Assembly (NCBI RefSeq): GCF_006516965.1
Contig: NZ_VHLH01000026.1
Span: 1-64,000 of the forward strand
Reading direction: 5' to 3'
From: Pararhizobium mangrovi
Lineage (GTDB): Bacteria > Pseudomonadota > Alphaproteobacteria > Rhizobiales > Rhizobiaceae
Length of the DNA stretch: 64,000 nucleotides
Shown here: positions 1 to 64,000 of the stretch, in pieces
Layout of the letters: each line of letters starts with the position of its first letter
Numbering within the stretch: position 1 is the first letter of the stretch
The notes under the pieces: model-generated
The model's input: only the letters and a program-made list of their open reading frames with translations
Database searches by the model: none
What the model was told of the DNA's origin: nothing
Position numbers and translations under genes: made by a program

Positions 1-1
1 C

Positions 2-79
2 TTGCCCGATGAACCACATCGCGCTGCGATCGCCTTCGCGTGGGAAACCGGCACGATCGAACAGAGCGCTTCCGTATAA
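2..79 (+). CDS. 3' end of an unidentified gene (partial)
   Basis: An open frame enters from the left edge and reads 25 codons (LPDEPHRAAIAFAWETG and a short tail) to a TAA. A terminator-like hairpin follows 15 bases later, which fits a real gene end. The fragment is too short to assign to a family, and no function is claimed. Confidence 0.35.
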   Translation: MPDEPHRAAIAFAWETGTIEQSASV

Positions 80-93
80 ACCTGAAAGGCTAT

Positions 94-113
94 AAAGGCT
101 GCCGGGCCTTTTT
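94..113 (+). terminator. rho-independent terminator
   Basis: AAAGGC and GCCTTT pair around a TGCCGG loop and run into a T tract. The site follows the partial gene at the left edge on the + strand and lies just before the end of the convergent hspQ. Confidence 0.5.
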
Positions 114-125
114 GCGTGTCGGGTT

Positions 126-455
126 TCAGTGACTGGTGCGTTCGCGCGTTCGGTAGATGCCGTCCTCGACGATGTCGAAGAGTTCGTTCACCTGAGGATG
201 GCGCACGGGCTGGCCGCTCTCGTCGGCAACGAGGTTCTGTTCCGAAACATAGGCGACGTATTCCGTTTCGTCGTTCTCCGCGAAGAGATGATAGAACGGC
301 TGGTCCTTTCGCGGACGCGTTTCTTCGGGAATGGAATTCCACCACTCTTCGGTATTGTCGTATTCCGGATCGACATCGAAGATCACGCCACGAAACGGAT
401 AGATCCGGTGGCGGACGATCTGGCCGATCTGGAACTTGGCTTCGCGGGCTTTCAT
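126..455 (-). CDS. hspQ: heat shock protein HspQ
   Basis: This 109-residue protein has the HspQ/YccV hemimethylated-DNA-binding-like fold pattern: FQIGQIVRHRIYPFRGVIFDVDPEY near the N-terminus, then WW, QPFYHLFAEN and YVAYVSEQNL. In enterobacteria HspQ binds mutant DnaA and acts as a specificity factor for Lon; here the role is inferred from family membership. The open frame extends 24 codons further upstream, but MKAREAKFQIGQ at 455 has a GAGGGA Shine-Dalgarno and matches the usual family length. It lies 80 bases downstream of the hydroxylase gene on the same strand and may be co-transcribed with it. Confidence 0.88.
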   Translation of the reverse strand: MKAREAKFQIGQIVRHRIYPFRGVIFDVDPEYDNTEEWWNSIPEETRPRKDQPFYHLFAENDETEYVAYVSEQNLVADESGQPVRHPQVNELFDIVEDGIYRTRERTSH

Positions 456-535
456 TTCGATTCCCTCGTGAGGCGCGAAGGTGAAAAACTCAGAACGAAA
501 AATCAAAGCATGCGGAAGGTAATCCACTGGAAACG

Positions 536-1765
536 TTAGTTCGTACGATCTCGACGCAACGGGTTGCGGAAACGCTCGGCGATATCTTCGCCAACCGCGC
601 GCAGGGAATCGCCGGGTCGCATGCCTTCGCGCATCAATACGTTGCGAAGCGGTGTCACCTCCTTTAGGACGGCCAGCCCCGCACCGCGCAGCATCTGGGC
701 GGGCAATAGTCCGCCGAGCAGGCTGCGGTTCAGGAGATCGACGGCTGCCGTACGCGAAAGGATGTCGACGCGCCGTGCCCGATCGTAGACGGAAGGCACG
801 CCGGAAAGGTCGCCGCGGTTTCCCTTCTGATCGATGATCCTCGACAGGGTCAGCACATCGCGCAGCGCCAGATTGAGCCCTTGCGCGCCGATCGGCGGGA
901 AGACGTGCGCCGCTTCGCCGACGAGCACGATGCGCCGCGCCCCGTAGCGGTGGGCGACGAGCCCGGACAAGGGAAAACGCTGCGGCTCGGCCTCGATCGA
1001 AACGCGCCCGAGCATCGACTGCATGCGCTCCTCGATGCGCCGCGCGAGATTGTCCGTGCCGAGGTTGATCAGCGTTTCCGCGTCGCGCGGTCGCATGACC
1101 CAGACGAGGCTGGAACGCTTGCCGGGAAGCGGTACCTGCGTGAACGGGCCGTCCTCCGTATGAAACTCGTTGGATACGTTGTCGTGCGGCAGACGATGGG
1201 AAAAGACGGTGACGAGGGCGGCCTGCGGATAGCTGCGCGTATGCGTATGGATGCCTACGGCGCGCCGAAGCACCGAACGGCGCCCGTCAGCGGCAATCCC
1301 GAGGCCGCCGCGCAAGCTCGTACCATCGGCAAGCGACACGACGACGCCGTCGCGCTCACTGCGCGCTTCGCTCGCCATGCTTTCGAAACGGGTAACGCTC
1401 TCGTTCTCGCCGACCGCATCGTTCATGGCCTCGATCAGGGCGGCGTTGGCGATGTTGTGGGCGAAAGCCGGTTCGTCGATCTCGCCCGCATGGAAGGCGA
1501 CCGTCGGCGCACGGAAGAGCCGTCTCGTGCCGTCGATGATGCGCATCGTCGCGAGCGGAGCGGCACGATCGCTGATGCGCTCCCATACGCCGAGGCGCTC
1601 CAGCATCGTCACCTGCTGCTTCATCAAGGCGGTCGTACGACCGTCCGGCTCGGCGATGCGCGGGGCGACGAAGGCGGTGCGGAAACCCTTGTATCCAAGT
1701 TCCAGCGCAGCGGTCGCACCCGTCAGGCCACCGCCCACCACAAGCGCATCGAATTCCTCTGCCAT
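536..1765 (-). CDS. UbiH/UbiF family FAD-dependent aromatic-ring hydroxylase
   Basis: The 409-residue protein opens with the FAD-binding GGGLTGATAALELG motif. A second flavin motif, GEAAHVFPPIGAQGLNLALRD, follows in the C-terminal third; it corresponds to the GDAAH signature of UbiH/COQ6 monooxygenases. These enzymes hydroxylate the ring of ubiquinone precursors with NAD(P)H and O2, and that role is inferred. Which ring position it acts on cannot be decided from sequence. The open frame begins at 1828, but MAEEFDALVVGGG at 1765 starts directly at the Rossmann fold and has a GGACGGGA ribosome site. It is divergent from pcs. Confidence 0.85.
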   Translation of the reverse strand: MAEEFDALVVGGGLTGATAALELGYKGFRTAFVAPRIAEPDGRTTALMKQQVTMLERLGVWERISDRAAPLATMRIIDGTRRLFRAPTVAFHAGEIDEPAFAHNIANAALIEAMNDAVGENESVTRFESMASEARSERDGVVVSLADGTSLRGGLGIAADGRRSVLRRAVGIHTHTRSYPQAALVTVFSHRLPHDNVSNEFHTEDGPFTQVPLPGKRSSLVWVMRPRDAETLINLGTDNLARRIEERMQSMLGRVSIEAEPQRFPLSGLVAHRYGARRIVLVGEAAHVFPPIGAQGLNLALRDVLTLSRIIDQKGNRGDLSGVPSVYDRARRVDILSRTAAVDLLNRSLLGGLLPAQMLRGAGLAVLKEVTPLRNVLMREGMRPGDSLRAVGEDIAERFRNPLRRDRTN

Positions 1766-1867
1766 TCCCGTCCAGTTTCCTCGCGGTACTTTCTCGTATG
1801 ACGCCTGAAGATAGGGCGGCGGCGCCATATCGCCAGAGTGCGGAACGCACGGTGGATCGACGGAAAT

Positions 1868-1888
1868 GTTTCCGACTTTTCCGGAAAC
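1868..1888. repeat. 7-bp inverted repeat in the ubi/pcs divergent region
   Basis: GTTTCCG and CGGAAAC are separated by seven bases. The site lies in the 245-base region between the divergent hydroxylase and pcs genes. It could be an operator or a small hairpin. Nothing else in this spacer is recognisable. Confidence 0.25.
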
Positions 1889-2010
1889 ACGCTAGACGCA
1901 CGGGATTACATGCGTGCTGGATCACGTGCGTCATGTCTGCTAGCGCTTGAAGCCGAACGGCCGTGCCAAGACGGCCTTGCGCCGGCGTATCCAGGGGACG
2001 GGGGCCTTCC

Positions 2011-2745
2011 TTGCCGATCTTCAACTATCGACGTGTTCCCTATGCGGAGATTCGCGCCTTTTCCGTGCACATCCTGACGGCTTCCGGCGCCTTCTTCGCC
2101 TTTCTGGCGCTGGTGGCCGCGGGGGACGGGCATTTCGGCGCCATGTTCTGGTGGCTGGGTGCGGCGTTGCTCGTCGACGGCGTCGACGGGCCAATCGCTC
2201 GCAAGCTCGACGTCAAGTCGGTCCTGCCGACATGGTCCGGCGTAATGCTGGACAACGTCATCGACTACGTGACCTACGTGCTGATCCCGGCCTACGGCTT
2301 TTACGAAAGCGGCATGCTCGGCAACACGTGGTCGTTCGTCGCCGCCGGCCTGATCGTCATGTCGAGCGCCATCTATTACGCCGACACCGGCATGAAGACC
2401 GAGGAGAACTTCTTCTCCGGCTTTCCCGTCGCCTGGAACATGGTCGTCTTCACCTTCTTCGTCGTCGATCCGACGCCGGCGGTCGCGTGGATCACCATCC
2501 TGCTTTCCGTGGTCTTCACCTTTCTCAACGTGTTTTTTCTCCACCCGGTGCGCGTCGAACGCCTGCGGCCGCTCAATCTCGGCGTCTTCGCACTGTGGTC
2601 GGTCCTCAGCGTCTTCGCGCTGTTTCTCAATTTCGACAGTCCGCGCTGGCTCGTCTGGGCGGTCGTCGCGGCGGGTGCCTATCTCTACTTCATCGGCCCC
2701 GTGCTGCAGTTTTTCCCGAACCTCGGCCGGCGCGGTTCCGCATAA
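2011..2745 (+). CDS. pcs: phosphatidylcholine synthase (CDP-diacylglycerol-choline O-phosphatidyltransferase)
   Basis: Pcs condenses choline directly with CDP-diacylglycerol to make phosphatidylcholine in the inner membrane, a pathway typical of rhizobia and brucellae. The CDP-alcohol phosphotransferase signature is visible as DGPIAR, then G, D and D in WSGVMLDNVIDYVTY, followed by about six hydrophobic segments. The protein opens PIFNYRRVPYAEIRAFSVH, as I recall for rhizobial Pcs. The chosen TTG at 2011 follows a G-rich GGGGACGGGGG ribosome site and gives 244 residues, the usual length. An ATG at 1963 would add 16 residues without known homology. Confidence 0.9.
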   Translation: MPIFNYRRVPYAEIRAFSVHILTASGAFFAFLALVAAGDGHFGAMFWWLGAALLVDGVDGPIARKLDVKSVLPTWSGVMLDNVIDYVTYVLIPAYGFYESGMLGNTWSFVAAGLIVMSSAIYYADTGMKTEENFFSGFPVAWNMVVFTFFVVDPTPAVAWITILLSVVFTFLNVFFLHPVRVERLRPLNLGVFALWSVLSVFALFLNFDSPRWLVWAVVAAGAYLYFIGPVLQFFPNLGRRGSA

Positions 2746-2844
2746 GCTGGCCGATCCGGCCGTTGCAGGATTAGCGTGGGGATTGAGAGTGCTCACATCT
2801 TGATCATTTGGGAAAACTGCGGAATGTAAGGGCAGGCAAGGGTC

Positions 2845-4464
2845 GTGACGCACGATCCAACGTCGCACGGCCGCAGCACGGGAGATTTCGTGGCGTCCAG
2901 CTCTTCCACCGGCGATGCGGCCCTTCTATCGACCGAGGGGCTGACCAAGTCTTTCGGTTCGTTCAAGGCATGCGACGGGATCGACCTCTCGATCGCCGGC
3001 GGCGAGATCCATGCCCTGCTGGGCGAGAACGGCGCCGGAAAGTCGACGCTGGTCAAGATGCTCTTCGGCGTCCTCGAGCCGAGCGCAGGCGCGATCCGCT
3101 GGCGCGGCGATCCGGTCGCGATCCGTTCGCCGGCTGCCGCGCGCCGAACCGGCATCGGCATGGTCTTCCAGCATTTTTCCCTTTTCGAGGCGCTGACCGT
3201 CGCCGAAAACATCGCCCTTTCGCTCGACGATGCGGTTCCGATCGAACGCATTGCCAAGGAGGCGGCGCGCCTGTCGCGCGAATACGGCCTGCCGCTCGAC
3301 CCGAACGCGCACGTCGCGGACCTTTCCGTCGGCGAGCGCCAGCGCATCGAGATCGTGCGCACGCTTCTGCAGAAGCCGGAACTGATCATCCTCGACGAGC
3401 CAACCTCCGTGCTGACGCCGCAGGAGGCCGATCGGCTCTTCGAGACGCTCGAGCAGTTGCGTGGGGAGGGCCGGGCGATCCTCTATATCAGCCATCGCCT
3501 CGAAGAGGTGCGCCGCATCTGCGACCGTGCGACGGTGCTTCGCCACGGCAAGGTAACGGGCGCCTGCGACCCGCGACGTGAAACGGTCGGCTCGCTCGCC
3601 GGCATGATGGTCGGCGGCGAAGTGGAAGGGATCGCCGACAGCGGCCTTTCGCCCGGGGAGGCGGTGCTTGTCGAAACTCGCGCGCTTTCCGTGCCTGCTC
3701 AAACACCCTTCTCGATCTCCCTCGAAGACGTCACGCTCGCCGTTCGAAGCGGGGAAATCCTCGCGATCGCTGGCGTTGCCGGCAACGGCCAGAGCGAACT
3801 CTTCGACGTGCTTTCCGGCGAGACGCTGGTTGCGGACGCTGCCGCGGTGCGCATCGACGGGCGGGACGCAGGCCGGCTCTCCATTTCGGCGCGCCGTCTG
3901 CTCGGCGCCGGCTTCGTCCCGGAGGAGCGCAACGGTCACGGTGCCGTCGGCAGTCTCGCCCTTTCGCAGAACGTCATGCTCTCGCGACATGCCAGTGATT
4001 CGCGTGCCTATCTCGCCGGCGGCCCCGTCCGCATGCTGAAAGAAGGCTCGGTGCGCGAGACGGCGCGGCGCATCGTCGCCGCGATGGACGTGCGCAAGTC
4101 CGGGGAGGATCCGCAGGCCTCGTCGCTTTCGGGCGGCAATCTACAGAAGTTCATCGTCGGGCGGGAACTCGACCGCAAGCCGCGCGTGCTCGTCGTCAAC
4201 CAGCCGACCTGGGGCGTCGATGCAGGCGCCGCCGCACGCATTCGCCAGGCGCTGATCGAACGGGCGCGGGAAGGGGCCGCGGTGCTCGTCATCAGCCAGG
4301 ATCTGGACGAGATCTTCGAGATTGCAACGCGCATCGCCGTCATCAGCGGCGGCAGGCTCTCGAAGGCCGAACCGTCGGCGACGATGACCCGTGAGCGCAT
4401 CGGCCGCCTCATGGGGGGCATTCAGGGCGTCGACGAGGGGACGGAGCTTGCCGATGCGTCTTGA
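2845..4464 (+). CDS. BMP-family ABC importer, duplicated ATP-binding subunit
   Basis: This 539-residue ATPase carries two nucleotide-binding domains, as in RbsA and NupO/YufO-type importers. The first has Walker A GENGAGKST at residues 60-68, LSVGERQR as signature and LIILDEPTSVL as Walker B. The second has a degenerate P-loop (GVAGNGQSE), SGGNLQKF and VLVVNQPTWGVD. It energises uptake through the two permeases encoded next. The GTG at 2845 is the longest start; a GTG at 2890 after GGGAGA is also possible. It overlaps the next gene by 11 bases. Confidence 0.88.
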   Translation: MTHDPTSHGRSTGDFVASSSSTGDAALLSTEGLTKSFGSFKACDGIDLSIAGGEIHALLGENGAGKSTLVKMLFGVLEPSAGAIRWRGDPVAIRSPAAARRTGIGMVFQHFSLFEALTVAENIALSLDDAVPIERIAKEAARLSREYGLPLDPNAHVADLSVGERQRIEIVRTLLQKPELIILDEPTSVLTPQEADRLFETLEQLRGEGRAILYISHRLEEVRRICDRATVLRHGKVTGACDPRRETVGSLAGMMVGGEVEGIADSGLSPGEAVLVETRALSVPAQTPFSISLEDVTLAVRSGEILAIAGVAGNGQSELFDVLSGETLVADAAAVRIDGRDAGRLSISARRLLGAGFVPEERNGHGAVGSLALSQNVMLSRHASDSRAYLAGGPVRMLKEGSVRETARRIVAAMDVRKSGEDPQASSLSGGNLQKFIVGRELDRKPRVLVVNQPTWGVDAGAAARIRQALIERAREGAAVLVISQDLDEIFEIATRIAVISGGRLSKAEPSATMTRERIGRLMGGIQGVDEGTELADAS

Positions 4465-5545
4465 GATCGAGCGCCGCGCGACGCGTTCTTCCCTTTATGC
4501 CGCGCTCTCGCCCTTCATCGCGCTGGCGCTGACGGTCGTTGCCGGCGGTATCATGTTCGCAGCCCTCGGCAAGGATCCGTTTTCGGCGCTCTATTCGTTC
4601 TTCATCGCGCCGCTGACGAGCGCGTGGTCGCTCAATCAGCTCGCCATCAAGTCGGCGCCGCTCATCCTGATCGCCGTCGGACTGTCGGTCTGCTTCAGTT
4701 CGCGAAACTGGAACATCGGCGCGGAGGGCCAGTTCATCGCCGGCGCGCTGATGGGTTCGATCCTGCCTGTCATGGCGCCGGACTGGACCTCGCCTCTGCT
4801 TTTGCCGATCATACTCGTCCTCGGCATGGTCGGCGGCGCGCTCTATGCGGCGATCCCGGCGATCCTGAAGGCCGAGTTCAATGCGAACGAGATCCTTTCG
4901 AGCCTCATGCTCGTCTACGTCGCACAGCTCTTCCTCGACTGGACGGTGCGCGGGCCGTGGCGCGACCCGCAGGGCTTCAATTTCCCGCAGACGATCCAGT
5001 TTTCCGACAGCGCGACGCTGCCCCCGATCTATGCCGGGGGTGCCGCCCATTGGGGCTTCGTCTTCGCGCTTGTCGCGGCCGTCGTCACATGGTTCATGCT
5101 TCGCCGCACGCTGAAGGGCTTCGAGATCCGGGTCCTCGGCGAATCGAGCCGCGCCGGGCGCTTCGCCGGGTTTTCGAGCCGGCGCATGGTCTATTTCTCG
5201 TTCCTGTTTTCCGGCGCGCTCGCCGGTCTCGCCGGCATCTGCGAAGTATCCGGAGCGATCAATCAGCTTCAGCCTGTCATCTCGCCCGGATACGGCTTCA
5301 CGGCCATCATCGTCGCTTTCCTGGGACGTTTGAACCCGCTCAGCATCGTCGTCGCGGGTCTCGTGCTGGGGCTCACCTATCTTGGCGGCGAGGCCGCGCA
5401 GATCACGATCGGGCTCAGCGAGAAGGTCGCGCGCGTCTTCCAGGGCTTCCTGCTCTTCTTCGTACTCGGCTGCGATACGCTGATCCTCTACCGCATCCGT
5501 CTTGTCTCGAGCCGCCGTGCAAGCGGCGAAGAGGCAGCGCAATGA
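4454..5545 (+). CDS. BMP-family ABC importer permease 1
   Basis: The 363-residue protein has about ten membrane segments and the central motif FSSRNWNIGAEGQFIAGAL, the BPD_transp_2 signature of ribose and nucleoside importers. MRLEIERRATRSSLYAALSPFIALAL at 4454 is chosen because it sits right after the ATPase gene end and just before the first membrane segment. It pairs with the following permease to form the channel. Confidence 0.86.
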   Translation: MRLEIERRATRSSLYAALSPFIALALTVVAGGIMFAALGKDPFSALYSFFIAPLTSAWSLNQLAIKSAPLILIAVGLSVCFSSRNWNIGAEGQFIAGALMGSILPVMAPDWTSPLLLPIILVLGMVGGALYAAIPAILKAEFNANEILSSLMLVYVAQLFLDWTVRGPWRDPQGFNFPQTIQFSDSATLPPIYAGGAAHWGFVFALVAAVVTWFMLRRTLKGFEIRVLGESSRAGRFAGFSSRRMVYFSFLFSGALAGLAGICEVSGAINQLQPVISPGYGFTAIIVAFLGRLNPLSIVVAGLVLGLTYLGGEAAQITIGLSEKVARVFQGFLLFFVLGCDTLILYRIRLVSSRRASGEEAAQ

Positions 5546-6462
5546 ACCTCTTCCTCGCCATGCTGCCGACCATCATGACGGCTGCGACACCGCTGCTTCT
5601 CGCGGCGGTCGGCGAACTGGTCGTCGAGCGTTCCGGCGTGCTCAACCTCGGCGTCGAGGGCATGATGATCATCGGTGCCGTCACGGCGTTTGCAGGCGCG
5701 CAGGCGACGGGCTCGCCCTATGCCGGGATGGTGTGCGGCATTCTCGCGGGCGCGGCCTTTTCACTGCTCTTCGGCTTTCTCACCCTGACGCTCGTCGCCA
5801 ACCAAGTCGCGACCGGCCTTTCGCTGACGATCCTCGGCCTCGGCCTTTCCGGCATGATCGGCGACAGCTTCGTCGGCACGCCCGGCATTCAGATGGGCGC
5901 GCTGCCGATTCCCGGCCTTGCCGAAATCCCCGTCGTCGGGCCGATCCTCTTTTCGCACGACCTGATCTTCTATCTCTCGATCCTGCTCGTGATCGCGGTG
6001 CATTGGTTCCTGTTTCGAACGCGCACCGGCCTCGAACTGCGCTCGATCGGCGACAACCACGATTCCGCCCATGCGCTCGGCATGGGCGTCATTCGCGTGC
6101 GCTACCTGGCGGTGATGTTCGGGGGCGCGTGCGCCGGCCTCGCCGGGGCGCAGCTTTCGCTCGTCTACACGCCGCAATGGACGGAGAACATGACGGCGGG
6201 CAGGGGCTGGATCGCGCTCGCCCTCGTCGTCTTCGCCTCGTGGCGGCCGGTTTGGGTTCTCGTCGGCGCCTATCTCTTCGGCGCCGTCAGCATCGGCCAG
6301 TTCAACGCGCAGGCCTTCGGCTTCGGCATCCCCTCGCAGTTCCTCTCGTCGATGCCCTACCTTGCGACGGTGGTCGTCCTCGTGCTCATCTCACGCAATC
6401 GCAGGCTGACGCTCATGAACACGCCGGCCTGCCTCGGAAAGCCCTTTGTGCCGGATCGCTAG
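5542..6462 (+). CDS. BMP-family ABC importer permease 2
   Basis: The 306-residue protein is hydrophobic almost throughout, with ERSGVLNLGVEGMMIIGAV near the N-terminus, the counterpart of the EGQF motif in permease 1. The start is fixed by an ATGA overlap with the preceding stop codon, which implies translational coupling. The two permeases differ in length and loop content, as is usual for YufP/YufQ-like pairs. Confidence 0.86.
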   Translation: MNLFLAMLPTIMTAATPLLLAAVGELVVERSGVLNLGVEGMMIIGAVTAFAGAQATGSPYAGMVCGILAGAAFSLLFGFLTLTLVANQVATGLSLTILGLGLSGMIGDSFVGTPGIQMGALPIPGLAEIPVVGPILFSHDLIFYLSILLVIAVHWFLFRTRTGLELRSIGDNHDSAHALGMGVIRVRYLAVMFGGACAGLAGAQLSLVYTPQWTENMTAGRGWIALALVVFASWRPVWVLVGAYLFGAVSIGQFNAQAFGFGIPSQFLSSMPYLATVVVLVLISRNRRLTLMNTPACLGKPFVPDR

Positions 6463-6525
6463 ATGCCGGCATCGCGGGCTTTGCGCCATAACCAGAACAA
6501 GGCTCGAAATCCCTACAGAGAGGTC

Positions 6526-7593
6526 ATGATGAAAAAACTGCTTCTAGCGCTTACCGCCTCGCTCGGCATGATCGCCGCAGCGCAGGCGCAGGACAAGGAT
6601 CCGACGCTCGCCTGCTTCGTCTATGTCGGCTCGCACAACGATGGTGGCTATTCCGAAGGCCACGACAAGGCGCGCCTCTTCCTGCAAAAGGAGATGGGCG
6701 ACGAGGTGAAGACGAAATACGTCGAGAACGTCTCCGAAGGACCGGACGCGACGCGCGTCCTCCAGCAACTCGCGCGCTCGGGCTGCAACATCATCTTCGC
6801 CACGTCGTTCGGCTTCATGGATTCGGTGGTCAAGGTCGCCAAGCAGTTCCCGGACGTGAAGTTCGAGCACGCGACCGGCTACAAGACCGCCGATAACCTC
6901 GCCACCTACAATGCCCGCTTCTACGAAGGCCGCTATATCCTCGGCAAGATCGCGGCGAAGAAGTCGAAGACCGGGACGGCCGGCTACATCGTCTCCTTCC
7001 CGATCCCGGAAGTCGTGCGCGGCATCGATTCCTTCATGCTCGGCGCGCAGTCGGTCAATCCGGACTTCAAGATCAAGATCGTCTGGGTGAACACTTGGTT
7101 CGATCCCGGCAAGGAGGCCGACGCGGCCAAGGCGCTCTTCGATCAGGGCGTCGACATCATCGTCCAGCATACCGATTCCCCGGCGCCGCTGCAGATCGCG
7201 GAAAAGCGCGGCAAGTTCGGCTTCGGGCAGGCGAGCGACATGAGCAAGTTCGCCCCCGACGCGCAGTTGACCGCAATCGTTGACCATTGGGGTCCGTACT
7301 ACGTCCAGCGCGTGAAGGCGCTGCGTGACGGCACGTGGAAGTCACAGTCGAGCTGGGAGGGTCTGAAGGACAAGATCCTCATCATGGCGCCGTACGAGAA
7401 CATGTCCGCCGACACCAAGAAGATGGCCGAGGAGACCGAGCAGAAGATCAAGGACGGCTTCGACCCGTTCACCGGTCCGATCACGAAGCAGGACGGTTCG
7501 GTCTGGCTGAAGAAGGGCGAGACCGCCAAGGACGAGACCCTGCTCGGCCTGAACTTCTACGTGAAGGGCGTCGACGACAAGCTTCCGCAATAG
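6526..7593 (+). CDS. BMP-family periplasmic substrate-binding protein, probably purine-nucleoside type
   Basis: MMKKLLLALTASLGMIAAAQA is a clear Sec signal peptide; it is cleaved before QDKDPTLACFVYVG. The mature part is a PnrA/BMP-type binding domain with DATRVLQQLARSGCNIIFATSFGFMD and the hinge-side PIPEVVRGIDSF. BMP proteins mostly bind purine nucleosides, so that substrate is inferred; no catabolic gene nearby confirms it. Two adjacent ATGs (6526, 6529) follow an AGAGAGG ribosome site. It is the last gene of the operon, which ends in a strong terminator. Confidence 0.86.
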   Translation: MMKKLLLALTASLGMIAAAQAQDKDPTLACFVYVGSHNDGGYSEGHDKARLFLQKEMGDEVKTKYVENVSEGPDATRVLQQLARSGCNIIFATSFGFMDSVVKVAKQFPDVKFEHATGYKTADNLATYNARFYEGRYILGKIAAKKSKTGTAGYIVSFPIPEVVRGIDSFMLGAQSVNPDFKIKIVWVNTWFDPGKEADAAKALFDQGVDIIVQHTDSPAPLQIAEKRGKFGFGQASDMSKFAPDAQLTAIVDHWGPYYVQRVKALRDGTWKSQSSWEGLKDKILIMAPYENMSADTKKMAEETEQKIKDGFDPFTGPITKQDGSVWLKKGETAKDETLLGLNFYVKGVDDKLPQ

Positions 7594-7609
7594 GCAGCGG
7601 ATCGGGCAT

Positions 7610-7634
7610 GCCGGGCCTTCGGGCCCGGCGTTTC
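7610..7634 (+). terminator. terminator of the BMP transporter operon
   Basis: GCCGGGCC and GGCCCGGC pair over a TTCG tetraloop, followed by a short T-containing tail. It begins 17 bases after the binding-protein stop codon. Confidence 0.6.
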
Positions 7635-7663
7635 GTCGGTCGGTGCCCGCGGTGCGGGGCCGA

Positions 7664-7692
7664 TTGACATTCCGGGCGGCGTTGTCTATCGC
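7664..7692 (+). promoter_or_regulatory. sigma-70-type promoter of rpsD
   Basis: A consensus -35 (TTGACA) lies 17 bases before TATCGC. That predicts a leader of about 170 bases before rpsD, long enough for control through the mRNA leader. The promoter call rests on sequence match only. Confidence 0.5.
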
Positions 7693-7868
7693 TCGCTGCG
7701 TGCCGGGCAACGCCCGAGCGCAATCTCTTGACGTGTCCCGCGGATGGCGGCGCAAGCGTGCGCATGTCGTCCTGTCAGGTCCGATCCCGGGCCAGAGGAG
7801 GGCGCGTTTCCTTGAAGACCGGCCGGCGGTTCGCGCAGGCCGGTCGCGATCGCTTGAAAGGAAATGCG

Positions 7869-8486
7869 ATGAGCAAACGCAACAAGGCCCGCTACAAGCT
7901 CGACCGGCGCTTGGGCGAAAACATCTGGGGCCGTCCGAAGTCCCCCGTCAATCGCCGTGAATACGGCCCCGGCCAGCACGGCCAGCGCCGCAAGGGCAAG
8001 ATCTCCGACTACGGCACGCAGCTTCGCGCCAAGCAGAAGCTTCGCGGTCACTACGGCGACATTCGCGAGAAGCAGTTCCGTCGTACGTACGAGGAGGCGA
8101 ACCGCCGCAAGGGCGACACGAACGACAACCTGATCGGTCTGCTCGAATCGCGCCTCGACGCGATCGTCTACCGTGCCAAGTTCGTGCCGACGATCTTCGC
8201 CGCGCGCCAGTTCGTCAGCCACGGCCACGTGCTCGTCAACGGCAAGCGCACGAACATCCCGTCCTATCGCTGCAAGGCTGGCGATGTGATCGAGGTGCGC
8301 GAAAAGTCCAAGCAGAGCCTTCAGGTCCTCGAGGCCGTTCAGCTCGCCGAGCGTGACGTGCCGGAATACATCGAGGCCGACCACACCAAGATGACCGCGA
8401 CATACGTGCGCATGCCGGCCCTTGCCGACGTGCCCTACGCCGTCGTCATGGAGCCGAACCTGGTCGTCGAGTATTATTCGCGCTGA
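7869..8486 (+). CDS. rpsD: 30S ribosomal protein S4
   Basis: The 205-residue product is a standard S4. It starts [21 protein letters not shown] and carries an S4 RNA-binding domain, seen as [30 protein letters not shown] and [12 protein letters not shown]4 nucleates assembly of the 16S 5' domain. The ATG at 7869 follows GAAAGGAA; longer in-frame extensions lack homology. The gene stands alone here, not in an alpha operon. Confidence 0.97.
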
Positions 8487-8510
8487 CCGGCGAAAGCCTT
8501 CTGTATCTAC

Positions 8511-8543
8511 GAAAGGCCGCTCTTCGGGGCGGCCTTTCTTTTT
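8511..8543 (+). terminator. terminator of rpsD
   Basis: A ten-base-pair stem (GAAAGGCCGC and GCGGCCTTTC) with an eight-base loop is followed by TTTTT. It lies 25 bases after the rpsD stop codon. Confidence 0.85.
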
Positions 8544-8633
8544 GAGACGACCGCCCGCGCTGCCGAACGATTTGTCTGGCGCGCGCGCATGCGCTAAACG
8601 CGGCGCCACGGGGTCGGTCCGGAGCTTGAGACG

Positions 8634-9533
8634 ATGGAGAGCCTGAACGAAGGCGCGCTTGACGCCGAAGTGACGGAAGCGAACGGGTCGGACAATGGCG
8701 GCGCCAGCGTGCCGGCCATCCTGCGCGACTCACCGTCGTCGGTCGGTTTCAACAAGCTTCGAAAGCGGCTTCAGCGGCAGGTCCGCCAGGCGTTGTCGGA
8801 TTTCTCGATGGTTTCGCACGCGGCACGGCCGCGCTGGCTCGTCGGCGTTTCCGGGGGCAAGGACTCCTACGGGCTGCTCGCGATCCTGCTCGACCTTCAG
8901 TGGCGTGGTTTGCTGCCGGTGGATCTCGTCGCGTGCAATCTCGATCAGGGCCAGCCCAATTTTCCGAAGCGCGTGCTGCCGGAATTCCTGACCAGGAACG
9001 CCGTGCCGCACCGCATCGAGTATCGCGACACCTATTCCATCGTGACCGAAAAGGTGCCGGAAAACGCCACCTATTGCTCGCTGTGCTCGCGGCTGAGGCG
9101 CGGCAACCTCTACCGCATCGCTCGCGAAGAGCGATGCGAGGCGCTGGTCCTCGGCCATCATCGCGAGGACGTGCTCGAAACGTTCTTCATGAACCTCCTG
9201 CATGGTGGGCGGCTTTCCGCCATGCCGGGCAAGCTCATGAACGACGAAGGCGACCTCACGGTGCTCCGGCCGATGGTCTATTGCGCCGAGGACGATCTGG
9301 CGCGTTTTGCCGAATACATGCGTTTCCCGATCATCCCGTGCGACCTCTGCGGTGCGCAGGACGGGCTGGAGCGCGACGCCATGAAGACGATGCTTGGCGA
9401 TCTCGAGCGCCGCATGCCCGGCCGCAAGGACGTCATGATCCGCGCGCTCGCCAATGTCCGCCCCGGCCATCTGCTCGATCCGGGGCTGTTCGATTTCGCC
9501 GGCCTCATGCCGCAAGCCCCGAAGGAAACCTGA
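8634..9533 (+). CDS. ttcA: tRNA 2-thiocytidine biosynthesis protein TtcA
   Basis: TtcA thiolates cytidine 32 of some tRNAs using ATP and a 4Fe-4S cluster. The PP-loop SGGKDS is at residues 73-78. The cluster ligands are visible as C148 and C151 ([10 protein letters not shown]) and C239 (IIPCDLCG). [17 protein letters not shown] is the usual second conserved block. The 299-residue length is normal, with a variable N-terminal tail of about 35 residues. Its stop codon lies two bases before the next ATG, so the two genes are probably co-transcribed. Confidence 0.93.
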
Positions 9534-9535
9534 AC

Positions 9536-10363
9536 ATGCCTCTCGATCAGACGGCGATCGACGATCTCGTGGAACTGCTTGCCGAAGCCGGCCGCAACGA
9601 GGTAATGCCGCGCTTTCGCACGCTCGACGCGGGTTCGATCCGACGCAAGACGAGCCGCGCCGATCTCGTGACCGAAGGCGACGAGGCAGCCGAGCGGATG
9701 ATCACGGACGCGCTTCGCAAGCGCTACCCGCACGCGCACATCGTCGGCGAGGAAGCGGTGAGTGCCGATCCGTCCGTGCTCGAAGGGCTGGGCGAAGCCG
9801 AGCTCGCCTTCGTCATCGATCCGATCGACGGTAGCTTCAATTTCGCGTCGGGCCTTTCACTCTTCGCCATCATGCTCGCCGTCGTCGAGAAGGGCGAGAC
9901 GGTCGCGGGTATCATCCACGATCCGGTCAATGGCGATCAGGCGGTGGCCGAGCGCGGCGGCGGCGCCTTCATGACGGATGGCAACGGACATTCGCGGCGG
10001 CTTGCGGTCGCCGAACCCGTCGAGCTTGCGCAGATGGCGGGCGTCGTCTCGTGGCAGTATTTCGAAGAGCCGGAGCGCAGCCGCATCGCAGCCAACCATA
10101 CCAAGGTTCTGTCGCCGCTGAACTACAAGTGCGCCGGCCACGAATACCGGCTTCTGGTCCAGGGCCGGGCCGATTTCGCCGCCTACAGCAAGACGATGCC
10201 GTGGGATCACCTCGCCGGCCTGCTGATCCATGCCGAGGCCGGCGGCTATTCGGCGAAGCTCGACGGCACGCCGTACCGCGCCGGCGACAAGGCCGGCGGG
10301 CTGCTCGCCGCACCCGATCGCGAAAGCTGGCAGATGATCCGCCACGCGATCTGGGAGGACTGA
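9536..10363 (+). CDS. inositol monophosphatase family protein
   Basis: The Mg-dependent sugar-phosphatase motifs are all present: GEEAV, DPIDGSFNF and the C-terminal WDHLAGLLIHAEAGG. The 275 residues match the family length. Substrates in this family include inositol phosphate, histidinol phosphate and adenosine bisphosphate; the actual one cannot be told from sequence. It directly follows ttcA and converges on the exporter gene seven bases away. Confidence 0.88.
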   Translation: MPLDQTAIDDLVELLAEAGRNEVMPRFRTLDAGSIRRKTSRADLVTEGDEAAERMITDALRKRYPHAHIVGEEAVSADPSVLEGLGEAELAFVIDPIDGSFNFASGLSLFAIMLAVVEKGETVAGIIHDPVNGDQAVAERGGGAFMTDGNGHSRRLAVAEPVELAQMAGVVSWQYFEEPERSRIAANHTKVLSPLNYKCAGHEYRLLVQGRADFAAYSKTMPWDHLAGLLIHAEAGGYSAKLDGTPYRAGDKAGGLLAAPDRESWQMIRHAIWED

Positions 10364-10370
10364 GCGAGCC

Positions 10371-11612
10371 TTACACCTCCGCCCCGAACAGCTTTCCGTT
10401 CTCCGCGACGAGCACCAGCAGCAACGCGATCGTCGAAACGATGGCGAAACCGGTCGCGAGTGGCAGCATCGTGCCGTCGAAGGTCTGGCCGATCACGGCG
10501 CCGATGATCCCGCCGCCTGCCGTCTGCGTGAAGCCGAGCACGGCCGACGCCGTACCGGCCACGGCCCCGAGCGGCTCCATGGCGATCGAATTGAAGTTGG
10601 CGACGACCCAGCCGAAAAGCGGCATCATGATCCCGAGGATCAGATAGAAAAGCCAGAAGGGCACCGGACCCAGGAGTGCCGCGATCATCAGCGTAATGGA
10701 AAGAACGACGTAGACGACGAGGGCCCCGTGCGAGAGCCGCCGCTGACCCAGCCTGCCGACGAGCTTGGCGTTCACGAAATTCGAGACCGCCATGAGGATC
10801 GCGACGCCGGAGAAGAATGCCGGGAACCAGACGCCGAGGTCGTAGACGCCGACATAGATCTGCTGGGCGGAACTGACGTAGGCGAACAGCGAACCGAAAT
10901 AGAACGCGATCGCCATGGCGTAGCAGAATGCCAGCCGGTTCGTGAGCACGATCCGGAATGCCTGCACGATCGAGATGAGGGTCAGCGGGCGGCGGTGGCT
11001 TTCCGGCAGCGTCTCGGGCAGGCGCGCAACGGTCCACACCGTGATCAGCGAGGACATGATCGCCATGAAGGCGAAGATGAGCTGCCAGTGCCCGATGAGG
11101 ATCAGCACCTGTCCGGTCGCCGGCGCGATGACGGGAACGATCATGAAGACCATCATGACGAAGGACATGATGGAGGCCATCTGGCGGCCGGAATGGGTAT
11201 CGCGGATGATCGACAGGGCAATGATGCGCGTCGCTGCTGCACCGAGCCCCTGAAAGAACCTGGCGAACAGCAGGATGCCGAAGGTCGGCGCAAAGGCACC
11301 GATCAACGCGCATACGATATAAAGACCGAGCCCCGCAAAAAGGGGTGACCTGCGTCCGAAGCGGTCCGAAATCGGACCGAAGGCGATCTGCGCTCCGCCG
11401 AAGCCGACGATGTAGGCGATCAGGACGAACTGGACGTTGTTCGGGTCCGACAGGCTGTAGAAATCGGCCATGTTCGGGAAGGCGGGCAGCATGATGTCGA
11501 TGGCGATGGAGTTGACCGCCATCAACGCGGCCAGAAGACAGATAAACTCCGCGCGACTGGTCTTGCCGACACCGCCTGGTCGTTCGCCAGCCACGGCCGG
11601 ATTGGCGCTCAT
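10371..11612 (-). CDS. Bcr/CflA family MFS drug-resistance transporter
   Basis: The 413-residue protein has twelve predicted membrane segments. It carries the 12-TMS exporter pattern, with GFGGAQIAFGPISDRFGRRSPLFAGL between segments 2 and 3 and ARFFQGLGAAATRIIALSIIRD in segment 4, typical of Bcr/CflA. It is expected to export drugs or small metabolites in exchange for protons. MSANPAVAGERPGG at 11612 is preceded by GGAG; the longer frame from 11669 has no homology. Confidence 0.85.
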   Translation of the reverse strand: MSANPAVAGERPGGVGKTSRAEFICLLAALMAVNSIAIDIMLPAFPNMADFYSLSDPNNVQFVLIAYIVGFGGAQIAFGPISDRFGRRSPLFAGLGLYIVCALIGAFAPTFGILLFARFFQGLGAAATRIIALSIIRDTHSGRQMASIMSFVMMVFMIVPVIAPATGQVLILIGHWQLIFAFMAIMSSLITVWTVARLPETLPESHRRPLTLISIVQAFRIVLTNRLAFCYAMAIAFYFGSLFAYVSSAQQIYVGVYDLGVWFPAFFSGVAILMAVSNFVNAKLVGRLGQRRLSHGALVVYVVLSITLMIAALLGPVPFWLFYLILGIMMPLFGWVVANFNSIAMEPLGAVAGTASAVLGFTQTAGGGIIGAVIGQTFDGTMLPLATGFAIVSTIALLLVLVAENGKLFGAEV

Positions 11613-11727
11613 CGTCGGTCTCCGTAACGATACCTGCAAAAAATACGAATGCGCCGGATACCGACGCATTCGCTAGCATGAAAGTAGATTGTAGGCGGCT
11701 CTCGTGAGCCGCCGGGAAGGGGCTTGG

Positions 11728-12063
11728 TCAGGCCGCGCCGCGCACCGCGACACCCTGTTCCTCGAGATGACCCTGAAGCTCGGAAGCTTGGAACATCTCG
11801 CGGATGATGTCGCATCCGCCGACGAACTCGCCCTTGACGTAGAGCTGGGGGATGGTCGGCCAGTTGGAATATTCCTTGATGCCCTGGCGCAGGTCGTCGC
11901 TCTCGAGAACGTTGACGCCGTGATAGTTCACGCCGAGGTAATCAAGGATCTGCACGACCTGGCCGGAAAAGCCGCACTGCGGAAACTGCGGCGTGCCCTT
12001 CATGAACAGGACGACGTCGTTCGTCTTCACTTCGTTGTCGATGAAGTCGTTGATACCGCTCAT
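11728..12063 (-). CDS. grxD: monothiol glutaredoxin, Grx4 family
   Basis: The 111-residue protein has the CGFS active site at residues 30-33 ([14 protein letters not shown]) and the glutathione-binding [19 protein letters not shown] block. CGFS glutaredoxins carry and transfer 2Fe-2S clusters, often in a complex with BolA; a bolA gene lies just upstream on the same strand. This pairing supports a role in Fe-S trafficking. Confidence 0.93.
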
Positions 12064-12179
12064 GTCTCGCTCGCTTTCTGCCGGCCTGCAAAGCGGCCGG
12101 CGAATGGAAATTCGTCCGCAAAATAGGTCATGCGGCAGCGCGAAACAAGGCGAACCCGCCTATGGCAGCGGTTGTCGGC

Positions 12180-12425
12180 TCAGCCAGCGTCCTGTTTCGG
12201 CGCAGAAGTCTGCAGGGCGAGTGCGTGCAACGCGTCGCCCATGTTGCCGCTCAGCGCATCGTAGACCATCTGGTGCTGCTGCACGCGGGTCTTGCCGCGA
12301 AAGCTTTCCGAGACGACTTCCGCGGCGTAGTGGTCGCCGTCCCCGGCGAGGTCGCGGATCGTCACCTGCGCGTCGGGAATCGCGGCCTTGATCATGGTTT
12401 CGATGTCGCCGGCCGTCATTGCCAT
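12180..12425 (-). CDS. bolA: BolA family protein
   Basis: This 81-residue protein matches the short BolA/YrbA type: IKAAIPDAQVTIRDLAGDGDHYAAEVVSESF, then the conserved helix RVQQHQMVYDAL with the cluster-ligand histidine. BolA proteins bind monothiol glutaredoxins through a shared 2Fe-2S cluster. The start is either MAMTAG or the MTAG two codons later. It lies between purL and grxD, all leftward. Confidence 0.9.
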   Translation of the reverse strand: MAMTAGDIETMIKAAIPDAQVTIRDLAGDGDHYAAEVVSESFRGKTRVQQHQMVYDALSGNMGDALHALALQTSAPKQDAG

Positions 12426-12522
12426 CGCAGCATACTCCGAAGGGATTCGAACGCCCGGGATGTATCGCCCGCGCGGGGCTGTGCGTCAATCGCGGGCCTG
12501 TCGTCAATCGTTGGCTTGTGTG

Positions 12523-14748
<2,226 letters not shown>

Positions 14749-14859
14749 TTTTCTGCTCCGACGTCTTGCCGCGGCGCGGTTCGCTGCGCCGCCGGCTTCG
14801 TTAGGTTCGCGCGTTGGCTCCCGGCGTACTCGTTCCTTCGAGGGGATCGGGTGGACCGC

Positions 14860-15285
14860 TCAGGCCGCCGCGCCGCATCCCGTGCCGCCCGCGGCCCATC
14901 GCTGCGTATCCGCGGCAATGCGGTCCGCGACGCCGGTCGTCATCAGCGGACCGTAGACGTCGATCGTCGCGGGATTTCCCTGCGCTTCGATGACCGCCTT
15001 CGGCCGTCCCGCCGGGTTGCTCGCCGGTACGAGCAGGATGCGCGGGGGACCGCTGATGGCGTTGATCTCCGGTGCGATCCGGTAGTTCGCAAAGCCGCTG
15101 GCATTCTGCTTGAACCAGCACACGGACGCCTGCTGCATGATGCGTTCGAGCGCGGGGATCGCGCCGTCATTGGCCGCGAAGCGCAACTCGCCGGCCATCG
15201 TGTCGTCCGTTCGCGTCTGGCAGCCCGCGAGCGCGGCGGCTGCGGCGAAACCGAGGGTGATGAGGGCGAAGCGTTTGGTTTTCAT
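14860..15285 (-). CDS. small putative lipoprotein in the purine operon
   Basis: The 141-residue product begins [22 protein letters not shown], a type II signal peptide with lipobox LAGC. The mature protein has FAANDGAIPALERIMQQASVCWFKQN and GPPRILLVPAS but no family I recognise. Its ATG overlaps the purQ stop by one base (TGATG), so it is translationally coupled to purQ. Its function is unknown, and its place between purQ and purL is odd for an envelope protein. Confidence 0.8.
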   Translation of the reverse strand: MKTKRFALITLGFAAAAALAGCQTRTDDTMAGELRFAANDGAIPALERIMQQASVCWFKQNASGFANYRIAPEINAISGPPRILLVPASNPAGRPKAVIEAQGNPATIDVYGPLMTTGVADRIAADTQRWAAGGTGCGAAA

Positions 15286-15956
15286 CAGGCAGCCACCATG
15301 TCGAGCGCGCTCGCAAAGAGCGCGCGGCCGTCCCGCCCGCCATGGGCGGGTTCGATGCGGTTTTCGGGATGCGGCATCATGCCGAGCACGTTGCCGGCTT
15401 CGTTGACGATGCCGGCGATGTCGTCGAGCGAGCCGTTCGGGTTCGTGCCGTCGGCGTAGCGCAGCACGATGCGATCGTCGTCCTGCAGACGCTTCAGCCC
15501 GGCCTTGTCGACGATGTAGTTGCCGTCGTGATGGGCGACGGGGCAGGTGAGGACCTGTCCCGCCTCGTAGGCCTGCGTGAACACCGTATCGGCATTCTCG
15601 ATCCGCAGCCGGACCTCGCGGCACACGAAGCGCAGCGAGGCGTTGCGCATCAGCGCACCGGGCAGGAGCCCGGCTTCGATGAGGATCTGGAATCCGTTGC
15701 ACACGCCGAGCACGCGCACGCCCTTTTCCGCCTTTTCGCGCACCGCCTGCAGCACAGGCATGCGCGCGGCGATCGCGCCGGCGCGCAGGTAGTCGCCGTA
15801 GGAAAAGCCGCCCGGGACGACGACGAGGTCGACGTCGGGAATTTCGGTTTCGCTCTGCCAGACCGTCACCGGCGGTTCGCCGGCGATCTTCGTCAGCGCC
15901 GCGATCATGTCGCGGTCGCGGTTGAGGCCGGGAAGCAGGATCACGGCAGACTTCAT
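15285..15956 (-). CDS. purQ: phosphoribosylformylglycinamidine synthase subunit PurQ
   Basis: PurQ is the class I glutaminase that feeds ammonia to PurL. The catalytic triad is visible as C86 in GVCNGFQ, and H196 and E198 in MMPHPEN. The 223-residue length is standard. It lies between purS and the lipoprotein gene in the same leftward operon. Confidence 0.96.
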
Positions 15957-15972
15957 GATGGCGTGCGACCCT

Positions 15973-16215
15973 TCACTCGATCTCGACGGTATAGTCTTCG
16001 ATGACCGTATTGGCGAGGAGCTTCTCGCACATGGCGTTCAGCTCATCCTTGGCCGCCTGCCGGTCGTCCGTGGCCAGTTCGAGGTCGAAGACCTTGCCCT
16101 GGCGTACGTTTTCCACACCCTCGAAGTCGAGCGAGGCCAGTGCCGCGCCGATCGCCTTGCCCTGCGGGTCGAGGACGCCGTTCTTCAACGTGACGGTGAC
16201 ACGCGCCTTCACCAC
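15973..16215 (-). CDS. purS: phosphoribosylformylglycinamidine synthase subunit PurS
   Basis: This 80-residue protein has the PurS pattern [45 protein letters not shown]. PurS forms the dimer that bridges PurL and PurQ in organisms with the small PurL. It is coded 16 bases upstream of purQ. Confidence 0.95.
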
Positions 16216-16228
16216 GACCGAACCCCGC

Positions 16229-16993
16229 TCATTTCACCAGCACCGGACCGCTGCCGCGCGGCGGCTCGTTCTCGTTCATGATGCCGAGGCGGCGGGCCAC
16301 CTCCTGATAGGCCTCGACGAGGTTGCCGATGTCGCGGCGGAAGACGTCCTTGTCGAGCTTCTGCTGGTTGGAGATATCCCACAGCCGGCACGAATCGGGC
16401 GAGATCTCGTCGGCGACGACGATGCGCATCATGTCGCCCTCGAAAAGGCGTCCGCATTCGAGCTTGAAGTCGACGAGCTGGATGCCGACGCTGAGGAAGA
16501 GGCCGGAGAGAAAGTCGTTGACGCGGATGGCGAGCGCCATGATGTCATCGATTTCCTGCGGCGAGGCCCAGCCGAAGGCGGTGATGTGCTCTTCGGTCAC
16601 CATCGGATCGTCGAGCGCGTCGGCCTTGTAGTAGAATTCGATGATCGAGCGCGGCAGGACCGTACCTTCGTCGATGCCGAGGCGCTTTGCGAGCGATCCG
16701 GCGGCGATGTTGCGCACCACGACCTCGAGCGGGACGATCTCGACTTCCTTGATCAGCTGTTCGCGCATGTTCAGCCGGCGAATGAAGTGCGTGCCGATGC
16801 CGATGCGGTTCAGATGCGTGAAGATGTATTCGGAGATCCGGTTGTTGAGCACGCCCTTGCCGTCGACGACTTCGTGCTTCTTCGCGTTGAAGGCGGTCGC
16901 GTCGTCCTTGAAGAACTGGATCAGCGTGCCCGGTTCCGGGCCCTCGTAAAGGATCTTGGCCTTGCCCTCGTAGATGCGGCGGCGACGATTCAT
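16229..16993 (-). CDS. purC: phosphoribosylaminoimidazole-succinocarboxamide synthase
   Basis: PurC joins aspartate to CAIR (SAICAR synthetase). The 254-residue protein starts [18 protein letters not shown]. It carries [10 protein letters not shown], the signature [20 protein letters not shown], and [10 protein letters not shown] with [12 protein letters not shown]. It is the first gene of the leftward purC-purS-purQ-purL operon and diverges from the zeta-subunit gene. Confidence 0.96.
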
Positions 16994-17219
16994 ATCGGTT
17001 CTTCTCTACAGCTTATTCTTGGGCACGATCGCCCGAATCGAGGCAGCCGCAGCTGCCGGCTTGCAATTCGCGCGCGGCTCTTTCGCGTCCTTAGCCGAAT
17101 TGTGCGCTGCGGACAATCGGCGCGCACGGGCCATGGCCCGAATGGCGGTGGACGACTGCCGCGCAAACGCCCGCATTCCCATATACGACCGTGGTCGCTC
17201 GAATGCGAGGAGACCGACG

Positions 17220-17543
17220 ATGGGAATGCTGGACGAACGCGAACGTGCATTCGAAAACCTGTTCGCGCATGACGAGGACCTGCGCTTCCGCGCGCAGATA
17301 CGCCGCAACCGGATGATCGGGCGCTGGGCGGCCGCGCGGCTCGGAAAGAGCGGGGCGCAGGCCGAGGCCTACGTCGCCGAGATCGTGGCGGCCGGCTTCG
17401 AAGGCAAGCGGGGCGAGGGTGTCGTCACCCGGATCGAGGCCGACCTCGCTTCCGGGACCCATGCCGTCGACGCCAACGAAATCCGCGCGAAGATGGCAAC
17501 CTTCCTCGTCGAAGCCGTCGAGGAACTGAGAAAGGAAGGCTGA
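17220..17543 (+). CDS. ATPase inhibitor subunit zeta (DUF1476)
   Basis: The 107-residue protein opens MGMLDERERAFENLFAHDEDLRFRAQIRRNRMIGRWAA, the conserved DUF1476 start. In Paracoccus this family is the zeta subunit that blocks reverse rotation of F1Fo-ATPase; the role here is inferred by family. The ATG follows a GAGGAGA ribosome site. The 226 bases back to purC are a divergent promoter region in which I could not place a convincing promoter. Confidence 0.85.
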   Translation: MGMLDERERAFENLFAHDEDLRFRAQIRRNRMIGRWAAARLGKSGAQAEAYVAEIVAAGFEGKRGEGVVTRIEADLASGTHAVDANEIRAKMATFLVEAVEELRKEG

Positions 17544-17556
17544 AGCGCCTTCCGGC

Positions 17557-18105
17557 TCAAAGCCGCGACATGAAGCGGGCGAACACCATCGTGCCTTCCG
17601 GCCACGGGCCCTGGCCGGACTCCGCGTTGATGTGGCCCGCATTGCCCGCGTCCATGATGACCGAGCCCCAGGCCGCTGCCAGTTCGTCGGCGTGCTCGTA
17701 GGAGCCGAACGGATCGTTCCGGCTGGCGACGACCATCGACGGGAAGGGCAGCGGATCGCGCGGATAGGGACCGAACGTCATCAGGTGCTTCGGCCTTATT
17801 TCCGGATTGTCGACCTCCGGCGGGGCGACGAGGAACGCGCCGACGACCGGGGTGACGAATTCGGGAATGGCATGGATCGCCGTCGCCACGCCCAGCGAAT
17901 GGGCGACGATGACGACGGGGCCCTGGGCGGCGTTCACCGTTTCGGCCATGCGTCGGACCCAGTCGTCGCGTTCGGGCTTCGACCAGGCGTCCTGTTCGAC
18001 GCGCCGCGCGGTACGGATGTTGCGCTCCCATCGGGACTGCCAGTGATCGGGGCCGGAATTGGTGTAGCCCGGCACGATGATGATGTCCGCTTCGGAAGCC
18101 TTCAT
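17557..18105 (-). CDS. RBBP9/YdeN family alpha/beta hydrolase
   Basis: The 182-residue protein has the small serine-hydrolase pattern: IIIVPGYTNSGPDHWQSRWE, the nucleophile elbow AHSLG, SRNDPFGSYEHA for the acid region and NAGHINAESG for the histidine. The substrate is unknown. It converges on the zeta-subunit gene with 13 bases between. Confidence 0.85.
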   Translation of the reverse strand: MKASEADIIIVPGYTNSGPDHWQSRWERNIRTARRVEQDAWSKPERDDWVRRMAETVNAAQGPVVIVAHSLGVATAIHAIPEFVTPVVGAFLVAPPEVDNPEIRPKHLMTFGPYPRDPLPFPSMVVASRNDPFGSYEHADELAAAWGSVIMDAGNAGHINAESGQGPWPEGTMVFARFMSRL

Positions 18106-18283
18106 GGGGCCGCGATGTGCGCCGGCGGTCCGGTCGTTGTCAAGTTCGGCCGATGCTCACGGACTATTAACTACGTTCGCGATATCCATGCATTTAAATC
18201 GAATTGTCGCGAAACCGACCTGCATCTCGTGCCTTTACTCAACGCGAGACTTCGGTCGTGGGCAACGAGGCCAGGAGGGTGTG

Positions 18284-18712
18284 ATGCGTGTGCTGGTCGT
18301 TGAGGACAATGTCCTGATCGCGATGGATACCGAGCAGTCGATCGTCGATGCCGGTCACGAAAGCGCGGGACTGGCGGCGAGCCGAAGAAGCGCGCTCGCC
18401 CTGGCGACGCGCGCGGATGCCGCGCTGGTCGACGTCAATCTCGCCGACGGCGCGACCGGCGTGCAGACCGGCCTGGCGCTCGCTCGCGATCACGGGCTGC
18501 TCGTCGCCTTCGTCACCAGCGACATCGCCGCGCTCGGAACCGGCGTGCCCGGTACGTTCGGCGCGCTGCCGAAACCGGCGCTGCCGCGGGAAGTCGCGAA
18601 CCTTCTCGGCTGCATGGCCGCGTACCGCATCGGGCAGGGCGGTATCATGCCGCTTCCCCGCCGGTTCGTGTCGTTCGCCGCCGAACCCGCACTCGGCTCC
18701 CGCGTCGCCTGA
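18284..18712 (+). CDS. orphan receiver-domain response regulator
   Basis: This 142-residue protein is a single receiver domain. It has the acid pair in VVEDN, phosphoacceptor D50 in ALVDVNLADG, the switch threonine in FVTSDI and the lysine in LPKPALP. There is no output domain, only a basic C-terminal tail of about 25 residues. AGGAGG lies six bases before the ATG. No histidine kinase is nearby, so its partner is unknown. Confidence 0.78.
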   Translation: MRVLVVEDNVLIAMDTEQSIVDAGHESAGLAASRRSALALATRADAALVDVNLADGATGVQTGLALARDHGLLVAFVTSDIAALGTGVPGTFGALPKPALPREVANLLGCMAAYRIGQGGIMPLPRRFVSFAAEPALGSRVA

Positions 18713-18866
18713 CGCCGACCCCACACCCGTCACACTCGTAGTCTGACGCCGGACACGGCCCAAATCTTTCCTCCGCGACAAATCGTCTCTGCCGTGCTAA
18801 GCTGACGCTGCCGTGCGACAGGAGCGGCATGAAGCCTTTGCTCGGCACGGCGGAGGAGGTTTCGAC

Positions 18867-19670
18867 ATGGCGAATTTTCACGTCCTGACCGGCGCGTCCG
18901 ATGCACCGCCGCTTCCCGAAATCCGCGGGATCACGCGCTCAGACGTCTTCGATGCGCTGCGTCTCGGCACACGGGACTTCCTGTCCATGCCGACCCATGC
19001 GGCGTTCATCTGCCTGATCTACCCCGTCGTCGGTCTCGTGCTCGGCGTATGGGCCGAAGCAGGCAGCGCGCTCTCGCTCGTCTTTCCGCTGATCTCCGGC
19101 TTCGCGCTGCTCGGACCGATCGCAGCACTCGGCCTCTACGAGATCAGCCGGCGCCGCGAGATGGGCAGGGACCCCTCCTGGCAGGACGCCCTCGAAGTGG
19201 CGCGCTCGCCCGCGCTGCCTTCGATCGTCACGCTCGGCGCCTGCCTGTTCGCCGTCTTCCTGGTCTGGCTGCTCGTCGCGCAAGCGCTCTACGTCTCGCT
19301 CTTCGGTGCGCGCATGCCCGAAACCGTGGGCGGCCTTCTCGCGATGGTCTTTTCGAGCGGACGCGGCCTTGTGCTGCTCGTGCTCGGCAACGCCATCGGC
19401 TTCGCCTTCGCCGCCTTCGTGCTGGCGACGACGGCGATTGCCTTCCCCTTGCTGCTGGATCGTGACGTCGGCATGCGGGTGGCGGTGCTCAGTTCCATCC
19501 GTGCGAGCGAACTGAGCCCCAGGCCGATGGCGCTCTGGGGCCTCATCGTCGCGGTCATGCTCGTGCTCGGCAGCATCCCGTTCCTCGTCGGCCTCGCCGT
19601 CGTCCTGCCGATCCTCGGCCATGCCACCTGGCATCTCTACCGCAAGACGATGCCGCGCTCACGGCGGTAA
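18867..19670 (+). CDS. DUF2189 membrane protein
   Basis: The 267-residue protein has about six hydrophobic segments and the DUF2189 layout: a soluble N-terminus (PEIRGITRSDVFDALRLGTRDFLSMP), then PLISGFALLGPIAALGLYEISRRREMG. This is an alphaproteobacterial family of unknown function. MANFHVLTG at 18867 follows GGAGGAGG; an in-frame extension from 18813 lacks support. Confidence 0.8.
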   Translation: MANFHVLTGASDAPPLPEIRGITRSDVFDALRLGTRDFLSMPTHAAFICLIYPVVGLVLGVWAEAGSALSLVFPLISGFALLGPIAALGLYEISRRREMGRDPSWQDALEVARSPALPSIVTLGACLFAVFLVWLLVAQALYVSLFGARMPETVGGLLAMVFSSGRGLVLLVLGNAIGFAFAAFVLATTAIAFPLLLDRDVGMRVAVLSSIRASELSPRPMALWGLIVAVMLVLGSIPFLVGLAVVLPILGHATWHLYRKTMPRSRR

Positions 19671-19902
19671 ACGCGCCCGATGTTCGCTGGCCGTGCCCGA
19701 AAAGCGCCGTTGAAACGACGGGTTGTTCGATTCACCATGGACAACGAACCGGCGAACGTGGACAATGACTACGAATCGAGCGTGAACGACCCCGGTGAAC
19801 CGGATCGTCGGTTTTGGGTTCGACGGTGCCGGCGGTCGCGTCCGGCGCCGATCAAGTTTCGGGTGAGGGGTGTCTAAGTGGGCCCACTTGTCCGGACGAG
19901 GG
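19671..19902 (+). other. gene-free stretch, candidate small RNA or long 3' UTR
   Basis: This 232-base stretch between the DUF2189 gene and a strong terminator has no convincing reading frame. It includes a perfect 14-base palindrome (AAGTGGGCCCACTT, 19876-19889) and several GC-rich pairings. A 65-codon open frame (19680-19877) has no visible domain and a very basic composition. It could be a small RNA ending at the terminator or a structured 3' end; I recognise no known RNA family. Confidence 0.3.
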
Positions 19903-19939
19903 CCGCTCCGGTTCTCTGAGGGGACCGGAGCGGTTTTTT
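19903..19939 (+). terminator. strong rho-independent terminator
   Basis: CCGCTCCGGT pairs with ACCGGAGCGG across an 11-base loop, followed by six Ts. It points rightward and so ends either the DUF2189 transcript or a separate small RNA, before the convergent purB. Confidence 0.85.
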
Positions 19940-19963
19940 ATCGGTGCGCCCTTATCGCCTTGA

Positions 19964-21274
19964 TCAGGCGGCGCGACCGAACACCCGCTCGAAGATCCGA
20001 TCCACATGCTTGGTGTGATAGCCGAGGTCGAACTTTTCGCGCAGGGTCTCTTCGTCGAGCACGGCGGTCACGTCCGGGTCGGCGATGAGTTCGATCAGGA
20101 AGTCCGCCCCTTCTTCCCAGACCTTCATGGCGTTGCGCTGGACAAGGCCGTAGGCATCCTCGCGCGAGACGCCGGCTTGCGTCAGCGCGAGCAGTACGCG
20201 CTGCGAATGGACGAGCCCGCTCAGCTTCTCGAGGTTCGCGCGCATCGTATTGGGATAGACGACGAGCTTGTCGACGACGCCGGCCAGGCGCGCGAGCGCG
20301 AAGTCGAGCGTGACCGTCGCATCCGGCCCGATCATCCGCTCGACGGAGGAATGCGAGATGTCGCGCTCGTGCCAGAGTGCGACGTTCTCCATCGCCGGCA
20401 TGGCGTAGGAGCGCACCATCCTCGCAAGCCCGGTGAGGTTTTCCGTCAGCACGGGGTTGCGCTTGTGCGGCATCGCCGACGAGCCCTTCTGGCCGGGCGA
20501 GAAGTATTCCTCCACTTCCAGCACTTCGGTTCGCTGCAGATGGCGGATCTCGACGGCGAGCCGTTCCATCGAGGAGGCGACGACGCCGAGCGTGGCGAAG
20601 AACATCGCGTGCCGGTCGCGCGGGACCACCTGTGTCGAGACCGGTTCGGGTTTCAGGCCCATCGCTTCGGCGACATGCTCTTCGACCCGCGGATCGATGT
20701 TGGCGAAGGTGCCGACGGCGCCCGAGATCGCGCAGGTGGCGACGTCTTCGCGCGCGGCGACGAGGCGGGCGCGGCAGCGCTGGAATTCGGCATGCGCCTG
20801 CGCGAGCTTCACGCCGAAGGTCGTCGGCTCGGCATGAATGCCGTGCGAGCGTCCGATCGTCACGGTATCGCGGTGCTCGAAGGCGCGGCGTTCGAGGGCC
20901 GCCAGCAGCGCGTCGATATCGGCGAGTAGAAGGTCGGCGGCACGGGTGAGCTGCACGTTGAAGCAGGTGTCGAGCACGTCGGAGGAGGTCATGCCCTGGT
21001 GCACGAAGCGGGCGTCCGGACCGACGATTTCGGCGAGATGCGTCAGGAAGGCGATGACGTCGTGCTTGGTCGTGCGCTCGATCTCGTCGATGCGCTCGAC
21101 GTCGAAGGTGGCGGCGCCGCCCTTTTCCCAGATCGTGCGAGCGGCTTCGCGCGGAACGACGCCGAGGTCGGCGAGCGCGTCGCAGGCATGGGCCTCGATC
21201 TCGAACCAGATGCGAAACTTCGTCTCCGGCGACCAGATCGCGGTCATTTCGGGGCGGGCGTAGCGGGGGATCAT
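19964..21274 (-). CDS. purB: adenylosuccinate lyase
   Basis: PurB splits fumarate from SAICAR and adenylosuccinate, two steps of purine synthesis. The 436-residue protein starts MIPRYARPEMTAIW and has HQGMTSSDVLDTC, GRSHGIHAEPTTFG and the fumarase-superfamily signature GSSAMPHKRN at residues 264-273. It is separate from the purC-S-Q-L operon, but in the same neighbourhood. Confidence 0.96.
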   Translation of the reverse strand: MIPRYARPEMTAIWSPETKFRIWFEIEAHACDALADLGVVPREAARTIWEKGGAATFDVERIDEIERTTKHDVIAFLTHLAEIVGPDARFVHQGMTSSDVLDTCFNVQLTRAADLLLADIDALLAALERRAFEHRDTVTIGRSHGIHAEPTTFGVKLAQAHAEFQRCRARLVAAREDVATCAISGAVGTFANIDPRVEEHVAEAMGLKPEPVSTQVVPRDRHAMFFATLGVVASSMERLAVEIRHLQRTEVLEVEEYFSPGQKGSSAMPHKRNPVLTENLTGLARMVRSYAMPAMENVALWHERDISHSSVERMIGPDATVTLDFALARLAGVVDKLVVYPNTMRANLEKLSGLVHSQRVLLALTQAGVSREDAYGLVQRNAMKVWEEGADFLIELIADPDVTAVLDEETLREKFDLGYHTKHVDRIFERVFGRAA

Positions 21275-21332
21275 GGGTAGGGCTCGCTCGTTCTTCGGGA
21301 AGCGGATGACCTAGCAGACCGTCATGCGAAGC

Positions 21333-21842
21333 TCAACGCGGCATGCGCGCGAGCCAGAAGGCGGTAGCGAAAAGGGCTACGGCGCCGAAGGGCAAATAGA
21401 AGCGAAGGCCGAACAGGATGAAGCTCGCCGTGGCGATGACGAGCTCGAGGATGAAATCGACGAGCGCGTGAACCGTCCCGGCGTAGAACGACCACGGAAA
21501 GGCCCAGCCGACATGGCCGAGCGCGTAGAGCATGCCCGTGCAGGCGAGCGTGGTTCCCGAGAGGCATAGAATGGCGGCGGCAAGGCGCGTTTCGCGATGG
21601 CCGCGGCCGGCGACGAACGAATGGAGCGCGCGAGCGATCGGAAAGGCGATCAGGCCGCCGGCAAAGAAGAGTTCGGTAAGCGCCTCGGTGTGGCCGCCGA
21701 TCCAGCCTGTCACGCGGCCGAGCGCGAGAATGACCGAAACGGCCATCGCACAGGCCCATACGATGCTTTCGAGCAGGAGACATGTCAGCCAACGGCCAAC
21801 GGAACGCAGCGATACGCAGGACTGCTCGCGAAGGCGCGTCAT
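21333..21842 (-). CDS. hypothetical membrane protein
   Basis: This 169-residue protein has about five hydrophobic segments (for example LLESIVWACAMAVSVILALG and VHALVDFILELVIATASFILFG) and no motif I recognise. It starts 20 bases after the rpe stop on the same strand, so it is probably co-transcribed with rpe. No function is assigned. Confidence 0.6.
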   Translation of the reverse strand: MTRLREQSCVSLRSVGRWLTCLLLESIVWACAMAVSVILALGRVTGWIGGHTEALTELFFAGGLIAFPIARALHSFVAGRGHRETRLAAAILCLSGTTLACTGMLYALGHVGWAFPWSFYAGTVHALVDFILELVIATASFILFGLRFYLPFGAVALFATAFWLARMPR

Positions 21843-21862
21843 CGCTTGGCCGCGGGCGATCG

Positions 21863-22537
21863 TCAGTCGCGCCCCTTCTCGGCGGCTTGGCGAATGCCGG
21901 CAATGGCACCGGCATAGGTATCACGGGCGCCACCGAAGACCGAAGATCCGGCAACGAACACGTTCGCGCCGGCGGCTGCCGCCAGACCGGCGGTCTCTTG
22001 ACTGATTCCGCCATCGACCTCGATGTCGATCGGCCGATCGCCGATCATCGCACAGAGCGCGGCGATCTTGTCCGTCATGCCCGCGATGAAGCGCTGGCCG
22101 CCGAAGCCCGGATTGACCGTCATGCACAGAACGAGATCGGCGAGGTCGAGCACATGCTCGACGGCCACAGCCGGCGTCGCCGGGTTGATCGCCACGCCGG
22201 CGCGCTTGCCGAGCGCGCGGATCGCCTGGAGCGAGCGGTGCAGGTGCGCACCGGCCTCGGCATGGACGGTGATCGTGTCCGAACCGGCCTCGGCGAACGC
22301 TTCGAGGAAGGGGTCGCACGGTGCGATCATCAAATGGGTGTCGAAGTGGATATCGCCGAGCGGGCGCAGCGCCGCGACGACCGCCGGCCCGAACGAAAGG
22401 TTCGGGACGAAGTGCCCGTCCATGATGTCGAGGTGGATACGATCCGCGCCGGCCTCGATCGCCGCCTGCGTCTCGGCGGAAAGATCGCCGCCGTCGGCCG
22501 CGAGGATCGATGGGGCAATGGCAATGGGACGGAGCAT
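21863..22537 (-). CDS. rpe: ribulose-phosphate 3-epimerase
   Basis: Rpe interconverts ribulose 5-phosphate and xylulose 5-phosphate. The 224-residue TIM barrel has the metal residues H35 and D37 in IHLDIMDGHFVPN, the HLM histidine, and D177 in DIEVDGGIS. The phosphate loop reads NPGFGGQ. The start ATG is close to APSILAADG, as usual. Confidence 0.95.
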   Translation of the reverse strand: MLRPIAIAPSILAADGGDLSAETQAAIEAGADRIHLDIMDGHFVPNLSFGPAVVAALRPLGDIHFDTHLMIAPCDPFLEAFAEAGSDTITVHAEAGAHLHRSLQAIRALGKRAGVAINPATPAVAVEHVLDLADLVLCMTVNPGFGGQRFIAGMTDKIAALCAMIGDRPIDIEVDGGISQETAGLAAAAGANVFVAGSSVFGGARDTYAGAIAGIRQAAEKGRD

Positions 22538-22607
22538 GGTGTCGGCCTCGTGAAATCTTTCGTGGCGATACCATCCGAACCGTTCGGCGGCCAGACGGTT
22601 TTACCGC

Positions 22608-23687
22608 CTATGGTTTGCGGTCGTCTGCCGGAACGAAGGCGTCGTCGCGCCAGACCATCAGTTCGAACGGGTTGTCGGTGCGTTCGTGGTCGGGACCGAA
22701 ACGGATTGGTCCGAGTGCGGTGTCGAAACGCTCCGTCGCGAGAGCCTTGCCGAGCGGTTCGTCGCTCTTTTCGGCTGCGGCGATGACGGATGCGGCGGCG
22801 TAGCCCGGCACCGGCTCGCCATAGGGCTCGATGCCGTGCGCCTTCAGTGCCGCTAGGGCATCCTTCGCACTCGGCAGGGTCCACGGTTGCGGCATCATCA
22901 CCGCGAGCGTCCCGTCGGGAAGCGGAACGTCGCCCTTCGGTGCTCGAAGCGCGTCGCCGCCGAGAAACGTCAGGTCGAGGCCGATCTTCCGGCAGTCGCG
23001 CGCGATGACGGCGACGTCGTCGCGCTGCCCGCCGACGAAGACACGGGTGACGCCGGCGCGCTCCAGGCGGTTTGCCAGCGCGACCTGCTTTTCGTCGGCC
23101 GGTCGGAACGTATCCGTGAAGCTCGGCGTCAGGCCGTTCTGCTTGAGCAGCGCGTTGACGTTTTCCGCGAGCACGCGGCCGTAGATCGTTCCGTCCTCGA
23201 CGATGGCGAACGGTTCGTCCGCCCAGCGAGCCTCGATCACGTCCGCGATCTTGCGGGTCAGCATGTCTTCGCTCGGCGCGAGGCGGAAAAAGGGCCAGTT
23301 CTCCTTCGCGGGGCGTTCCGCGACGATGTCGGCACGCACGGTCGCCGTCAGCGTGGGAATGTGCGCGCCGGCGAGGATCGGCAACGCCGCGTTCAGGCTT
23401 TCCGGGCAGAAGAAACCGACGACCGCATCGACCTTCGCGTCGACGAGCTGCTTGCCGATCGTCGGCCCCGCCTCGTCCTCGCAGGTCTCACCGACCTCGA
23501 CGATGTCCGAAAAGGCATCCGGATGCTCCGCCCGATAGGCACGAACCCCCTGACGGAACTGATCGCCGAGCACGGCATAGCTCTGGTCGCCCTTCGGCGC
23601 GACGACGCCGAGCCGTAGAGCGGCCGAAGCCTGGGCGGAAACGAGAAGGAGGCCGACGAAGGCGACGAGGACGGGCGTTGCGCGCAA
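22608..23687 (-). CDS. LivK-type periplasmic ligand-binding protein
   Basis: The protein is a class I periplasmic binding domain of the branched-chain amino-acid type (Peripla_BP_6): LRLGVVAPKGDQSYAVLGDQ, TCEDEAGPTIGKQLVDAKVDAVVGFFCPES and GRVLAENVNALLKQ. The start is a TTG at 23687 that gives the compact signal peptide MRATPVLVAFVGLLLVSAQASA. The frame is open far upstream, but that part is basic and shows no homology. No permease or ATPase gene is adjacent, so it may serve a transporter elsewhere or act as a sensor. Confidence 0.72.
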   Translation of the reverse strand: MRATPVLVAFVGLLLVSAQASAALRLGVVAPKGDQSYAVLGDQFRQGVRAYRAEHPDAFSDIVEVGETCEDEAGPTIGKQLVDAKVDAVVGFFCPESLNAALPILAGAHIPTLTATVRADIVAERPAKENWPFFRLAPSEDMLTRKIADVIEARWADEPFAIVEDGTIYGRVLAENVNALLKQNGLTPSFTDTFRPADEKQVALANRLERAGVTRVFVGGQRDDVAVIARDCRKIGLDLTFLGGDALRAPKGDVPLPDGTLAVMMPQPWTLPSAKDALAALKAHGIEPYGEPVPGYAAASVIAAAEKSDEPLGKALATERFDTALGPIRFGPDHERTDNPFELMVWRDDAFVPADDRKP

Positions 23688-23937
23688 TGGACTGTTCCGG
23701 CGGTAATGCGAGACGGACCCGTTTCTAGAATTTTTCACCTTCGGACGGAAGGAGGGCGTACTCCGGCGCGTCGCATGGCAGGAAGATGCGTCGCGAACTC
23801 GAGAAAAATGCCGCCGCGGGCCGGCGGATGGTTGCAGGCCGGCGCATTCGCCTGCAGGTAGGCCGCACCATGGTCGCGATGCCCGGCGGGCGATCAGCGA
23901 CCGTTCAGGACATCCATTCAGGGAGCGCGGAACCGCG

Positions 23938-24429
23938 TTGAACCATTCCATGATCGAACCGAAGCAGTACCGCGAGGCCATGGCGCGCTATGCCGGTCAC
24001 GTTCAGGTCGTGACCACGGCAGCCGGGGGGAAGCGCCGTGGCGTCACCGTGACGGCGGCGTGTTCGGTTTCCGACGATCCGGCTACGGTGCTCGTGTGCC
24101 TCAACCGATCGAACCCGAAGAACCAGATATTCCTCGATAGCGGCGCCTTTGCGTTGAACACGCTTGCCAGCGACCAGCAGAATGTCGCTTCGGCCTTTTC
24201 CGGCGAGTTCGGCATGGACGAGGACGAGCGCTTCGAAGAGGGCGATTGGGACACCATCGAAAGCGGTGCGCCGACGCTTCGCGGCGCGACGGTGACCTTC
24301 GACTGCCGGCTTTCCGACTATACGACGCTCGGCACGCACATGGTGCTCTTCGGCGAGGTCGTCGGCCTGCGCATGGGTGATCATCGCGCGGCGTTGCTCT
24401 ACATGAATCGTGGCTATCATCACCTTTGA
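23938..24429 (+). CDS. flavin reductase domain protein (HpaC/RutF-like)
   Basis: The 163-residue protein fits the flavin reductase-like FMN-binding fold: RYAGHVQVVTTAAGGKRRGVTVTAACSVSDDPATVLVCLNRSNPKN, then FALNTLASDQQNVASAFSG and GTHMVLFGEVVGLR. Such proteins reduce FMN with NAD(P)H. The start may be TTG 23938 or ATG 23950. The 250-base spacer to the divergent binding-protein gene holds no motif I can name. It heads the cox-like maturation genes, but whether it works with them is unknown. Confidence 0.8.
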   Translation: MNHSMIEPKQYREAMARYAGHVQVVTTAAGGKRRGVTVTAACSVSDDPATVLVCLNRSNPKNQIFLDSGAFALNTLASDQQNVASAFSGEFGMDEDERFEEGDWDTIESGAPTLRGATVTFDCRLSDYTTLGTHMVLFGEVVGLRMGDHRAALLYMNRGYHHL

Positions 24430-24486
24430 GACCCGTTCGGTCTCGAGGAGGGATGCGCGGGAACCGCGCCAGAAGGAAGGGGCACC

Positions 24487-25428
24487 ATGTCCGAGGCAGA
24501 CCGAGCGATACGAGAGGCGAACCTGCCGGCGTCGATCGACGAGACGATGGCGATGCTCGAGGGGCAGGACTACGTCGCCGGCCGCGCGCTTGCGACGGTG
24601 CTCTACCTGGCTCTGAAGATGCGCCGGCCGCTCTTCCTCGAAGGCGAGGCGGGCGTCGGCAAGACGGAAATCGCCAAGGTTCTTTCGACCGCGCTCGATC
24701 GGCCGCTCATCCGGCTCCAGTGCTATGAGGGGCTCGACGTTTCCTCGGCGGTCTACGAGTGGAACTATCCCGCCCAGATGCTCGAAATCCGGATGGCGGA
24801 GGCGACGGGCCTCGACGACCGCACTGCGATCGAGCGCTCGATCTTCGCCGAGAAGCACCTGATCCGCCGGCCGGTCCTGCAGGCGCTGCAATCGACGCCG
24901 AATCGCGCGCCGGTCTTCCTCATCGACGAACTCGACCGCACGGACGAGGCTTTCGAGGCGTTCCTGCTCGAAGTGCTCTCGGACTATCAGGTGACGATCC
25001 CCGAGATCGGCACGATCCGCGCGGAGGAACCGCCGATCGTCGTCATCACCACGAATCGCACGCGCGAGATCCACGACGCGCTGAAGCGGCGCTGCCTCTA
25101 TCACTGGGTCGATTATCCGGCGGCCGAACAGGAACTCGATATCGTCCACCGCAAGGTGCCCGGCTGCAACGCGGAACTGTCCCGGCAGGTCGTCGCCTAC
25201 GTGCAGAAGCTGCGCGGCATGGATCTCTTCAAGAACCCCGGGGTTGCCGAGACGATCGACTGGGCGAGCGCGCTGACCGAGCTCGATCGCATGGCGCTCG
25301 ATCCGGAAACCGTGTCCGATACGCTCGGCACGCTGCTCAAGTATCAGGACGACATCGCGCGCATCGAGACGAGCGAAGGCCGCAAGCTGCTCGAAAGCGT
25401 CAAGGCCGAACTCGCGGCGGGAGCGTGA
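24487..25428 (+). CDS. CoxD-like MoxR AAA+ ATPase
   Basis: The 313-residue ATPase has Walker A GEAGVGKT at 53-60, Walker B FLIDELD at 144-150 and an arginine-rich sensor region (KRRCLYHWVDYP). It corresponds to CoxD, the MoxR chaperone that inserts the copper-sulfur part of the CO dehydrogenase active site together with CoxE. The next gene encodes exactly such a VWA partner, one base downstream. Confidence 0.88.
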   Translation: MSEADRAIREANLPASIDETMAMLEGQDYVAGRALATVLYLALKMRRPLFLEGEAGVGKTEIAKVLSTALDRPLIRLQCYEGLDVSSAVYEWNYPAQMLEIRMAEATGLDDRTAIERSIFAEKHLIRRPVLQALQSTPNRAPVFLIDELDRTDEAFEAFLLEVLSDYQVTIPEIGTIRAEEPPIVVITTNRTREIHDALKRRCLYHWVDYPAAEQELDIVHRKVPGCNAELSRQVVAYVQKLRGMDLFKNPGVAETIDWASALTELDRMALDPETVSDTLGTLLKYQDDIARIETSEGRKLLESVKAELAAGA

Positions 25429-25429
25429 C

Positions 25430-26668
25430 GTGACGACACGAGCGGGCGAGCACGCAGAGGACGGTCGGCTCGCCGACAGCATCGTCCATTTCGTGCGCGC
25501 GCTGAGGAAGGCCGGCATGCGTGTCGGCCCGTCGACGACGGCCGATGCGATCGAGGCCGTCTCGGTCGCCGGCGTCGGCTCGCGCGAGGACTTCTACTGG
25601 ACGCTCCATTCGGTGATCGTCACCCGCCACGAGGACGACGCCCTGTTCGAGGAGGCGTTTCGCCTCTACTGGCGCTCGCACGACCTCATGCGCAAGATGA
25701 TCGCCATGTTCTCGCCGACTGCGATGGACCGGCAACGCGACAAGCCGAAGGCCGCGGAAAGACGCGCGGCGCAGGCCTTCGCGCAGGCGCAGGAGAACGT
25801 TCGGGAGCAGCCGCCCGAAATCGAGGTGGACGCGCGCCGGTCGAGTTCCGGTGGCGAGGTGCTGCGCCAGATGGATTTCGCGCAGATGACGGCCGGCGAA
25901 CTCGCTGCGGCCAAACGCGCGATCTCGTCGCTCGTCCTGCCGGACGACTGGGTGACGACGCGGCGATACCGTCCCTCGAACCGCGCTGCCGAGATCGATC
26001 CGCGCGCGACGATGCGTGCGGCGATGCGCACCGGCGGCGCGTTGATCCTGCCCCGCCATCGCAGCCGGCGCATCGTTCATCCGCCGCTCGTCGTGCTTGC
26101 CGACATTTCGGGCTCGATGAGCCAGTACACGCGCATCTTCCTGCATTTTCTGCATGCGCTGACGGAAAAGCGGCGGCGGGTGCACACCTTCCTGTTCGGC
26201 ACGCGGCTGACCAACGTCTCGCGACAGATGCGCAATCGCGATCCGGACGTCGCCCTCGACGAATGCGCGAATGCGGTCGAGGACTGGTCCGGCGGCACGC
26301 GCATCGGCGCCACGCTCGAAGCGTTCAACAAGCGCTGGTCTCGGCGCGTTCTGGGGCAGGGCGCGCGCGTCATTCTCGTCACCGACGGGCTGGAGCGCGA
26401 ATCGAGTACGCTCCTCGCCAGGGAGATCGATCGGCTGCACCGCTCCTGCGGACGGCTGATCTGGCTCAATCCGCTGTTGCGCTTCGAAGGCTTCGAGGCG
26501 CAGGCAAGCGGCGTACGCGCCATGCTGCCGCATGTCGACGAATTCCGGGCGGTGCACAATATGGAAGCGGTCGAAGCGCTGGTGGCCGCCCTCGGTGCGC
26601 ACGGTTCGCGTGCGGCGGACCCGAAGCGTTATCTGGTACGCGCCGATGGCGTCGGACGAGCGGCATGA
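25430..26668 (+). CDS. CoxE-like VWA-domain protein
   Basis: The 412-residue protein ends in a von Willebrand A domain with the MIDAS motif DISGSMS at 225-231, preceded by a long helical region. It matches CoxE, the partner of the CoxD ATPase in metallocofactor maturation. The GTG start lies one base after the upstream stop codon, so the pair is translationally linked. Confidence 0.85.
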   Translation: MTTRAGEHAEDGRLADSIVHFVRALRKAGMRVGPSTTADAIEAVSVAGVGSREDFYWTLHSVIVTRHEDDALFEEAFRLYWRSHDLMRKMIAMFSPTAMDRQRDKPKAAERRAAQAFAQAQENVREQPPEIEVDARRSSSGGEVLRQMDFAQMTAGELAAAKRAISSLVLPDDWVTTRRYRPSNRAAEIDPRATMRAAMRTGGALILPRHRSRRIVHPPLVVLADISGSMSQYTRIFLHFLHALTEKRRRVHTFLFGTRLTNVSRQMRNRDPDVALDECANAVEDWSGGTRIGATLEAFNKRWSRRVLGQGARVILVTDGLERESSTLLAREIDRLHRSCGRLIWLNPLLRFEGFEAQASGVRAMLPHVDEFRAVHNMEAVEALVAALGAHGSRAADPKRYLVRADGVGRAA

Positions 26669-26722
26669 CCATATTGCCTCGAAAGAACACGATCTGACCC
26701 GTCGGGGCCGGAAAGGACGACG

Positions 26723-27067
26723 ATGGAAAGCGAACAGACGATCGACACGAGCACGCTCGACCCGTTGGCCATGGCCGAGGAATGGAGTGCGGAAGGACGA
26801 AAGGTCGCGCTCGCGACCGTGGTCGAAACCTGGGGCTCGGCGCCGCGCCCGACGGGCAGCCATCTCGTCATCGACGGCGAGGGCAATTTCCATGGTTCGG
26901 TTTCGGGCGGATGCGTGGAGGGCGCGGTCGTGACCGAAGCGGCCGACGTTCTCGAAAGCGGCACGCCGCGCCTGCTCGAGTTCGGCGTGGCGGACGAAAC
27001 CGCGTGGCGGGTCGGCCTGTCCTGCGGCGGAAAGATCCGCGTCTATGTGGAGCCTGTGAGCCGATGA
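26723..27067 (+). CDS. XdhC/CoxI family protein, short N-terminal-type form
   Basis: This 114-residue protein is the XdhC_CoxI N-terminal domain alone: ALATVVETWGSAPRPTGSHLVIDGEGNFHGSVSGGCVEGAVV and GLSCGGKIRVYVEPV. XdhC proteins bind molybdenum cofactor and help to sulfurate and insert it. The Rossmann half is encoded by the next gene, through an ATGA overlap, so the usual single protein is split in two here. Confidence 0.85.
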   Translation: MESEQTIDTSTLDPLAMAEEWSAEGRKVALATVVETWGSAPRPTGSHLVIDGEGNFHGSVSGGCVEGAVVTEAADVLESGTPRLLEFGVADETAWRVGLSCGGKIRVYVEPVSR

Positions 27068-27777
27068 CGCCGGAACTGCTTCGCGAGCTCAATGCCGCAA
27101 GGCGCGAGCGCAGGGCCGTCATGCATGTGACCGACCTTGAGACCGGCCACGACCGGCTGGTCTACGAGGGCGACGGTGAAGACGACGACCTCGGCAAGGT
27201 CGTCAAACGCACCTTCAGGAGCGGCAAGTCTGTCATTTTTGAAGGCGAGGACGGCCAGCGGTATTTTCTGAACGTCCATCTTCCTCCCGCACGCATCGTG
27301 GTCATCGGCGCGGTCCATATCAGCCAGGCGCTGGCGCCGATCGCCCGCATCGCCGGCTTCGACCTGACGATCGTCGATCCGCGCACGGCCTTCGCCTCGC
27401 CCGAACGCTTTGCCGGTGTCGACCTCGTCGCCGAATGGCCGGACGAGGTGCTGGAAGCGCGTCCGCTCGACCGGTTCACCGCACTCGTCGCGGTCACGCA
27501 CGATCCGAAGATCGACGACGGGCCGCTGAAGGCGGCCCTGGCTGCCGAATGCTTCTATGTCGGTGCGCTCGGCAGTCGCAAGACCCACGGTCGGCGCGTG
27601 GAACGCCTGAGCGAGGCAGGCGTGAAGGACGCTGCGCTGGAGCGGATCGCGGCACCCATCGGCCTCGATATCGGTGCGGCGAGCCCCGGGGAGATCGCGG
27701 TCGCCATCATGGCCGAAATCATTCAGGCGTTGCGCAAGCGCGAGCCTTTGGCGAACGCCTCGGCGAAGCAGGCCTGA
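27064..27777 (+). CDS. XdhC family protein with Rossmann domain
   Basis: The 237-residue protein has a short N-terminal part and then the XdhC Rossmann domain: RIVVIGAVHISQALAPIARIAGFDLTIVDPR, then AVTHDPKIDDGPL, VGALGSRKTHGRRVERL and the end motif PIGLDIGAASPGEIAVAIMAEI. It overlaps the preceding short XdhC gene by four bases. Together they look like CoxF/CoxI-type insertion factors for a molybdenum hydroxylase. Confidence 0.86.
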   Translation: MTPELLRELNAARRERRAVMHVTDLETGHDRLVYEGDGEDDDLGKVVKRTFRSGKSVIFEGEDGQRYFLNVHLPPARIVVIGAVHISQALAPIARIAGFDLTIVDPRTAFASPERFAGVDLVAEWPDEVLEARPLDRFTALVAVTHDPKIDDGPLKAALAAECFYVGALGSRKTHGRRVERLSEAGVKDAALERIAAPIGLDIGAASPGEIAVAIMAEIIQALRKREPLANASAKQA

Positions 27778-27781
27778 GGCC

Positions 27782-29422
27782 GTGCGCTTCGGCGAGACGC
27801 CACTCGGCGAGGCACAAGGGGCGATCCTTGCCCATGCGCTGAAGACGGATGCGCTGCACTTCAAGAAGGGGCGTGTGCTGAGTGCGGACGATGTCGACGC
27901 GCTGCGTTCGGCAAGTCTTTCGACGGTAATCGCCGCGGTTCTCGACGACGACGACGTCATCGAGGACGCAGCCGCCGAGCGCCTCGGCCGGGCGATGACC
28001 CTTTCCGGCATGACGCTTTCGGCCGCGAGCACCGGTCGTCTGAACCTCTTTGCCGCCCAGAACGGTCTTTTCTGTGCGGACCGCGCCGCCGTCGACCGGC
28101 TGAATGCCGTCGATCCGGCAATCACCTTCGCCTGCCTCGACGATCATGTACCGGTCCTCGAAGGCGCGATGGTCGCGACGATCAAGATCATTCCGCTTGC
28201 CGTGCCCGGTGCGTCGCTCGCGGCAGCCGAGTCCGTGATCGCGACCGCCGGTCTCGCCACCGTGAAGGCGTTTCGGCCCTTGCGCGTCGGCCTCGTTGCG
28301 ACGCGATTGCCGAGCCTGAAAGCGACCGTCATGGACAAGACGGCCGATCTTTTGCGTTCCCGGCTTGCGCCTTCCGGCAGCGCGCTGACGGTGGAGCGAA
28401 GGGTCGCACATGCATGCGAACCCGTACGGGAAGCCTTGTCCGACCTTGCCGAAACGAACGACCTTGTCGTGCTTTTCGGCGCGTCGGCGGTTGTCGACGC
28501 CGAGGACGTGATCCCCGCTGCCATCCGGGCTGCCGGCGGCACGGTGGAGCATGTCGGAATGCCTGTCGATCCCGGCAACCTTCTGGTGCTCGGCGCGCTT
28601 GGGTCCGTGCCGGTGATCGGCGCACCGGGCTGTGCGCGCTCGCCGAAGGAAAACGGCTTCGACTGGATCCTGAACCGGCTTCTCGCCGGCGAGCGTCCGA
28701 CCGCCGGTGAGATCACGCAAATGGGCGTCGGCGGCCTGCTGAGCGAGATCGCCACGAGGCCGCGACCGCGTGCCAAGCAGACCGATACCACACTTGCCGT
28801 GGAGACGGTGCTGCTTGCCGCCGGTCGCGCGAGCCGGATGGGGGAGCAGGCGGGCCACAAGCTTCTTGCCCGCTTCGACGGCGAGCCGCTCGTGCGGCGC
28901 ACGGCGGAAACCGCGCTCGCCGCAATGGTCGGTCGCGTGCACGTCGTCGTCGGCTATCGCGGCGAAGCAGTCGCCTCGGCGCTCACGGGGCTCGATGTCG
29001 AGATCGTCGAAAATCCGGCGTTTGGGGAAGGCATGGCCAGCTCGCTCGCGGCGGGAACGCGCGCACTTTCCGGGAATGCGGCCGGCGTCCTGGTGCTGCT
29101 TGCCGACATGCCGGGCATCCGGCCGGCCGACATCAACCGGCTCGTCGAAGCCTTCCGCGCGCACGATGGAAACGCGATCGTGCGCGCTGCCGTGGGTGGC
29201 AGGCCGGGCAACCCCGTGATCCTTCCGCGTGCGGCGTTTCAGCGGATCGAAGCGCTGACCGGCGATGTCGGCGCGCGATCGATCGTCGAATCGCAGGCTT
29301 TCGAGGTCGTGACCGTGGAAATCGGCGAGGCGGCGCGTCTTGACGTCGATACACCGCAGGCGGTCATCGAGGCGGGCGGCATCCTCGAAACGGGGACGAC
29401 CATACCGGAACGTCGTCGCTGA
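27782..29422 (+). CDS. molybdopterin-binding / MocA-like NTP-transferase fusion protein
   Basis: The 546-residue protein joins a molybdopterin-binding (MoCF/MogA-like) region at about residues 167-300 with a MobA/MocA-like nucleotidyltransferase at 340-546. The transferase has LLAAGRASRMG, FGEGMASSLAAG and LLADMPGIRPADI. MocA-type enzymes attach CMP to molybdopterin, giving the cofactor used by CO and xanthine dehydrogenase types; that activity is inferred. The GTG at 27782 lies five bases after the xdhC stop and leads into VRFGETPLGEAQGAILAH, the usual start of such fusions. Confidence 0.85.
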   Translation: MRFGETPLGEAQGAILAHALKTDALHFKKGRVLSADDVDALRSASLSTVIAAVLDDDDVIEDAAAERLGRAMTLSGMTLSAASTGRLNLFAAQNGLFCADRAAVDRLNAVDPAITFACLDDHVPVLEGAMVATIKIIPLAVPGASLAAAESVIATAGLATVKAFRPLRVGLVATRLPSLKATVMDKTADLLRSRLAPSGSALTVERRVAHACEPVREALSDLAETNDLVVLFGASAVVDAEDVIPAAIRAAGGTVEHVGMPVDPGNLLVLGALGSVPVIGAPGCARSPKENGFDWILNRLLAGERPTAGEITQMGVGGLLSEIATRPRPRAKQTDTTLAVETVLLAAGRASRMGEQAGHKLLARFDGEPLVRRTAETALAAMVGRVHVVVGYRGEAVASALTGLDVEIVENPAFGEGMASSLAAGTRALSGNAAGVLVLLADMPGIRPADINRLVEAFRAHDGNAIVRAAVGGRPGNPVILPRAAFQRIEALTGDVGARSIVESQAFEVVTVEIGEAARLDVDTPQAVIEAGGILETGTTIPERRR

Positions 29423-29431
29423 TCGCTCGTT
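29407..29431 (+). promoter_or_regulatory. EcfG-type general-stress promoter of the PRC-barrel gene
   Basis: GGAAC, 16 bases, then CGTT is an exact match to the alphaproteobacterial EcfG (RpoE2) consensus. It overlaps the 3' end of the fusion gene and would start transcription about 25 bases before the PRC-barrel ATG. Confidence 0.6.
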
Positions 29432-29463
29432 TTCCCGTCGACACCCTTAAGGGAGCCAGGACC

Positions 29464-29826
29464 ATGAACGAAGAGCGAAAGCCGAACCCGAACATCCTCG
29501 CCTCGCGCATCACCGGAACGAGCGTGCACGATGCGGATGGGACCCATATCGGACATGTCGAGGATCTGGTTATCGGCAAGCGGGAGGGACGCGTGAGCTA
29601 CGCGATCCTTTCCGTCGGCGGCTTCCTGGGAATCGGCAGCGAGCTTCATCCGCTTCCCTGGGACAAGCTCGCCTTCAATCAGGACCAGGGCGGCTACACC
29701 GTGGACGTGACCCGCAAGGAGCTCGAGGAAGCGCCACGCTACGCACCGGAAAGCGAACCGGACTGGGACGACATCGTCTGGGGCCGCGCCGTCTACGACT
29801 ATTACGGCATCCCGCCCTATTTCTGA
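29464..29826 (+). CDS. PRC-barrel domain protein
   Basis: The 120-residue soluble protein has a PRC-barrel: ILASRITGTSVHDADGTHIGHVEDLVIGKREGRVSYAILSVGGFLGIGSELHPLPWDKL. Such proteins are common stress-induced proteins in rhizobia, but their biochemical role is not known. An exact EcfG-type promoter directly upstream supports induction in the general stress response, separate from the maturation operon before it. A GGGAGCC ribosome site precedes the ATG. Confidence 0.85.
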   Translation: MNEERKPNPNILASRITGTSVHDADGTHIGHVEDLVIGKREGRVSYAILSVGGFLGIGSELHPLPWDKLAFNQDQGGYTVDVTRKELEEAPRYAPESEPDWDDIVWGRAVYDYYGIPPYF

Positions 29827-29896
29827 CGAGACCCACGTCGGCCTGAGGATCCTGTCATTCAGGCAGGATCCGTCACGGCGCGACGTCGAGAGGCAT

Positions 29897-31396
<1,500 letters not shown>

Positions 31397-31494
31397 AGGG
31401 AAGGACGTTTCCGTTTCGAATATCGGATGAATTGACGTCGAAGACCGGCTACAGGCGGGACGTGCGAAAACATCGACCGCCGGCCGGTGAATGG

Positions 31495-31523
31495 GAAATA
31501 GTCCGACCGGCCCCTCAAGTCAA
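31495..31523 (-). promoter_or_regulatory. sigma-70-type promoter of the DEAD-box helicase gene
   Basis: On the minus strand TTGACT is followed after 17 bases by TATTTC. The predicted leader is about 90 bases, long enough for regulation through mRNA structure, which is common in helicase genes. The call rests on the sequence match only. Confidence 0.4.
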
Positions 31524-31597
31524 GGAACGGCCCCATTTCCGTGATTCAGGCAGGCTTCGAAAGTGAATAACTCCGCCCGTCCGTCGGACCGCCGGAA

Positions 31598-32071
31598 TTA
31601 TTCCGCTTCCGCCTGTACCGCTTCGAGAACGGCTTCGGCATGACCGGGAACCTTGACCTTCGGCCAGATACGCACGATCGTGCCATGCGGGTCGATCAGA
31701 AGCGTCGTGCGCTCGACCCCCATGTATTTGCGCCCGTACATGCTCTTTTCCTTCCAGACCCCGTAGGCTTCGAGCGTCGACTTTTCCTCGTCGGAGGCAA
31801 GCCTGACGGAAAGGCCGTGCTTCTTGACGAAGGTGTCGTGCCTTCTGACGGGGTCGGGCGACATGCCGATGACGGTGGCGCCGGCCTTGTCGAAATCGTC
31901 GACGAGCGCGGAAAAGGCGAGCGCTTCGCTCGTGCAGCCGGAAGTGTCGTCCTTGGGATAAAAGTAGAGAACGACGAACTTCCCGGCTTCGTCGGAAAGG
32001 CGAACGCTGGTGCCGCCATCGCGCGGAAGATCGAAGTCGGGTGCCTTGTCGCCAACGGCAAGCTCGCTCAT
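31598..32071 (-). CDS. bcp: peroxiredoxin, Bcp/PrxQ type
   Basis: The 157-residue thiol peroxidase has the AhpC/TSA fold: GDKAPDFDLPRDGG, LYFYPKDDTSGCTSEA with the peroxidatic Cys46, and RTTLLIDPHG. There is no other cysteine, so it is a one-Cys form that must be reduced by an outside thiol. The start is MSELAVGDKAPDF at 32071; the longer open frame is not supported. Confidence 0.92.
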   Translation of the reverse strand: MSELAVGDKAPDFDLPRDGGTSVRLSDEAGKFVVLYFYPKDDTSGCTSEALAFSALVDDFDKAGATVIGMSPDPVRRHDTFVKKHGLSVRLASDEEKSTLEAYGVWKEKSMYGRKYMGVERTTLLIDPHGTIVRIWPKVKVPGHAEAVLEAVQAEAE

Positions 32072-32211
32072 GACAAACGCCTTTCGGTATCGTATGCGAC
32101 GCATCGCAGGCCGCGTTCCACCGCTATAGCCGGTATCGCGGCGCTGTCCAGACGCCGCATGCGAAGCGGCATGCACAAGCGGCAAACGGGAAAGGCGCGT
32201 TCGACGGTTTC

Positions 32212-35200
32212 GTGAACGATCGCAAGAACAGCCAGACGGATGACGCGGGGCGACCTTCGAAGGAGGCCGGCAACGAGCCCTCGGGAGAAGTGGCCCGGTC
32301 CGCAAACGCGGGAAGAGCGAACCGTCGGCGGCCGGCGGTTCGTTTCGCGAGGTGGGTCGCGGGCCTGGTAGTGGTCGTCGTCATCGCCGCTGCCGCCGGC
32401 GGCGTGGCGCTCGAAAACGGTGCCGCGGACGGGTTTCTGGCTGCGCGTGTGCGCTCGGCGCTCCAGCATGTGCTGGGCGACGATCTCGCCGCCGACCTCC
32501 AGGGCGCCACGATCCGGATCGCTGCCGACGGAAAGGTCGAGCTGAGGGCGAGGGGTGTGTCGATCCGTCGCGCCGCCGACGGCACGCCGGTCGCCGGTCT
32601 GCGGACGATCGATCTCGCACTGGCTCCGATGCCGCTGCTTTCCGGGAACATCGCGGTCGAGGGTCTCGTGGTCGACGGCATATCGCTCGATCCCGAAACG
32701 CTCGGCTCGGGCGAGCCGATCACGCTCGATTCGCTACGGGTCGACGGGTTGCCGGACATGATGGACCGGGTTTTCGCCGGCAGCGACCGTCTGTTGCGCA
32801 TTCTGGACGGCGGCGAGGTCGGGCGGATCGAAGTCACCGATACGAGGATCGCCAGTGCCGGCGCCGGCTCGCCGCCGATCGACATTGCCGAAGCCGACCT
32901 GACGCGCGGTACCGATGGCACCGTCCGACTGTCCGGAACGCTGAGCGCCGGCGGCGCGCCTGCGCGCTTCACAGCCCGTGCGCTGCCCGGCAAGGACGGC
33001 CGGCATATCGCTTCGATGGCGTTCGATCTCGAAGGGTTCGATACGGCGCCGCTCATGCTGCAGCGCGCGCCGGACGGCACGCCGATCAGGGGGGTCGCGA
33101 CGGATCTCGCGCTGAAGGCGGCAGCGACCCGCAAGGGCGACGATGCGGCACCGGCGCTGACAGCCAGGCTTTCCCTCTCTCCGGGGCAGTTCTACGCGCA
33201 TGAGACGGCCGCCTCGATCAAGGGCGGCACGGTGGATCTCGCCTATCGGTTCGATCGGAAGTCGATCGACATCCGCCCGTCTTCGGTATCGATCGGGCAA
33301 TCGCGGTTTCCCTTCACCGGCGGGATCATCGACCTTTCGAACCTCGATACGATGACGGGCAACGGATTCGCGCTCGACCTCGTGAGCAACGGATCGTCCG
33401 TGCTGCCGCTCGATTCGGGCGAGCCGCCCGTTTCCTTCAACGCCAAGATCCTGGCGCGCTACCTCAAGGGCAGTCGCGAGCTTTCGTTCAAGCAGCTTTC
33501 CGTCTCGACCCCGCTCGGCTCGCTCGCCGGTTCGCTCGAGATCGACCGTGGCGGCCGCTCGCCGGAAATCAGCTTCGCCGGCACGCTGAAAGGCATGAAG
33601 ACGGCGGCGATCAAGCAGCTATGGCCGTTCTGGCTCGGCGTGCATGCGCGCCAATGGGTCATGAACAACCTTTACGGCGGTGCGATCACGAACGGATCGA
33701 TCAAGGTCTACATTCCGCAGGGGAAGATCGCCGAATCAGGTGGAAAGCTGGATCTCGACGAGAACGAGTTCAGCATCGATTTCGACTATGCCGACGCCCG
33801 GCTGAACGTCGCCGGCGACATTCCCCCGCTTCGCGACGCGAAGGGGCATTTCCGTCTGCGCGGGCCGCACCTGACGGTCTCGCTCGATCAGGCGACCGGC
33901 TATTTCCCGACCGGACGGACGGTCGACATTTCGAAGGGCGTCTTCGCGATCGCCGATACCGACAAGCATCCGGTGATGGCCAATCTCGACATCACGGTGG
34001 CCGGCGAAGCGGCGGCGGTCGCCGAACTCGTTTCCTACGAGCCGATCGACGCCCTGAAGCGGACGGATTTCTCGGCGAAGGACTTTTCCGGCGACGTCGT
34101 CTCGCGCGTTCATGCGCGCTTCGGGCTCATTCGTGATCAGAACCCGCCACCGCCCGACTGGCACGTCGAGGCGACGCTCAACGGCGTCGATCTGGCGCAA
34201 AAGGTCGACGGGCGCGCCTTTACCGATCTCGACGGTTCGCTGACGGTCGATCCCGACAAGGCCGTGCTCGATGCGGATGCCCGCATCGACGGCATTCCGA
34301 TGCACGTCGCGCTGACACGCCCGCTCGGCACCGATTCGCCGGTCGAACGCGCACAGGTGGTGACGGCAAGCCTCGGCACGGCTGCGCAGAAGGCGCTGAT
34401 GCCGGGTCTTGCCACGATCGTCGACGGACCGATCGACATGACGATGCGTGAGGTCGCGCCGGATACGCAGGCGGTCTCGGCCGACCTGAAGGGCGCGAAG
34501 ATCACCATTCCGGGGCTCGAATGGACGAAGGGCGCCGGCATCCCGGCAACGGTATCGCTGACGACGCATGCCGGTGGAAAAGGCGACATCGCCATTCGGG
34601 ACTTTACGCTCCACGGTTCGGGTTTCTCCGTGAAGGGTGCTATCGACATCGATGACGGGCATTTCACCAATGCACACTTTTCCGACGTGCGGCTGTCCGA
34701 ACGCGACCGCTTCGCGGCGACCGTCAAGCGTGACGGCGCCGGCTTCGAGGTCGACGTCGACGGAACGACGCTCGACGCGCGCTCGGTGATCGAGGGCCTA
34801 CACGGGTCCAGTGGCGCAAAAAGCGAGGGCGCGGCGACACCGGTGCGAATCGACGCCGATCTCGACCGGCTCTACGGGTTCAACGGCGAGAAACTGGAAG
34901 GCGTGCATCTGAGCTATGCCGGGGCCGGCAAGCGCATCGACCGGCTGAACCTTTCCGCGAAGACCAGCGGCGGCGCAGTGATTTCGGCCAGGACGGACGT
35001 CGCGGGACCGACCCGCGACTTTACGCTGGCGACGGGCGACGCCGGCACGCTGGCGCGCTTTGCCGACGTCTACGGCAAACTGAACGGCGGACGCCTGACG
35101 GCTAGGCTCAGCCGCACCGCGGACGGACCCTATCGCGGCACGGTCGACATCCGCGACTTCTCGATCGATCGCGAGAACCGGTTGAACTCGATCGTCTCGA

Positions 35201-35604
35201 TGCGCTCGCCGCATGGCCAGAGCCTGCGCGATACGACCGGTGAACCGCTCGATCTCAGCGAGGCGGAATTCCAGCGCGGTTTCACCCGTCTCACCTTCGG
35301 CAACGGTTCGCTCGCCGTCGCCGACGGCGTTCTGCGCGGCACCCGCATCGGTGCGACCTTTCAGGGTACCGTCTTCGATCCGAACGGCCAGATGGCGATC
35401 ACGGGCACCTTCATGCCGGCCTACGGCCTGAACCGCATCTTCGGTGAAGTCCCGCTGATCGGCGCAATTCTCGGCAATGGCCGGGACCGCGGGCTGATCG
35501 GCATCACCTTCAAGCTGACGGGCAAGGTTTCCTCGCCGGACGTCCAGATCAATCCGCTTTCGGTGATCGCGCCGGGCGTGTTCCGGCGCATCTTCGAGTT
35601 CTGA
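32212..35604 (+). CDS. large AsmA-like / DUF3971 envelope protein
   Basis: The 1130-residue protein has a cytoplasmic N-terminal tail, one membrane segment at about residues 43-66 (RWVAGLVVVVVIAAAAGGVAL) and a long periplasmic beta-rich part. The C-terminal end, GEVPLIGAILGNGRDRGLIGITFKLTGKVSSPDVQINPLSVIAPGVFR, is typical of AsmA-like YhdP/TamB relatives thought to carry phospholipids to the outer membrane; that role is inferred. The GTG at 32212 has only a weak ribosome site, so the exact start is uncertain. Confidence 0.83.
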   Translation: MNDRKNSQTDDAGRPSKEAGNEPSGEVARSANAGRANRRRPAVRFARWVAGLVVVVVIAAAAGGVALENGAADGFLAARVRSALQHVLGDDLAADLQGATIRIAADGKVELRARGVSIRRAADGTPVAGLRTIDLALAPMPLLSGNIAVEGLVVDGISLDPETLGSGEPITLDSLRVDGLPDMMDRVFAGSDRLLRILDGGEVGRIEVTDTRIASAGAGSPPIDIAEADLTRGTDGTVRLSGTLSAGGAPARFTARALPGKDGRHIASMAFDLEGFDTAPLMLQRAPDGTPIRGVATDLALKAAATRKGDDAAPALTARLSLSPGQFYAHETAASIKGGTVDLAYRFDRKSIDIRPSSVSIGQSRFPFTGGIIDLSNLDTMTGNGFALDLVSNGSSVLPLDSGEPPVSFNAKILARYLKGSRELSFKQLSVSTPLGSLAGSLEIDRGGRSPEISFAGTLKGMKTAAIKQLWPFWLGVHARQWVMNNLYGGAITNGSIKVYIPQGKIAESGGKLDLDENEFSIDFDYADARLNVAGDIPPLRDAKGHFRLRGPHLTVSLDQATGYFPTGRTVDISKGVFAIADTDKHPVMANLDITVAGEAAAVAELVSYEPIDALKRTDFSAKDFSGDVVSRVHARFGLIRDQNPPPPDWHVEATLNGVDLAQKVDGRAFTDLDGSLTVDPDKAVLDADARIDGIPMHVALTRPLGTDSPVERAQVVTASLGTAAQKALMPGLATIVDGPIDMTMREVAPDTQAVSADLKGAKITIPGLEWTKGAGIPATVSLTTHAGGKGDIAIRDFTLHGSGFSVKGAIDIDDGHFTNAHFSDVRLSERDRFAATVKRDGAGFEVDVDGTTLDARSVIEGLHGSSGAKSEGAATPVRIDADLDRLYGFNGEKLEGVHLSYAGAGKRIDRLNLSAKTSGGAVISARTDVAGPTRDFTLATGDAGTLARFADVYGKLNGGRLTARLSRTADGPYRGTVDIRDFSIDRENRLNSIVSMRSPHGQSLRDTTGEPLDLSEAEFQRGFTRLTFGNGSLAVADGVLRGTRIGATFQGTVFDPNGQMAITGTFMPAYGLNRIFGEVPLIGAILGNGRDRGLIGITFKLTGKVSSPDVQINPLSVIAPGVFRRIFEF

Positions 35605-35647
35605 ACACCGCCCGTCCGTCTTTCGGACGATGCGTTCGCAGATTGGC

Positions 35648-35753
35648 TGGAGCGCAATGCGACCTGACTGAATCAGGTCCAGCGCTCCATCCCTTTGTCT
35701 TGCGCATTGTTCACGGCGCCAGAGGGGATCAGCTTGGCTGGAAAACGCTCTAA
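35648..35753. repeat. dispersed palindromic intergenic repeat
   Basis: TGGAGCGC and GCGCTCCA form an outer stem around an inner stem of GACCTGA and TCAGGTC with a CTGAA loop. The segment continues to GGAAAACGCTCTAA. I recall this overall layout as a frequent intergenic repeat in Rhizobium and Mesorhizobium-like genomes. Its far end overlaps the TAG stop codon of tyrS. It may also end the AsmA-like transcript. Confidence 0.55.
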
Positions 35754-37003
35754 ACGGGGCGCACGAGAACGTGCTTCTTCTTTCCGAGCGACAGCTTGAC
35801 GACGCCGTCGCTGGAAACATCGTCGGCGCCGATCACGCGCTGGTCGTCCGAAACGGCATCGTCGTTGATGCGTACCGCACCACCCTTGACGTGACGGCGC
35901 ATTTCGCCGTTCGAGGCGGCGAGGCCGGCGCGAACGTAGAGCGCGAGCATGCCGACGCCGGCCTCGAGCTCCGAGGACGGAACCTCGATGGTCGGCAGCG
36001 TGCTCGCAAAGGCGCCTTCCTCGAAGGTCTTGCGTGCCGTCTCCGCCGCTTCTTCGGCCGCGTGCCGGCCGTGCAGAAGGGCGGTCACCTCGGTCGCGAG
36101 CACCTTCTTCACCTCGTTGATCTCGCTGCCGCCGAGGGTGGAGAGACGTTCGATCTCGTCGATCGGAAGCGGCGTGTAGAGCTTCAGGAAGCGCGAGACG
36201 TCCGCGTCCTCCGTGTTGCGCCAGTACTGCCAGAAGTCATAGGCGGAAAGCAGCTCGGAGTTCAGCCAGACGGCACCGTCCGCGGACTTGCCCATCTTGG
36301 CGCCCGAGGCCGTCGTCAAGAGCGGCGAGGTGAGCGCGAAGAGCTGCGGCGTGCCCATGCGGTGACCGAGGTCGATGCCGTTGACGATGTTGCCCCACTG
36401 GTCGGATCCGCCCATCTGCAGGCGGCAGTCGTGACGCCTCGAAAGCTCCACGAAATCGTAGGCCTGGAGGATCATGTAGTTGAATTCCAGGAACGAAAGC
36501 GACTGCTCCCGGTCGAGCCTCAGACGCACGGAATCGAAGGAAAGCATGCGGTTGACCGAAAAGTGCCGGCCGACATCGCGCAGGAACGGAATGTATTCGA
36601 TGCCGGAAAGCCATTCGGCGTTGTCGAGCATCAGGGCGTCGCCCGGTGCCTCGCCATAGGTCAGGTAGCTCGAAAAGACGCGCTTCAACGAAGCGATGTT
36701 CTCGGCGATCCGCTGCGGCGTCATCAACTGGCGCGCATCGTCCTTGAAGGACGGATCGCCGATCATGCCCGTGCCGCCGCCCATCAGCGAGATCGGCCGA
36801 TGGCCGGTGCGCTGGAACCAGTAGAGCAGCATGATCTGGATCAGCGATCCGGCATGCAGGCTCGCCGCCGTCGGGTCAAAGCCGATGTAGCCAGTGACGC
36901 TTTCCTTCTGTAACAGTCGATCGAGCGCTTCGTCGTCCGAAGTTTGCTGGATGAAGCCGCGCTCGGCCAGCGTATGAAGGAAATCGGATTTGAAACCTGC
37001 CAT
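35750..37003 (-). CDS. tyrS: tyrosyl-tRNA synthetase
   Basis: The 417-residue class I enzyme has the HIGH-type HAGS at 50-53, [15 protein letters not shown] for tyrosine and tRNA recognition, and KMGKS at 236-240. A C-terminal S4-like RNA-binding domain ends at [32 protein letters not shown] at 37003 is the family start. The gene diverges from anmK. Confidence 0.96.
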
Positions 37004-37075
37004 GACCATGTCCCTGAACAGCGAATGCCGGACGAGGATGCCGGCGGCGCGCGGTCCGCGCGTTTAGCATCCTTC

Positions 37076-38233
37076 ATGGCGGAATACACCCCCTCGCGAG
37101 ACGGCATACTGACCGCCGTCGGCATGATGAGCGGCACCTCGCTCGACGGCATCGACATCGCCCTGGTGCGCACCGACGGCAAGGACAGCGTCGAGCGACT
37201 GGCCTTTGCCGGCACGCCCTACGATCCCGCTTTCCGCCGCCGCCTTGCCGGTGCGCTGGAAACGGCGAAGTCGATTGCCGATCGCACGGACCGGCCGGAC
37301 GACCTGGCTGAAATCGAACGCGAACTGACGCTGCGCCATGCCGAGGCGCTGGGCGTGTTCCTCGAAGAGCAGGGCATGACGCCCGCGGACGTCGATCTCG
37401 TCGGCTTCCATGGGCAGACGGTGCTGCATCGGCCGGAGCGCGGGCTTACCGTTCAGCTCGGCGACGGACCGCTTCTGGCGACAAGGTCCGGCTTGCCGGT
37501 CGTCTTCGACATGCGGGCGAACGATATGCGTCACGGCGGCGAGGGCGCACCGCTGGCGCCGGCCTACCATCGCGCGCTCGCCGCCAACCTGCCGGCCGAA
37601 CTCGGGGACGGACCGTACGTCTTCGTCAATATCGGCGGCATCTCCAACATCACCTATGTCGGGCGCGACGGTACGCTTCTCGCCTTCGACAGCGGTCCGG
37701 GCAACACGCTGATCGACCGCTGGGTCGAACGCCACGCGGGCGTGCCCTTCGACCAGGGCGGGGCGATCGCCGGCGAGGGCGCGATCGACGAGCGCCTCGT
37801 CGCGCGCTACATGGCATCAGATTTCTTCACCGCCCAGCACCGGCGATCGCTCGACCGGAACGACTTTCCGCTGCCGGACGACGCCGAAATCGATCTCCAC
37901 GACGGCGCGCGAACGCTCTGCCGGGTCAGTGCGGAAGCCATTTTTCATTCGGCGCGATATCTGCCCGAAACGCCGGGTGCATGGATCGTCAGCGGTGGCG
38001 GTCGGCTCAACGCGACGATCATGAAGGATCTGGCGACGCTCGCCGCCCCGGCGCGCGTGCTGGCGAGCGACGAGGCGGGGCTCGACGGAGACGCGACGGA
38101 AGCCGAGGCATGGGCGTATCTCGCGGTTCGCTCCCTTGAAGGCCTGCCGCTCACATTCCCCGGAACCACTTCGGTACGCGAGGCGGTTACCGGTGGTGTC
38201 CTGTGCAAACCGGAAGAGAACGGTTCGGCCTGA
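37076..38233 (+). CDS. anmK: anhydro-N-acetylmuramic acid kinase
   Basis: AnmK opens and phosphorylates anhydro-MurNAc in peptidoglycan recycling. The 385-residue protein has [15 protein letters not shown] at 16-30, [24 protein letters not shown] and [13 protein letters not shown], all conserved in the family. The start at 37076 places the first motif at the usual distance. The 72 bases to tyrS form a short divergent promoter region. Confidence 0.94.
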
Positions 38234-38295
38234 GCGCTCTGCGAAGTTCTCCAAGGCGCCAGAGGGACCGTTCAGAACGCGGAAAGGAGAAGCCG

Positions 38296-38940
38296 ATGGC
38301 CGAGGAAGAAAGCCGCGACTGGCTGCGACGCGGAAGCACCGACAGTACCGAGATCATGGGTGTCTACGACGACTGGGCGGACGAGTACGACGCGCAGCTT
38401 TCGGCATGGAACTACCGCGCACCCGAAGAGGCGGCCGGAATGCTCGGCGCGCATCTTGAGCCCGGCGCGCGTTTTATCGACATCGGCTGCGGTACCGGCC
38501 TTACGGGCGTAGCGCTCAGGAAGGCGGGCTTCACCGGCCCGATCGACGGCACCGACCTTTCGCCGAAATCGATCGAACTTGCCGAGCGCCGCGGCGTCTA
38601 TCGCCGGGCCTTCGTGGCGGACATGCAGCAACTGCCGCTCGATGCCGAAAAGGACGCCTATGACGGGCTGATCTGCTGCGGCGTACTGACCTACCTGCCG
38701 AACATCGACGCCGTGTTCGACGAGTTCTGCCGTATCGTTCGCCCGGGCGGAGTGGCCGTCTTCACCCACCGCGACGACCTCTTCGAAAGCCAGGATTTCC
38801 GCGGCAGGATCCGCGCGCTCGAAGAAGCGGGCAAGTGGACTGCGCTCGCGATCAGCGATCCGCAGCCCTACATGCCGGAAAACCCGGACTTCGCCGAAAA
38901 GATCAAGCTCGTCTTCGTTACGGTTCGTATCGAAGCCTGA
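38296..38940 (+). CDS. class I SAM-dependent methyltransferase
   Basis: The 214-residue protein has motif I FIDIGCGTGLTG (from about residue 60), the acidic end of strand 2 in DGTDLSPKSIELAERR and the motif after strand 4, DGLICCGVLTYLPN. The fold and length fit a small-molecule methyltransferase (Methyltransf_11/25). The substrate is unknown. It is 62 bases downstream of anmK on the same strand, with AAGGAGA before the ATG. Confidence 0.82.
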   Translation: MAEEESRDWLRRGSTDSTEIMGVYDDWADEYDAQLSAWNYRAPEEAAGMLGAHLEPGARFIDIGCGTGLTGVALRKAGFTGPIDGTDLSPKSIELAERRGVYRRAFVADMQQLPLDAEKDAYDGLICCGVLTYLPNIDAVFDEFCRIVRPGGVAVFTHRDDLFESQDFRGRIRALEEAGKWTALAISDPQPYMPENPDFAEKIKLVFVTVRIEA

Positions 38941-38964
38941 GTCCTGCGGCAAACCCCAGGGGTT

Positions 38965-39642
38965 TCAGCGAAGCCGCTTGGCTTCCGGTTCCGGGACGAG
39001 TTCGCCCTGAAGCCGGCGGTCGACGTAGTCGGAGCATTCCTCCATCAGCGTGTCCACCTGATCGGTGAAGAAGTGGTTCGCGCCTGGCATCGTCTTCTGC
39101 GTGATGACGATGCCCTTTTGCAGTTTCAGCTTGTCGACAAGCACCTGAACGTCCTTGGGCGGTGCGACGCGGTCGGCATCGCCGTGGATGATCAGTCCGG
39201 ACGAAGGGCAGGGCGCGAGGAACGAGAAGTCGTAGGTGTTCGGCTGCGGGGCGAGCGACAGGAAACCCTCGATCTCCGGGCGGCGCATGAGAAGCTGCAT
39301 GCCGATCCAGGCGCCGAAGGAATAGCCCGCGACCCAGCAGCCCTTCGAATCGGGATGCAGGCTCTGCACCCAGTCGAGTGCGCCGGCCGCATCGGACAAT
39401 TCGCCCGCGCCATGGTCGAATTCGCCCTGGCTGCGTCCGATACCGCGGAAATTGAAGCGCAGCGTCGTAAAACCGCGCTGCTGGAACATGTAGAAGAGCT
39501 GGTAGATGATCTGATTGTTCATCGTACCGCCGAAGCGCGGATGCGGGTGCAGGACGACCGCGATCGGCGCGTTCTTGTCCTTCGAAGGCTGGTAGCGGCC
39601 TTCGAGACGGCCGGCGGGTCCGTTGAAAATGACTTCGGGCAT
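38965..39642 (-). CDS. alpha/beta hydrolase (COG2945-like)
   Basis: The 225-residue protein has LHPHPRFGGTMNN, LRFNFRGIGRSQGEFDHG, the nucleophile elbow GYSFGA (S108), the acid in HGDADRV and H190 in GANHFF. These match the small esterase group also annotated as CocE/NonD-like. The natural substrate is unknown. It diverges from the suf operon. Confidence 0.84.
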   Translation of the reverse strand: MPEVIFNGPAGRLEGRYQPSKDKNAPIAVVLHPHPRFGGTMNNQIIYQLFYMFQQRGFTTLRFNFRGIGRSQGEFDHGAGELSDAAGALDWVQSLHPDSKGCWVAGYSFGAWIGMQLLMRRPEIEGFLSLAPQPNTYDFSFLAPCPSSGLIIHGDADRVAPPKDVQVLVDKLKLQKGIVITQKTMPGANHFFTDQVDTLMEECSDYVDRRLQGELVPEPEAKRLR

Positions 39643-39713
39643 AAAGTCTCCGTTACGCGTGACGGTTTGGCGCGACCGGGCATGACGGGCAACGAAGGCG
39701 GCGTTCCGTGATC

Positions 39714-39742
39714 TTGACGGCGCCGCGTGCCCTTCCTAAAAC
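39714..39742 (+). promoter_or_regulatory. predicted promoter of the suf operon
   Basis: TTGACG lies 17 bases before TAAAAC, giving a good sigma-70-type fit. The predicted start point (about 39749) falls inside the Irr-type box that follows. Confidence 0.45.
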
Positions 39743-39746
39743 CCAG

Positions 39747-39763
39747 TTTAGAATTATTCGAAA
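39747..39763 (+). promoter_or_regulatory. Irr box (iron control element) upstream of suf
   Basis: TTTAGAATTATTCGAAA is a nearly perfect inverted repeat that fits the Irr/ICE motif TTTAGAA-N3-TTCTAAA with one mismatch. Irr is the heme-responsive Fur-family regulator of Rhizobiales, and comparative studies have predicted Irr control of suf in this group. The box overlaps the predicted transcription start, which would suit repression. No Rrf2-type regulator gene is next to the operon. Confidence 0.65.
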
Positions 39764-39882
39764 CTACGGGATCTCGTCCGCGTTTCGCGACCACGGGTCC
39801 TTAAGGCAAGCCGGCCCGAAAATACAAGAAAAATGCGCGGCAACGGACCCTCCGCCGGGTAGATGTATCGAAAGTGCGATCG

Positions 39883-41058
39883 ATGACCGCCGAAAGGATC
39901 TATCTCGACTGGAACGCGACGGCGCCACTGCGTGCAGAAGCGCGTCGGGCGACGCTGGATGCGCTCGATATGCAGGGCAATCCGTCCTCGGTTCATCGCG
40001 AAGGGCGTGCGGCACGAGGCGTGATCGATCGTGCCAGACGCCAGATCGCCGCGCTCGTCGATGCCGATCCGGCGCATGTCGTGTTCACGAGTGGTGCCAG
40101 CGAGGCGGCCGCCCACGTGCTTACGCCCGATTTCCGCATGGGGAAAAGTCCGCTTGCGGTTTCGCACCTTTATGTGAGCGCAACCGAGCATCCGTGCGTG
40201 CTTGCCGGCGGCCGCTTTACGCCGCAAGCCGTGACGTCGGTGCCCGTCGGGGCGGACGGCATCCTGGATCTGGCGGCACTCGACCGATTTCTGGCACATC
40301 ACGACGTCTCGCAAGGTCTGCCGATGATCGCCGTGCAACTCGCCAACAACGAGACCGGCATCGTCCAGCCGATCGCGAAGATCGCCGAGATCGTCAAGAA
40401 GGCGCGGGGCTTGCTCGTGGTCGACGCGGTCCAGGCTGCCGGTCGGCTGCCCGTTTCGCTCCATACGCTTGGTGCCGACTTCCTTTTCCTGTCCTCCCAT
40501 AAGATCGGCGGACCGAAGGGGGCGGGCGCGCTCGTTTCGGCCGGCGAGATCATGATGCCGGCGCCGCTCGTCACCGGCGGCGGGCAGGAGAAGGGTCATC
40601 GGGCAGGCACCGAGAACCTTCCGGCGATCGCCGGGTTCGGCACCGCCGCCGAGGCCGCGCTCGGCGAAGTCGAGGAGTACGAGGCGACCGTCGGCGCGCT
40701 GCGCGACGTGCTGGAAGCGGGCCTGCGCACGATGGCGTCGGATATCGCGATCGTCGGCGGGCAAGGCCCGCGGGTCGCCAACACAACCTTTTTCACGCTG
40801 CCGGGCATGAAGGGCGAGACGGCACAGATCGCCTTCGACCTCGATGGTGTCTGTCTGTCTTCCGGTTCGGCCTGTTCGTCCGGCAAGGTCGGTCCGAGCC
40901 ACGTACTGGATGCGATGGGGCTCGATGCCGAAACCGGCGGACTGCGTGTCAGCCTCGGGCCCACTACGACGATGGCCGACGTCGAGCGGTTCCTGGCGGT
41001 CTTCTCGCGATTCGCCGAGCGTGGCGGCTACGCGAAACGCGGCGAGGCGGCCGCCTGA
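39883..41058 (+). CDS. cysteine desulfurase, NifS/IscS type, first gene of suf operon
   Basis: The 391-residue PLP enzyme has IYLDWNATAPLR, the PLP lysine K207 in SSHKIGGPKG, GGGQEKGHRAGTENLP and the active cysteine C331 in SSGSACSSGK. It removes sulfur from cysteine for cluster assembly. It is distinct from the SufS-type enzyme later in the same operon; two desulfurases are usual for rhizobial suf operons. ATG 39883 is preferred; a GTG at 39874 would add three residues. Confidence 0.9.
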   Translation: MTAERIYLDWNATAPLRAEARRATLDALDMQGNPSSVHREGRAARGVIDRARRQIAALVDADPAHVVFTSGASEAAAHVLTPDFRMGKSPLAVSHLYVSATEHPCVLAGGRFTPQAVTSVPVGADGILDLAALDRFLAHHDVSQGLPMIAVQLANNETGIVQPIAKIAEIVKKARGLLVVDAVQAAGRLPVSLHTLGADFLFLSSHKIGGPKGAGALVSAGEIMMPAPLVTGGGQEKGHRAGTENLPAIAGFGTAAEAALGEVEEYEATVGALRDVLEAGLRTMASDIAIVGGQGPRVANTTFFTLPGMKGETAQIAFDLDGVCLSSGSACSSGKVGPSHVLDAMGLDAETGGLRVSLGPTTTMADVERFLAVFSRFAERGGYAKRGEAAA

Positions 41059-41217
41059 GGGGCCGGTAAGCGCCTTTTCGTACGGGAAAACCGATCTCTG
41101 ACCGCTATGGCGGGATGAAAAGAAGAGTTTGCGAGACTACATAAACGGCAAGGCTTCGAGCCACCGGAATCGTGACGCATTGAAAGCCGGCCTCGCCGGC
41201 GGAATACGGAGAGCGCC

Positions 41218-42738
<1,521 letters not shown>

Positions 42739-42758
42739 GTCGCATCACCCTATCGGGC

Positions 42759-42901
42759 CGTCATCCTCGGGCTTGACCCGAGGATCTGACGACCAGGAGG
42801 CGTGCCGGCCGGAAGGCAAACGGCGGCGGCATAACGGACACCCGCTACGCCAGTCGCACCGAGATGGGGGTTGGATCCTCGGGTCAAGCCCGAGGATGAC
42901 G
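42759..42901. repeat. palindromic repeat element, copy 1 (28-bp inverted ends)
   Basis: The ends (42759-42786 and 42874-42901) are perfect 28-base inverted repeats, separated by 87 bases. Each arm also folds on itself: CCTCGGGCTTGACCCGAGG is a seven-pair stem with a five-base loop. The arms read CGTCATCCTCGGG outward and GATCC inward. Translated, the element gives peptides such as SGLTRGSD and GWILGSSPRMT, which I recall as common spurious ORFs in Rhizobiales. It lies 20 bases after sufB. Confidence 0.9.
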
Positions 42902-42917
42902 TTCGAGGGGTAAGGGG

Positions 42918-43259
42918 TTGAGTGGCTACGTCTACATGATGTCGGACAAGCCACGTGGCGTCATCTACACCGGCGTTAGCAGTGACATCCACGGGCGTGT
43001 TTGGGACCACGGGAACGCGGTACAGAAAGGTTTCACATCGGCGTACAAAGCCAAGAACCTCGTCTGGCTCGAGCGCCATCCGAACATCGTTCTGGCGATC
43101 CAACGCGAGAAATCTTTGAAGCGATATCGGCGGGACTGGAAGATAACGTTGATCGAGAAGTTGAACCCGAGCTGGCTGGATCTCTACGAACGGATCGACG
43201 AGATCGACAATCCGTACCAACCGCACGCAAACACGCAGATGGTAGACGACTACGAATGA
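42918..43259 (+). CDS. GIY-YIG nuclease family protein
   Basis: The 113-residue protein is one GIY-YIG domain: YVYMMSDKPRGVIYTGVSSDIHGRVWDH, with the conserved arginine in the last block, then LVWLERHPNIVLAIQREKSLKRYRRDWKITLIEKLNPSWLDLY with the conserved glutamate. The second motif reads YTG, not YIG. The TTG start follows GAGGGG by seven bases. It may cut DNA. Its position between two copies of a palindromic repeat suggests that the repeat ends are its substrate, which is inference. Confidence 0.8.
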   Translation: MSGYVYMMSDKPRGVIYTGVSSDIHGRVWDHGNAVQKGFTSAYKAKNLVWLERHPNIVLAIQREKSLKRYRRDWKITLIEKLNPSWLDLYERIDEIDNPYQPHANTQMVDDYE

Positions 43260-43281
43260 GCGACTGCACCCACCACTCTAT

Positions 43282-43423
43282 CGTCATCCTCGGGCTTGAC
43301 CCGAGGATCTAACGACATGGTGGCGTGCTGGCTGGAACGCTGACCGCAGCGGCATACTGGACACCTGCTACGCCGGTCGTACCGAAATGGGGTTGGATCC
43401 TCGGGTCAAGCCCGAGAATGACG
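43282..43423. repeat. palindromic repeat element, copy 2
   Basis: This copy has the same orientation as copy 1. Its 28-base arms (43282-43309 and 43396-43423) are inverted with one mismatch (GAGAATG in the right arm). The 86-base centre is related to copy 1 (shared GGCGTGC, GGCATA and GCTACGCC blocks) but has diverged more than the arms, which suggests selection or conversion on the arms. Confidence 0.9.
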
Positions 43424-43524
43424 CCCGAAAGGGTTACGGACCGACGCCCGGTCGGAACGACGAGAACAACGAGCATAACGGTCCGCCAACACGGCATCGG
43501 ACCAATGGACACAGGGAAAGCGAA

Positions 43525-44283
43525 ATGCTGGAAATCAAGAACCTGCACGCGCGCATTGCCGAGGATGGCACCGAGATCCTGCGCGGGCTCAATCTTTCGA
43601 TTGCAGCCGGCGAGGTGGCCGCGATCATGGGGCCGAACGGCTCGGGCAAGTCGACGCTCTCCTACGTGCTCGCCGGCCGCGAGGACTACGAGGTGACGGA
43701 AGGCGAGGTCTGGTACAAGGGCGAGAACATCCTCGAACTCGATCCGGCCGAACGCGCCGCAAAGGGGCTCTTCCTCGCTTTCCAGTACCCGGTCGAGATC
43801 CCGGGCGTGGCGACGATGCAGTTCCTGAAGACCGCGCTCAACGAGCAGAAGAAGGCGCGTGGCGAGGCGGAACTGACGACGCCGGAGTTCATGCGGCAGG
43901 TCAAGCAGGCCGCCGGCGAACTGAAGATCAACCCGGACATGTTGAAACGGCCGCTGAACGTCGGCTTTTCGGGCGGCGAGAAGAAGCGCGCCGAGATCCT
44001 GCAGATGGCACTGCTCGCACCGCAACTCTGCCTTCTGGACGAGACGGATTCCGGTCTCGACATCGACGCGCTGAAGATCGTCGCCGACGGCGTGAACGCG
44101 CTGCGTTCGCCGGAGCGCGCCATGGTCGTCATCACGCACTACCAGCGCTTGCTCGACTACATCGTGCCGGACACGGTGCACGTGCTCTATCGCGGCCAGG
44201 TCGTGCAGACGGGTGACAAGGATCTCGCGCGCGAGCTCGAGCGGAACGGCTATGCCGATCTGATCGAGCAGCACGCGGCGTAA
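43525..44283 (+). CDS. sufC: Fe-S cluster assembly ATPase SufC
   Basis: The 252-residue ABC-type ATPase has Walker A GPNGSGKST at 36-44, the SufC-typical FSGGEKKRAEILQMALL and LCLLDETDSGLDIDALK. It drives the SufB-SufC-SufD scaffold. The ATG at 43525 follows AGGGAAAG; the in-frame extension upstream reads through the repeat and is not real. Confidence 0.96.
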   Translation: MLEIKNLHARIAEDGTEILRGLNLSIAAGEVAAIMGPNGSGKSTLSYVLAGREDYEVTEGEVWYKGENILELDPAERAAKGLFLAFQYPVEIPGVATMQFLKTALNEQKKARGEAELTTPEFMRQVKQAAGELKINPDMLKRPLNVGFSGGEKKRAEILQMALLAPQLCLLDETDSGLDIDALKIVADGVNALRSPERAMVVITHYQRLLDYIVPDTVHVLYRGQVVQTGDKDLARELERNGYADLIEQHAA

Positions 44284-44296
44284 GGAAGGCTTGGCG

Positions 44297-45586
44297 ATGA
44301 GCGATCACGCAGAAAAGAACGCACGGCCACCGGCAACGGCCGCCGAAACGTCGGTCTTCGATTCCTACGACGCGCGCATCGACGCGCTTCCCGGATCGTC
44401 AGCCGTACGCCGCATGCGCGACCGGCTGATGAGTGAGCTGCAGGATCAGCGCCTGCCGCATCGACGCATGGAAGCGTGGCATTACACGGACTTGCGCACG
44501 TTGCTGAAGGCTGTACCCGAGGCGTTCGGCACGGGCGGTGAAGCAAAGGGCGTCGCGCCTTTGGTCGACGGATCGAACGTGCTGACCGTCAATAACGGCG
44601 AGGCAAGCGTTGAAGGTGCGCCCGAGGGCGTTTCGGTCTCGCGCTTCGCGGACCGTCTGAACGACGAATCGGTCGTCGAGTTTCTGGCCGCGCAAGGGCC
44701 GGAGGATGCAGTCTCCCGCATCAACGGGGCCTTCGTTTCCGACGGGCTCGTCGTCGACGTCGCGCCGGGCACGGTGCTCGATGCGCCGCTGGAGATCCAG
44801 GCCGTCCACAGTACGGGCCAGGCGCATACGCGCTTTCCCGTGACCATCGGCAAGGGTGCGAAGGGCTCGATCGTCGAGCGTCAGTGCGCAAGCGGCGAGG
44901 GTGCCGCGTTCACGAGCTCCATCACCGACCTGACGGTCGGCGACGATGCCGAGATCGACTGGATCATCCTGCAGGAGCAGGGCGACGCCGATACGCATCT
45001 GGCGCGTGTCAATCTGCGTCTCGGCGCCAATGCCAAGCTGATGCTCTACGTCGTCAATGCCGGCGGCAAGCTCGTGCGTCAGGAGGTTCGTGCCGTCGTC
45101 GAAGGCGAGGGATCGGACTTCAAGCTGCGCGGCATCAACCTCCTCGGCGGCGAGAGCCATACGGACGTGACGATGGTGCTCGACCACACCGTACCGTCGA
45201 CGACCTCGACGGAAGTCCTGCGCAACGTCGTCTTCGGCAAGGCGCACGGCGTCTTCCAGGGTCAGATCCGCGTTGCGCAGGCCGCCCAGCAGACCGATGC
45301 GCAGATGGCGTGCAACACGCTTCTCCTTTCCGACGATGCCGACTTCTCGGCCAAGCCGGAACTCGAGATCTTCGCCGACGACGTTCAGTGCGGCCACGGC
45401 GCGACGGTCGCAGACATCGACAAGAACCACCTGTTCTACCTGATGTCGCGCGGCATACCGGCGGCGCGTGCCCGCGGCATGCTCGTCTATGCCTTCCTCG
45501 CCGAAGTGGTGGAGGAACTGGACGACGAGCGGCTCGTGCCGGCGCTGGAGTCGGTCATCGCCGAATGGCTCCGGGCCAATGGCTGA
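44297..45586 (+). CDS. sufD: Fe-S cluster assembly protein SufD
   Basis: The 429-residue SufB-like subunit has RMEAWHYTDLRTLLK near the N-terminus and the end block CGHGATVADIDKNHLFYLMSRGIPAARARGMLVYAFLAEVVEEL. ATG 44297 comes 13 bases after sufC. Its 3' end overlaps the following VOC gene by eight bases. Confidence 0.95.
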   Translation: MSDHAEKNARPPATAAETSVFDSYDARIDALPGSSAVRRMRDRLMSELQDQRLPHRRMEAWHYTDLRTLLKAVPEAFGTGGEAKGVAPLVDGSNVLTVNNGEASVEGAPEGVSVSRFADRLNDESVVEFLAAQGPEDAVSRINGAFVSDGLVVDVAPGTVLDAPLEIQAVHSTGQAHTRFPVTIGKGAKGSIVERQCASGEGAAFTSSITDLTVGDDAEIDWIILQEQGDADTHLARVNLRLGANAKLMLYVVNAGGKLVRQEVRAVVEGEGSDFKLRGINLLGGESHTDVTMVLDHTVPSTTSTEVLRNVVFGKAHGVFQGQIRVAQAAQQTDAQMACNTLLLSDDADFSAKPELEIFADDVQCGHGATVADIDKNHLFYLMSRGIPAARARGMLVYAFLAEVVEELDDERLVPALESVIAEWLRANG

Positions 45587-45968
45587 CCTTCCGGTCGCGC
45601 TCGACCATTGCGTCATCCACGTTTCCGACTGGGAACGGGCACGGGCGTTCTACGTCGAGGTGATCGGGGCCGAGGCCATCCCGCGCGGCAAGGGTTATGC
45701 CTTCCGCATCGGCGATCGCCAGCTGAACGTGCACGGGCCCGGCGTCGAAGCCGAGCCGGTCGCGCTCTTTCCGGTGGAGCCCGGCAACAGCGACCTGTGC
45801 TTTCGCTGGGAAGGGCCGATCGAGGACGCGCTGACCCATCTGGAACGCTGCAGCGTGCCGATCGAGCTCGGTCCCGTCGACCGGCACGGCGCGCTCGGCG
45901 AGGGCACGAGCGTCTATTTCCGCGATCCGGACGGGTCGCTCATGGAGTTCATCAGCTATCATGGATGA
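45579..45968 (+). CDS. VOC (glyoxalase/bleomycin-resistance fold) protein inside the suf operon
   Basis: The 129-residue protein is one vicinal-oxygen-chelate unit: LDHCVIHVSDWERARAFYVEVIGAEAIPRG, then LCFRWEGPIEDALTHLE and YFRDPDGSLMEFISYHG with a typical metal glutamate. It overlaps both sufD and sufS by eight bases, which means tight translational coupling. A role in cluster assembly is not established; it may act on a small reactive molecule or hold a metal. Confidence 0.85.
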   Translation: MADLPVALDHCVIHVSDWERARAFYVEVIGAEAIPRGKGYAFRIGDRQLNVHGPGVEAEPVALFPVEPGNSDLCFRWEGPIEDALTHLERCSVPIELGPVDRHGALGEGTSVYFRDPDGSLMEFISYHG

Positions 45969-47205
45969 CAGGGTTCAAACGGCGACGGGCTACGACGTCG
46001 AGGCGATCCGGCGGGATTTCCCGATCCTGCAGCGCACCGTCTACGACAAGCCGCTCGTCTATCTCGACAACGGTGCGTCCGCACAGAAGCCACAGGCCGT
46101 GCTCGACGCGATCATGAAGAGCTACACGGAGGAATATTCCAACGTCCATCGCGGGCTGCACTTCCTCTCCAATGCCGCGACGGATGCCTACGAGGGTGCG
46201 CGCGAAAAGGTTCGCGGCTTCCTGAACGCCGGTTCGGCCGACGAGATCGTCTTCACCAAGAACACGACCGAGGCGATCAATGCGGTCGCGCATTCCTGGG
46301 GCATGCCGAACATCGGTGAGGGCGACGAGATCGCGCTGACGATCATGGAGCACCACTCCAACATCGTGCCGTGGCATTTCATCCGCGAGCGGCAGGGCGC
46401 CAAGCTGAACTGGATCGAGGTCGAGGAAGACGGCGGCTTCTCGATCGAAGCGTTCGAGCGTTCTTTGACCGAGCGCACCAAGCTCGTCGCCATCACGCAC
46501 ATGTCGAACGTTCTCGGTACCGTCGTTCCGGTGAAGGAAGTCTGCCGCATCGCGCACGAGCGCGGCATTCCCGTCCTCGTCGACGGCAGCCAGGGTGCCG
46601 TGCATCTTCCCGTCGACGTGCGCGACATCGATTGCGACTGGTACGTCTTCACCGGCCACAAGGTCTACGGACCGTCCGGCATCGGCGTGCTCTACGGCAA
46701 GTCCGAAATGCTGGATGCCATGCGGCCCTTCATGGGCGGCGGCGAAATGATCTTCGACGTGTCGGAGGACTCGGTCACCTACAACGATCCGCCGCAGCGC
46801 TTCGAGGCCGGCACGCCGCCGATCACGCAGGCGGTCGGGCTCGGTGCGGCGCTCGACTACATGCGGTCGGTCGGGCGCGAGGCGATCGCTGCGCATGAGG
46901 CGGATATCGTCAAGTACGCGCACGAGCAGCTTTCCGGCATTAACGCCATGCGTATCCTCGGCACCGCACCCGGCAAGGGCGCGATCGTGTCGTTTGAGCT
47001 CGAGGGCATCCACGCGCACGACGTCTCGATGGTCATCGACCGTTCGGGCGTGGCGGTGCGTGCCGGCACGCACTGCGCGAGCCCGCTTCTCAAGCGCTAC
47101 GGCGTGACCTCGACTTGCCGCGCCTCCTTCGGGATGTACAATACGCGCAGCGAAGTCGATGCGCTGGCCACCGCATTGGACAAGGCCAGAAGCTTCTTTT
47201 CGTGA
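45961..47205 (+). CDS. sufS: cysteine desulfurase SufS
   Basis: The 414-residue enzyme is the SufS type: VYLDNGASAQKPQAVLDA, the PLP lysine K234 in TGHKVYGPSGIGVLYG, and C372 in RAGTHCASPLL. It passes sulfur to the scaffold. No SufE gene is in the operon. It follows the VOC gene with an eight-base overlap. Confidence 0.95.
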   Translation: MDDRVQTATGYDVEAIRRDFPILQRTVYDKPLVYLDNGASAQKPQAVLDAIMKSYTEEYSNVHRGLHFLSNAATDAYEGAREKVRGFLNAGSADEIVFTKNTTEAINAVAHSWGMPNIGEGDEIALTIMEHHSNIVPWHFIRERQGAKLNWIEVEEDGGFSIEAFERSLTERTKLVAITHMSNVLGTVVPVKEVCRIAHERGIPVLVDGSQGAVHLPVDVRDIDCDWYVFTGHKVYGPSGIGVLYGKSEMLDAMRPFMGGGEMIFDVSEDSVTYNDPPQRFEAGTPPITQAVGLGAALDYMRSVGREAIAAHEADIVKYAHEQLSGINAMRILGTAPGKGAIVSFELEGIHAHDVSMVIDRSGVAVRAGTHCASPLLKRYGVTSTCRASFGMYNTRSEVDALATALDKARSFFS

Positions 47206-47219
47206 AGGAAACGAATGTC

Positions 47220-47600
47220 ATGAGCGACGAAGCCGCTACAACCGAACAGGCGGAGACGACCGCGCACGCCGAATCGGCCATTCCCCGCGAGGAACTGGCG
47301 CGGATGACGGACGATATCGTCAGCGCGCTGAAGACCGTCTACGATCCGGAGATCCCGGCCGACATCTACGAACTCGGCCTGATCTACAAGATCGACATCG
47401 AGGACGATCGCTCGGTGAAAGTCGAAATGACGCTGACCGCGCCGGGCTGCCCGGTGGCCGGCGAAATGCCGGGCTGGGTGCAAAACGCCGTCAGTACCGT
47501 CGAGGGCGTTCAGGCGGTGGACGTCGACATGGTCTTCGATCCGCCGTGGACGCCGGATCGCATGTCCGAGGAAGCCCGCGTCGCGATCGGCTTCTACTGA
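47220..47600 (+). CDS. sufT: SufT/MIP18-type DUF59 protein
   Basis: The 126-residue protein carries a DUF59 domain: ALKTVYDPEIPADIYELGLIYKIDIEDD, MTLTAPGCPVAGEMPGWV and DVDMVFDPPWTPDRMSEEAR. SufT helps to mature Fe-S proteins under high demand. The first 35 residues are a variable acidic tail. It starts 14 bases after sufS. Confidence 0.9.
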   Translation: MSDEAATTEQAETTAHAESAIPREELARMTDDIVSALKTVYDPEIPADIYELGLIYKIDIEDDRSVKVEMTLTAPGCPVAGEMPGWVQNAVSTVEGVQAVDVDMVFDPPWTPDRMSEEARVAIGFY

Positions 47601-47687
47601 TCGTCGGAATGCACCTCGCGGTTGTTCCACGACCGCGCGTTTCCTACATTCGATCGAACGTTCGATTTCCGTACGAAGGAGCCGAAA

Positions 47688-48083
47688 ATGGGTACTTTCG
47701 CCGTGATGACCATGACGGATGCCGCCGCCGAGCGCGTGCGCAGCATCGTCGACAATGCGGGCGAGGACGCCAGGGGCATCCGCGTCGGCATCAAGAAGGG
47801 CGGCTGCGCCGGCATGGAATATACGGTCGATCTCGTAAACGAACCGGACGCCAAGGACGACGTCATCGAGCATGAAGGCGCGACGGTCTACGTCGCACCG
47901 GAGGCGGTCCTGTTCTTGCTCGGCACGCAGATGGATTTCGAGGTGACGAAGCTGCGCGCCGGCTTCACCTTCAACAACCCGAACCAGACCTCGGCCTGCG
48001 GCTGCGGCGAATCGGTGGAACTGAAGCCGGCCGACCTTGCCGCGCTGGCGCGCGAGGAAGGCGCCGTCGTTCGTACCGACTAA
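47688..48083 (+). CDS. sufA: A-type Fe-S carrier SufA/IscA
   Basis: The 131-residue carrier has the three cluster cysteines: C40 in KKGGCAGMEY, and C104 and C106 in TSACGCGES. It receives clusters from SufBCD and passes them on. AAGGAG precedes ATG 47688; an upstream in-frame ATG at 47622 lacks support. It is the last suf gene before a terminator. Confidence 0.93.
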   Translation: MGTFAVMTMTDAAAERVRSIVDNAGEDARGIRVGIKKGGCAGMEYTVDLVNEPDAKDDVIEHEGATVYVAPEAVLFLLGTQMDFEVTKLRAGFTFNNPNQTSACGCGESVELKPADLAALAREEGAVVRTD

Positions 48084-48111
48084 CCGAACGCCGTACGCAC
48101 CAAATACGACG

Positions 48112-48146
48112 AATCAAAAGGGCCGCATCGTGCGGCCCTTTTGATT
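48112..48146. terminator. bidirectional terminator between sufA and the MFS gene
   Basis: A perfect 16-base-pair palindrome (AATCAAAAGGGCCGCA with a TCG loop) has T runs on both strands. It serves the suf operon and the convergent transporter gene. Confidence 0.85.
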
Positions 48147-48170
48147 CCGATACCGGTTTTCGCTCGCTTC

Positions 48171-49490
48171 TCAGTCGTCGTGGAACTGACGATTGAAGTA
48201 GAGAGCGACCAGCGTGCAAATCGCACCGGAAAGCAGGTAGGCGCCGACGGCGATGAGGCCGAACCGGGCGCAAAGGCCGAGCGCCACCAGCGGCGCGAAA
48301 CCGGCACCGATGAGCCAGGCCCAGTCGGAGGTCACCGCCGCACCGGTATAGCGGTGCACGCGCGAGAAGTTCGAGGCGAGGGCGCCGGACGCCTGTCCGA
48401 AGGAGAGGCCGAGAAGCGCAAAGCCCGCAAGCACGATCCCGTCCTCGTTGACGATGCCGCCCTTGAAGAAGAAGGGTGCGAGGAAGCTTCCGATGCCGAT
48501 CAGTGCCGCGGTCACCGCGAGCAACGGCCGGCGGCCGATGCGATCGGCGAGCACGCCCGAAAGCAGGATCGTCACTGTGCTGATGATGGCACCGAGCAGC
48601 AGGACGAGCAGGAAGCGCACCGGCGAATGGTTCGTGTAGAGCACGACCCAACTGATCGGGAAGATGGTGACCAGGTGGAAGAGCGCATAGCTCGCAAGCG
48701 GCGTGAACGCGCCGAGCACGACCGTCGGTCCGTTGGAGCGCAGCGTGTCGCGAATGCGCGAGGGCTTCAATTCGTCGCGATCGAGCAGCGAACCGAACTC
48801 GGCGGTCGTCACCAGCCGCAGGCGCGCGAAGAGCGCCACCACGTTGATCGCGAAGGCGACGAAGAACGGATAGCGCCAGCCCCAGGTGATGAAATCCTCC
48901 GCCGGAAGCGCCCACATGATGTAGGCGAAGAGCGCGCAGGCGAGCACGAGGCCGATCGGCGCGCCGAGCTGGGCCATCATCGCGTACCAGCCGCGCTTGT
49001 TAGGCGGTGCGTTCAATGCGAGCAGCGAGGCGAGACCGTCCCAGGCGCCGCCGAGCGCGAGTCCCTGCAGGAAGCGAAGCACGCACAGGAACCAGACTGC
49101 GAAGAAACCGACGGCGTCGTAGCCCGGCAGGAACGCCATCGCAGCCGTCGAGAAGCCGAGCAGGAAGAGGGCGCTCGTCAGCTTCGCGCCGCGACCGTAG
49201 AGCCGGTCGATGCGCATGAAGAGCCACGAGCCGATCGGCCGGGCGACGAAGGCGAGCGAGAAGATCGCGAACGAATAGAGCGTGCCGGTCAGCGCGTCGT
49301 CCATCGGAAACAGGAAGCGCGGGAAGACGAGCACCGAGGCGAGGCCGAAAACGAAGAAGTCGAAGAATTCCGACGTGCGGCCGATGATCACGCCGAGCGC
49401 GATCTTGGAGGGTTTTACCCCCCGGTCCATGTGCTGGCTGCGTGCGTCGCGCTCGATCTGCGACGACATGCCTTCCGTGACGTTCGTCAT
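48171..49490 (-). CDS. MFS metabolite:H+ symporter (MHS family)
   Basis: The 439-residue transporter has twelve membrane segments and the MHS signature GRTSEFFDFFVFGLASVLVFPRFLFP near the N-terminus. This is followed by FVARPIGSWLFMRIDRLYGR, FLQGLALGGAWDG and the mid-loop GVLADRIGRRPLL. Relatives such as ProP, ShiA and KgtP take up organic acids or osmolytes; the substrate here is not clear. Confidence 0.85.
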   Translation of the reverse strand: MTNVTEGMSSQIERDARSQHMDRGVKPSKIALGVIIGRTSEFFDFFVFGLASVLVFPRFLFPMDDALTGTLYSFAIFSLAFVARPIGSWLFMRIDRLYGRGAKLTSALFLLGFSTAAMAFLPGYDAVGFFAVWFLCVLRFLQGLALGGAWDGLASLLALNAPPNKRGWYAMMAQLGAPIGLVLACALFAYIMWALPAEDFITWGWRYPFFVAFAINVVALFARLRLVTTAEFGSLLDRDELKPSRIRDTLRSNGPTVVLGAFTPLASYALFHLVTIFPISWVVLYTNHSPVRFLLVLLLGAIISTVTILLSGVLADRIGRRPLLAVTAALIGIGSFLAPFFFKGGIVNEDGIVLAGFALLGLSFGQASGALASNFSRVHRYTGAAVTSDWAWLIGAGFAPLVALGLCARFGLIAVGAYLLSGAICTLVALYFNRQFHDD

Positions 49491-49861
49491 GCTTGTTCCT
49501 CGATTCCTCTCGAACCGCTTTCACAGGCCGGTTCGGCCATCATCCTTATCGCCGATCGCGGCGCGGGCGTAGCCCCGAGTGCGAACCGCGTCAATCTTCC
49601 GCACTGCAAAAGACTTACCATTACGGTCCGCACCGAATAAATAGAGCATGACGCGACGCAGACCAAAGACGAAACGCCGTCGGCGAAAAACGGGTTGTCA
49701 CACGAGCCCGATCGGTTAGGTAGGGCACCATGAACGCGATAGGCGCGATCCGATCGGTTTGCTCGCCATTTTGTATGTGAGACGGCGTGTCGCAGCGGTT
49801 TCGGGGTGGACGACGCGCCTTCGACGCCGAAGCCGGACTGGACAGTTCAGAGGTTGAACGG
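49491..49861 (+). other. 371-base gene-free region upstream of cyoA
   Basis: No convincing gene is present. A short open frame continues cyoA upstream from 49787 without homology. The region must hold promoters for the divergent MFS gene and the cyo operon, but I could not place a strong -35/-10 pair or an Fnr- or Irr-type box. Confidence 0.4.
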
Positions 49862-51067
49862 ATGAAGAAAACACTCCGCGCGGGTCTGCCGCTCCTTGGC
49901 ATTCTGCTCGGTTTGAGCGGCTGCGGTATGGTGGTGCTCGACCCGGCGGGTTATGTTGCGGCGCAACAGCGCGACCTCCTCGTCATCTCCGTCGTTCTGA
50001 TGCTTCTGATCATCCTGCCGGTCATGGCGGCGACGGCCTATTTTGCGTGGAAGTATCGCCACGACAATCTCGAGGCCGACTACCAGCCCGACTGGCACCA
50101 TTCGACGCAGCTCGAAGTGCTGATCTGGTCGGCGCCGCTGCTGATCATCATTGCCCTCGGCGCCATCACCTGGATCGGCACGCACACGCTCGATCCCTAT
50201 CGCGAACTCACCCGAATCGAGCACGGCAAGGTGATTCCCCAGGATACGAAGGGGCTGAACGTCGAGGTCGTCTCGCTGAACTGGAAGTGGCTCTTCATCT
50301 ATCCGGACCTCGGCATCGCGACCGTCAACGAGCTGGCCGCACCGGTCGACACGCCGATCGATTTCGACCTGACCTCTTCCGACATCATGAACTCGTTCTA
50401 CATTCCCGCACTGGCGGGCCAGATCTACACGATGGCGGGGATGAAGACGCAGCTCCATGCGGTGATCAACAAGACCGGAACCTACAAGGGCTTTTCGGCG
50501 AACTATTCCGGTGCCGGCTTCTCCGGCATGAACTTCGCGTTCCACGGCATGAAGGAAGACGCGTTCAAGGAGTGGGTGCGCAAGGTGCAGGCCAAGGGCG
50601 ACCGGCTGAGCCGCAAGGCGTATCTGAGCCTGCGCCAGCCGAGCGAGGACGTGCCGGTCAAGTATTACAGCGGTGTCGACAAGAACCTCTTCCACGACAT
50701 CGTCAATCGCTGCGTGGAACAGTCGAAGGTCTGCATGAACGCGATGAAGCCGGGCGAGGCGGGCCCGAAGGAAACCGAACTCGGCAACGATCGCGAAAGC
50801 GTGGGCGCCAACCATGCCAACGGCAATCCGGCGCGTAGGAATGAGCCTTCGGCCAACGAGCCCGAGGGCAGCAAGTCGCGCAGCCAGAGCGCCGTGCCGA
50901 ACACGCTGAAGCAGGAAAAGCGCGATGAGGGCGGGAGCCCCGGCGCGCACGCGACCCGCGAAGGCGACAATGGCGACGGCGCCGGCAACGCTTCCGGCTC
51001 GGGCGCGAACACGAATGGCGGTGGCGCCGAGAACGGCGGCACGAAGGAACCCGCTCCGACCGACTAG
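49862..51067 (+). CDS. cyoA: bo3-type ubiquinol oxidase subunit II, with long C-terminal tail
   Basis: MKKTLRAGLPLLGILLGLSGC is a lipoprotein signal (Cys21). Two membrane segments and the cupredoxin domain follow, with LNWKWLFIYPDLGIATVNELA and SFYIPALAGQIYTMAGM. The copper-A cysteines are absent, so this is a quinol oxidase. From about residue 300 the protein runs on for about 100 residues of low-complexity Asn, Gly, Glu and Ser sequence, which makes it longer than typical CyoA (about 315). ATG 49862 is chosen at the signal peptide. Confidence 0.92.
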   Translation: MKKTLRAGLPLLGILLGLSGCGMVVLDPAGYVAAQQRDLLVISVVLMLLIILPVMAATAYFAWKYRHDNLEADYQPDWHHSTQLEVLIWSAPLLIIIALGAITWIGTHTLDPYRELTRIEHGKVIPQDTKGLNVEVVSLNWKWLFIYPDLGIATVNELAAPVDTPIDFDLTSSDIMNSFYIPALAGQIYTMAGMKTQLHAVINKTGTYKGFSANYSGAGFSGMNFAFHGMKEDAFKEWVRKVQAKGDRLSRKAYLSLRQPSEDVPVKYYSGVDKNLFHDIVNRCVEQSKVCMNAMKPGEAGPKETELGNDRESVGANHANGNPARRNEPSANEPEGSKSRSQSAVPNTLKQEKRDEGGSPGAHATREGDNGDGAGNASGSGANTNGGGAENGGTKEPAPTD

Positions 51068-51115
51068 GCGCCCGGCGCCATCGGTCAGGAGTTCGCAAGA
51101 AAGCAGAGCAAAGCC

Positions 51116-53119
51116 ATGTTTTCCAATACCGATTTCTGGAGCTTCATCTTCGGACGGCTTACCTGGGAGTCGATCCCGCACGAGCCGATCGTTCAAGTGA
51201 CGTTCGCGGTCGTGACGCTCGGTGCGATCGCGGTGCTGGGTGCGATCACCTATTTCCGTCTGTGGGGCTATCTCTGGAAGGACTGGATCACCTCGATCGA
51301 CCACAAGAAGATCGGCGTGATGTACATCATCCTCGGTCTCGTGATGCTGGTTCGCGGCTTTTCCGACGCCATCATGATGCGCGCCCAGCAGGCGATCGCC
51401 TTCGGTGACAATCAGGGCTATCTACCCGCGCATCACTACGACCAGATCTTCACCGCCCACGGCGTGATCATGATCTTCTTCGCGGCGATGCCGCTCATCG
51501 TCGGCGTGATGAACTTCGTCGTTCCGCTGCAGATCGGCGCGCGCGACGTCGCGTTTCCCTTCCTCAACAATTTCAGCTTCTGGATGACGGCCGCGGGCGC
51601 CGTCCTCATCATGCTTTCGCTCTTCCTCGGCGAGTTCGCCAAGACCGGTTGGCTCGCCTTTCCGCCGCTTTCGGAGGGGACCTACAGTCCGGGCGTCGGC
51701 GTGGACTACTATATCTGGGCGCTGCAGATCGCCGGTCTCGGCACGTTGCTGTCGGGCGTGAACCTCGTCGCGACCATCATCAAGATGCGCGCACCGGGCA
51801 TGTCGATGATGAAGATCCCAATCTTCACCTGGACCGCGCTTTGCACGAACATCCTCATCGTCGCGGCGTTCCCGGTACTTACCGTCGTCCTCGCCATGCT
51901 GTCGCTCGACCGCTACGTCGGCACCCACTTCTTTACGAACGATGGGGGCGGCAACATGATGATGTACGTCAACCTCATCTGGATTTGGGGCCACCCGGAG
52001 GTCTACATCCTCATCCTGCCCGCCTTCGGCGTTTATTCCGAGGTGGTCGCGACCTTCTCGGGCAAGCGGCTCTTCGGCTACGTGTCGATGGTCTACGCGA
52101 CGGCCGTCATCACGCTTCTGTCCTACCTCGTGTGGCTCCACCATTTCTTCACGATGGGCTCGGGCGCGGACGTCAACTCGTTCTTCGGCATCACGACGAT
52201 GATCATCTCGATCCCGACGGGTGCGAAGATCTTCAACTGGCTCTTTACGATGTACAAGGGCCGCATCCGCTTCGAACTGCCGATGATGTGGACCATCGCC
52301 TTCATGTTGACCTTCGTCATCGGCGGGATGACGGGCGTCATGCTGGCGGTGCCGCCGGTGGATTTCGTCTTCCACAACTCGCTGTTCCTGGTGGCCCATT
52401 TCCACAATGTCATCATCGGCGGCGTGCTGTTCGGCATGTTCGCGGCAATCAACTTCTGGTTCCCGAAGGCCTTCGGCTTCAAGCTCGATCCGTTCTGGGG
52501 CAAGCTGTCCTTCTGGTTCTGGGTCACCGGCTTCTATTTCGCCTTCATGCCGCTCTACGTGCTCGGCCTGATGGGCGTGACGCGCCGGCTCAGGCACTTC
52601 GACGATCCGTCGCTGCAGATCTGGTTCGTCATCGCCGCCTTCGGTGCGCTTCTCATCGCGGCCGGCATCGCCTGCTTCTTCGTCCAGGTCTTCCAGAGCG
52701 TGCGCAAGCGCGAGGAACTGCGCGACGAGACGGGCGATCCGTGGAACGCACGGACGCTCGAATGGTCCACCTCCTCGCCGCCGCCGGAGTACAACTATGC
52801 CTTCACGCCCATGGTCCACGACCACGACGCCTGGTACGACATGAAAAACCGCGGTTACGAACGGCCGCTGGAAGATTTCCGGCCGATCCACATGCCGAAG
52901 AATTCCGGCACCGGCCCGATCCTCGCAGGTCTCTCGGTCGCCTTCGGCTTCGGCATGATCTGGTACATGTGGTGGCTCGCAGCGCTGTCGCTCGCAGCCA
53001 TGGTCGTGGTCGCGATCGTCCACACCTTCAACTACGACCGGGACTACCACATCCCGGCCGAGGAGGTCGCCGCGACCGAGGAACGCCGTACGCGCTTGTT
53101 GGCGAAACAGCAGGCTTGA
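51116..53119 (+). CDS. cyoB: bo3-type ubiquinol oxidase subunit I
   Basis: The 667-residue heme-copper subunit has [16 protein letters not shown] (heme ligand), [14 protein letters not shown] (copper ligand and His-Tyr link), WLHHFFTMG and [12 protein letters not shown]. The quinone-site residues are seen in [17 protein letters not shown]. It reduces O2 to water with ubiquinol and pumps protons. The gene lies 48 bases after cyoA. Confidence 0.97.
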
Positions 53120-53128
53120 GGTAGACGA

Positions 53129-53752
53129 ATGGCCGATCAGACGATGACCACCGCCGACAGCGAGAAGCCGATCTTCTACGTCGAGGACTACCACGCCCCC
53201 GGTAGCACGATGTTCGGCTTCTGGATCTACCTGATGAGCGATACGCTCATCTTCGCGGTCCTCTTCGCCACCTACGGCGTGCTCGGGCATGCCTATGCGG
53301 GCGGACCGACGCCGAAGGAGACGCTCGAACTACCGCTCGTCGCGCTGAACACGGCGATGCTGCTGCTTTCCTCCATCACCTATGGTTTCGCCATGCTGGA
53401 GATGGAACGCAACGACAAGACGAAGACGCTGCTGTGGCTCGCCGTCACCGGGCTCTTCGGCATCGCCTTCGTCGGCCTGGAACTGCATGAGTTCTCCGGG
53501 CTGATCGCTGAGGGCGCGGGGCCGTGGCGCAGCGCCTACCTGTCCTCGTTCTTCACGCTGGTCGGCACCCACGGCCTCCACGTCACGATCGGCATCATCT
53601 GGCTCGTCACGCTGATGGCGCAGGTCATGATCCACGGTCTCGGCGAAGACAACCGCCGCAGGCTGACCTGCCTCAGCCTCTTCTGGCACTTCCTCGACGT
53701 CATCTGGATCGGCGTGTTTTCCGTCGTCTATCTGCTTGGAGCTCTCGGATGA
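53129..53752 (+). CDS. cyoC: bo3-type ubiquinol oxidase subunit III
   Basis: The 207-residue protein has five membrane segments and the COX3 pattern: FWIYLMSDTLIFAVLFATYGVL, LLLSSITYGFAMLEM, LELHEFSGLI and GTHGLHVTIGIIWLVTLMAQV. It starts nine bases after cyoB and overlaps cyoD by four. Confidence 0.95.
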   Translation: MADQTMTTADSEKPIFYVEDYHAPGSTMFGFWIYLMSDTLIFAVLFATYGVLGHAYAGGPTPKETLELPLVALNTAMLLLSSITYGFAMLEMERNDKTKTLLWLAVTGLFGIAFVGLELHEFSGLIAEGAGPWRSAYLSSFFTLVGTHGLHVTIGIIWLVTLMAQVMIHGLGEDNRRRLTCLSLFWHFLDVIWIGVFSVVYLLGALG

Positions 53753-54159
53753 GTGCAGACACGCACATCGAACATCACGCCGACGGCCACCACGAAGGCG
53801 ACGCCATAGGCCATGGCAGCCGCCGGGGCTACCTGATCGGCTTCGGACTGGCGGTCGTCTTGACCGTCATTCCCTTCTGGCTGGTCATGGGCAACGTCCT
53901 CGACAGTGCGCTTGCCACGGCCATTCTCGTCATGGCGCTGGCGCTCGTGCAGGTCGTCGTGCACATGATCTACTTTCTCCACGTCAACGCGCGTGCGGAA
54001 GGCGGCTGGAATATCATGGCGCTGATCTTCACGGTCATCCTCGTAGTGATCGCGATCAGCGGCTCGATCTGGGTCATGTTCCACCTCAACAACAACATGA
54101 TGCCGCAGATGACCGGGCAGCAGATGCAGGGCGCCATGTCCGGCGGGAACGGTCAGTAG
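53749..54159 (+). CDS. cyoD: bo3-type ubiquinol oxidase subunit IV
   Basis: The 136-residue subunit has a His-rich N-terminus and three membrane segments, with LVQVVVHMIYFLHVNARAEGGWN as the family block. An ATGA overlap with cyoC fixes the start. The tail is rich in Met and Gln. Confidence 0.93.
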   Translation: MSADTHIEHHADGHHEGDAIGHGSRRGYLIGFGLAVVLTVIPFWLVMGNVLDSALATAILVMALALVQVVVHMIYFLHVNARAEGGWNIMALIFTVILVVIAISGSIWVMFHLNNNMMPQMTGQQMQGAMSGGNGQ

Positions 54160-54195
54160 GCCGATCGCGCTCGGCGGTCCCGAAAAGGCGAAGAC

Positions 54196-54969
54196 GTGAA
54201 CGCCGAGGACGGTGACATCGACGCGCGCGCGATCCCGCCCGGCAGGCGGATCGCGCTCGCCGTCCTGCTGGTCGTGCTCTTTGCCGGCTTCCTCGCGCTC
54301 GGAACGTGGCAGGTCGAGCGGCGGACCTGGAAGCTGAACCTCATCGCGCGCGTTGATGCCCGCGTGCATGCCGCACCGGTTCCGGCACCGGGGCCCGAGG
54401 CCTGGCCGGACGTCACGGCGAAGAACGACGAATATCGCCGCGTCTCCCTTGAGGGCCATTTTCTCAACGACGAGGAAACGCCGGTCTACACCGCGAACGA
54501 CAGCGGTCCGGGATACTGGATCGTGACGCCGTTCGAACGGCCGAACGGCACCTATGTGCTGGTCAACCGCGGCTTCGTCCCGAACGAGAAGAAGAAAGCC
54601 TCGAGCCGTCCGAAGGGCGAGATCGAAGGCGATACCCGTGTGGTCGGCCTGATGCGCATGAGCCAGCCGGGCGGCGCGTTCCTGCGATCGAACAAGCCGG
54701 CCGAGGGCCGCTGGTACTCGCGCGACGTCGAAGCGATCGCGAAGGCGAGGGGACTGCCGCGCGACAAAGTCGCACCGTATTTCGTCGATGCCGGTGCGGC
54801 GAAGAACCCCGGCGGCCTGCCGGTCGGCGGGCTGACGCGCATTCATTTCCGCAACGCCCATCTCGTCTACGCCCTGACCTGGTACACCCTGGCCCTGATG
54901 ACGGCCGGCGCATTGGTCACCCTGTTCCGCGGGCGCCTGTTCGGGAAGCGCAAGACGATTTCCCCATAG
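54196..54969 (+). CDS. SURF1 family protein
   Basis: SURF1 proteins help to insert heme into heme-copper oxidases. The 257-residue protein has a membrane segment near each end, GFLALGTWQVERRTWKLNLIARVDARV, YRRVSLEGHFLNDEETPVY, YWIVTPFERPNGTYVLVNRGFVP and the C-terminal NAHLVYALTWYTLALM. It starts with GTG and follows cyoD in the same operon, as is common in alphaproteobacteria. Confidence 0.92.
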   Translation: MNAEDGDIDARAIPPGRRIALAVLLVVLFAGFLALGTWQVERRTWKLNLIARVDARVHAAPVPAPGPEAWPDVTAKNDEYRRVSLEGHFLNDEETPVYTANDSGPGYWIVTPFERPNGTYVLVNRGFVPNEKKKASSRPKGEIEGDTRVVGLMRMSQPGGAFLRSNKPAEGRWYSRDVEAIAKARGLPRDKVAPYFVDAGAAKNPGGLPVGGLTRIHFRNAHLVYALTWYTLALMTAGALVTLFRGRLFGKRKTISP

Positions 54970-54988
54970 ACCCGATTGCGGCGTAGAT

Positions 54989-55021
54989 AAAAAAGGCCCG
55001 GAATGCCTTTGCATCCGGGCC
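54989..55021 (-). terminator. terminator of dps
   Basis: On the minus strand GGCCCGGATGC pairs with GCATTCCGGGCC (one bulge) and is followed by six Ts. It lies 32 bases past the dps stop codon and may also slow transcripts coming from cyo. Confidence 0.8.
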
Positions 55022-55052
55022 AGTCGATCAGGAGTCGGTCGACGTCTTTCGT

Positions 55053-55550
55053 TCAGCTCTGGAAATGGCTTTCGAGGAAATAAAGCGACTTGTCGAGGCC
55101 GCGGCCGACCTCGGTCAGGAGGTCTTCGGTCAGCGGATCGCCGGACTCGGAGGCTTCCTCAATGCCCTTTTCGACTTCGGCATTCCAGCGCGCATAGGCT
55201 TCTGAAAGCTGGCGCAGGTGATCCTCGGAATTGACGAGGTCGAGAGGGTAGGGCTCGAGAACGGTGTTCTCGCTCGCCGCCTGCACGGTGCCGTGCGCCT
55301 GGCCGCCGAGCGCCGTGAGACGTTCGGCGATCGTGTCGACGAACTCCTCGGTGACTTCGTGCAACTCGTCGAACAGCTTGTGAACGGCGATGAAGTTCAT
55401 GCCCTTCACGTTCCAGTGCGCCTGCTTGGTCTGGTAGGTGATGTCGACGGCGGTCGCCAGATGCTTCTGCAGCAGCGCGACGTTCGACGCGCGCACGTTT
55501 TCGGCGATCGGGTTCTTGCTCTGGTGAAGCTTCGGTTTGGTCTTGGCCAT
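55053..55550 (-). CDS. dps: Dps family DNA-binding ferritin-like protein
   Basis: The 165-residue protein has the Dps ferroxidase residues in QAHWNVKGMNFIAVHKLFDELHEVTEEFVDTIAERL and a Lys-rich N-terminal tail (MAKTKPKLHQSKN) suited to DNA binding. Dps stores iron with peroxide as oxidant and protects DNA. An exact EcfG-type promoter lies about 100 bases upstream. Confidence 0.93.
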   Translation of the reverse strand: MAKTKPKLHQSKNPIAENVRASNVALLQKHLATAVDITYQTKQAHWNVKGMNFIAVHKLFDELHEVTEEFVDTIAERLTALGGQAHGTVQAASENTVLEPYPLDLVNSEDHLRQLSEAYARWNAEVEKGIEEASESGDPLTEDLLTEVGRGLDKSLYFLESHFQS

Positions 55551-55647
55551 GGTGAATGGTCCCTTCGATTGTCTTTCGTCGTTCGGTGGGACGGCGAAAT
55601 GGTGTCGCGAAGCAACGAGGCTTCGCTCGCTCGATTGCGGTTTGTGA

Positions 55648-55672
55648 AACGCAAGGACCCCATGCCGGTTCC
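55648..55672 (-). promoter_or_regulatory. EcfG-type general-stress promoter of dps
   Basis: On the minus strand GGAAC is followed after 16 bases by CGTT, the exact EcfG consensus. It predicts a leader of about 90 bases for dps. dps genes are known members of the PhyR-EcfG regulon in several alphaproteobacteria. Confidence 0.65.
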
Positions 55673-55746
55673 TTCGTGCGACCGTCGTTTCGGTGACGGA
55701 CCGTCCACCGGAGGACGCGGAACCTGCGGCGACGGGCAAGTCCTTC

Positions 55747-55776
55747 TTGACGGCGCGAAGGTGCCCATCGTATAGG
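55747..55776 (+). promoter_or_regulatory. predicted promoter of tRNA-Val
   Basis: TTGACG and TATAGG are separated by 18 bases, and the tRNA begins 26 bases after the -10. The position is right for a short-leader stable RNA promoter. Confidence 0.45.
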
Positions 55777-55801
55777 CCCGTTGTCCGCGCAAGGGGCGAG
55801 C

Positions 55802-55876
55802 GGGCGCGTAGCTCAGCGGGAGAGCACTGCCTTCACACGGCAGGGGTCCCTGGTTCGATCCCAGGCGCGCCCACCA
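55802..55876 (+). tRNA. tRNA-Val (anticodon CAC)
   Basis: The acceptor stem GGGCGCG pairs with CGCGCCC, followed by ACCA, so CCA is encoded. The D-loop reads AGCTCAGCGGGAGAGC. The anticodon arm CTGCC-TTCACAC-GGCAG gives CAC, and the T-arm is CCCTGGTTCGATCCCAGG. The integrase gene starts right behind its 3' end, so this tRNA is the attachment target of the prophage. Confidence 0.95.
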
Positions 55877-55895
55877 TTCCTTTTCAAGGACTTAG
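55850..55895. other. probable prophage attachment site (attL) at the tRNA-Val 3' end
   Basis: A tyrosine-integrase gene ends 19 bases past the tRNA CCA. Such integrases usually recombine in the T-arm and 3' end of the tRNA and leave a direct repeat of this part at the far end of the element. That other copy is not in the window, so the exact core cannot be drawn. Confidence 0.5.
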
Positions 55896-56942
55896 TCACG
55901 TCCGCCTTCGGGCGGCCTCTGGTTCATTTGAACCAATGTCCTCGAAATCCAACTCCAGCGCCGATGCTTCGGCCGCCAATGCGTTAGGCGAAAACCGTGC
56001 GTAAATGCGTTCGGTCGTCCGAGAATCGCTATGTCCGAGGTAGGCGGCGATCCGTTTCATGTCGCTGCCGGCCTCAGCCATCCACCGTGCGGCGCTGTGG
56101 CGAAACATGTGCGGCGTGACCTTCGCCATGCCGGCTTTCCTCGACGCCGTCGCCAGCCCTTTCTTGACTGACAGCACCGGCTCGCCCGCCCATTCGATCA
56201 CATGACCGCTCAGCGCCGATTTGCGGGCCTCTACGAGCGCGGCGCGCACTGTCCGGTTCATAGGCACCACGGCGCGGCCCTTGCGCGTCCTGCCGTCTCT
56301 TGTGCCGTTCAGGTCGATGAGCCCGCGGACCATGTCGCACTGATCCCATTGCAGCTCGAGGAGGGCTTCCTTACGCGCGCCGGTCCCGATCGCCAGGATG
56401 ATGAAGAGACGCACGTGCGGAGCGCTGGCATGCAGGCGCAGGGCCGCGACGTCCTTCTTCGTGAGCCACCGATCGCGCGGCGCCGGCTTCGACGGCATGT
56501 CGATGTAGGGAGCCTTCGAGATCCTGCCGCGCTTCTCGGCCCAGCCGAGCACGATTCGGAGGTGGTTCAGCTCCGTCCAGATCGTGCCTTCGGAGACCGC
56601 TCCTTTGCCGATCGTGCCACTGCGGCGGCCGGCGGTGTAGTCCTTGACCGTCTCATAGCCGATCGACTGCGGGACCCGCCGGCCGAACGTCGGCGCCAAG
56701 CGCTTCCACGAGTATTCCATGCGCTCGATGATCCGCTTGCGGGCGTTCTCGCGCACATAGGCTGCCCATAGATCGGCAACGGTCTGATCCGGTCGCGCGT
56801 CGATCCGTGCATTCAGCTCGTCGAGGACAGCCTGGGCTTCTACCTTGTCAGCCGTACCAAGCGAACGGCGCTGTCGTTTGCCCTCGACGTATCGGACGGC
56901 GCACCATCCTCCTCGGAGCTGCCCGAGACGGTATTCTGACAT
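55896..56942 (-). CDS. int: tyrosine-family phage integrase
   Basis: The 348-residue recombinase has all catalytic residues: R190 (GTGARKEALLELQW), H278 and R281 (TPHMFRHSAARWMAEAG), H304 and Y314 (YLGHSDSRTTERIYARF). Residues 50-150 form the SAM-like core-binding domain. It lies beside its likely target tRNA-Val. Its first 34 codons overlap the xis gene in another frame. Confidence 0.93.
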   Translation of the reverse strand: MSEYRLGQLRGGWCAVRYVEGKRQRRSLGTADKVEAQAVLDELNARIDARPDQTVADLWAAYVRENARKRIIERMEYSWKRLAPTFGRRVPQSIGYETVKDYTAGRRSGTIGKGAVSEGTIWTELNHLRIVLGWAEKRGRISKAPYIDMPSKPAPRDRWLTKKDVAALRLHASAPHVRLFIILAIGTGARKEALLELQWDQCDMVRGLIDLNGTRDGRTRKGRAVVPMNRTVRAALVEARKSALSGHVIEWAGEPVLSVKKGLATASRKAGMAKVTPHMFRHSAARWMAEAGSDMKRIAAYLGHSDSRTTERIYARFSPNALAAEASALELDFEDIGSNEPEAARRRT

Positions 56943-57106
56943 TCGATGAATTCCTCGACGGCGTCCTTCGGAATGCGCAACAGCTTGCCTCCGAAGCGGA
57001 AGGCGCGCAACTGGCCGGACGCGATCAGGTTTCGGACGTGCCGCTCGGAGCAGGCCATCTCGGCAGCGAGTGTGCGCGGTGTGTAGACGTCAGCCATCGC
57101 CTTCAC
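56840..57106 (-). CDS. xis: excisionase / MerR-like helix-turn-helix protein
   Basis: The 88-residue protein has the DNA-binding layout of AlpA/Xis-type proteins: YTPRTLAAEMACSERHVRNLIASGQLRAFRFGGKLLRIPKDAVEEFI. It probably directs prophage excision with the integrase. It overlaps the upstream gene by ATGA and runs 103 bases into int. Confidence 0.82.
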   Translation of the reverse strand: MKAMADVYTPRTLAAEMACSERHVRNLIASGQLRAFRFGGKLLRIPKDAVEEFIECQNTVSGSSEEDGAPSDTSRANDSAVRLVRLTR

Positions 57107-57402
57107 CTCCCTCGGCCTTCGGCTTCGTCATAAGAGAACCCCGCCCGAACAAGGCGAGCGCAGTCCCTGACGACGACGGCATCTTCCGCGCACGGAGTCA
57201 CGTCGGCTTCATGGTCAAGAGAATTGGCCACCTCCTCGATCACCTCCCGGCGAATGTCTTGGCGGGCGGCTTCAAGGATCTGCCGATGCTCCCGGGCGTT
57301 TACGGTTTGCTGCGGGCAGTCCCAATCCGTGCAGGGCTTGCCGATGCGGCGCATGGCACCGCATCTTGGCTTTGCGCATTTCTCCACCGTCTCACTCGTC
57401 AT
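57103..57402 (-). CDS. small phage protein with four-Cys cluster
   Basis: The 99-residue protein has CAKPRCGAMRRIGKPCTDWDC, a likely zinc-binding cluster, then a helical stretch HRQILEAARQDIRREVIEEVANSL. No family is recognised. The MTSETVEK start overlaps the previous gene by 11 bases. Confidence 0.65.
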   Translation of the reverse strand: MTSETVEKCAKPRCGAMRRIGKPCTDWDCPQQTVNAREHRQILEAARQDIRREVIEEVANSLDHEADVTPCAEDAVVVRDCARLVRAGFSYDEAEGRGR

Positions 57403-58123
57403 CGGTGCCGCCTCCCTTCTCCGGGGTGAGGGCGGCGGTAAAGACAAACCAATCCATTCCGGGTTCGGCGCAATCGCTATCGCCGTGGATCTCTGGATCG
57501 TATACTGTGCGCTCGATCAGGCCCATTTCCTCGGCCTTGTCCTGCACGTCGCCACCGTCCAGGCCGACACCTTCAAACGCGCTATTCTGGATGGCCCATC
57601 GCGCAAATTCAACCAGCACCTTCACGCGGGCTTCGGCGGCGCTGGCGCGGGCGTTCATGTGCCCGGTGTTGCGCAACATAATTGTTCGCTGCGCTTCCGC
57701 GTCTGCGATCGCTTCCGCCTTCTCCGCTTCTAGGCGGGCGATGGCTTGGTCTTTTGCCGCGATGCGGGTGGCGTCGGACTGGATGCGGTCGGCGGCCAAC
57801 CAATGCAGGTTTAGGTGGCCCATGAGCGATCTATCTTTCTGATCCCGCAACTGCTCCACCAGCCCCTCCGCCCCCTCTGGCGAGAGAGAGGAGAGGGCGG
57901 CGCGGCGCTTTGCTTCTGCTATGATGCAGTTCGCGTGCTCGCCAATAGTCCCGGAGTATGAGCCGAACACATTTGATCTGTAGGTGTCGCTCCAGATTAT
58001 TCTGGCTAGCTGCTCATCAGACCTAGACGAGCAATAAGCTGCCATCGTTGGGTATGCCTCAATACGCAAGCGGGGGTATTCAAACTCGTCACCGCCCGGC
58101 CAATACTCGATCGCATCCGTCAT
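57392..58123 (-). CDS. hypothetical phage protein with coiled coil
   Basis: The 243-residue protein has a long helical, probably coiled-coil segment (AAKDQAIARLEAEKAEAIADAEAQRTIML) and an acidic C-terminus. It resembles variable early-region proteins of rhizobial phages, without a known function. It is joined to the upstream gene by an ATGA overlap. Confidence 0.65.
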   Translation of the reverse strand: MTDAIEYWPGGDEFEYPRLRIEAYPTMAAYCSSRSDEQLARIIWSDTYRSNVFGSYSGTIGEHANCIIAEAKRRAALSSLSPEGAEGLVEQLRDQKDRSLMGHLNLHWLAADRIQSDATRIAAKDQAIARLEAEKAEAIADAEAQRTIMLRNTGHMNARASAAEARVKVLVEFARWAIQNSAFEGVGLDGGDVQDKAEEMGLIERTVYDPEIHGDSDCAEPGMDWFVFTAALTPEKGGGTDDE

Positions 58124-58887
58124 GGCCGATCTCCTTCGTGCGCGGCGAGGACGGCGGTAACGGCGATATCCGCATCACAAAGCAAATCGAAAAAGACGTC
58201 GTCGCCGAGCCCGGCCTTACGATACATGTCCAGAGCACGCTTCGCTTTCCGCAGCGCCTCCCGCACATCCTCGCCGCCTGCCGCTACGCCGGTGGGTGGG
58301 GTGGAGGCGTAAATCGGGCGATAGTCATACTCCGGTAGGCGCTCAAACGGGTTGGTTGCCTCCCCGGACGTGCACTGTTTCCACTCTTCGAAAGAGCCGT
58401 TCGGGCCGCCATATTTGAGCCGGCGCTGCCATCCTGCCACCAGCTCCTGCACCGCCTCCTCGTACACTCGGGACACGTCGTCATCCTCCGGCTCGACATC
58501 CTCCGCGCCCACTTGCGGAGCGGGGGATGCGGCGAGCATGGCGGGCCAACAAGCTTCTGCGGACACGCTCCCCACTATTTCGTAGCCTCCGTCGCAGGCG
58601 CCAGAATGCCGCGCGCGAGCGCCAGCAAGGAGCATCTCTGACGTCGGCTTTTCCGGCACGAGCTTCCACCCTGTCGCCACCGTACCGGGGCGGGATGCGC
58701 TGGCACGGTCGGCTAAGATGCCCTGCTCAACGACTTCTGCTATCTTTTCCCGGCCGACGATGCTGTGATCAAAGATGGAAAATTGAGGTAAATCTTCCCT
58801 CACCGGGTATTGGCAAACAATTCGCTTAGCCAAATCGCGCACGTCTGCCGGGATATCCGCCCCGGCCTGGGTGTCGGTCGTGGTCAT
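58120..58887 (-). CDS. hypothetical phage protein
   Basis: This 255-residue acidic protein contains ATGWKLVPEKPTSEMLLAGARA, a short block I associate with many phage and prophage proteins of unknown role, and FEEWKQCTSGEATNPFERLPEYDYRPIY. No function is assigned. ATGA overlaps on both sides place it firmly in the operon. Confidence 0.7.
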   Translation of the reverse strand: MTTTDTQAGADIPADVRDLAKRIVCQYPVREDLPQFSIFDHSIVGREKIAEVVEQGILADRASASRPGTVATGWKLVPEKPTSEMLLAGARARHSGACDGGYEIVGSVSAEACWPAMLAASPAPQVGAEDVEPEDDDVSRVYEEAVQELVAGWQRRLKYGGPNGSFEEWKQCTSGEATNPFERLPEYDYRPIYASTPPTGVAAGGEDVREALRKAKRALDMYRKAGLGDDVFFDLLCDADIAVTAVLAAHEGDRP

Positions 58888-59075
58888 TGGGGATGCTCCT
58901 CAAGGACGTTTCTGCCGCGATCCGTGATGATCCAGCGGGGAGGGTTCATGACGACTTCAGCAAGGCCCATCTTTCGACAACGCTGGCGGGCGCGGTCTTC
59001 CTTCCGATCCGGTGATGCTAAAGGCTGGCTGTCGCGTAGACGCCGCAAGAAATCGAGTTCGAGATCGTTGATCAT
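58884..59075 (-). CDS. small hypothetical phage protein
   Basis: The 63-residue protein reads MINDLELDFLRRLRDSQPLASPDRKEDRARQRCRKMGL, then WIITDRGRNVLEE, a layout like a tiny winged-helix protein. It overlaps both neighbours by four bases. Confidence 0.65.
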   Translation of the reverse strand: MINDLELDFLRRLRDSQPLASPDRKEDRARQRCRKMGLAEVVMNPPRWIITDRGRNVLEEHPQ

Positions 59076-59278
59076 TGGTCGGACTCCTTCAGGGCTTCGC
59101 GGCCGGCGGGCGTTGTTTCCCAGCGGCAGTCAAATTCGACTAGTCCGTGGATGCGAAGCCACTGCAAAGCTGACTGGACACTGATGCGCGGCACTCCCAA
59201 CCGGTGAGCAATACGTCCGCTCTGAGCGGCATCATCGACGTGTTCAAGCACGCGCATTCGGATAGACGTCAGTCTCAT
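59072..59278 (-). CDS. small winged-helix phage protein
   Basis: The 68-residue protein has a helix-turn-helix pattern: MRVLEHVDDAAQSGRIAHRLGVPRISVQSALQWLRIHGLVEF, then TTPAGREALKE as the wing. It may be a small regulator. MRLTSIRM at 59278 is the chosen start; a longer frame from 59341 is possible. Confidence 0.68.
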   Translation of the reverse strand: MRLTSIRMRVLEHVDDAAQSGRIAHRLGVPRISVQSALQWLRIHGLVEFDCRWETTPAGREALKESDQ

Positions 59279-59315
59279 CGCCTCGCCTCCATAATCATCC
59301 TGGTTGCCGCTTCGG

Positions 59316-59711
59316 TCATGGCTTCGCCCTCCGCAGATCATTGCGGCTGACGATCTTTCGGCTTGGCATGTTCGCTTTGCGCTTCGGCCGTGTCTTAGGC
59401 CGGTCCACGCTGACGCCGGCGACGATCATCATCCCGGTCTGCTGCCAGTAGCGTTGCGTCCGTTCGAGGGCGTCAAGCATGTAGCGGCCGGCATCCTTTT
59501 CCGGGATCTGATGGCGGTCGATCGCCTCGTGGCAGGCCGAGCAAGCAAAGCAAGCGTGCCAGTCATTCGACTTCGTCCCCATGCCGGATATGTGGCTTGG
59601 TAGATGGGCAAGGACGGTCGTCTCAGGATTGCCGTTGCAGATGCCGGGGATGCGGAGCGTGCACTGCATCCCGCGTGCGCTGTCTCGGAGCTTTTGAGAA
59701 ATTGCGCCCAT
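59316..59711 (-). CDS. DUF1364 (HNH-like) phage nuclease-domain protein
   Basis: The 131-residue protein starts MGAISQKLRDSARGMQCTLRIPGICNGNPETTVLAHLPS and continues with GMGTKSNDWHACFACSACHEAIDRH. These are the Cys and His residues of the DUF1364 family found next to recombination genes in lambdoid phages. It probably binds zinc and may be a nuclease. Confidence 0.8.
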   Translation of the reverse strand: MGAISQKLRDSARGMQCTLRIPGICNGNPETTVLAHLPSHISGMGTKSNDWHACFACSACHEAIDRHQIPEKDAGRYMLDALERTQRYWQQTGMMIVAGVSVDRPKTRPKRKANMPSRKIVSRNDLRRAKP

Positions 59712-59938
59712 CACGCCGTCTCCCGCTCGACGTCTGCCCGCACGATGGCGCACAGATCGCGCTCCATGATCTCGACACGTAGTTGCTCGAGCTTTCGCAA
59801 GAGCCGGTCGCGTTGCTCGCGCTGCGTTTCTGTCTCTCGGCGTACATGCGCACGGACAGCATGGGTCTTTGCAGGTCGCATGGCGTATCCTCCGATAGCC
59901 GCAGGGATGAAGGGGAGGGAGAGGGCGAGCGTGATCAT
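59711..59938 (-). CDS. small phage protein with coiled coil
   Basis: The 75-residue protein begins MITLALSLPFIPAAIGGYAMRPAKTHAVRAH and ends in a charged helix (RETETQREQRDRLLRKLEQLRVEI). ATGA with the upstream gene and TGATG with the downstream gene decide this start. The function is unknown. Confidence 0.6.
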   Translation of the reverse strand: MITLALSLPFIPAAIGGYAMRPAKTHAVRAHVRRETETQREQRDRLLRKLEQLRVEIMERDLCAIVRADVERETA

Positions 59939-60381
59939 ACTGCCGTTCCCAAAGCTTCCGGGGCGGTGAGAATGACGCCCTGCTGGCTGAAGTGCCGGTG
60001 CACGCCATCCAGGTAAGCCGTTTTCTGCTTCGAGGTCATGATGCTGGTGACCGGCATGTTCAGCGGCTCCTGCATGATCGCCAGCTTCGCTTCGTATGAG
60101 AGCGGACGGACGGCCTCGTCGTACTTCTCGCGGAACAGCTCGTTCTCTGCGCGCAGGATCGGAACACCGATCGTGAGCTTGCAGTAACCGCGCACTTCCT
60201 CCGGCGTCATGTCGCCAAGCTGCTCGGCGATCTCGTTGACCCACTGGCGCTGCAAGCGGTTCTGACGCGTCGAGCGCTTCCGCCCTTTCTCGATGTGAAT
60301 GGTGAAGGGTAGAGACTGCGCCGCGATGAGGCGGTACAGCATCTTTCGATCCTGATCGGTCTCAACGCTTCGCGTAGGCAT
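59935..60381 (-). CDS. NinB-like phage recombination protein
   Basis: The 148-residue protein has KGRKRSTRQNRLQRQWVNEIAEQLGDMTPEEVRGYCKLTIGVPIL, which resembles the RSLDQNRKLW block of lambda NinB, and later TSIMTSKQKTAYLDGVHRHF. NinB works in homologous recombination. The similarity is partial, so the name is tentative. It starts one base after the Rad52-like gene. Confidence 0.6.
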   Translation of the reverse strand: MPTRSVETDQDRKMLYRLIAAQSLPFTIHIEKGRKRSTRQNRLQRQWVNEIAEQLGDMTPEEVRGYCKLTIGVPILRAENELFREKYDEAVRPLSYEAKLAIMQEPLNMPVTSIMTSKQKTAYLDGVHRHFSQQGVILTAPEALGTAV

Positions 60382-60382
60382 G

Positions 60383-61087
60383 TCAGCCGGCCTCCAATTC
60401 GCTTTGCAGCGTCTCGGGCAAGCCGTCTGCCATCTTGCGGACTTCGCTCGTCAGATCCGCGTTCCAGTCGTCTGGTAGCCTTTCGCGGAGAGCCTTGACC
60501 TCGGTGTCTTTGCACCAGCGTCGAAGCTCTTCACGCGACTTGCTGTGCCGCAGATCTTCCTGAAGCGTTTTGAACGTCTCGCGCGCATCTGCCTTGGACT
60601 GCTTGGGCGCCGACTTCTCTTTGGTGTAACCATTGCTACTGGCCGGTGCAGCGTTTTCGACGCCAACGTTTGCCCGGCTTTTGTCGTAAAGCGCGAGACC
60701 GAACGGGTTGCCGAATGTGCGTAGTGCTCGCTTCAAGGCATCCGTGACGGCCTCTTTCGTTGCGCTCTCGTAGGCGTCTCCGATCTGCTTTGCGAAACCG
60801 GAACCGTAGCCCGTATCCTCACGATGTATGCTGCCGACCGAGACTCCCACGCGGGCAATGAACGCCACGGCAAAATTGCCCTTTTCGTTCTGTGCAGGAG
60901 GATGACATTCGCTCATCTCAACGATGTGGTAGGACCAGCCATCAAAGCCGAAAATGCGGTTGGCTTCGCTTATGGCATGCCAGCCTTCGATGTAATCACC
61001 CTTCGGTCCGAACTGGCCCTTTGGCTTCTGGACGTGACCCGGATCGAGCTTAGCGTTCAAAGAGGCGATCTGTTCTTCGCTGAACAT
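60383..61087 (-). CDS. Rad52-like single-strand annealing protein
   Basis: The 234-residue protein has the Rad52/Rad22 core: GPKGDYIEGWHAISEANRIFGFDGWSYHIVEM, VAFIARVGVSVGSIHREDTGYG and ESATKEAVTDALKRALRTFGNPFGLALYD. It probably anneals single strands in phage recombination. The C-terminal third is linker plus a helical domain. ATG 61087 forms TGATG with the Gp157-like gene. Confidence 0.85.
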   Translation of the reverse strand: MFSEEQIASLNAKLDPGHVQKPKGQFGPKGDYIEGWHAISEANRIFGFDGWSYHIVEMSECHPPAQNEKGNFAVAFIARVGVSVGSIHREDTGYGSGFAKQIGDAYESATKEAVTDALKRALRTFGNPFGLALYDKSRANVGVENAAPASSNGYTKEKSAPKQSKADARETFKTLQEDLRHSKSREELRRWCKDTEVKALRERLPDDWNADLTSEVRKMADGLPETLQSELEAG

Positions 61088-61587
61088 CACTTGACCCTCA
61101 CCGATAGTGTTTCCTTGCCCATCATCAATTCAGCGCCGGGGATCTCGTCGCCCCTCTTGAGGGCGTCTCCAATGGCTTTCTTGTCGGCTTTGCGTTCGGT
61201 CTGGAAATAGCCCTGCGGCAGCTCGTCGATCGCGGTGACGTTCACCGACACGGACGGCTTGCGAATGGACAGCGTGGCCTCGGGCAGCGTCAGCTTGTCC
61301 AGGTTGGCGCGTTCCATGATCGACAGCATGAGAGCGCTGAACGCTTCCTCCTGGCGCCCGTACCGCTTGCTGCGCTCCATGATGGCGCCGGCCCGTTCTT
61401 TGGCCGCGTCATTCATGCCCCGCGCGCTCTGACGGCGATCCAGTAGCCGCTCCATGACGCGCGTTAGATCGGTCTCGCCATCGAGCATGTCGGCACGCAG
61501 CGTCTCGTCGTCCTCAAGCTCCGGGTACTGGTCCATGAGCCGATCGATCTCGGCTTTGAGGTAGCCAGCCTCCATGTGCGCGTTCAT
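61087..61587 (-). CDS. Gp157-like phage protein
   Basis: The 166-residue protein has a long helical part and the typical end of the siphovirus Gp157 family: MERANLDKLTLPEATLSIRKPSVSVNVTAIDELPQGYFQTERKADKKAIGDALKRGDEIPGAELMMGKETLSVRVK. In Streptococcus phages this family is linked to phage resistance. It is usually beside annealing or recombination genes, as here. Confidence 0.82.
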   Translation of the reverse strand: MNAHMEAGYLKAEIDRLMDQYPELEDDETLRADMLDGETDLTRVMERLLDRRQSARGMNDAAKERAGAIMERSKRYGRQEEAFSALMLSIMERANLDKLTLPEATLSIRKPSVSVNVTAIDELPQGYFQTERKADKKAIGDALKRGDEIPGAELMMGKETLSVRVK

Positions 61588-61817
61588 TGCGAAAGCCTTT
61601 CCTGGTTCATGCGCGCTCGAAACAGCGCGTCTTTAGCGTCGGCCCATGAGTGGTCGGAATATTTCCGGTAGCGCTCATATCGGTCAGCGCGGCCCTCGGC
61701 TCTGGCCTGTAGCGCCCACCGCCTGTATTCGTGGGCGCGTCGGCGGCTCCCGCGCAAAAGACCAAGCCATGCCTGGTATTCTTTGACAGCTTGCGGGATC
61801 TCGACATGAGCGTTCAT
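61584..61817 (-). CDS. small basic phage protein
   Basis: The 77-residue protein is rich in Arg and aromatic residues (RGSRRRAHEYRRWALQARAEGRADRYERYRKYSDHSW). It may bind nucleic acid. It has ATGA and TGATG overlaps with its neighbours and no known family. Confidence 0.6.
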   Translation of the reverse strand: MNAHVEIPQAVKEYQAWLGLLRGSRRRAHEYRRWALQARAEGRADRYERYRKYSDHSWADAKDALFRARMNQERLSQ

Positions 61818-62062
61818 CAGACGCGTGCCTCCGCCGTCTCGTAGGCCGCATGCCGCTCGATCCCGGCATGAGCGAGCACCATTGCCCCAAGCATAAGGAT
61901 CGACCCGATCAGCACGGCGCTTGCGATGTAGTGGCGGGGAATGCTCAGACCTTCGCGGGTCTTCATCTCGCCCGTGACCCGAAAATCGGGCTCATGCGCC
62001 ACAGTCTCGCGGGCGGCGTCACGTGCAGCGCGACCAGCGGCTTCGCTGATGGGGCAGATCAT
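61817..62062 (-). CDS. small phage membrane protein
   Basis: The 81-residue protein has one membrane segment (YIASAVLIGSILMLGAMVLAHAG) after a charged N-terminus. MICPISEAAG at 62062 overlaps the upstream gene by ATGA. The function is unknown. Confidence 0.6.
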   Translation of the reverse strand: MICPISEAAGRAARDAARETVAHEPDFRVTGEMKTREGLSIPRHYIASAVLIGSILMLGAMVLAHAGIERHAAYETAEARV

Positions 62063-62370
62063 GCCGCCACCTCGTCGAGGTTTTCCTTCGGCAGAAGGCG
62101 GGTGGCACATTTGGCCTGGATCGTTGCGTAATCGCCGGCCGTGTCGACGCACCAAAGATGGTCATTCGCTACTGCGAGGACCTCCCAATAATGGCCCGCT
62201 ACATCGACTTCATCACCAACGTGAAAGTTGGCACGTTCCATCGAGACAGCGTCGGCGGACACGAATACGTCGCTGAAACTGTCGGTAAGCTGGACACGGA
62301 CCTTCTCGTCGAGAACGTATTCAACGGTTCCGGTCAGCGTCACACGATCGCCTTTGCGGTACTTGCTCAT
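62059..62370 (-). CDS. hypothetical phage protein
   Basis: This 103-residue protein reads like two small beta-barrel (SH3- or KOW-like) repeats: KYRKGDRVTLTGTVEYVLDEKVRVQL and FHVGDEVDVAGHYWEVLAVANDHLWCV. No family name is certain. Confidence 0.65.
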   Translation of the reverse strand: MSKYRKGDRVTLTGTVEYVLDEKVRVQLTDSFSDVFVSADAVSMERANFHVGDEVDVAGHYWEVLAVANDHLWCVDTAGDYATIQAKCATRLLPKENLDEVAA

Positions 62371-62408
62371 AGGTCATCCTCCATCCGCGCCATCGCGGCG
62401 CCGAGTTG

Positions 62409-62681
62409 CTAGGCGGCGCTGCGTTCGCGCCGAATCTCGTCCTGGTCGATGGGTTCCTGCATTGCGGCGCGCACAGAGGCGCAGATCGCGTCTTCGTCCT
62501 GCAGGTATTCAGGATCGCCGCCGGCATCGTCGATCTGCGTCGCCGCTGCATCCCGAATGCCGCAGAGGAAGTCCGCGAGTGCGATGCGCTGGCCGTCAGC
62601 GTCTTCGCCGGACGACAGCCGGCAGTAGCGACGGGCGATGCTGGCGATGCGCTTCTCGAACTCGGTGAGCGGGGCGTTCAT
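62409..62681 (-). CDS. hypothetical phage protein
   Basis: The 90-residue acidic protein (MNAPLTEFEKRIASIARRYCRL and a long acidic tail) has no recognisable domain. It starts three bases after the upstream stop codon, in line with the operon. Confidence 0.58.
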   Translation of the reverse strand: MNAPLTEFEKRIASIARRYCRLSSGEDADGQRIALADFLCGIRDAAATQIDDAGGDPEYLQDEDAICASVRAAMQEPIDQDEIRRERSAA

Positions 62682-62684
62682 GGC

Positions 62685-62906
62685 TCACGCCTCCCGTGCC
62701 GGCTTGGAAAGCTCTTTCGCTTTCGCTTTTGCCGCATCCTCGGTGTCGAACAGCAAGACAGTCTTGCCCTCGACAACATGAGCCCAGCATCCCCAACGAA
62801 CGTTGCACTGAACGCCGAACATCGCTTCCAACGTTGTGGTGTTAATCCACTGGTGAGCGCGGTGTTTGTTGCCCTGAACGGAATTGCAGAAAACGGGCTT
62901 GCTCAT
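62685..62906 (-). CDS. hypothetical phage protein
   Basis: The 73-residue protein has WINTTTLEAMFGVQCNVRWGCWAHVV and a Lys-rich end. It has three cysteines but no clear metal motif. Function unknown. Confidence 0.55.
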   Translation of the reverse strand: MSKPVFCNSVQGNKHRAHQWINTTTLEAMFGVQCNVRWGCWAHVVEGKTVLLFDTEDAAKAKAKELSKPAREA

Positions 62907-62940
62907 TGCTCATATCTCCCGATGTGGGGGGTGAAGGGGT

Positions 62941-63129
62941 TCAGCGTTCATCGCGAAGATCGCGGAGCGCGTCGGGATCGGGCTGGCTCTCGCCCCACGG
63001 GCAGAAGCCGGCTTCGTCTTCGATCTCACAGGCTTCTGCCGAGTACGCGCCGCAGAATGGGCAGATGCCGGAACTGTCTTCGTCGGGCGACATGAGCTTC
63101 CATTCGTCATATCCGGGGATCGCCATCAT
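62941..63129 (-). CDS. small zinc-ribbon-like phage protein
   Basis: The 62-residue protein has CPFCGAYSAEACEIEDEAGFC, four cysteines spaced like a zinc ribbon, in an acidic background. It starts at ATG 63129 or 63126. The much longer open frame upstream is not supported. Confidence 0.6.
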   Translation of the reverse strand: MMAIPGYDEWKLMSPDEDSSGICPFCGAYSAEACEIEDEAGFCPWGESQPDPDALRDLRDER

Positions 63130-63158
63130 CCGTGTCCTTTGCTGAGGGGGTGGAGGGG

Positions 63159-63824
63159 TCAGGCGGCAACCTTCTCGGCGGGCTGGTCCATGAACGGCGG
63201 CAAGGCCGCACGAACGTCGATCCTCATGGGCATCTGAATGCCGAAGATCTCTTCGACGCCGGTCCAACGGATCAGCGTCGGCGCGTGCTCGGCAGTTTGC
63301 TGAATGGCGATCCCGGGTACGGCGCCGCGAGTCTTGGCGAGCTCGGTGCCGATAAAACTCCATTCCTTGAGGTATGCAGGATTGAAGCCGGTGAACGAGC
63401 CGGGCGTACCGGAATACGACCCAGACGGGACGACGCCGCGCCAGTCGGGGTAAACACCATCGATCAGAACGTCGTATGCCGTCAGGATCGTTTCGCGGTT
63501 ATCTTCCTGATCCTTGACCTTGGTGATTTCAGTGATGGTCGCGGATCGAGCATCAGCGTCGACCATCAGCTCGCGCCTCGCCCCCATCATCTTCGGATGC
63601 TTGCACTGCGCGAAAGAGAAGCGCGGCAGCTTTACGATTACCGGCTCAACACACTCCCCCTCGGGGTCGTGTGCGACGAGCATGCGGTGCCCGTCTGTTG
63701 CGACCATGATGCAGCCGCCGTTCGCTGCCGGCTCAATGTGCACGCCGTTCAGGTTGTAACGGGTGAAATCCCGACCCTGCACTGTGGCAACCAACCGGAA
63801 AAGGTTCGCATCCATTCTCACCAT
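63159..63824 (-). CDS. short DnaN-like sliding-clamp homologue
   Basis: The 221-residue protein has two blocks that match the DNA polymerase III beta clamp: NLNGVHIEPAANGGCIMVATDGHRMLVA and DVLIDGVYPDWRGVVPS. Bacterial DnaN has about 370 residues, so one of three domains seems to be missing. It may form a phage-specific clamp or compete with the host clamp. MVRMDAN at 63824 follows GAGGAGAG, and the operators lie just upstream. It is the first gene of the leftward early operon. Confidence 0.68.
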   Translation of the reverse strand: MVRMDANLFRLVATVQGRDFTRYNLNGVHIEPAANGGCIMVATDGHRMLVAHDPEGECVEPVIVKLPRFSFAQCKHPKMMGARRELMVDADARSATITEITKVKDQEDNRETILTAYDVLIDGVYPDWRGVVPSGSYSGTPGSFTGFNPAYLKEWSFIGTELAKTRGAVPGIAIQQTAEHAPTLIRWTGVEEIFGIQMPMRIDVRAALPPFMDQPAEKVAA

Positions 63825-63871
63825 CTCGCTCTCCTCATCTGGGGCGGTGGCCCCGTTTGGCTGATGGGAAT

Positions 63872-63890
63872 ATGAAAGCATAACTTTCAT
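63872..63890. promoter_or_regulatory. phage operator 1
   Basis: ATGAAAG-CATAA-CTTTCAT is a perfect seven-base inverted repeat. It shares GAAAG-N5-CTTTC with operator 2. It lies 47 bases upstream of the clamp-like gene, where a prophage repressor would be expected to bind. Confidence 0.6.
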
Positions 63891-63907
63891 TGGGCCGCAA
63901 GAAAAAA

Positions 63908-63922
63908 GAAAGTACAGCTTTC
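63908..63922. promoter_or_regulatory. phage operator 2
   Basis: GAAAG-TACAG-CTTTC repeats the half-sites and spacing of operator 1, with centres 34 bases apart (about three helical turns). The rest of the right edge (63925-64000) shows no assured gene; an ATG at 63975 reading rightward could open a divergent repressor gene but is cut by the window end. Confidence 0.6.
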
Positions 63923-64000
63923 AAAAAGCTATTTTGGCGAGTGAGACTCGACTCAGTCTTCCGGTTGCGCTTCAATGAGAACGAAGCAGGAACATAAGGG

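Follow-up and report, generated by a model that had tools for sequence, protein, structure and literature searches.

Within the window, i.e., the whole stretch of 64,000 nucleotides of Pararhizobium mangrovi DNA that we analyzed, two palindromic elements in direct orientation lie on either side of a gene for a 113-residue GIY-YIG nuclease, and all three are placed between two suf genes, the first of which we take to be sufB. The features of this locus are listed below.

41218 to 42738, + strand: sufB (flank); an open reading frame with orthologs found by tblastn, annotated sufB in the Azospirillum lipoferum locus L149
42759 to 42901, no strand: copy 1 of the CGTC dimer, 143 bp; two inverted 23-nt hairpins with CGTC/GACG outermost; fold z -8.5 and -9.6
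42763 to 42785, - strand: left hairpin of copy 1, ATCCTCGGG(loop 5)CCCGAGGAT; CGTC tag at 42759 to 42762
42875 to 42897, + strand: right hairpin of copy 1; GACG tag at 42898 to 42901
42918 to 43259, + strand: GIY-YIG nuclease, 113 aa, TTG start; PF01541 E 4.9e-10; AlphaFold2 pLDDT 84; Foldseek UPF0213 E 7e-4, Slx1 E 0.02
43282 to 43423, no strand: copy 2 of the CGTC dimer, 142 bp; fold z -9.9 and -9.8
43286 to 43308, - strand: left hairpin of copy 2; CGTC tag at 43282 to 43285
43397 to 43419, + strand: right hairpin of copy 2, one stem mismatch; GACG tag at 43420 to 43423
about 43525 to 44283, + strand: sufC (flank); a frame inside an open reading frame, orthologs found by tblastn, annotated sufC in L149

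These coordinates, together with the match to PF01541, confirmed the arrangement described in the first-pass annotation, in which direct copies of 142 to 143 bp with 28-bp inverted ends flank the nuclease gene between sufB and sufC. The left ends of the two copies match at 85% across 111 nt and the right ends at 93% across 40 nt, and the 28-bp inverted ends are perfect in copy 1 and carry one mismatch in copy 2. Each end of each element is a 23-nt hairpin with a 9-bp stem (ATCCTCGGG, a 5-nt loop, CCCGAGGAT) and with CGTC lying outside it; allowing up to three mismatches, the window contains four such hairpins, compared to none in 100 shuffles. In all four, the CGTC tag is unpaired at one end; the right arms end in CCA, which is the tail of the CGTC-REP consensus, and the left arms end in CTG or CTA. 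Folded as single-stranded DNA (DNA parameters), both elements pair from end to end, with z-scores of -8.5 to -9.9 over both strands.

A small GIY-YIG nuclease

In Pfam, the open reading frame at 42918 to 43259 matches only PF01541 GIY-YIG, at 40 bits against a cut-off of 22.6, and the only other PF01541 match in the genome (E <= 0.001) is inside a 736-aa open frame that is taken to be uvrC. Searches of NCBIfam and Rfam gave no informative match. The AlphaFold2 model (pLDDT 84, pTM 0.77) consists of one short domain, and its matches among solved structures are UPF0213 (E 7e-4), Slx1 (E 0.02), a structure whose title describes action on branched DNA, and, weakly, UvrC (E 0.7). The sequence profile also places UPF0213 proteins nearest (1zg2, E 6e-7; 1ywl), and BLASTP of the nuclease against E. 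coli YhbQ returned no alignment. In GIY-YIG enzymes, Tyr, Arg and Glu have catalytic roles. Y6, Y17, R27, H31 and E64 are invariant across the 37 rows of our alignment A3 (the window protein and 36 of the 80 loci of the wider set described below, with rows containing in-frame stops excluded and others omitted by choice), which is consistent with a predicted active site that is intact.

Our survey of the 247 genomes of the window's family found a match to this nuclease in 125, of which 107 carry one or two copies. Among all genomes examined, up to seven copies occur in one genome. Phage records yielded just two remote matches, both from one phage.

The nuclease gene between sufB and sufC

Of 222 nuclease loci, 17 have the gene between sufB and sufC, 16 of them from the family of the window and the other from A. 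lipoferum 4B, and the copy at this position is therefore an old resident. It is also constrained, patchily present, and repeatedly lost or regained. For example, at the readable sufB-sufC sites of 25 genomes, picked partly for having a genus mate with the nuclease (G235 was dropped, since its sufB match is broken), the gene is present in 10 and absent from 15, with both states occurring within 8 genera, and G008 retains just a single hairpin. Among ten close relatives of the nuclease, nine of them at suf, dN/dS is 0.045 to 0.162 in 21 of 45 pairs, with the other 24 pairs saturated. A recent origin of the possible mobile unit that the first-pass annotation placed within the suf operon is rejected on the basis of both the 17 loci, Azospirillum included, and these dN/dS values. 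The accompanying assumption that sufB and sufC are normally near neighbors stood only in part: the gap in relatives without the nuclease is as short as 20 bp in some, but reaches up to 855 bp. Between members of the same genus, the sequence separating sufB from sufC has diverged so far that it could not be aligned by eye, and a target duplication could not be read from it.

At the A. lipoferum 4B locus (L149, plasmid AZO_p3, 2986 to 3279), the nuclease between sufB and sufC is accompanied by another palindrome (ATCCCCGCGAAGGCGGGGAT), in another order. The gap between these two genes may attract insertions, or may be a position favored by selection.

Abundance of the repeat

A search of the 3.9-Mb genome with the window arm identified 30 matches at up to two mismatches, compared to 0 for a reversed control, and 26 of the 30 lie away from the nuclease gene. 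We extracted ten full dimers of 134 to 173 bp from this genome, including the two in the window, and several of their interiors are similar by eye. The repeat is thus moderately, not hugely, abundant in its own genome, and the expectation that it would be abundant genome-wide is borne out to that extent only. Across the family, 134 of the 247 genomes contain at least one arm at no more than one mismatch. The nuclease is found in 36 of the 45 genomes with at least 10 arms and in 89 of the 202 others (Fisher p 1.2e-5, phylogeny uncontrolled). The other nine of these 45 arm-rich genomes, in which no nuclease was matched, could contain relics, or repeats that are able to persist or move without the nuclease.

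The loop is CTTGA in the two dimers beside the nuclease and of the CTCGA type in 7 of the 8 others extracted (L005 to L023), and two dimer sub-families may thus coexist in this genome. In another genome (G142:C22:122325-123090), four arms with a regular spacing of approximately 247 bp immediately precede a nuclease gene, which suggests a tandem array.

Many nuclease genes are bracketed by like hairpins

We analyzed two sets of nuclease genes. The family set contains 90 genes from the 247 genomes, i.e., the 30 loci initially returned and the next 60 by rank, and the wider set contains 80 named loci out of at least 588 confirmed stretches in a collection of 84,980 species. Two genes are present in both sets (L059 is L260, and L085 is L252), and all are bracketed. 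We kept only loci with 350 bp of flank on each side, which removed 5 of 90 in the family set, 5 of 80 in the wider set and 1 of 40 later paralogs. Our strict test requires, within 350 bp on each side of the gene, a hairpin whose stem is perfect over 8 bp or more and whose loop is 3 to 8 nt, with the pair alike at no more than four mismatches; our tag test requires [C/T]GTC directly ahead of a perfect 8-bp stem on both sides.

The strict test was passed by 46 of 85 genes in the family set and 44 of 75 in the wider set (88 of 158 distinct genes), compared to 3 of 302 and 5 of 338 control open reading frames of at least 80 aa from the same loci (8 of 640 together), and by 0 of 1270 random pseudo-genes placed in the family loci. 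The tag test was passed by 45 of 85 genes in the family set, 45 of 75 in the wider set and 20 of 39 later paralogs, with 2 of 302, 9 of 338 and 4 of 79 control open reading frames passing in the respective loci. Requiring a 9-bp stem of the tagged hairpins, which misses families of 8-bp hairpins, gave 62 of 85 and 22 of 75. The enrichment of repeats beside GIY-YIG genes that the first-pass annotation had asked for is therefore present, and the pairing that it had likened to REP/RAYT, with a GIY-YIG enzyme in place of the RAYT, is strongly supported as an association, and is wider than was proposed. Among genes of the wider set, the closest tag faces outward in 40 of 50 upstream cases and 40 of 53 downstream, so that the gene usually lies within a pair with the tags outermost; the corresponding count for the family set is only 31 of 55 per side. 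Loci with one hairpin per side in inverted orientation include, for example, L028, L034 to L036 and L056.

The strict test was failed by 39 of 85 genes in the family set and 31 of 75 in the wider set (70 of 158 distinct genes), some of these with imperfect hairpins and others without any. Genes of a second GIY-YIG type, YhbQ, were examined in E. coli and in 12 of 49 plasmid records, and 0 of 13 are bracketed by either test. Of 12 plasmid records with the nuclease subfamily, three of which are Sphingobium loci closely related to one another, 9 pass by like hairpins and 8 pass the tag test. Both GIY-YIG types are encoded in Aeromonas caviae KAM479, and only the gene of the nuclease subfamily is bracketed; Photobacterium sp. 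GJ3 also encodes both, with neither bracketed.

Outside the Pseudomonadota, going by contig titles, the strict test was passed in Deltaproteobacteria (3 of 4), Nitrospirae, Omnitrophota, Uhrbacteria, Moraniibacteriota and LCP-89, passes for which mis-binning is possible, since these contigs are mostly metagenome bins. Contigs titled Myxococcota, Berkelbacteria, Scalindua and one Anaerolineae failed it, and one further Anaerolineae and one Dehalococcoidia contig have too little flank for the test. Bracketed nucleases were also identified in A. lipoferum 4B, S. meliloti Ak57 and one N. gonorrhoeae record. This last record (NZ_CP119140.1) contains 231 tagged dRS3-type sites at no more than one mismatch (control 0) and one nuclease match. 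Our script found no tagged hairpin in a 50-kb stretch of S. meliloti pSymB.

Several individual loci have further features. The N. gonorrhoeae gene (L150, approximately 2500 to 3700) lies within a dense cluster of dRS3-type repeats. In seven loci (L061, L062, L089, L096, L106, L107 and L115), outer REP-type hairpins and inner GC-rich hairpins (e.g., GCGCCGCGTCTGCGGCGC) are present on both sides of the gene, and the inner hairpins of these composite brackets resemble the structured spacers of larger mosaic elements. On Planktothrix agardhii plasmid p1 (L153, 2989 to 3273), a related nuclease gene that has no palindromes beside it is located between an MmeI-type restriction gene and the DISARM gene drmA.

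Hairpin type follows nuclease lineage

Different nucleases are found with different hairpins. We compared nuclease distance to stem distance in 156 of the 222 loci, i.e., those in which tagged hairpins (at no more than one mismatch) flank both sides of a stop-free frame of 70 residues or more, leaving out L252, L260, L155 and L157 as duplicates or near-duplicates. The two distances covary (Mantel Spearman rho 0.369), with a maximum of 0.084 among permutations and 0 of 500 reaching the observed value. Part of this covariation is the shared descent of the loci. We also examined genomes in which paralogs have different hairpins, taking for each paralog the closest nuclease from another genome and asking if the hairpin of this relative is nearer to that of the paralog in question or to that of the other paralog. 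In these contrasts, which are mutually non-independent, the hairpin followed the nuclease lineage in 28, with 1 tie and 1 against; at a protein distance above 0.15, the counts are 19 for, 1 tie and 1 against.

Dispersed units and site polymorphism

Units with defined ends are dispersed within a genome and between sister species. In genome G427, three units (L303, L304 and L305) that are 87 to 91% identical occupy separate places, and L319 and L322 are units of the same kind in sister species. Comparing L303 to L319, which is at another site in another species, the stretch in common is exactly CTTCGTC..GACGAAG, with the unit ends at the tags. Comparing L303 to L305 of the same genome, the similarity extends 17 bp and 47 bp past these limits, and comparing L303 to L304 it extends more than 140 bp further upstream; since these two have flanking sequence in common beyond the tags, one may be a segmental duplicate. 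The nuclease copies in G427 have a dN of 0.02 to 0.06 and a dS of 0.15 to 0.48. In congeneric species (29 loci, 2 of them incomplete), the L305 site contains dimers of other hairpins, single hairpins, unrelated inserts or short gaps, with the gaps being 34 to 60 bp in L343, L344, L347 and L351. The site is thus a mosaic, with several unrelated inserts in sister species. The single hairpins in L339 and L352 have a CGTC tag on both sides, and might be candidate excision scars.

A second site, identified in genome G119 and compared to 15 of the 38 other genomes in the genus, shows both states cleanly. The nuclease is present in G119, G765 and G763; the site is empty, with the flanks 0 to 5 bp apart, in G777, G778, G779, G766, G786 and G016; and G761 contains hairpins without a nuclease gene. 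A gap of 24 to 43 bp is present in G784, G783 and G791, and an unrelated insert of approximately 610 bp in G776, G785 and G793. The core that G119 and G763 have in common is CGTC..GACG to within 2 bp (84%), and the whole insertion in G119 exceeds this core. The earlier suggestion to compare filled and empty orthologous sites thus found polymorphism both here and, with flanks that cannot be aligned, within the 8 genera at sufB-sufC. No target-site duplication is evident by eye at L303 to L305 or at the G119 site, and no cleavage, live event or proven excision product was seen.

Interpretation

Taken with the bracketing and its dependence on nuclease lineage, we consider it likely that this small GIY-YIG subfamily is the cis-linked partner of CGTC-tagged REP palindromes, in a selfish system that resembles REP/RAYT and uses an unrelated enzyme. 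In such a system, the autonomous unit would be a CGTC-hairpin, the nuclease gene and a hairpin-GACG, with gene-less CGTC dimers, such as the 142-bp elements of the window, as the non-autonomous form. The nuclease would recognize the tagged hairpin of its own lineage and would nick or cut at the hairpin or tag, in the donor, the target or both, with host repair or replication then copying the repeat into the cut. From sequence comparison, we infer that the nuclease may move the repeats, by a route that would be closer to homing than to classical transposition. We favor a homing-like route since GIY-YIG enzymes are, to our knowledge, not known to join DNA strands; since the gene is often located among its own hairpins; and since one orthologous site has hairpins both with and without the gene. 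Against this reading stand the 70 genes that fail the strict test, the nine arm-rich genomes with no nuclease match, the lack of a target-site duplication or proven excision product at the sites read, the G119 insertion that exceeds its core, the flank in common between two of the G427 units, the diverged DNA at sufB-sufC, and the point that GIY-YIG enzymes by themselves are not known to transpose DNA.

The main rival, which we regard as unlikely, is a domesticated host nuclease that trims or cuts CGTC hairpins or cruciforms during replication, repair or repeat control, with the adjoining hairpins being its target or regulatory sites, and with no spreading. Purifying selection and the common sufB-sufC position across many genera fit a host function, as do the best folds, UPF0213 (E 7e-4) and Slx1 (E 0.02; titled for branched DNA), and the one or two copies in 107 of 125 family genomes with a match. 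This explanation does not account for near-identical units dispersed in one genome, for patchy presence within 8 genera at suf and also at the G119 site, or for one genome with up to seven copies. RAYTs are likewise kept vertically, and constraint is therefore compatible with mobilization.

Less probable again is that the nuclease gene is a passenger, landing or persisting in repeat-rich intergenic hot spots while another enzyme moves the repeats. The mosaic of unrelated inserts at the L305 site in sister species, and the arm-rich genomes without a nuclease match, are what would be expected of a passenger, but control genes from the same loci are seldom bracketed, YhbQ-type genes are unbracketed (0 of 13), and within genomes the hairpin type tracks the nuclease lineage. 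The outward tags of the wider set (40 of 50 and 40 of 53) also argue against a passenger, although they number 31 of 55 per side in the family set.

We consider it very improbable that the hairpins act at the RNA level, as terminators, mRNA stabilizers or autoregulatory sites spread by ordinary duplication. The strong folding, calculated with DNA parameters, would suit such a role, and roles of REPs in transcription termination and mRNA stabilization are hypothesized in the available part of a 2013 survey (PMC3733652), but 26 of the 30 arms in the own genome lie away from the nuclease, the stem has a specific tag outside it, and the dispersed units retain both of their ends. Chance, or an artefact of a repeat-rich genome, can be dismissed despite repeats being common in some genomes of the family, since every control (shuffles, pseudo-genes, control open reading frames and YhbQ-type genes) is against it.

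Returning to the nuclease as partner of the palindromes, a broader proposal is that CGTC hairpin-ended units driven by a GIY-YIG domain of approximately 90 residues are a new class of prokaryotic mobile element, with CGTC REPs, including dRS3, as non-autonomous offspring; here we consider the chances to be evenly balanced.

Comparison with known systems

REP-like palindromes are widespread bacterial repeats that form two superfamilies, one of which has a known partner, the RAYT. The other, the CGTC-tagged superfamily, includes dRS3 of Neisseria and RPE-4 and RPE-6 of Rickettsia (Di Nocera, De Gregorio and Rocco 2013, PMC3733652). As described in the available part of that survey, which covers A. 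lipoferum, S. meliloti and Neisseria, CGTC REPs have a CGTC (or TGTC/CCTC) tag, a stem of 8 to 9 bp that starts with AT, a loop of 4 to 5 nt and a short tail with the consensus CCA, occur mostly as inverted dimers, and are apparently without a dedicated transposase, with a few fortuitous associations with transposase genes. The repeats in the window match this description in their CGTC tag, 9-bp stem starting with AT, 5-nt loop and inverted dimers, and differ in that they bracket a GIY-YIG nuclease gene, where the same part of the survey gives no dedicated enzyme. In the available text of PMC12306157 and PMC6006769, CGTC occurs only where the 2013 work is cited. No link between GIY-YIG enzymes and REP-type repeats appears in the titles or abstract openings of the open-access matches listed, and one may be in print elsewhere (subscription journals, preprints). 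The window is thus one instance of a widespread nuclease-repeat pairing, in a class that was reported earlier without a partner enzyme (PMC3733652, available part). Given a tiny and specific candidate partner, how CGTC repeats, dRS3 among them, arose and spread becomes directly testable.

Several other systems have features in common with these units. Like an insertion sequence, they have inverted terminal hairpins around an enzyme gene and dispersed copies with defined ends; insertion sequences use DDE, HuH, serine or tyrosine transposase chemistry, whereas only a GIY-YIG enzyme was found here. RIME and NIME, the rhizobial and neisserial intergenic mosaic elements, are also composite and intergenic with palindromic ends, and we know of no enzyme assigned to either. 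UPF0213/YhbQ proteins provide the nearest solved structures by both profile and fold (1zg2, 1ywl), but differ in the lack of a BLASTP alignment with E. coli YhbQ and in the unbracketed state of all 13 YhbQ-type genes. Homing endonucleases of the I-TevI type have the GIY-YIG fold and sites that are polymorphic for the nuclease gene, whereas here the gene is free-standing between hairpin repeats, with no intron or intein and, in the model, a single short domain. The Penelope-like retroelements of eukaryotes are likewise mobile elements with a GIY-YIG endonuclease, but in them this domain is part of a fusion with a reverse transcriptase, whereas here it stands alone.

The closest parallel is the GTAG REP/REPIN with its RAYT (TnpA-REP), in which palindromes also form inverted pairs, the enzyme gene is also flanked by its own palindromes, and few enzymes are likewise found with many repeats. 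The RAYT is an IS200-like tyrosine (HuH) transposase with a GTAG tag, in contrast to the GIY-YIG enzyme and CGTC tag here. If mobilization is true, GIY-YIG nucleases would be one more group of enzymes behind the transposon-like elements of bacteria, and the pairing would be the GIY-YIG counterpart of REP/RAYT.
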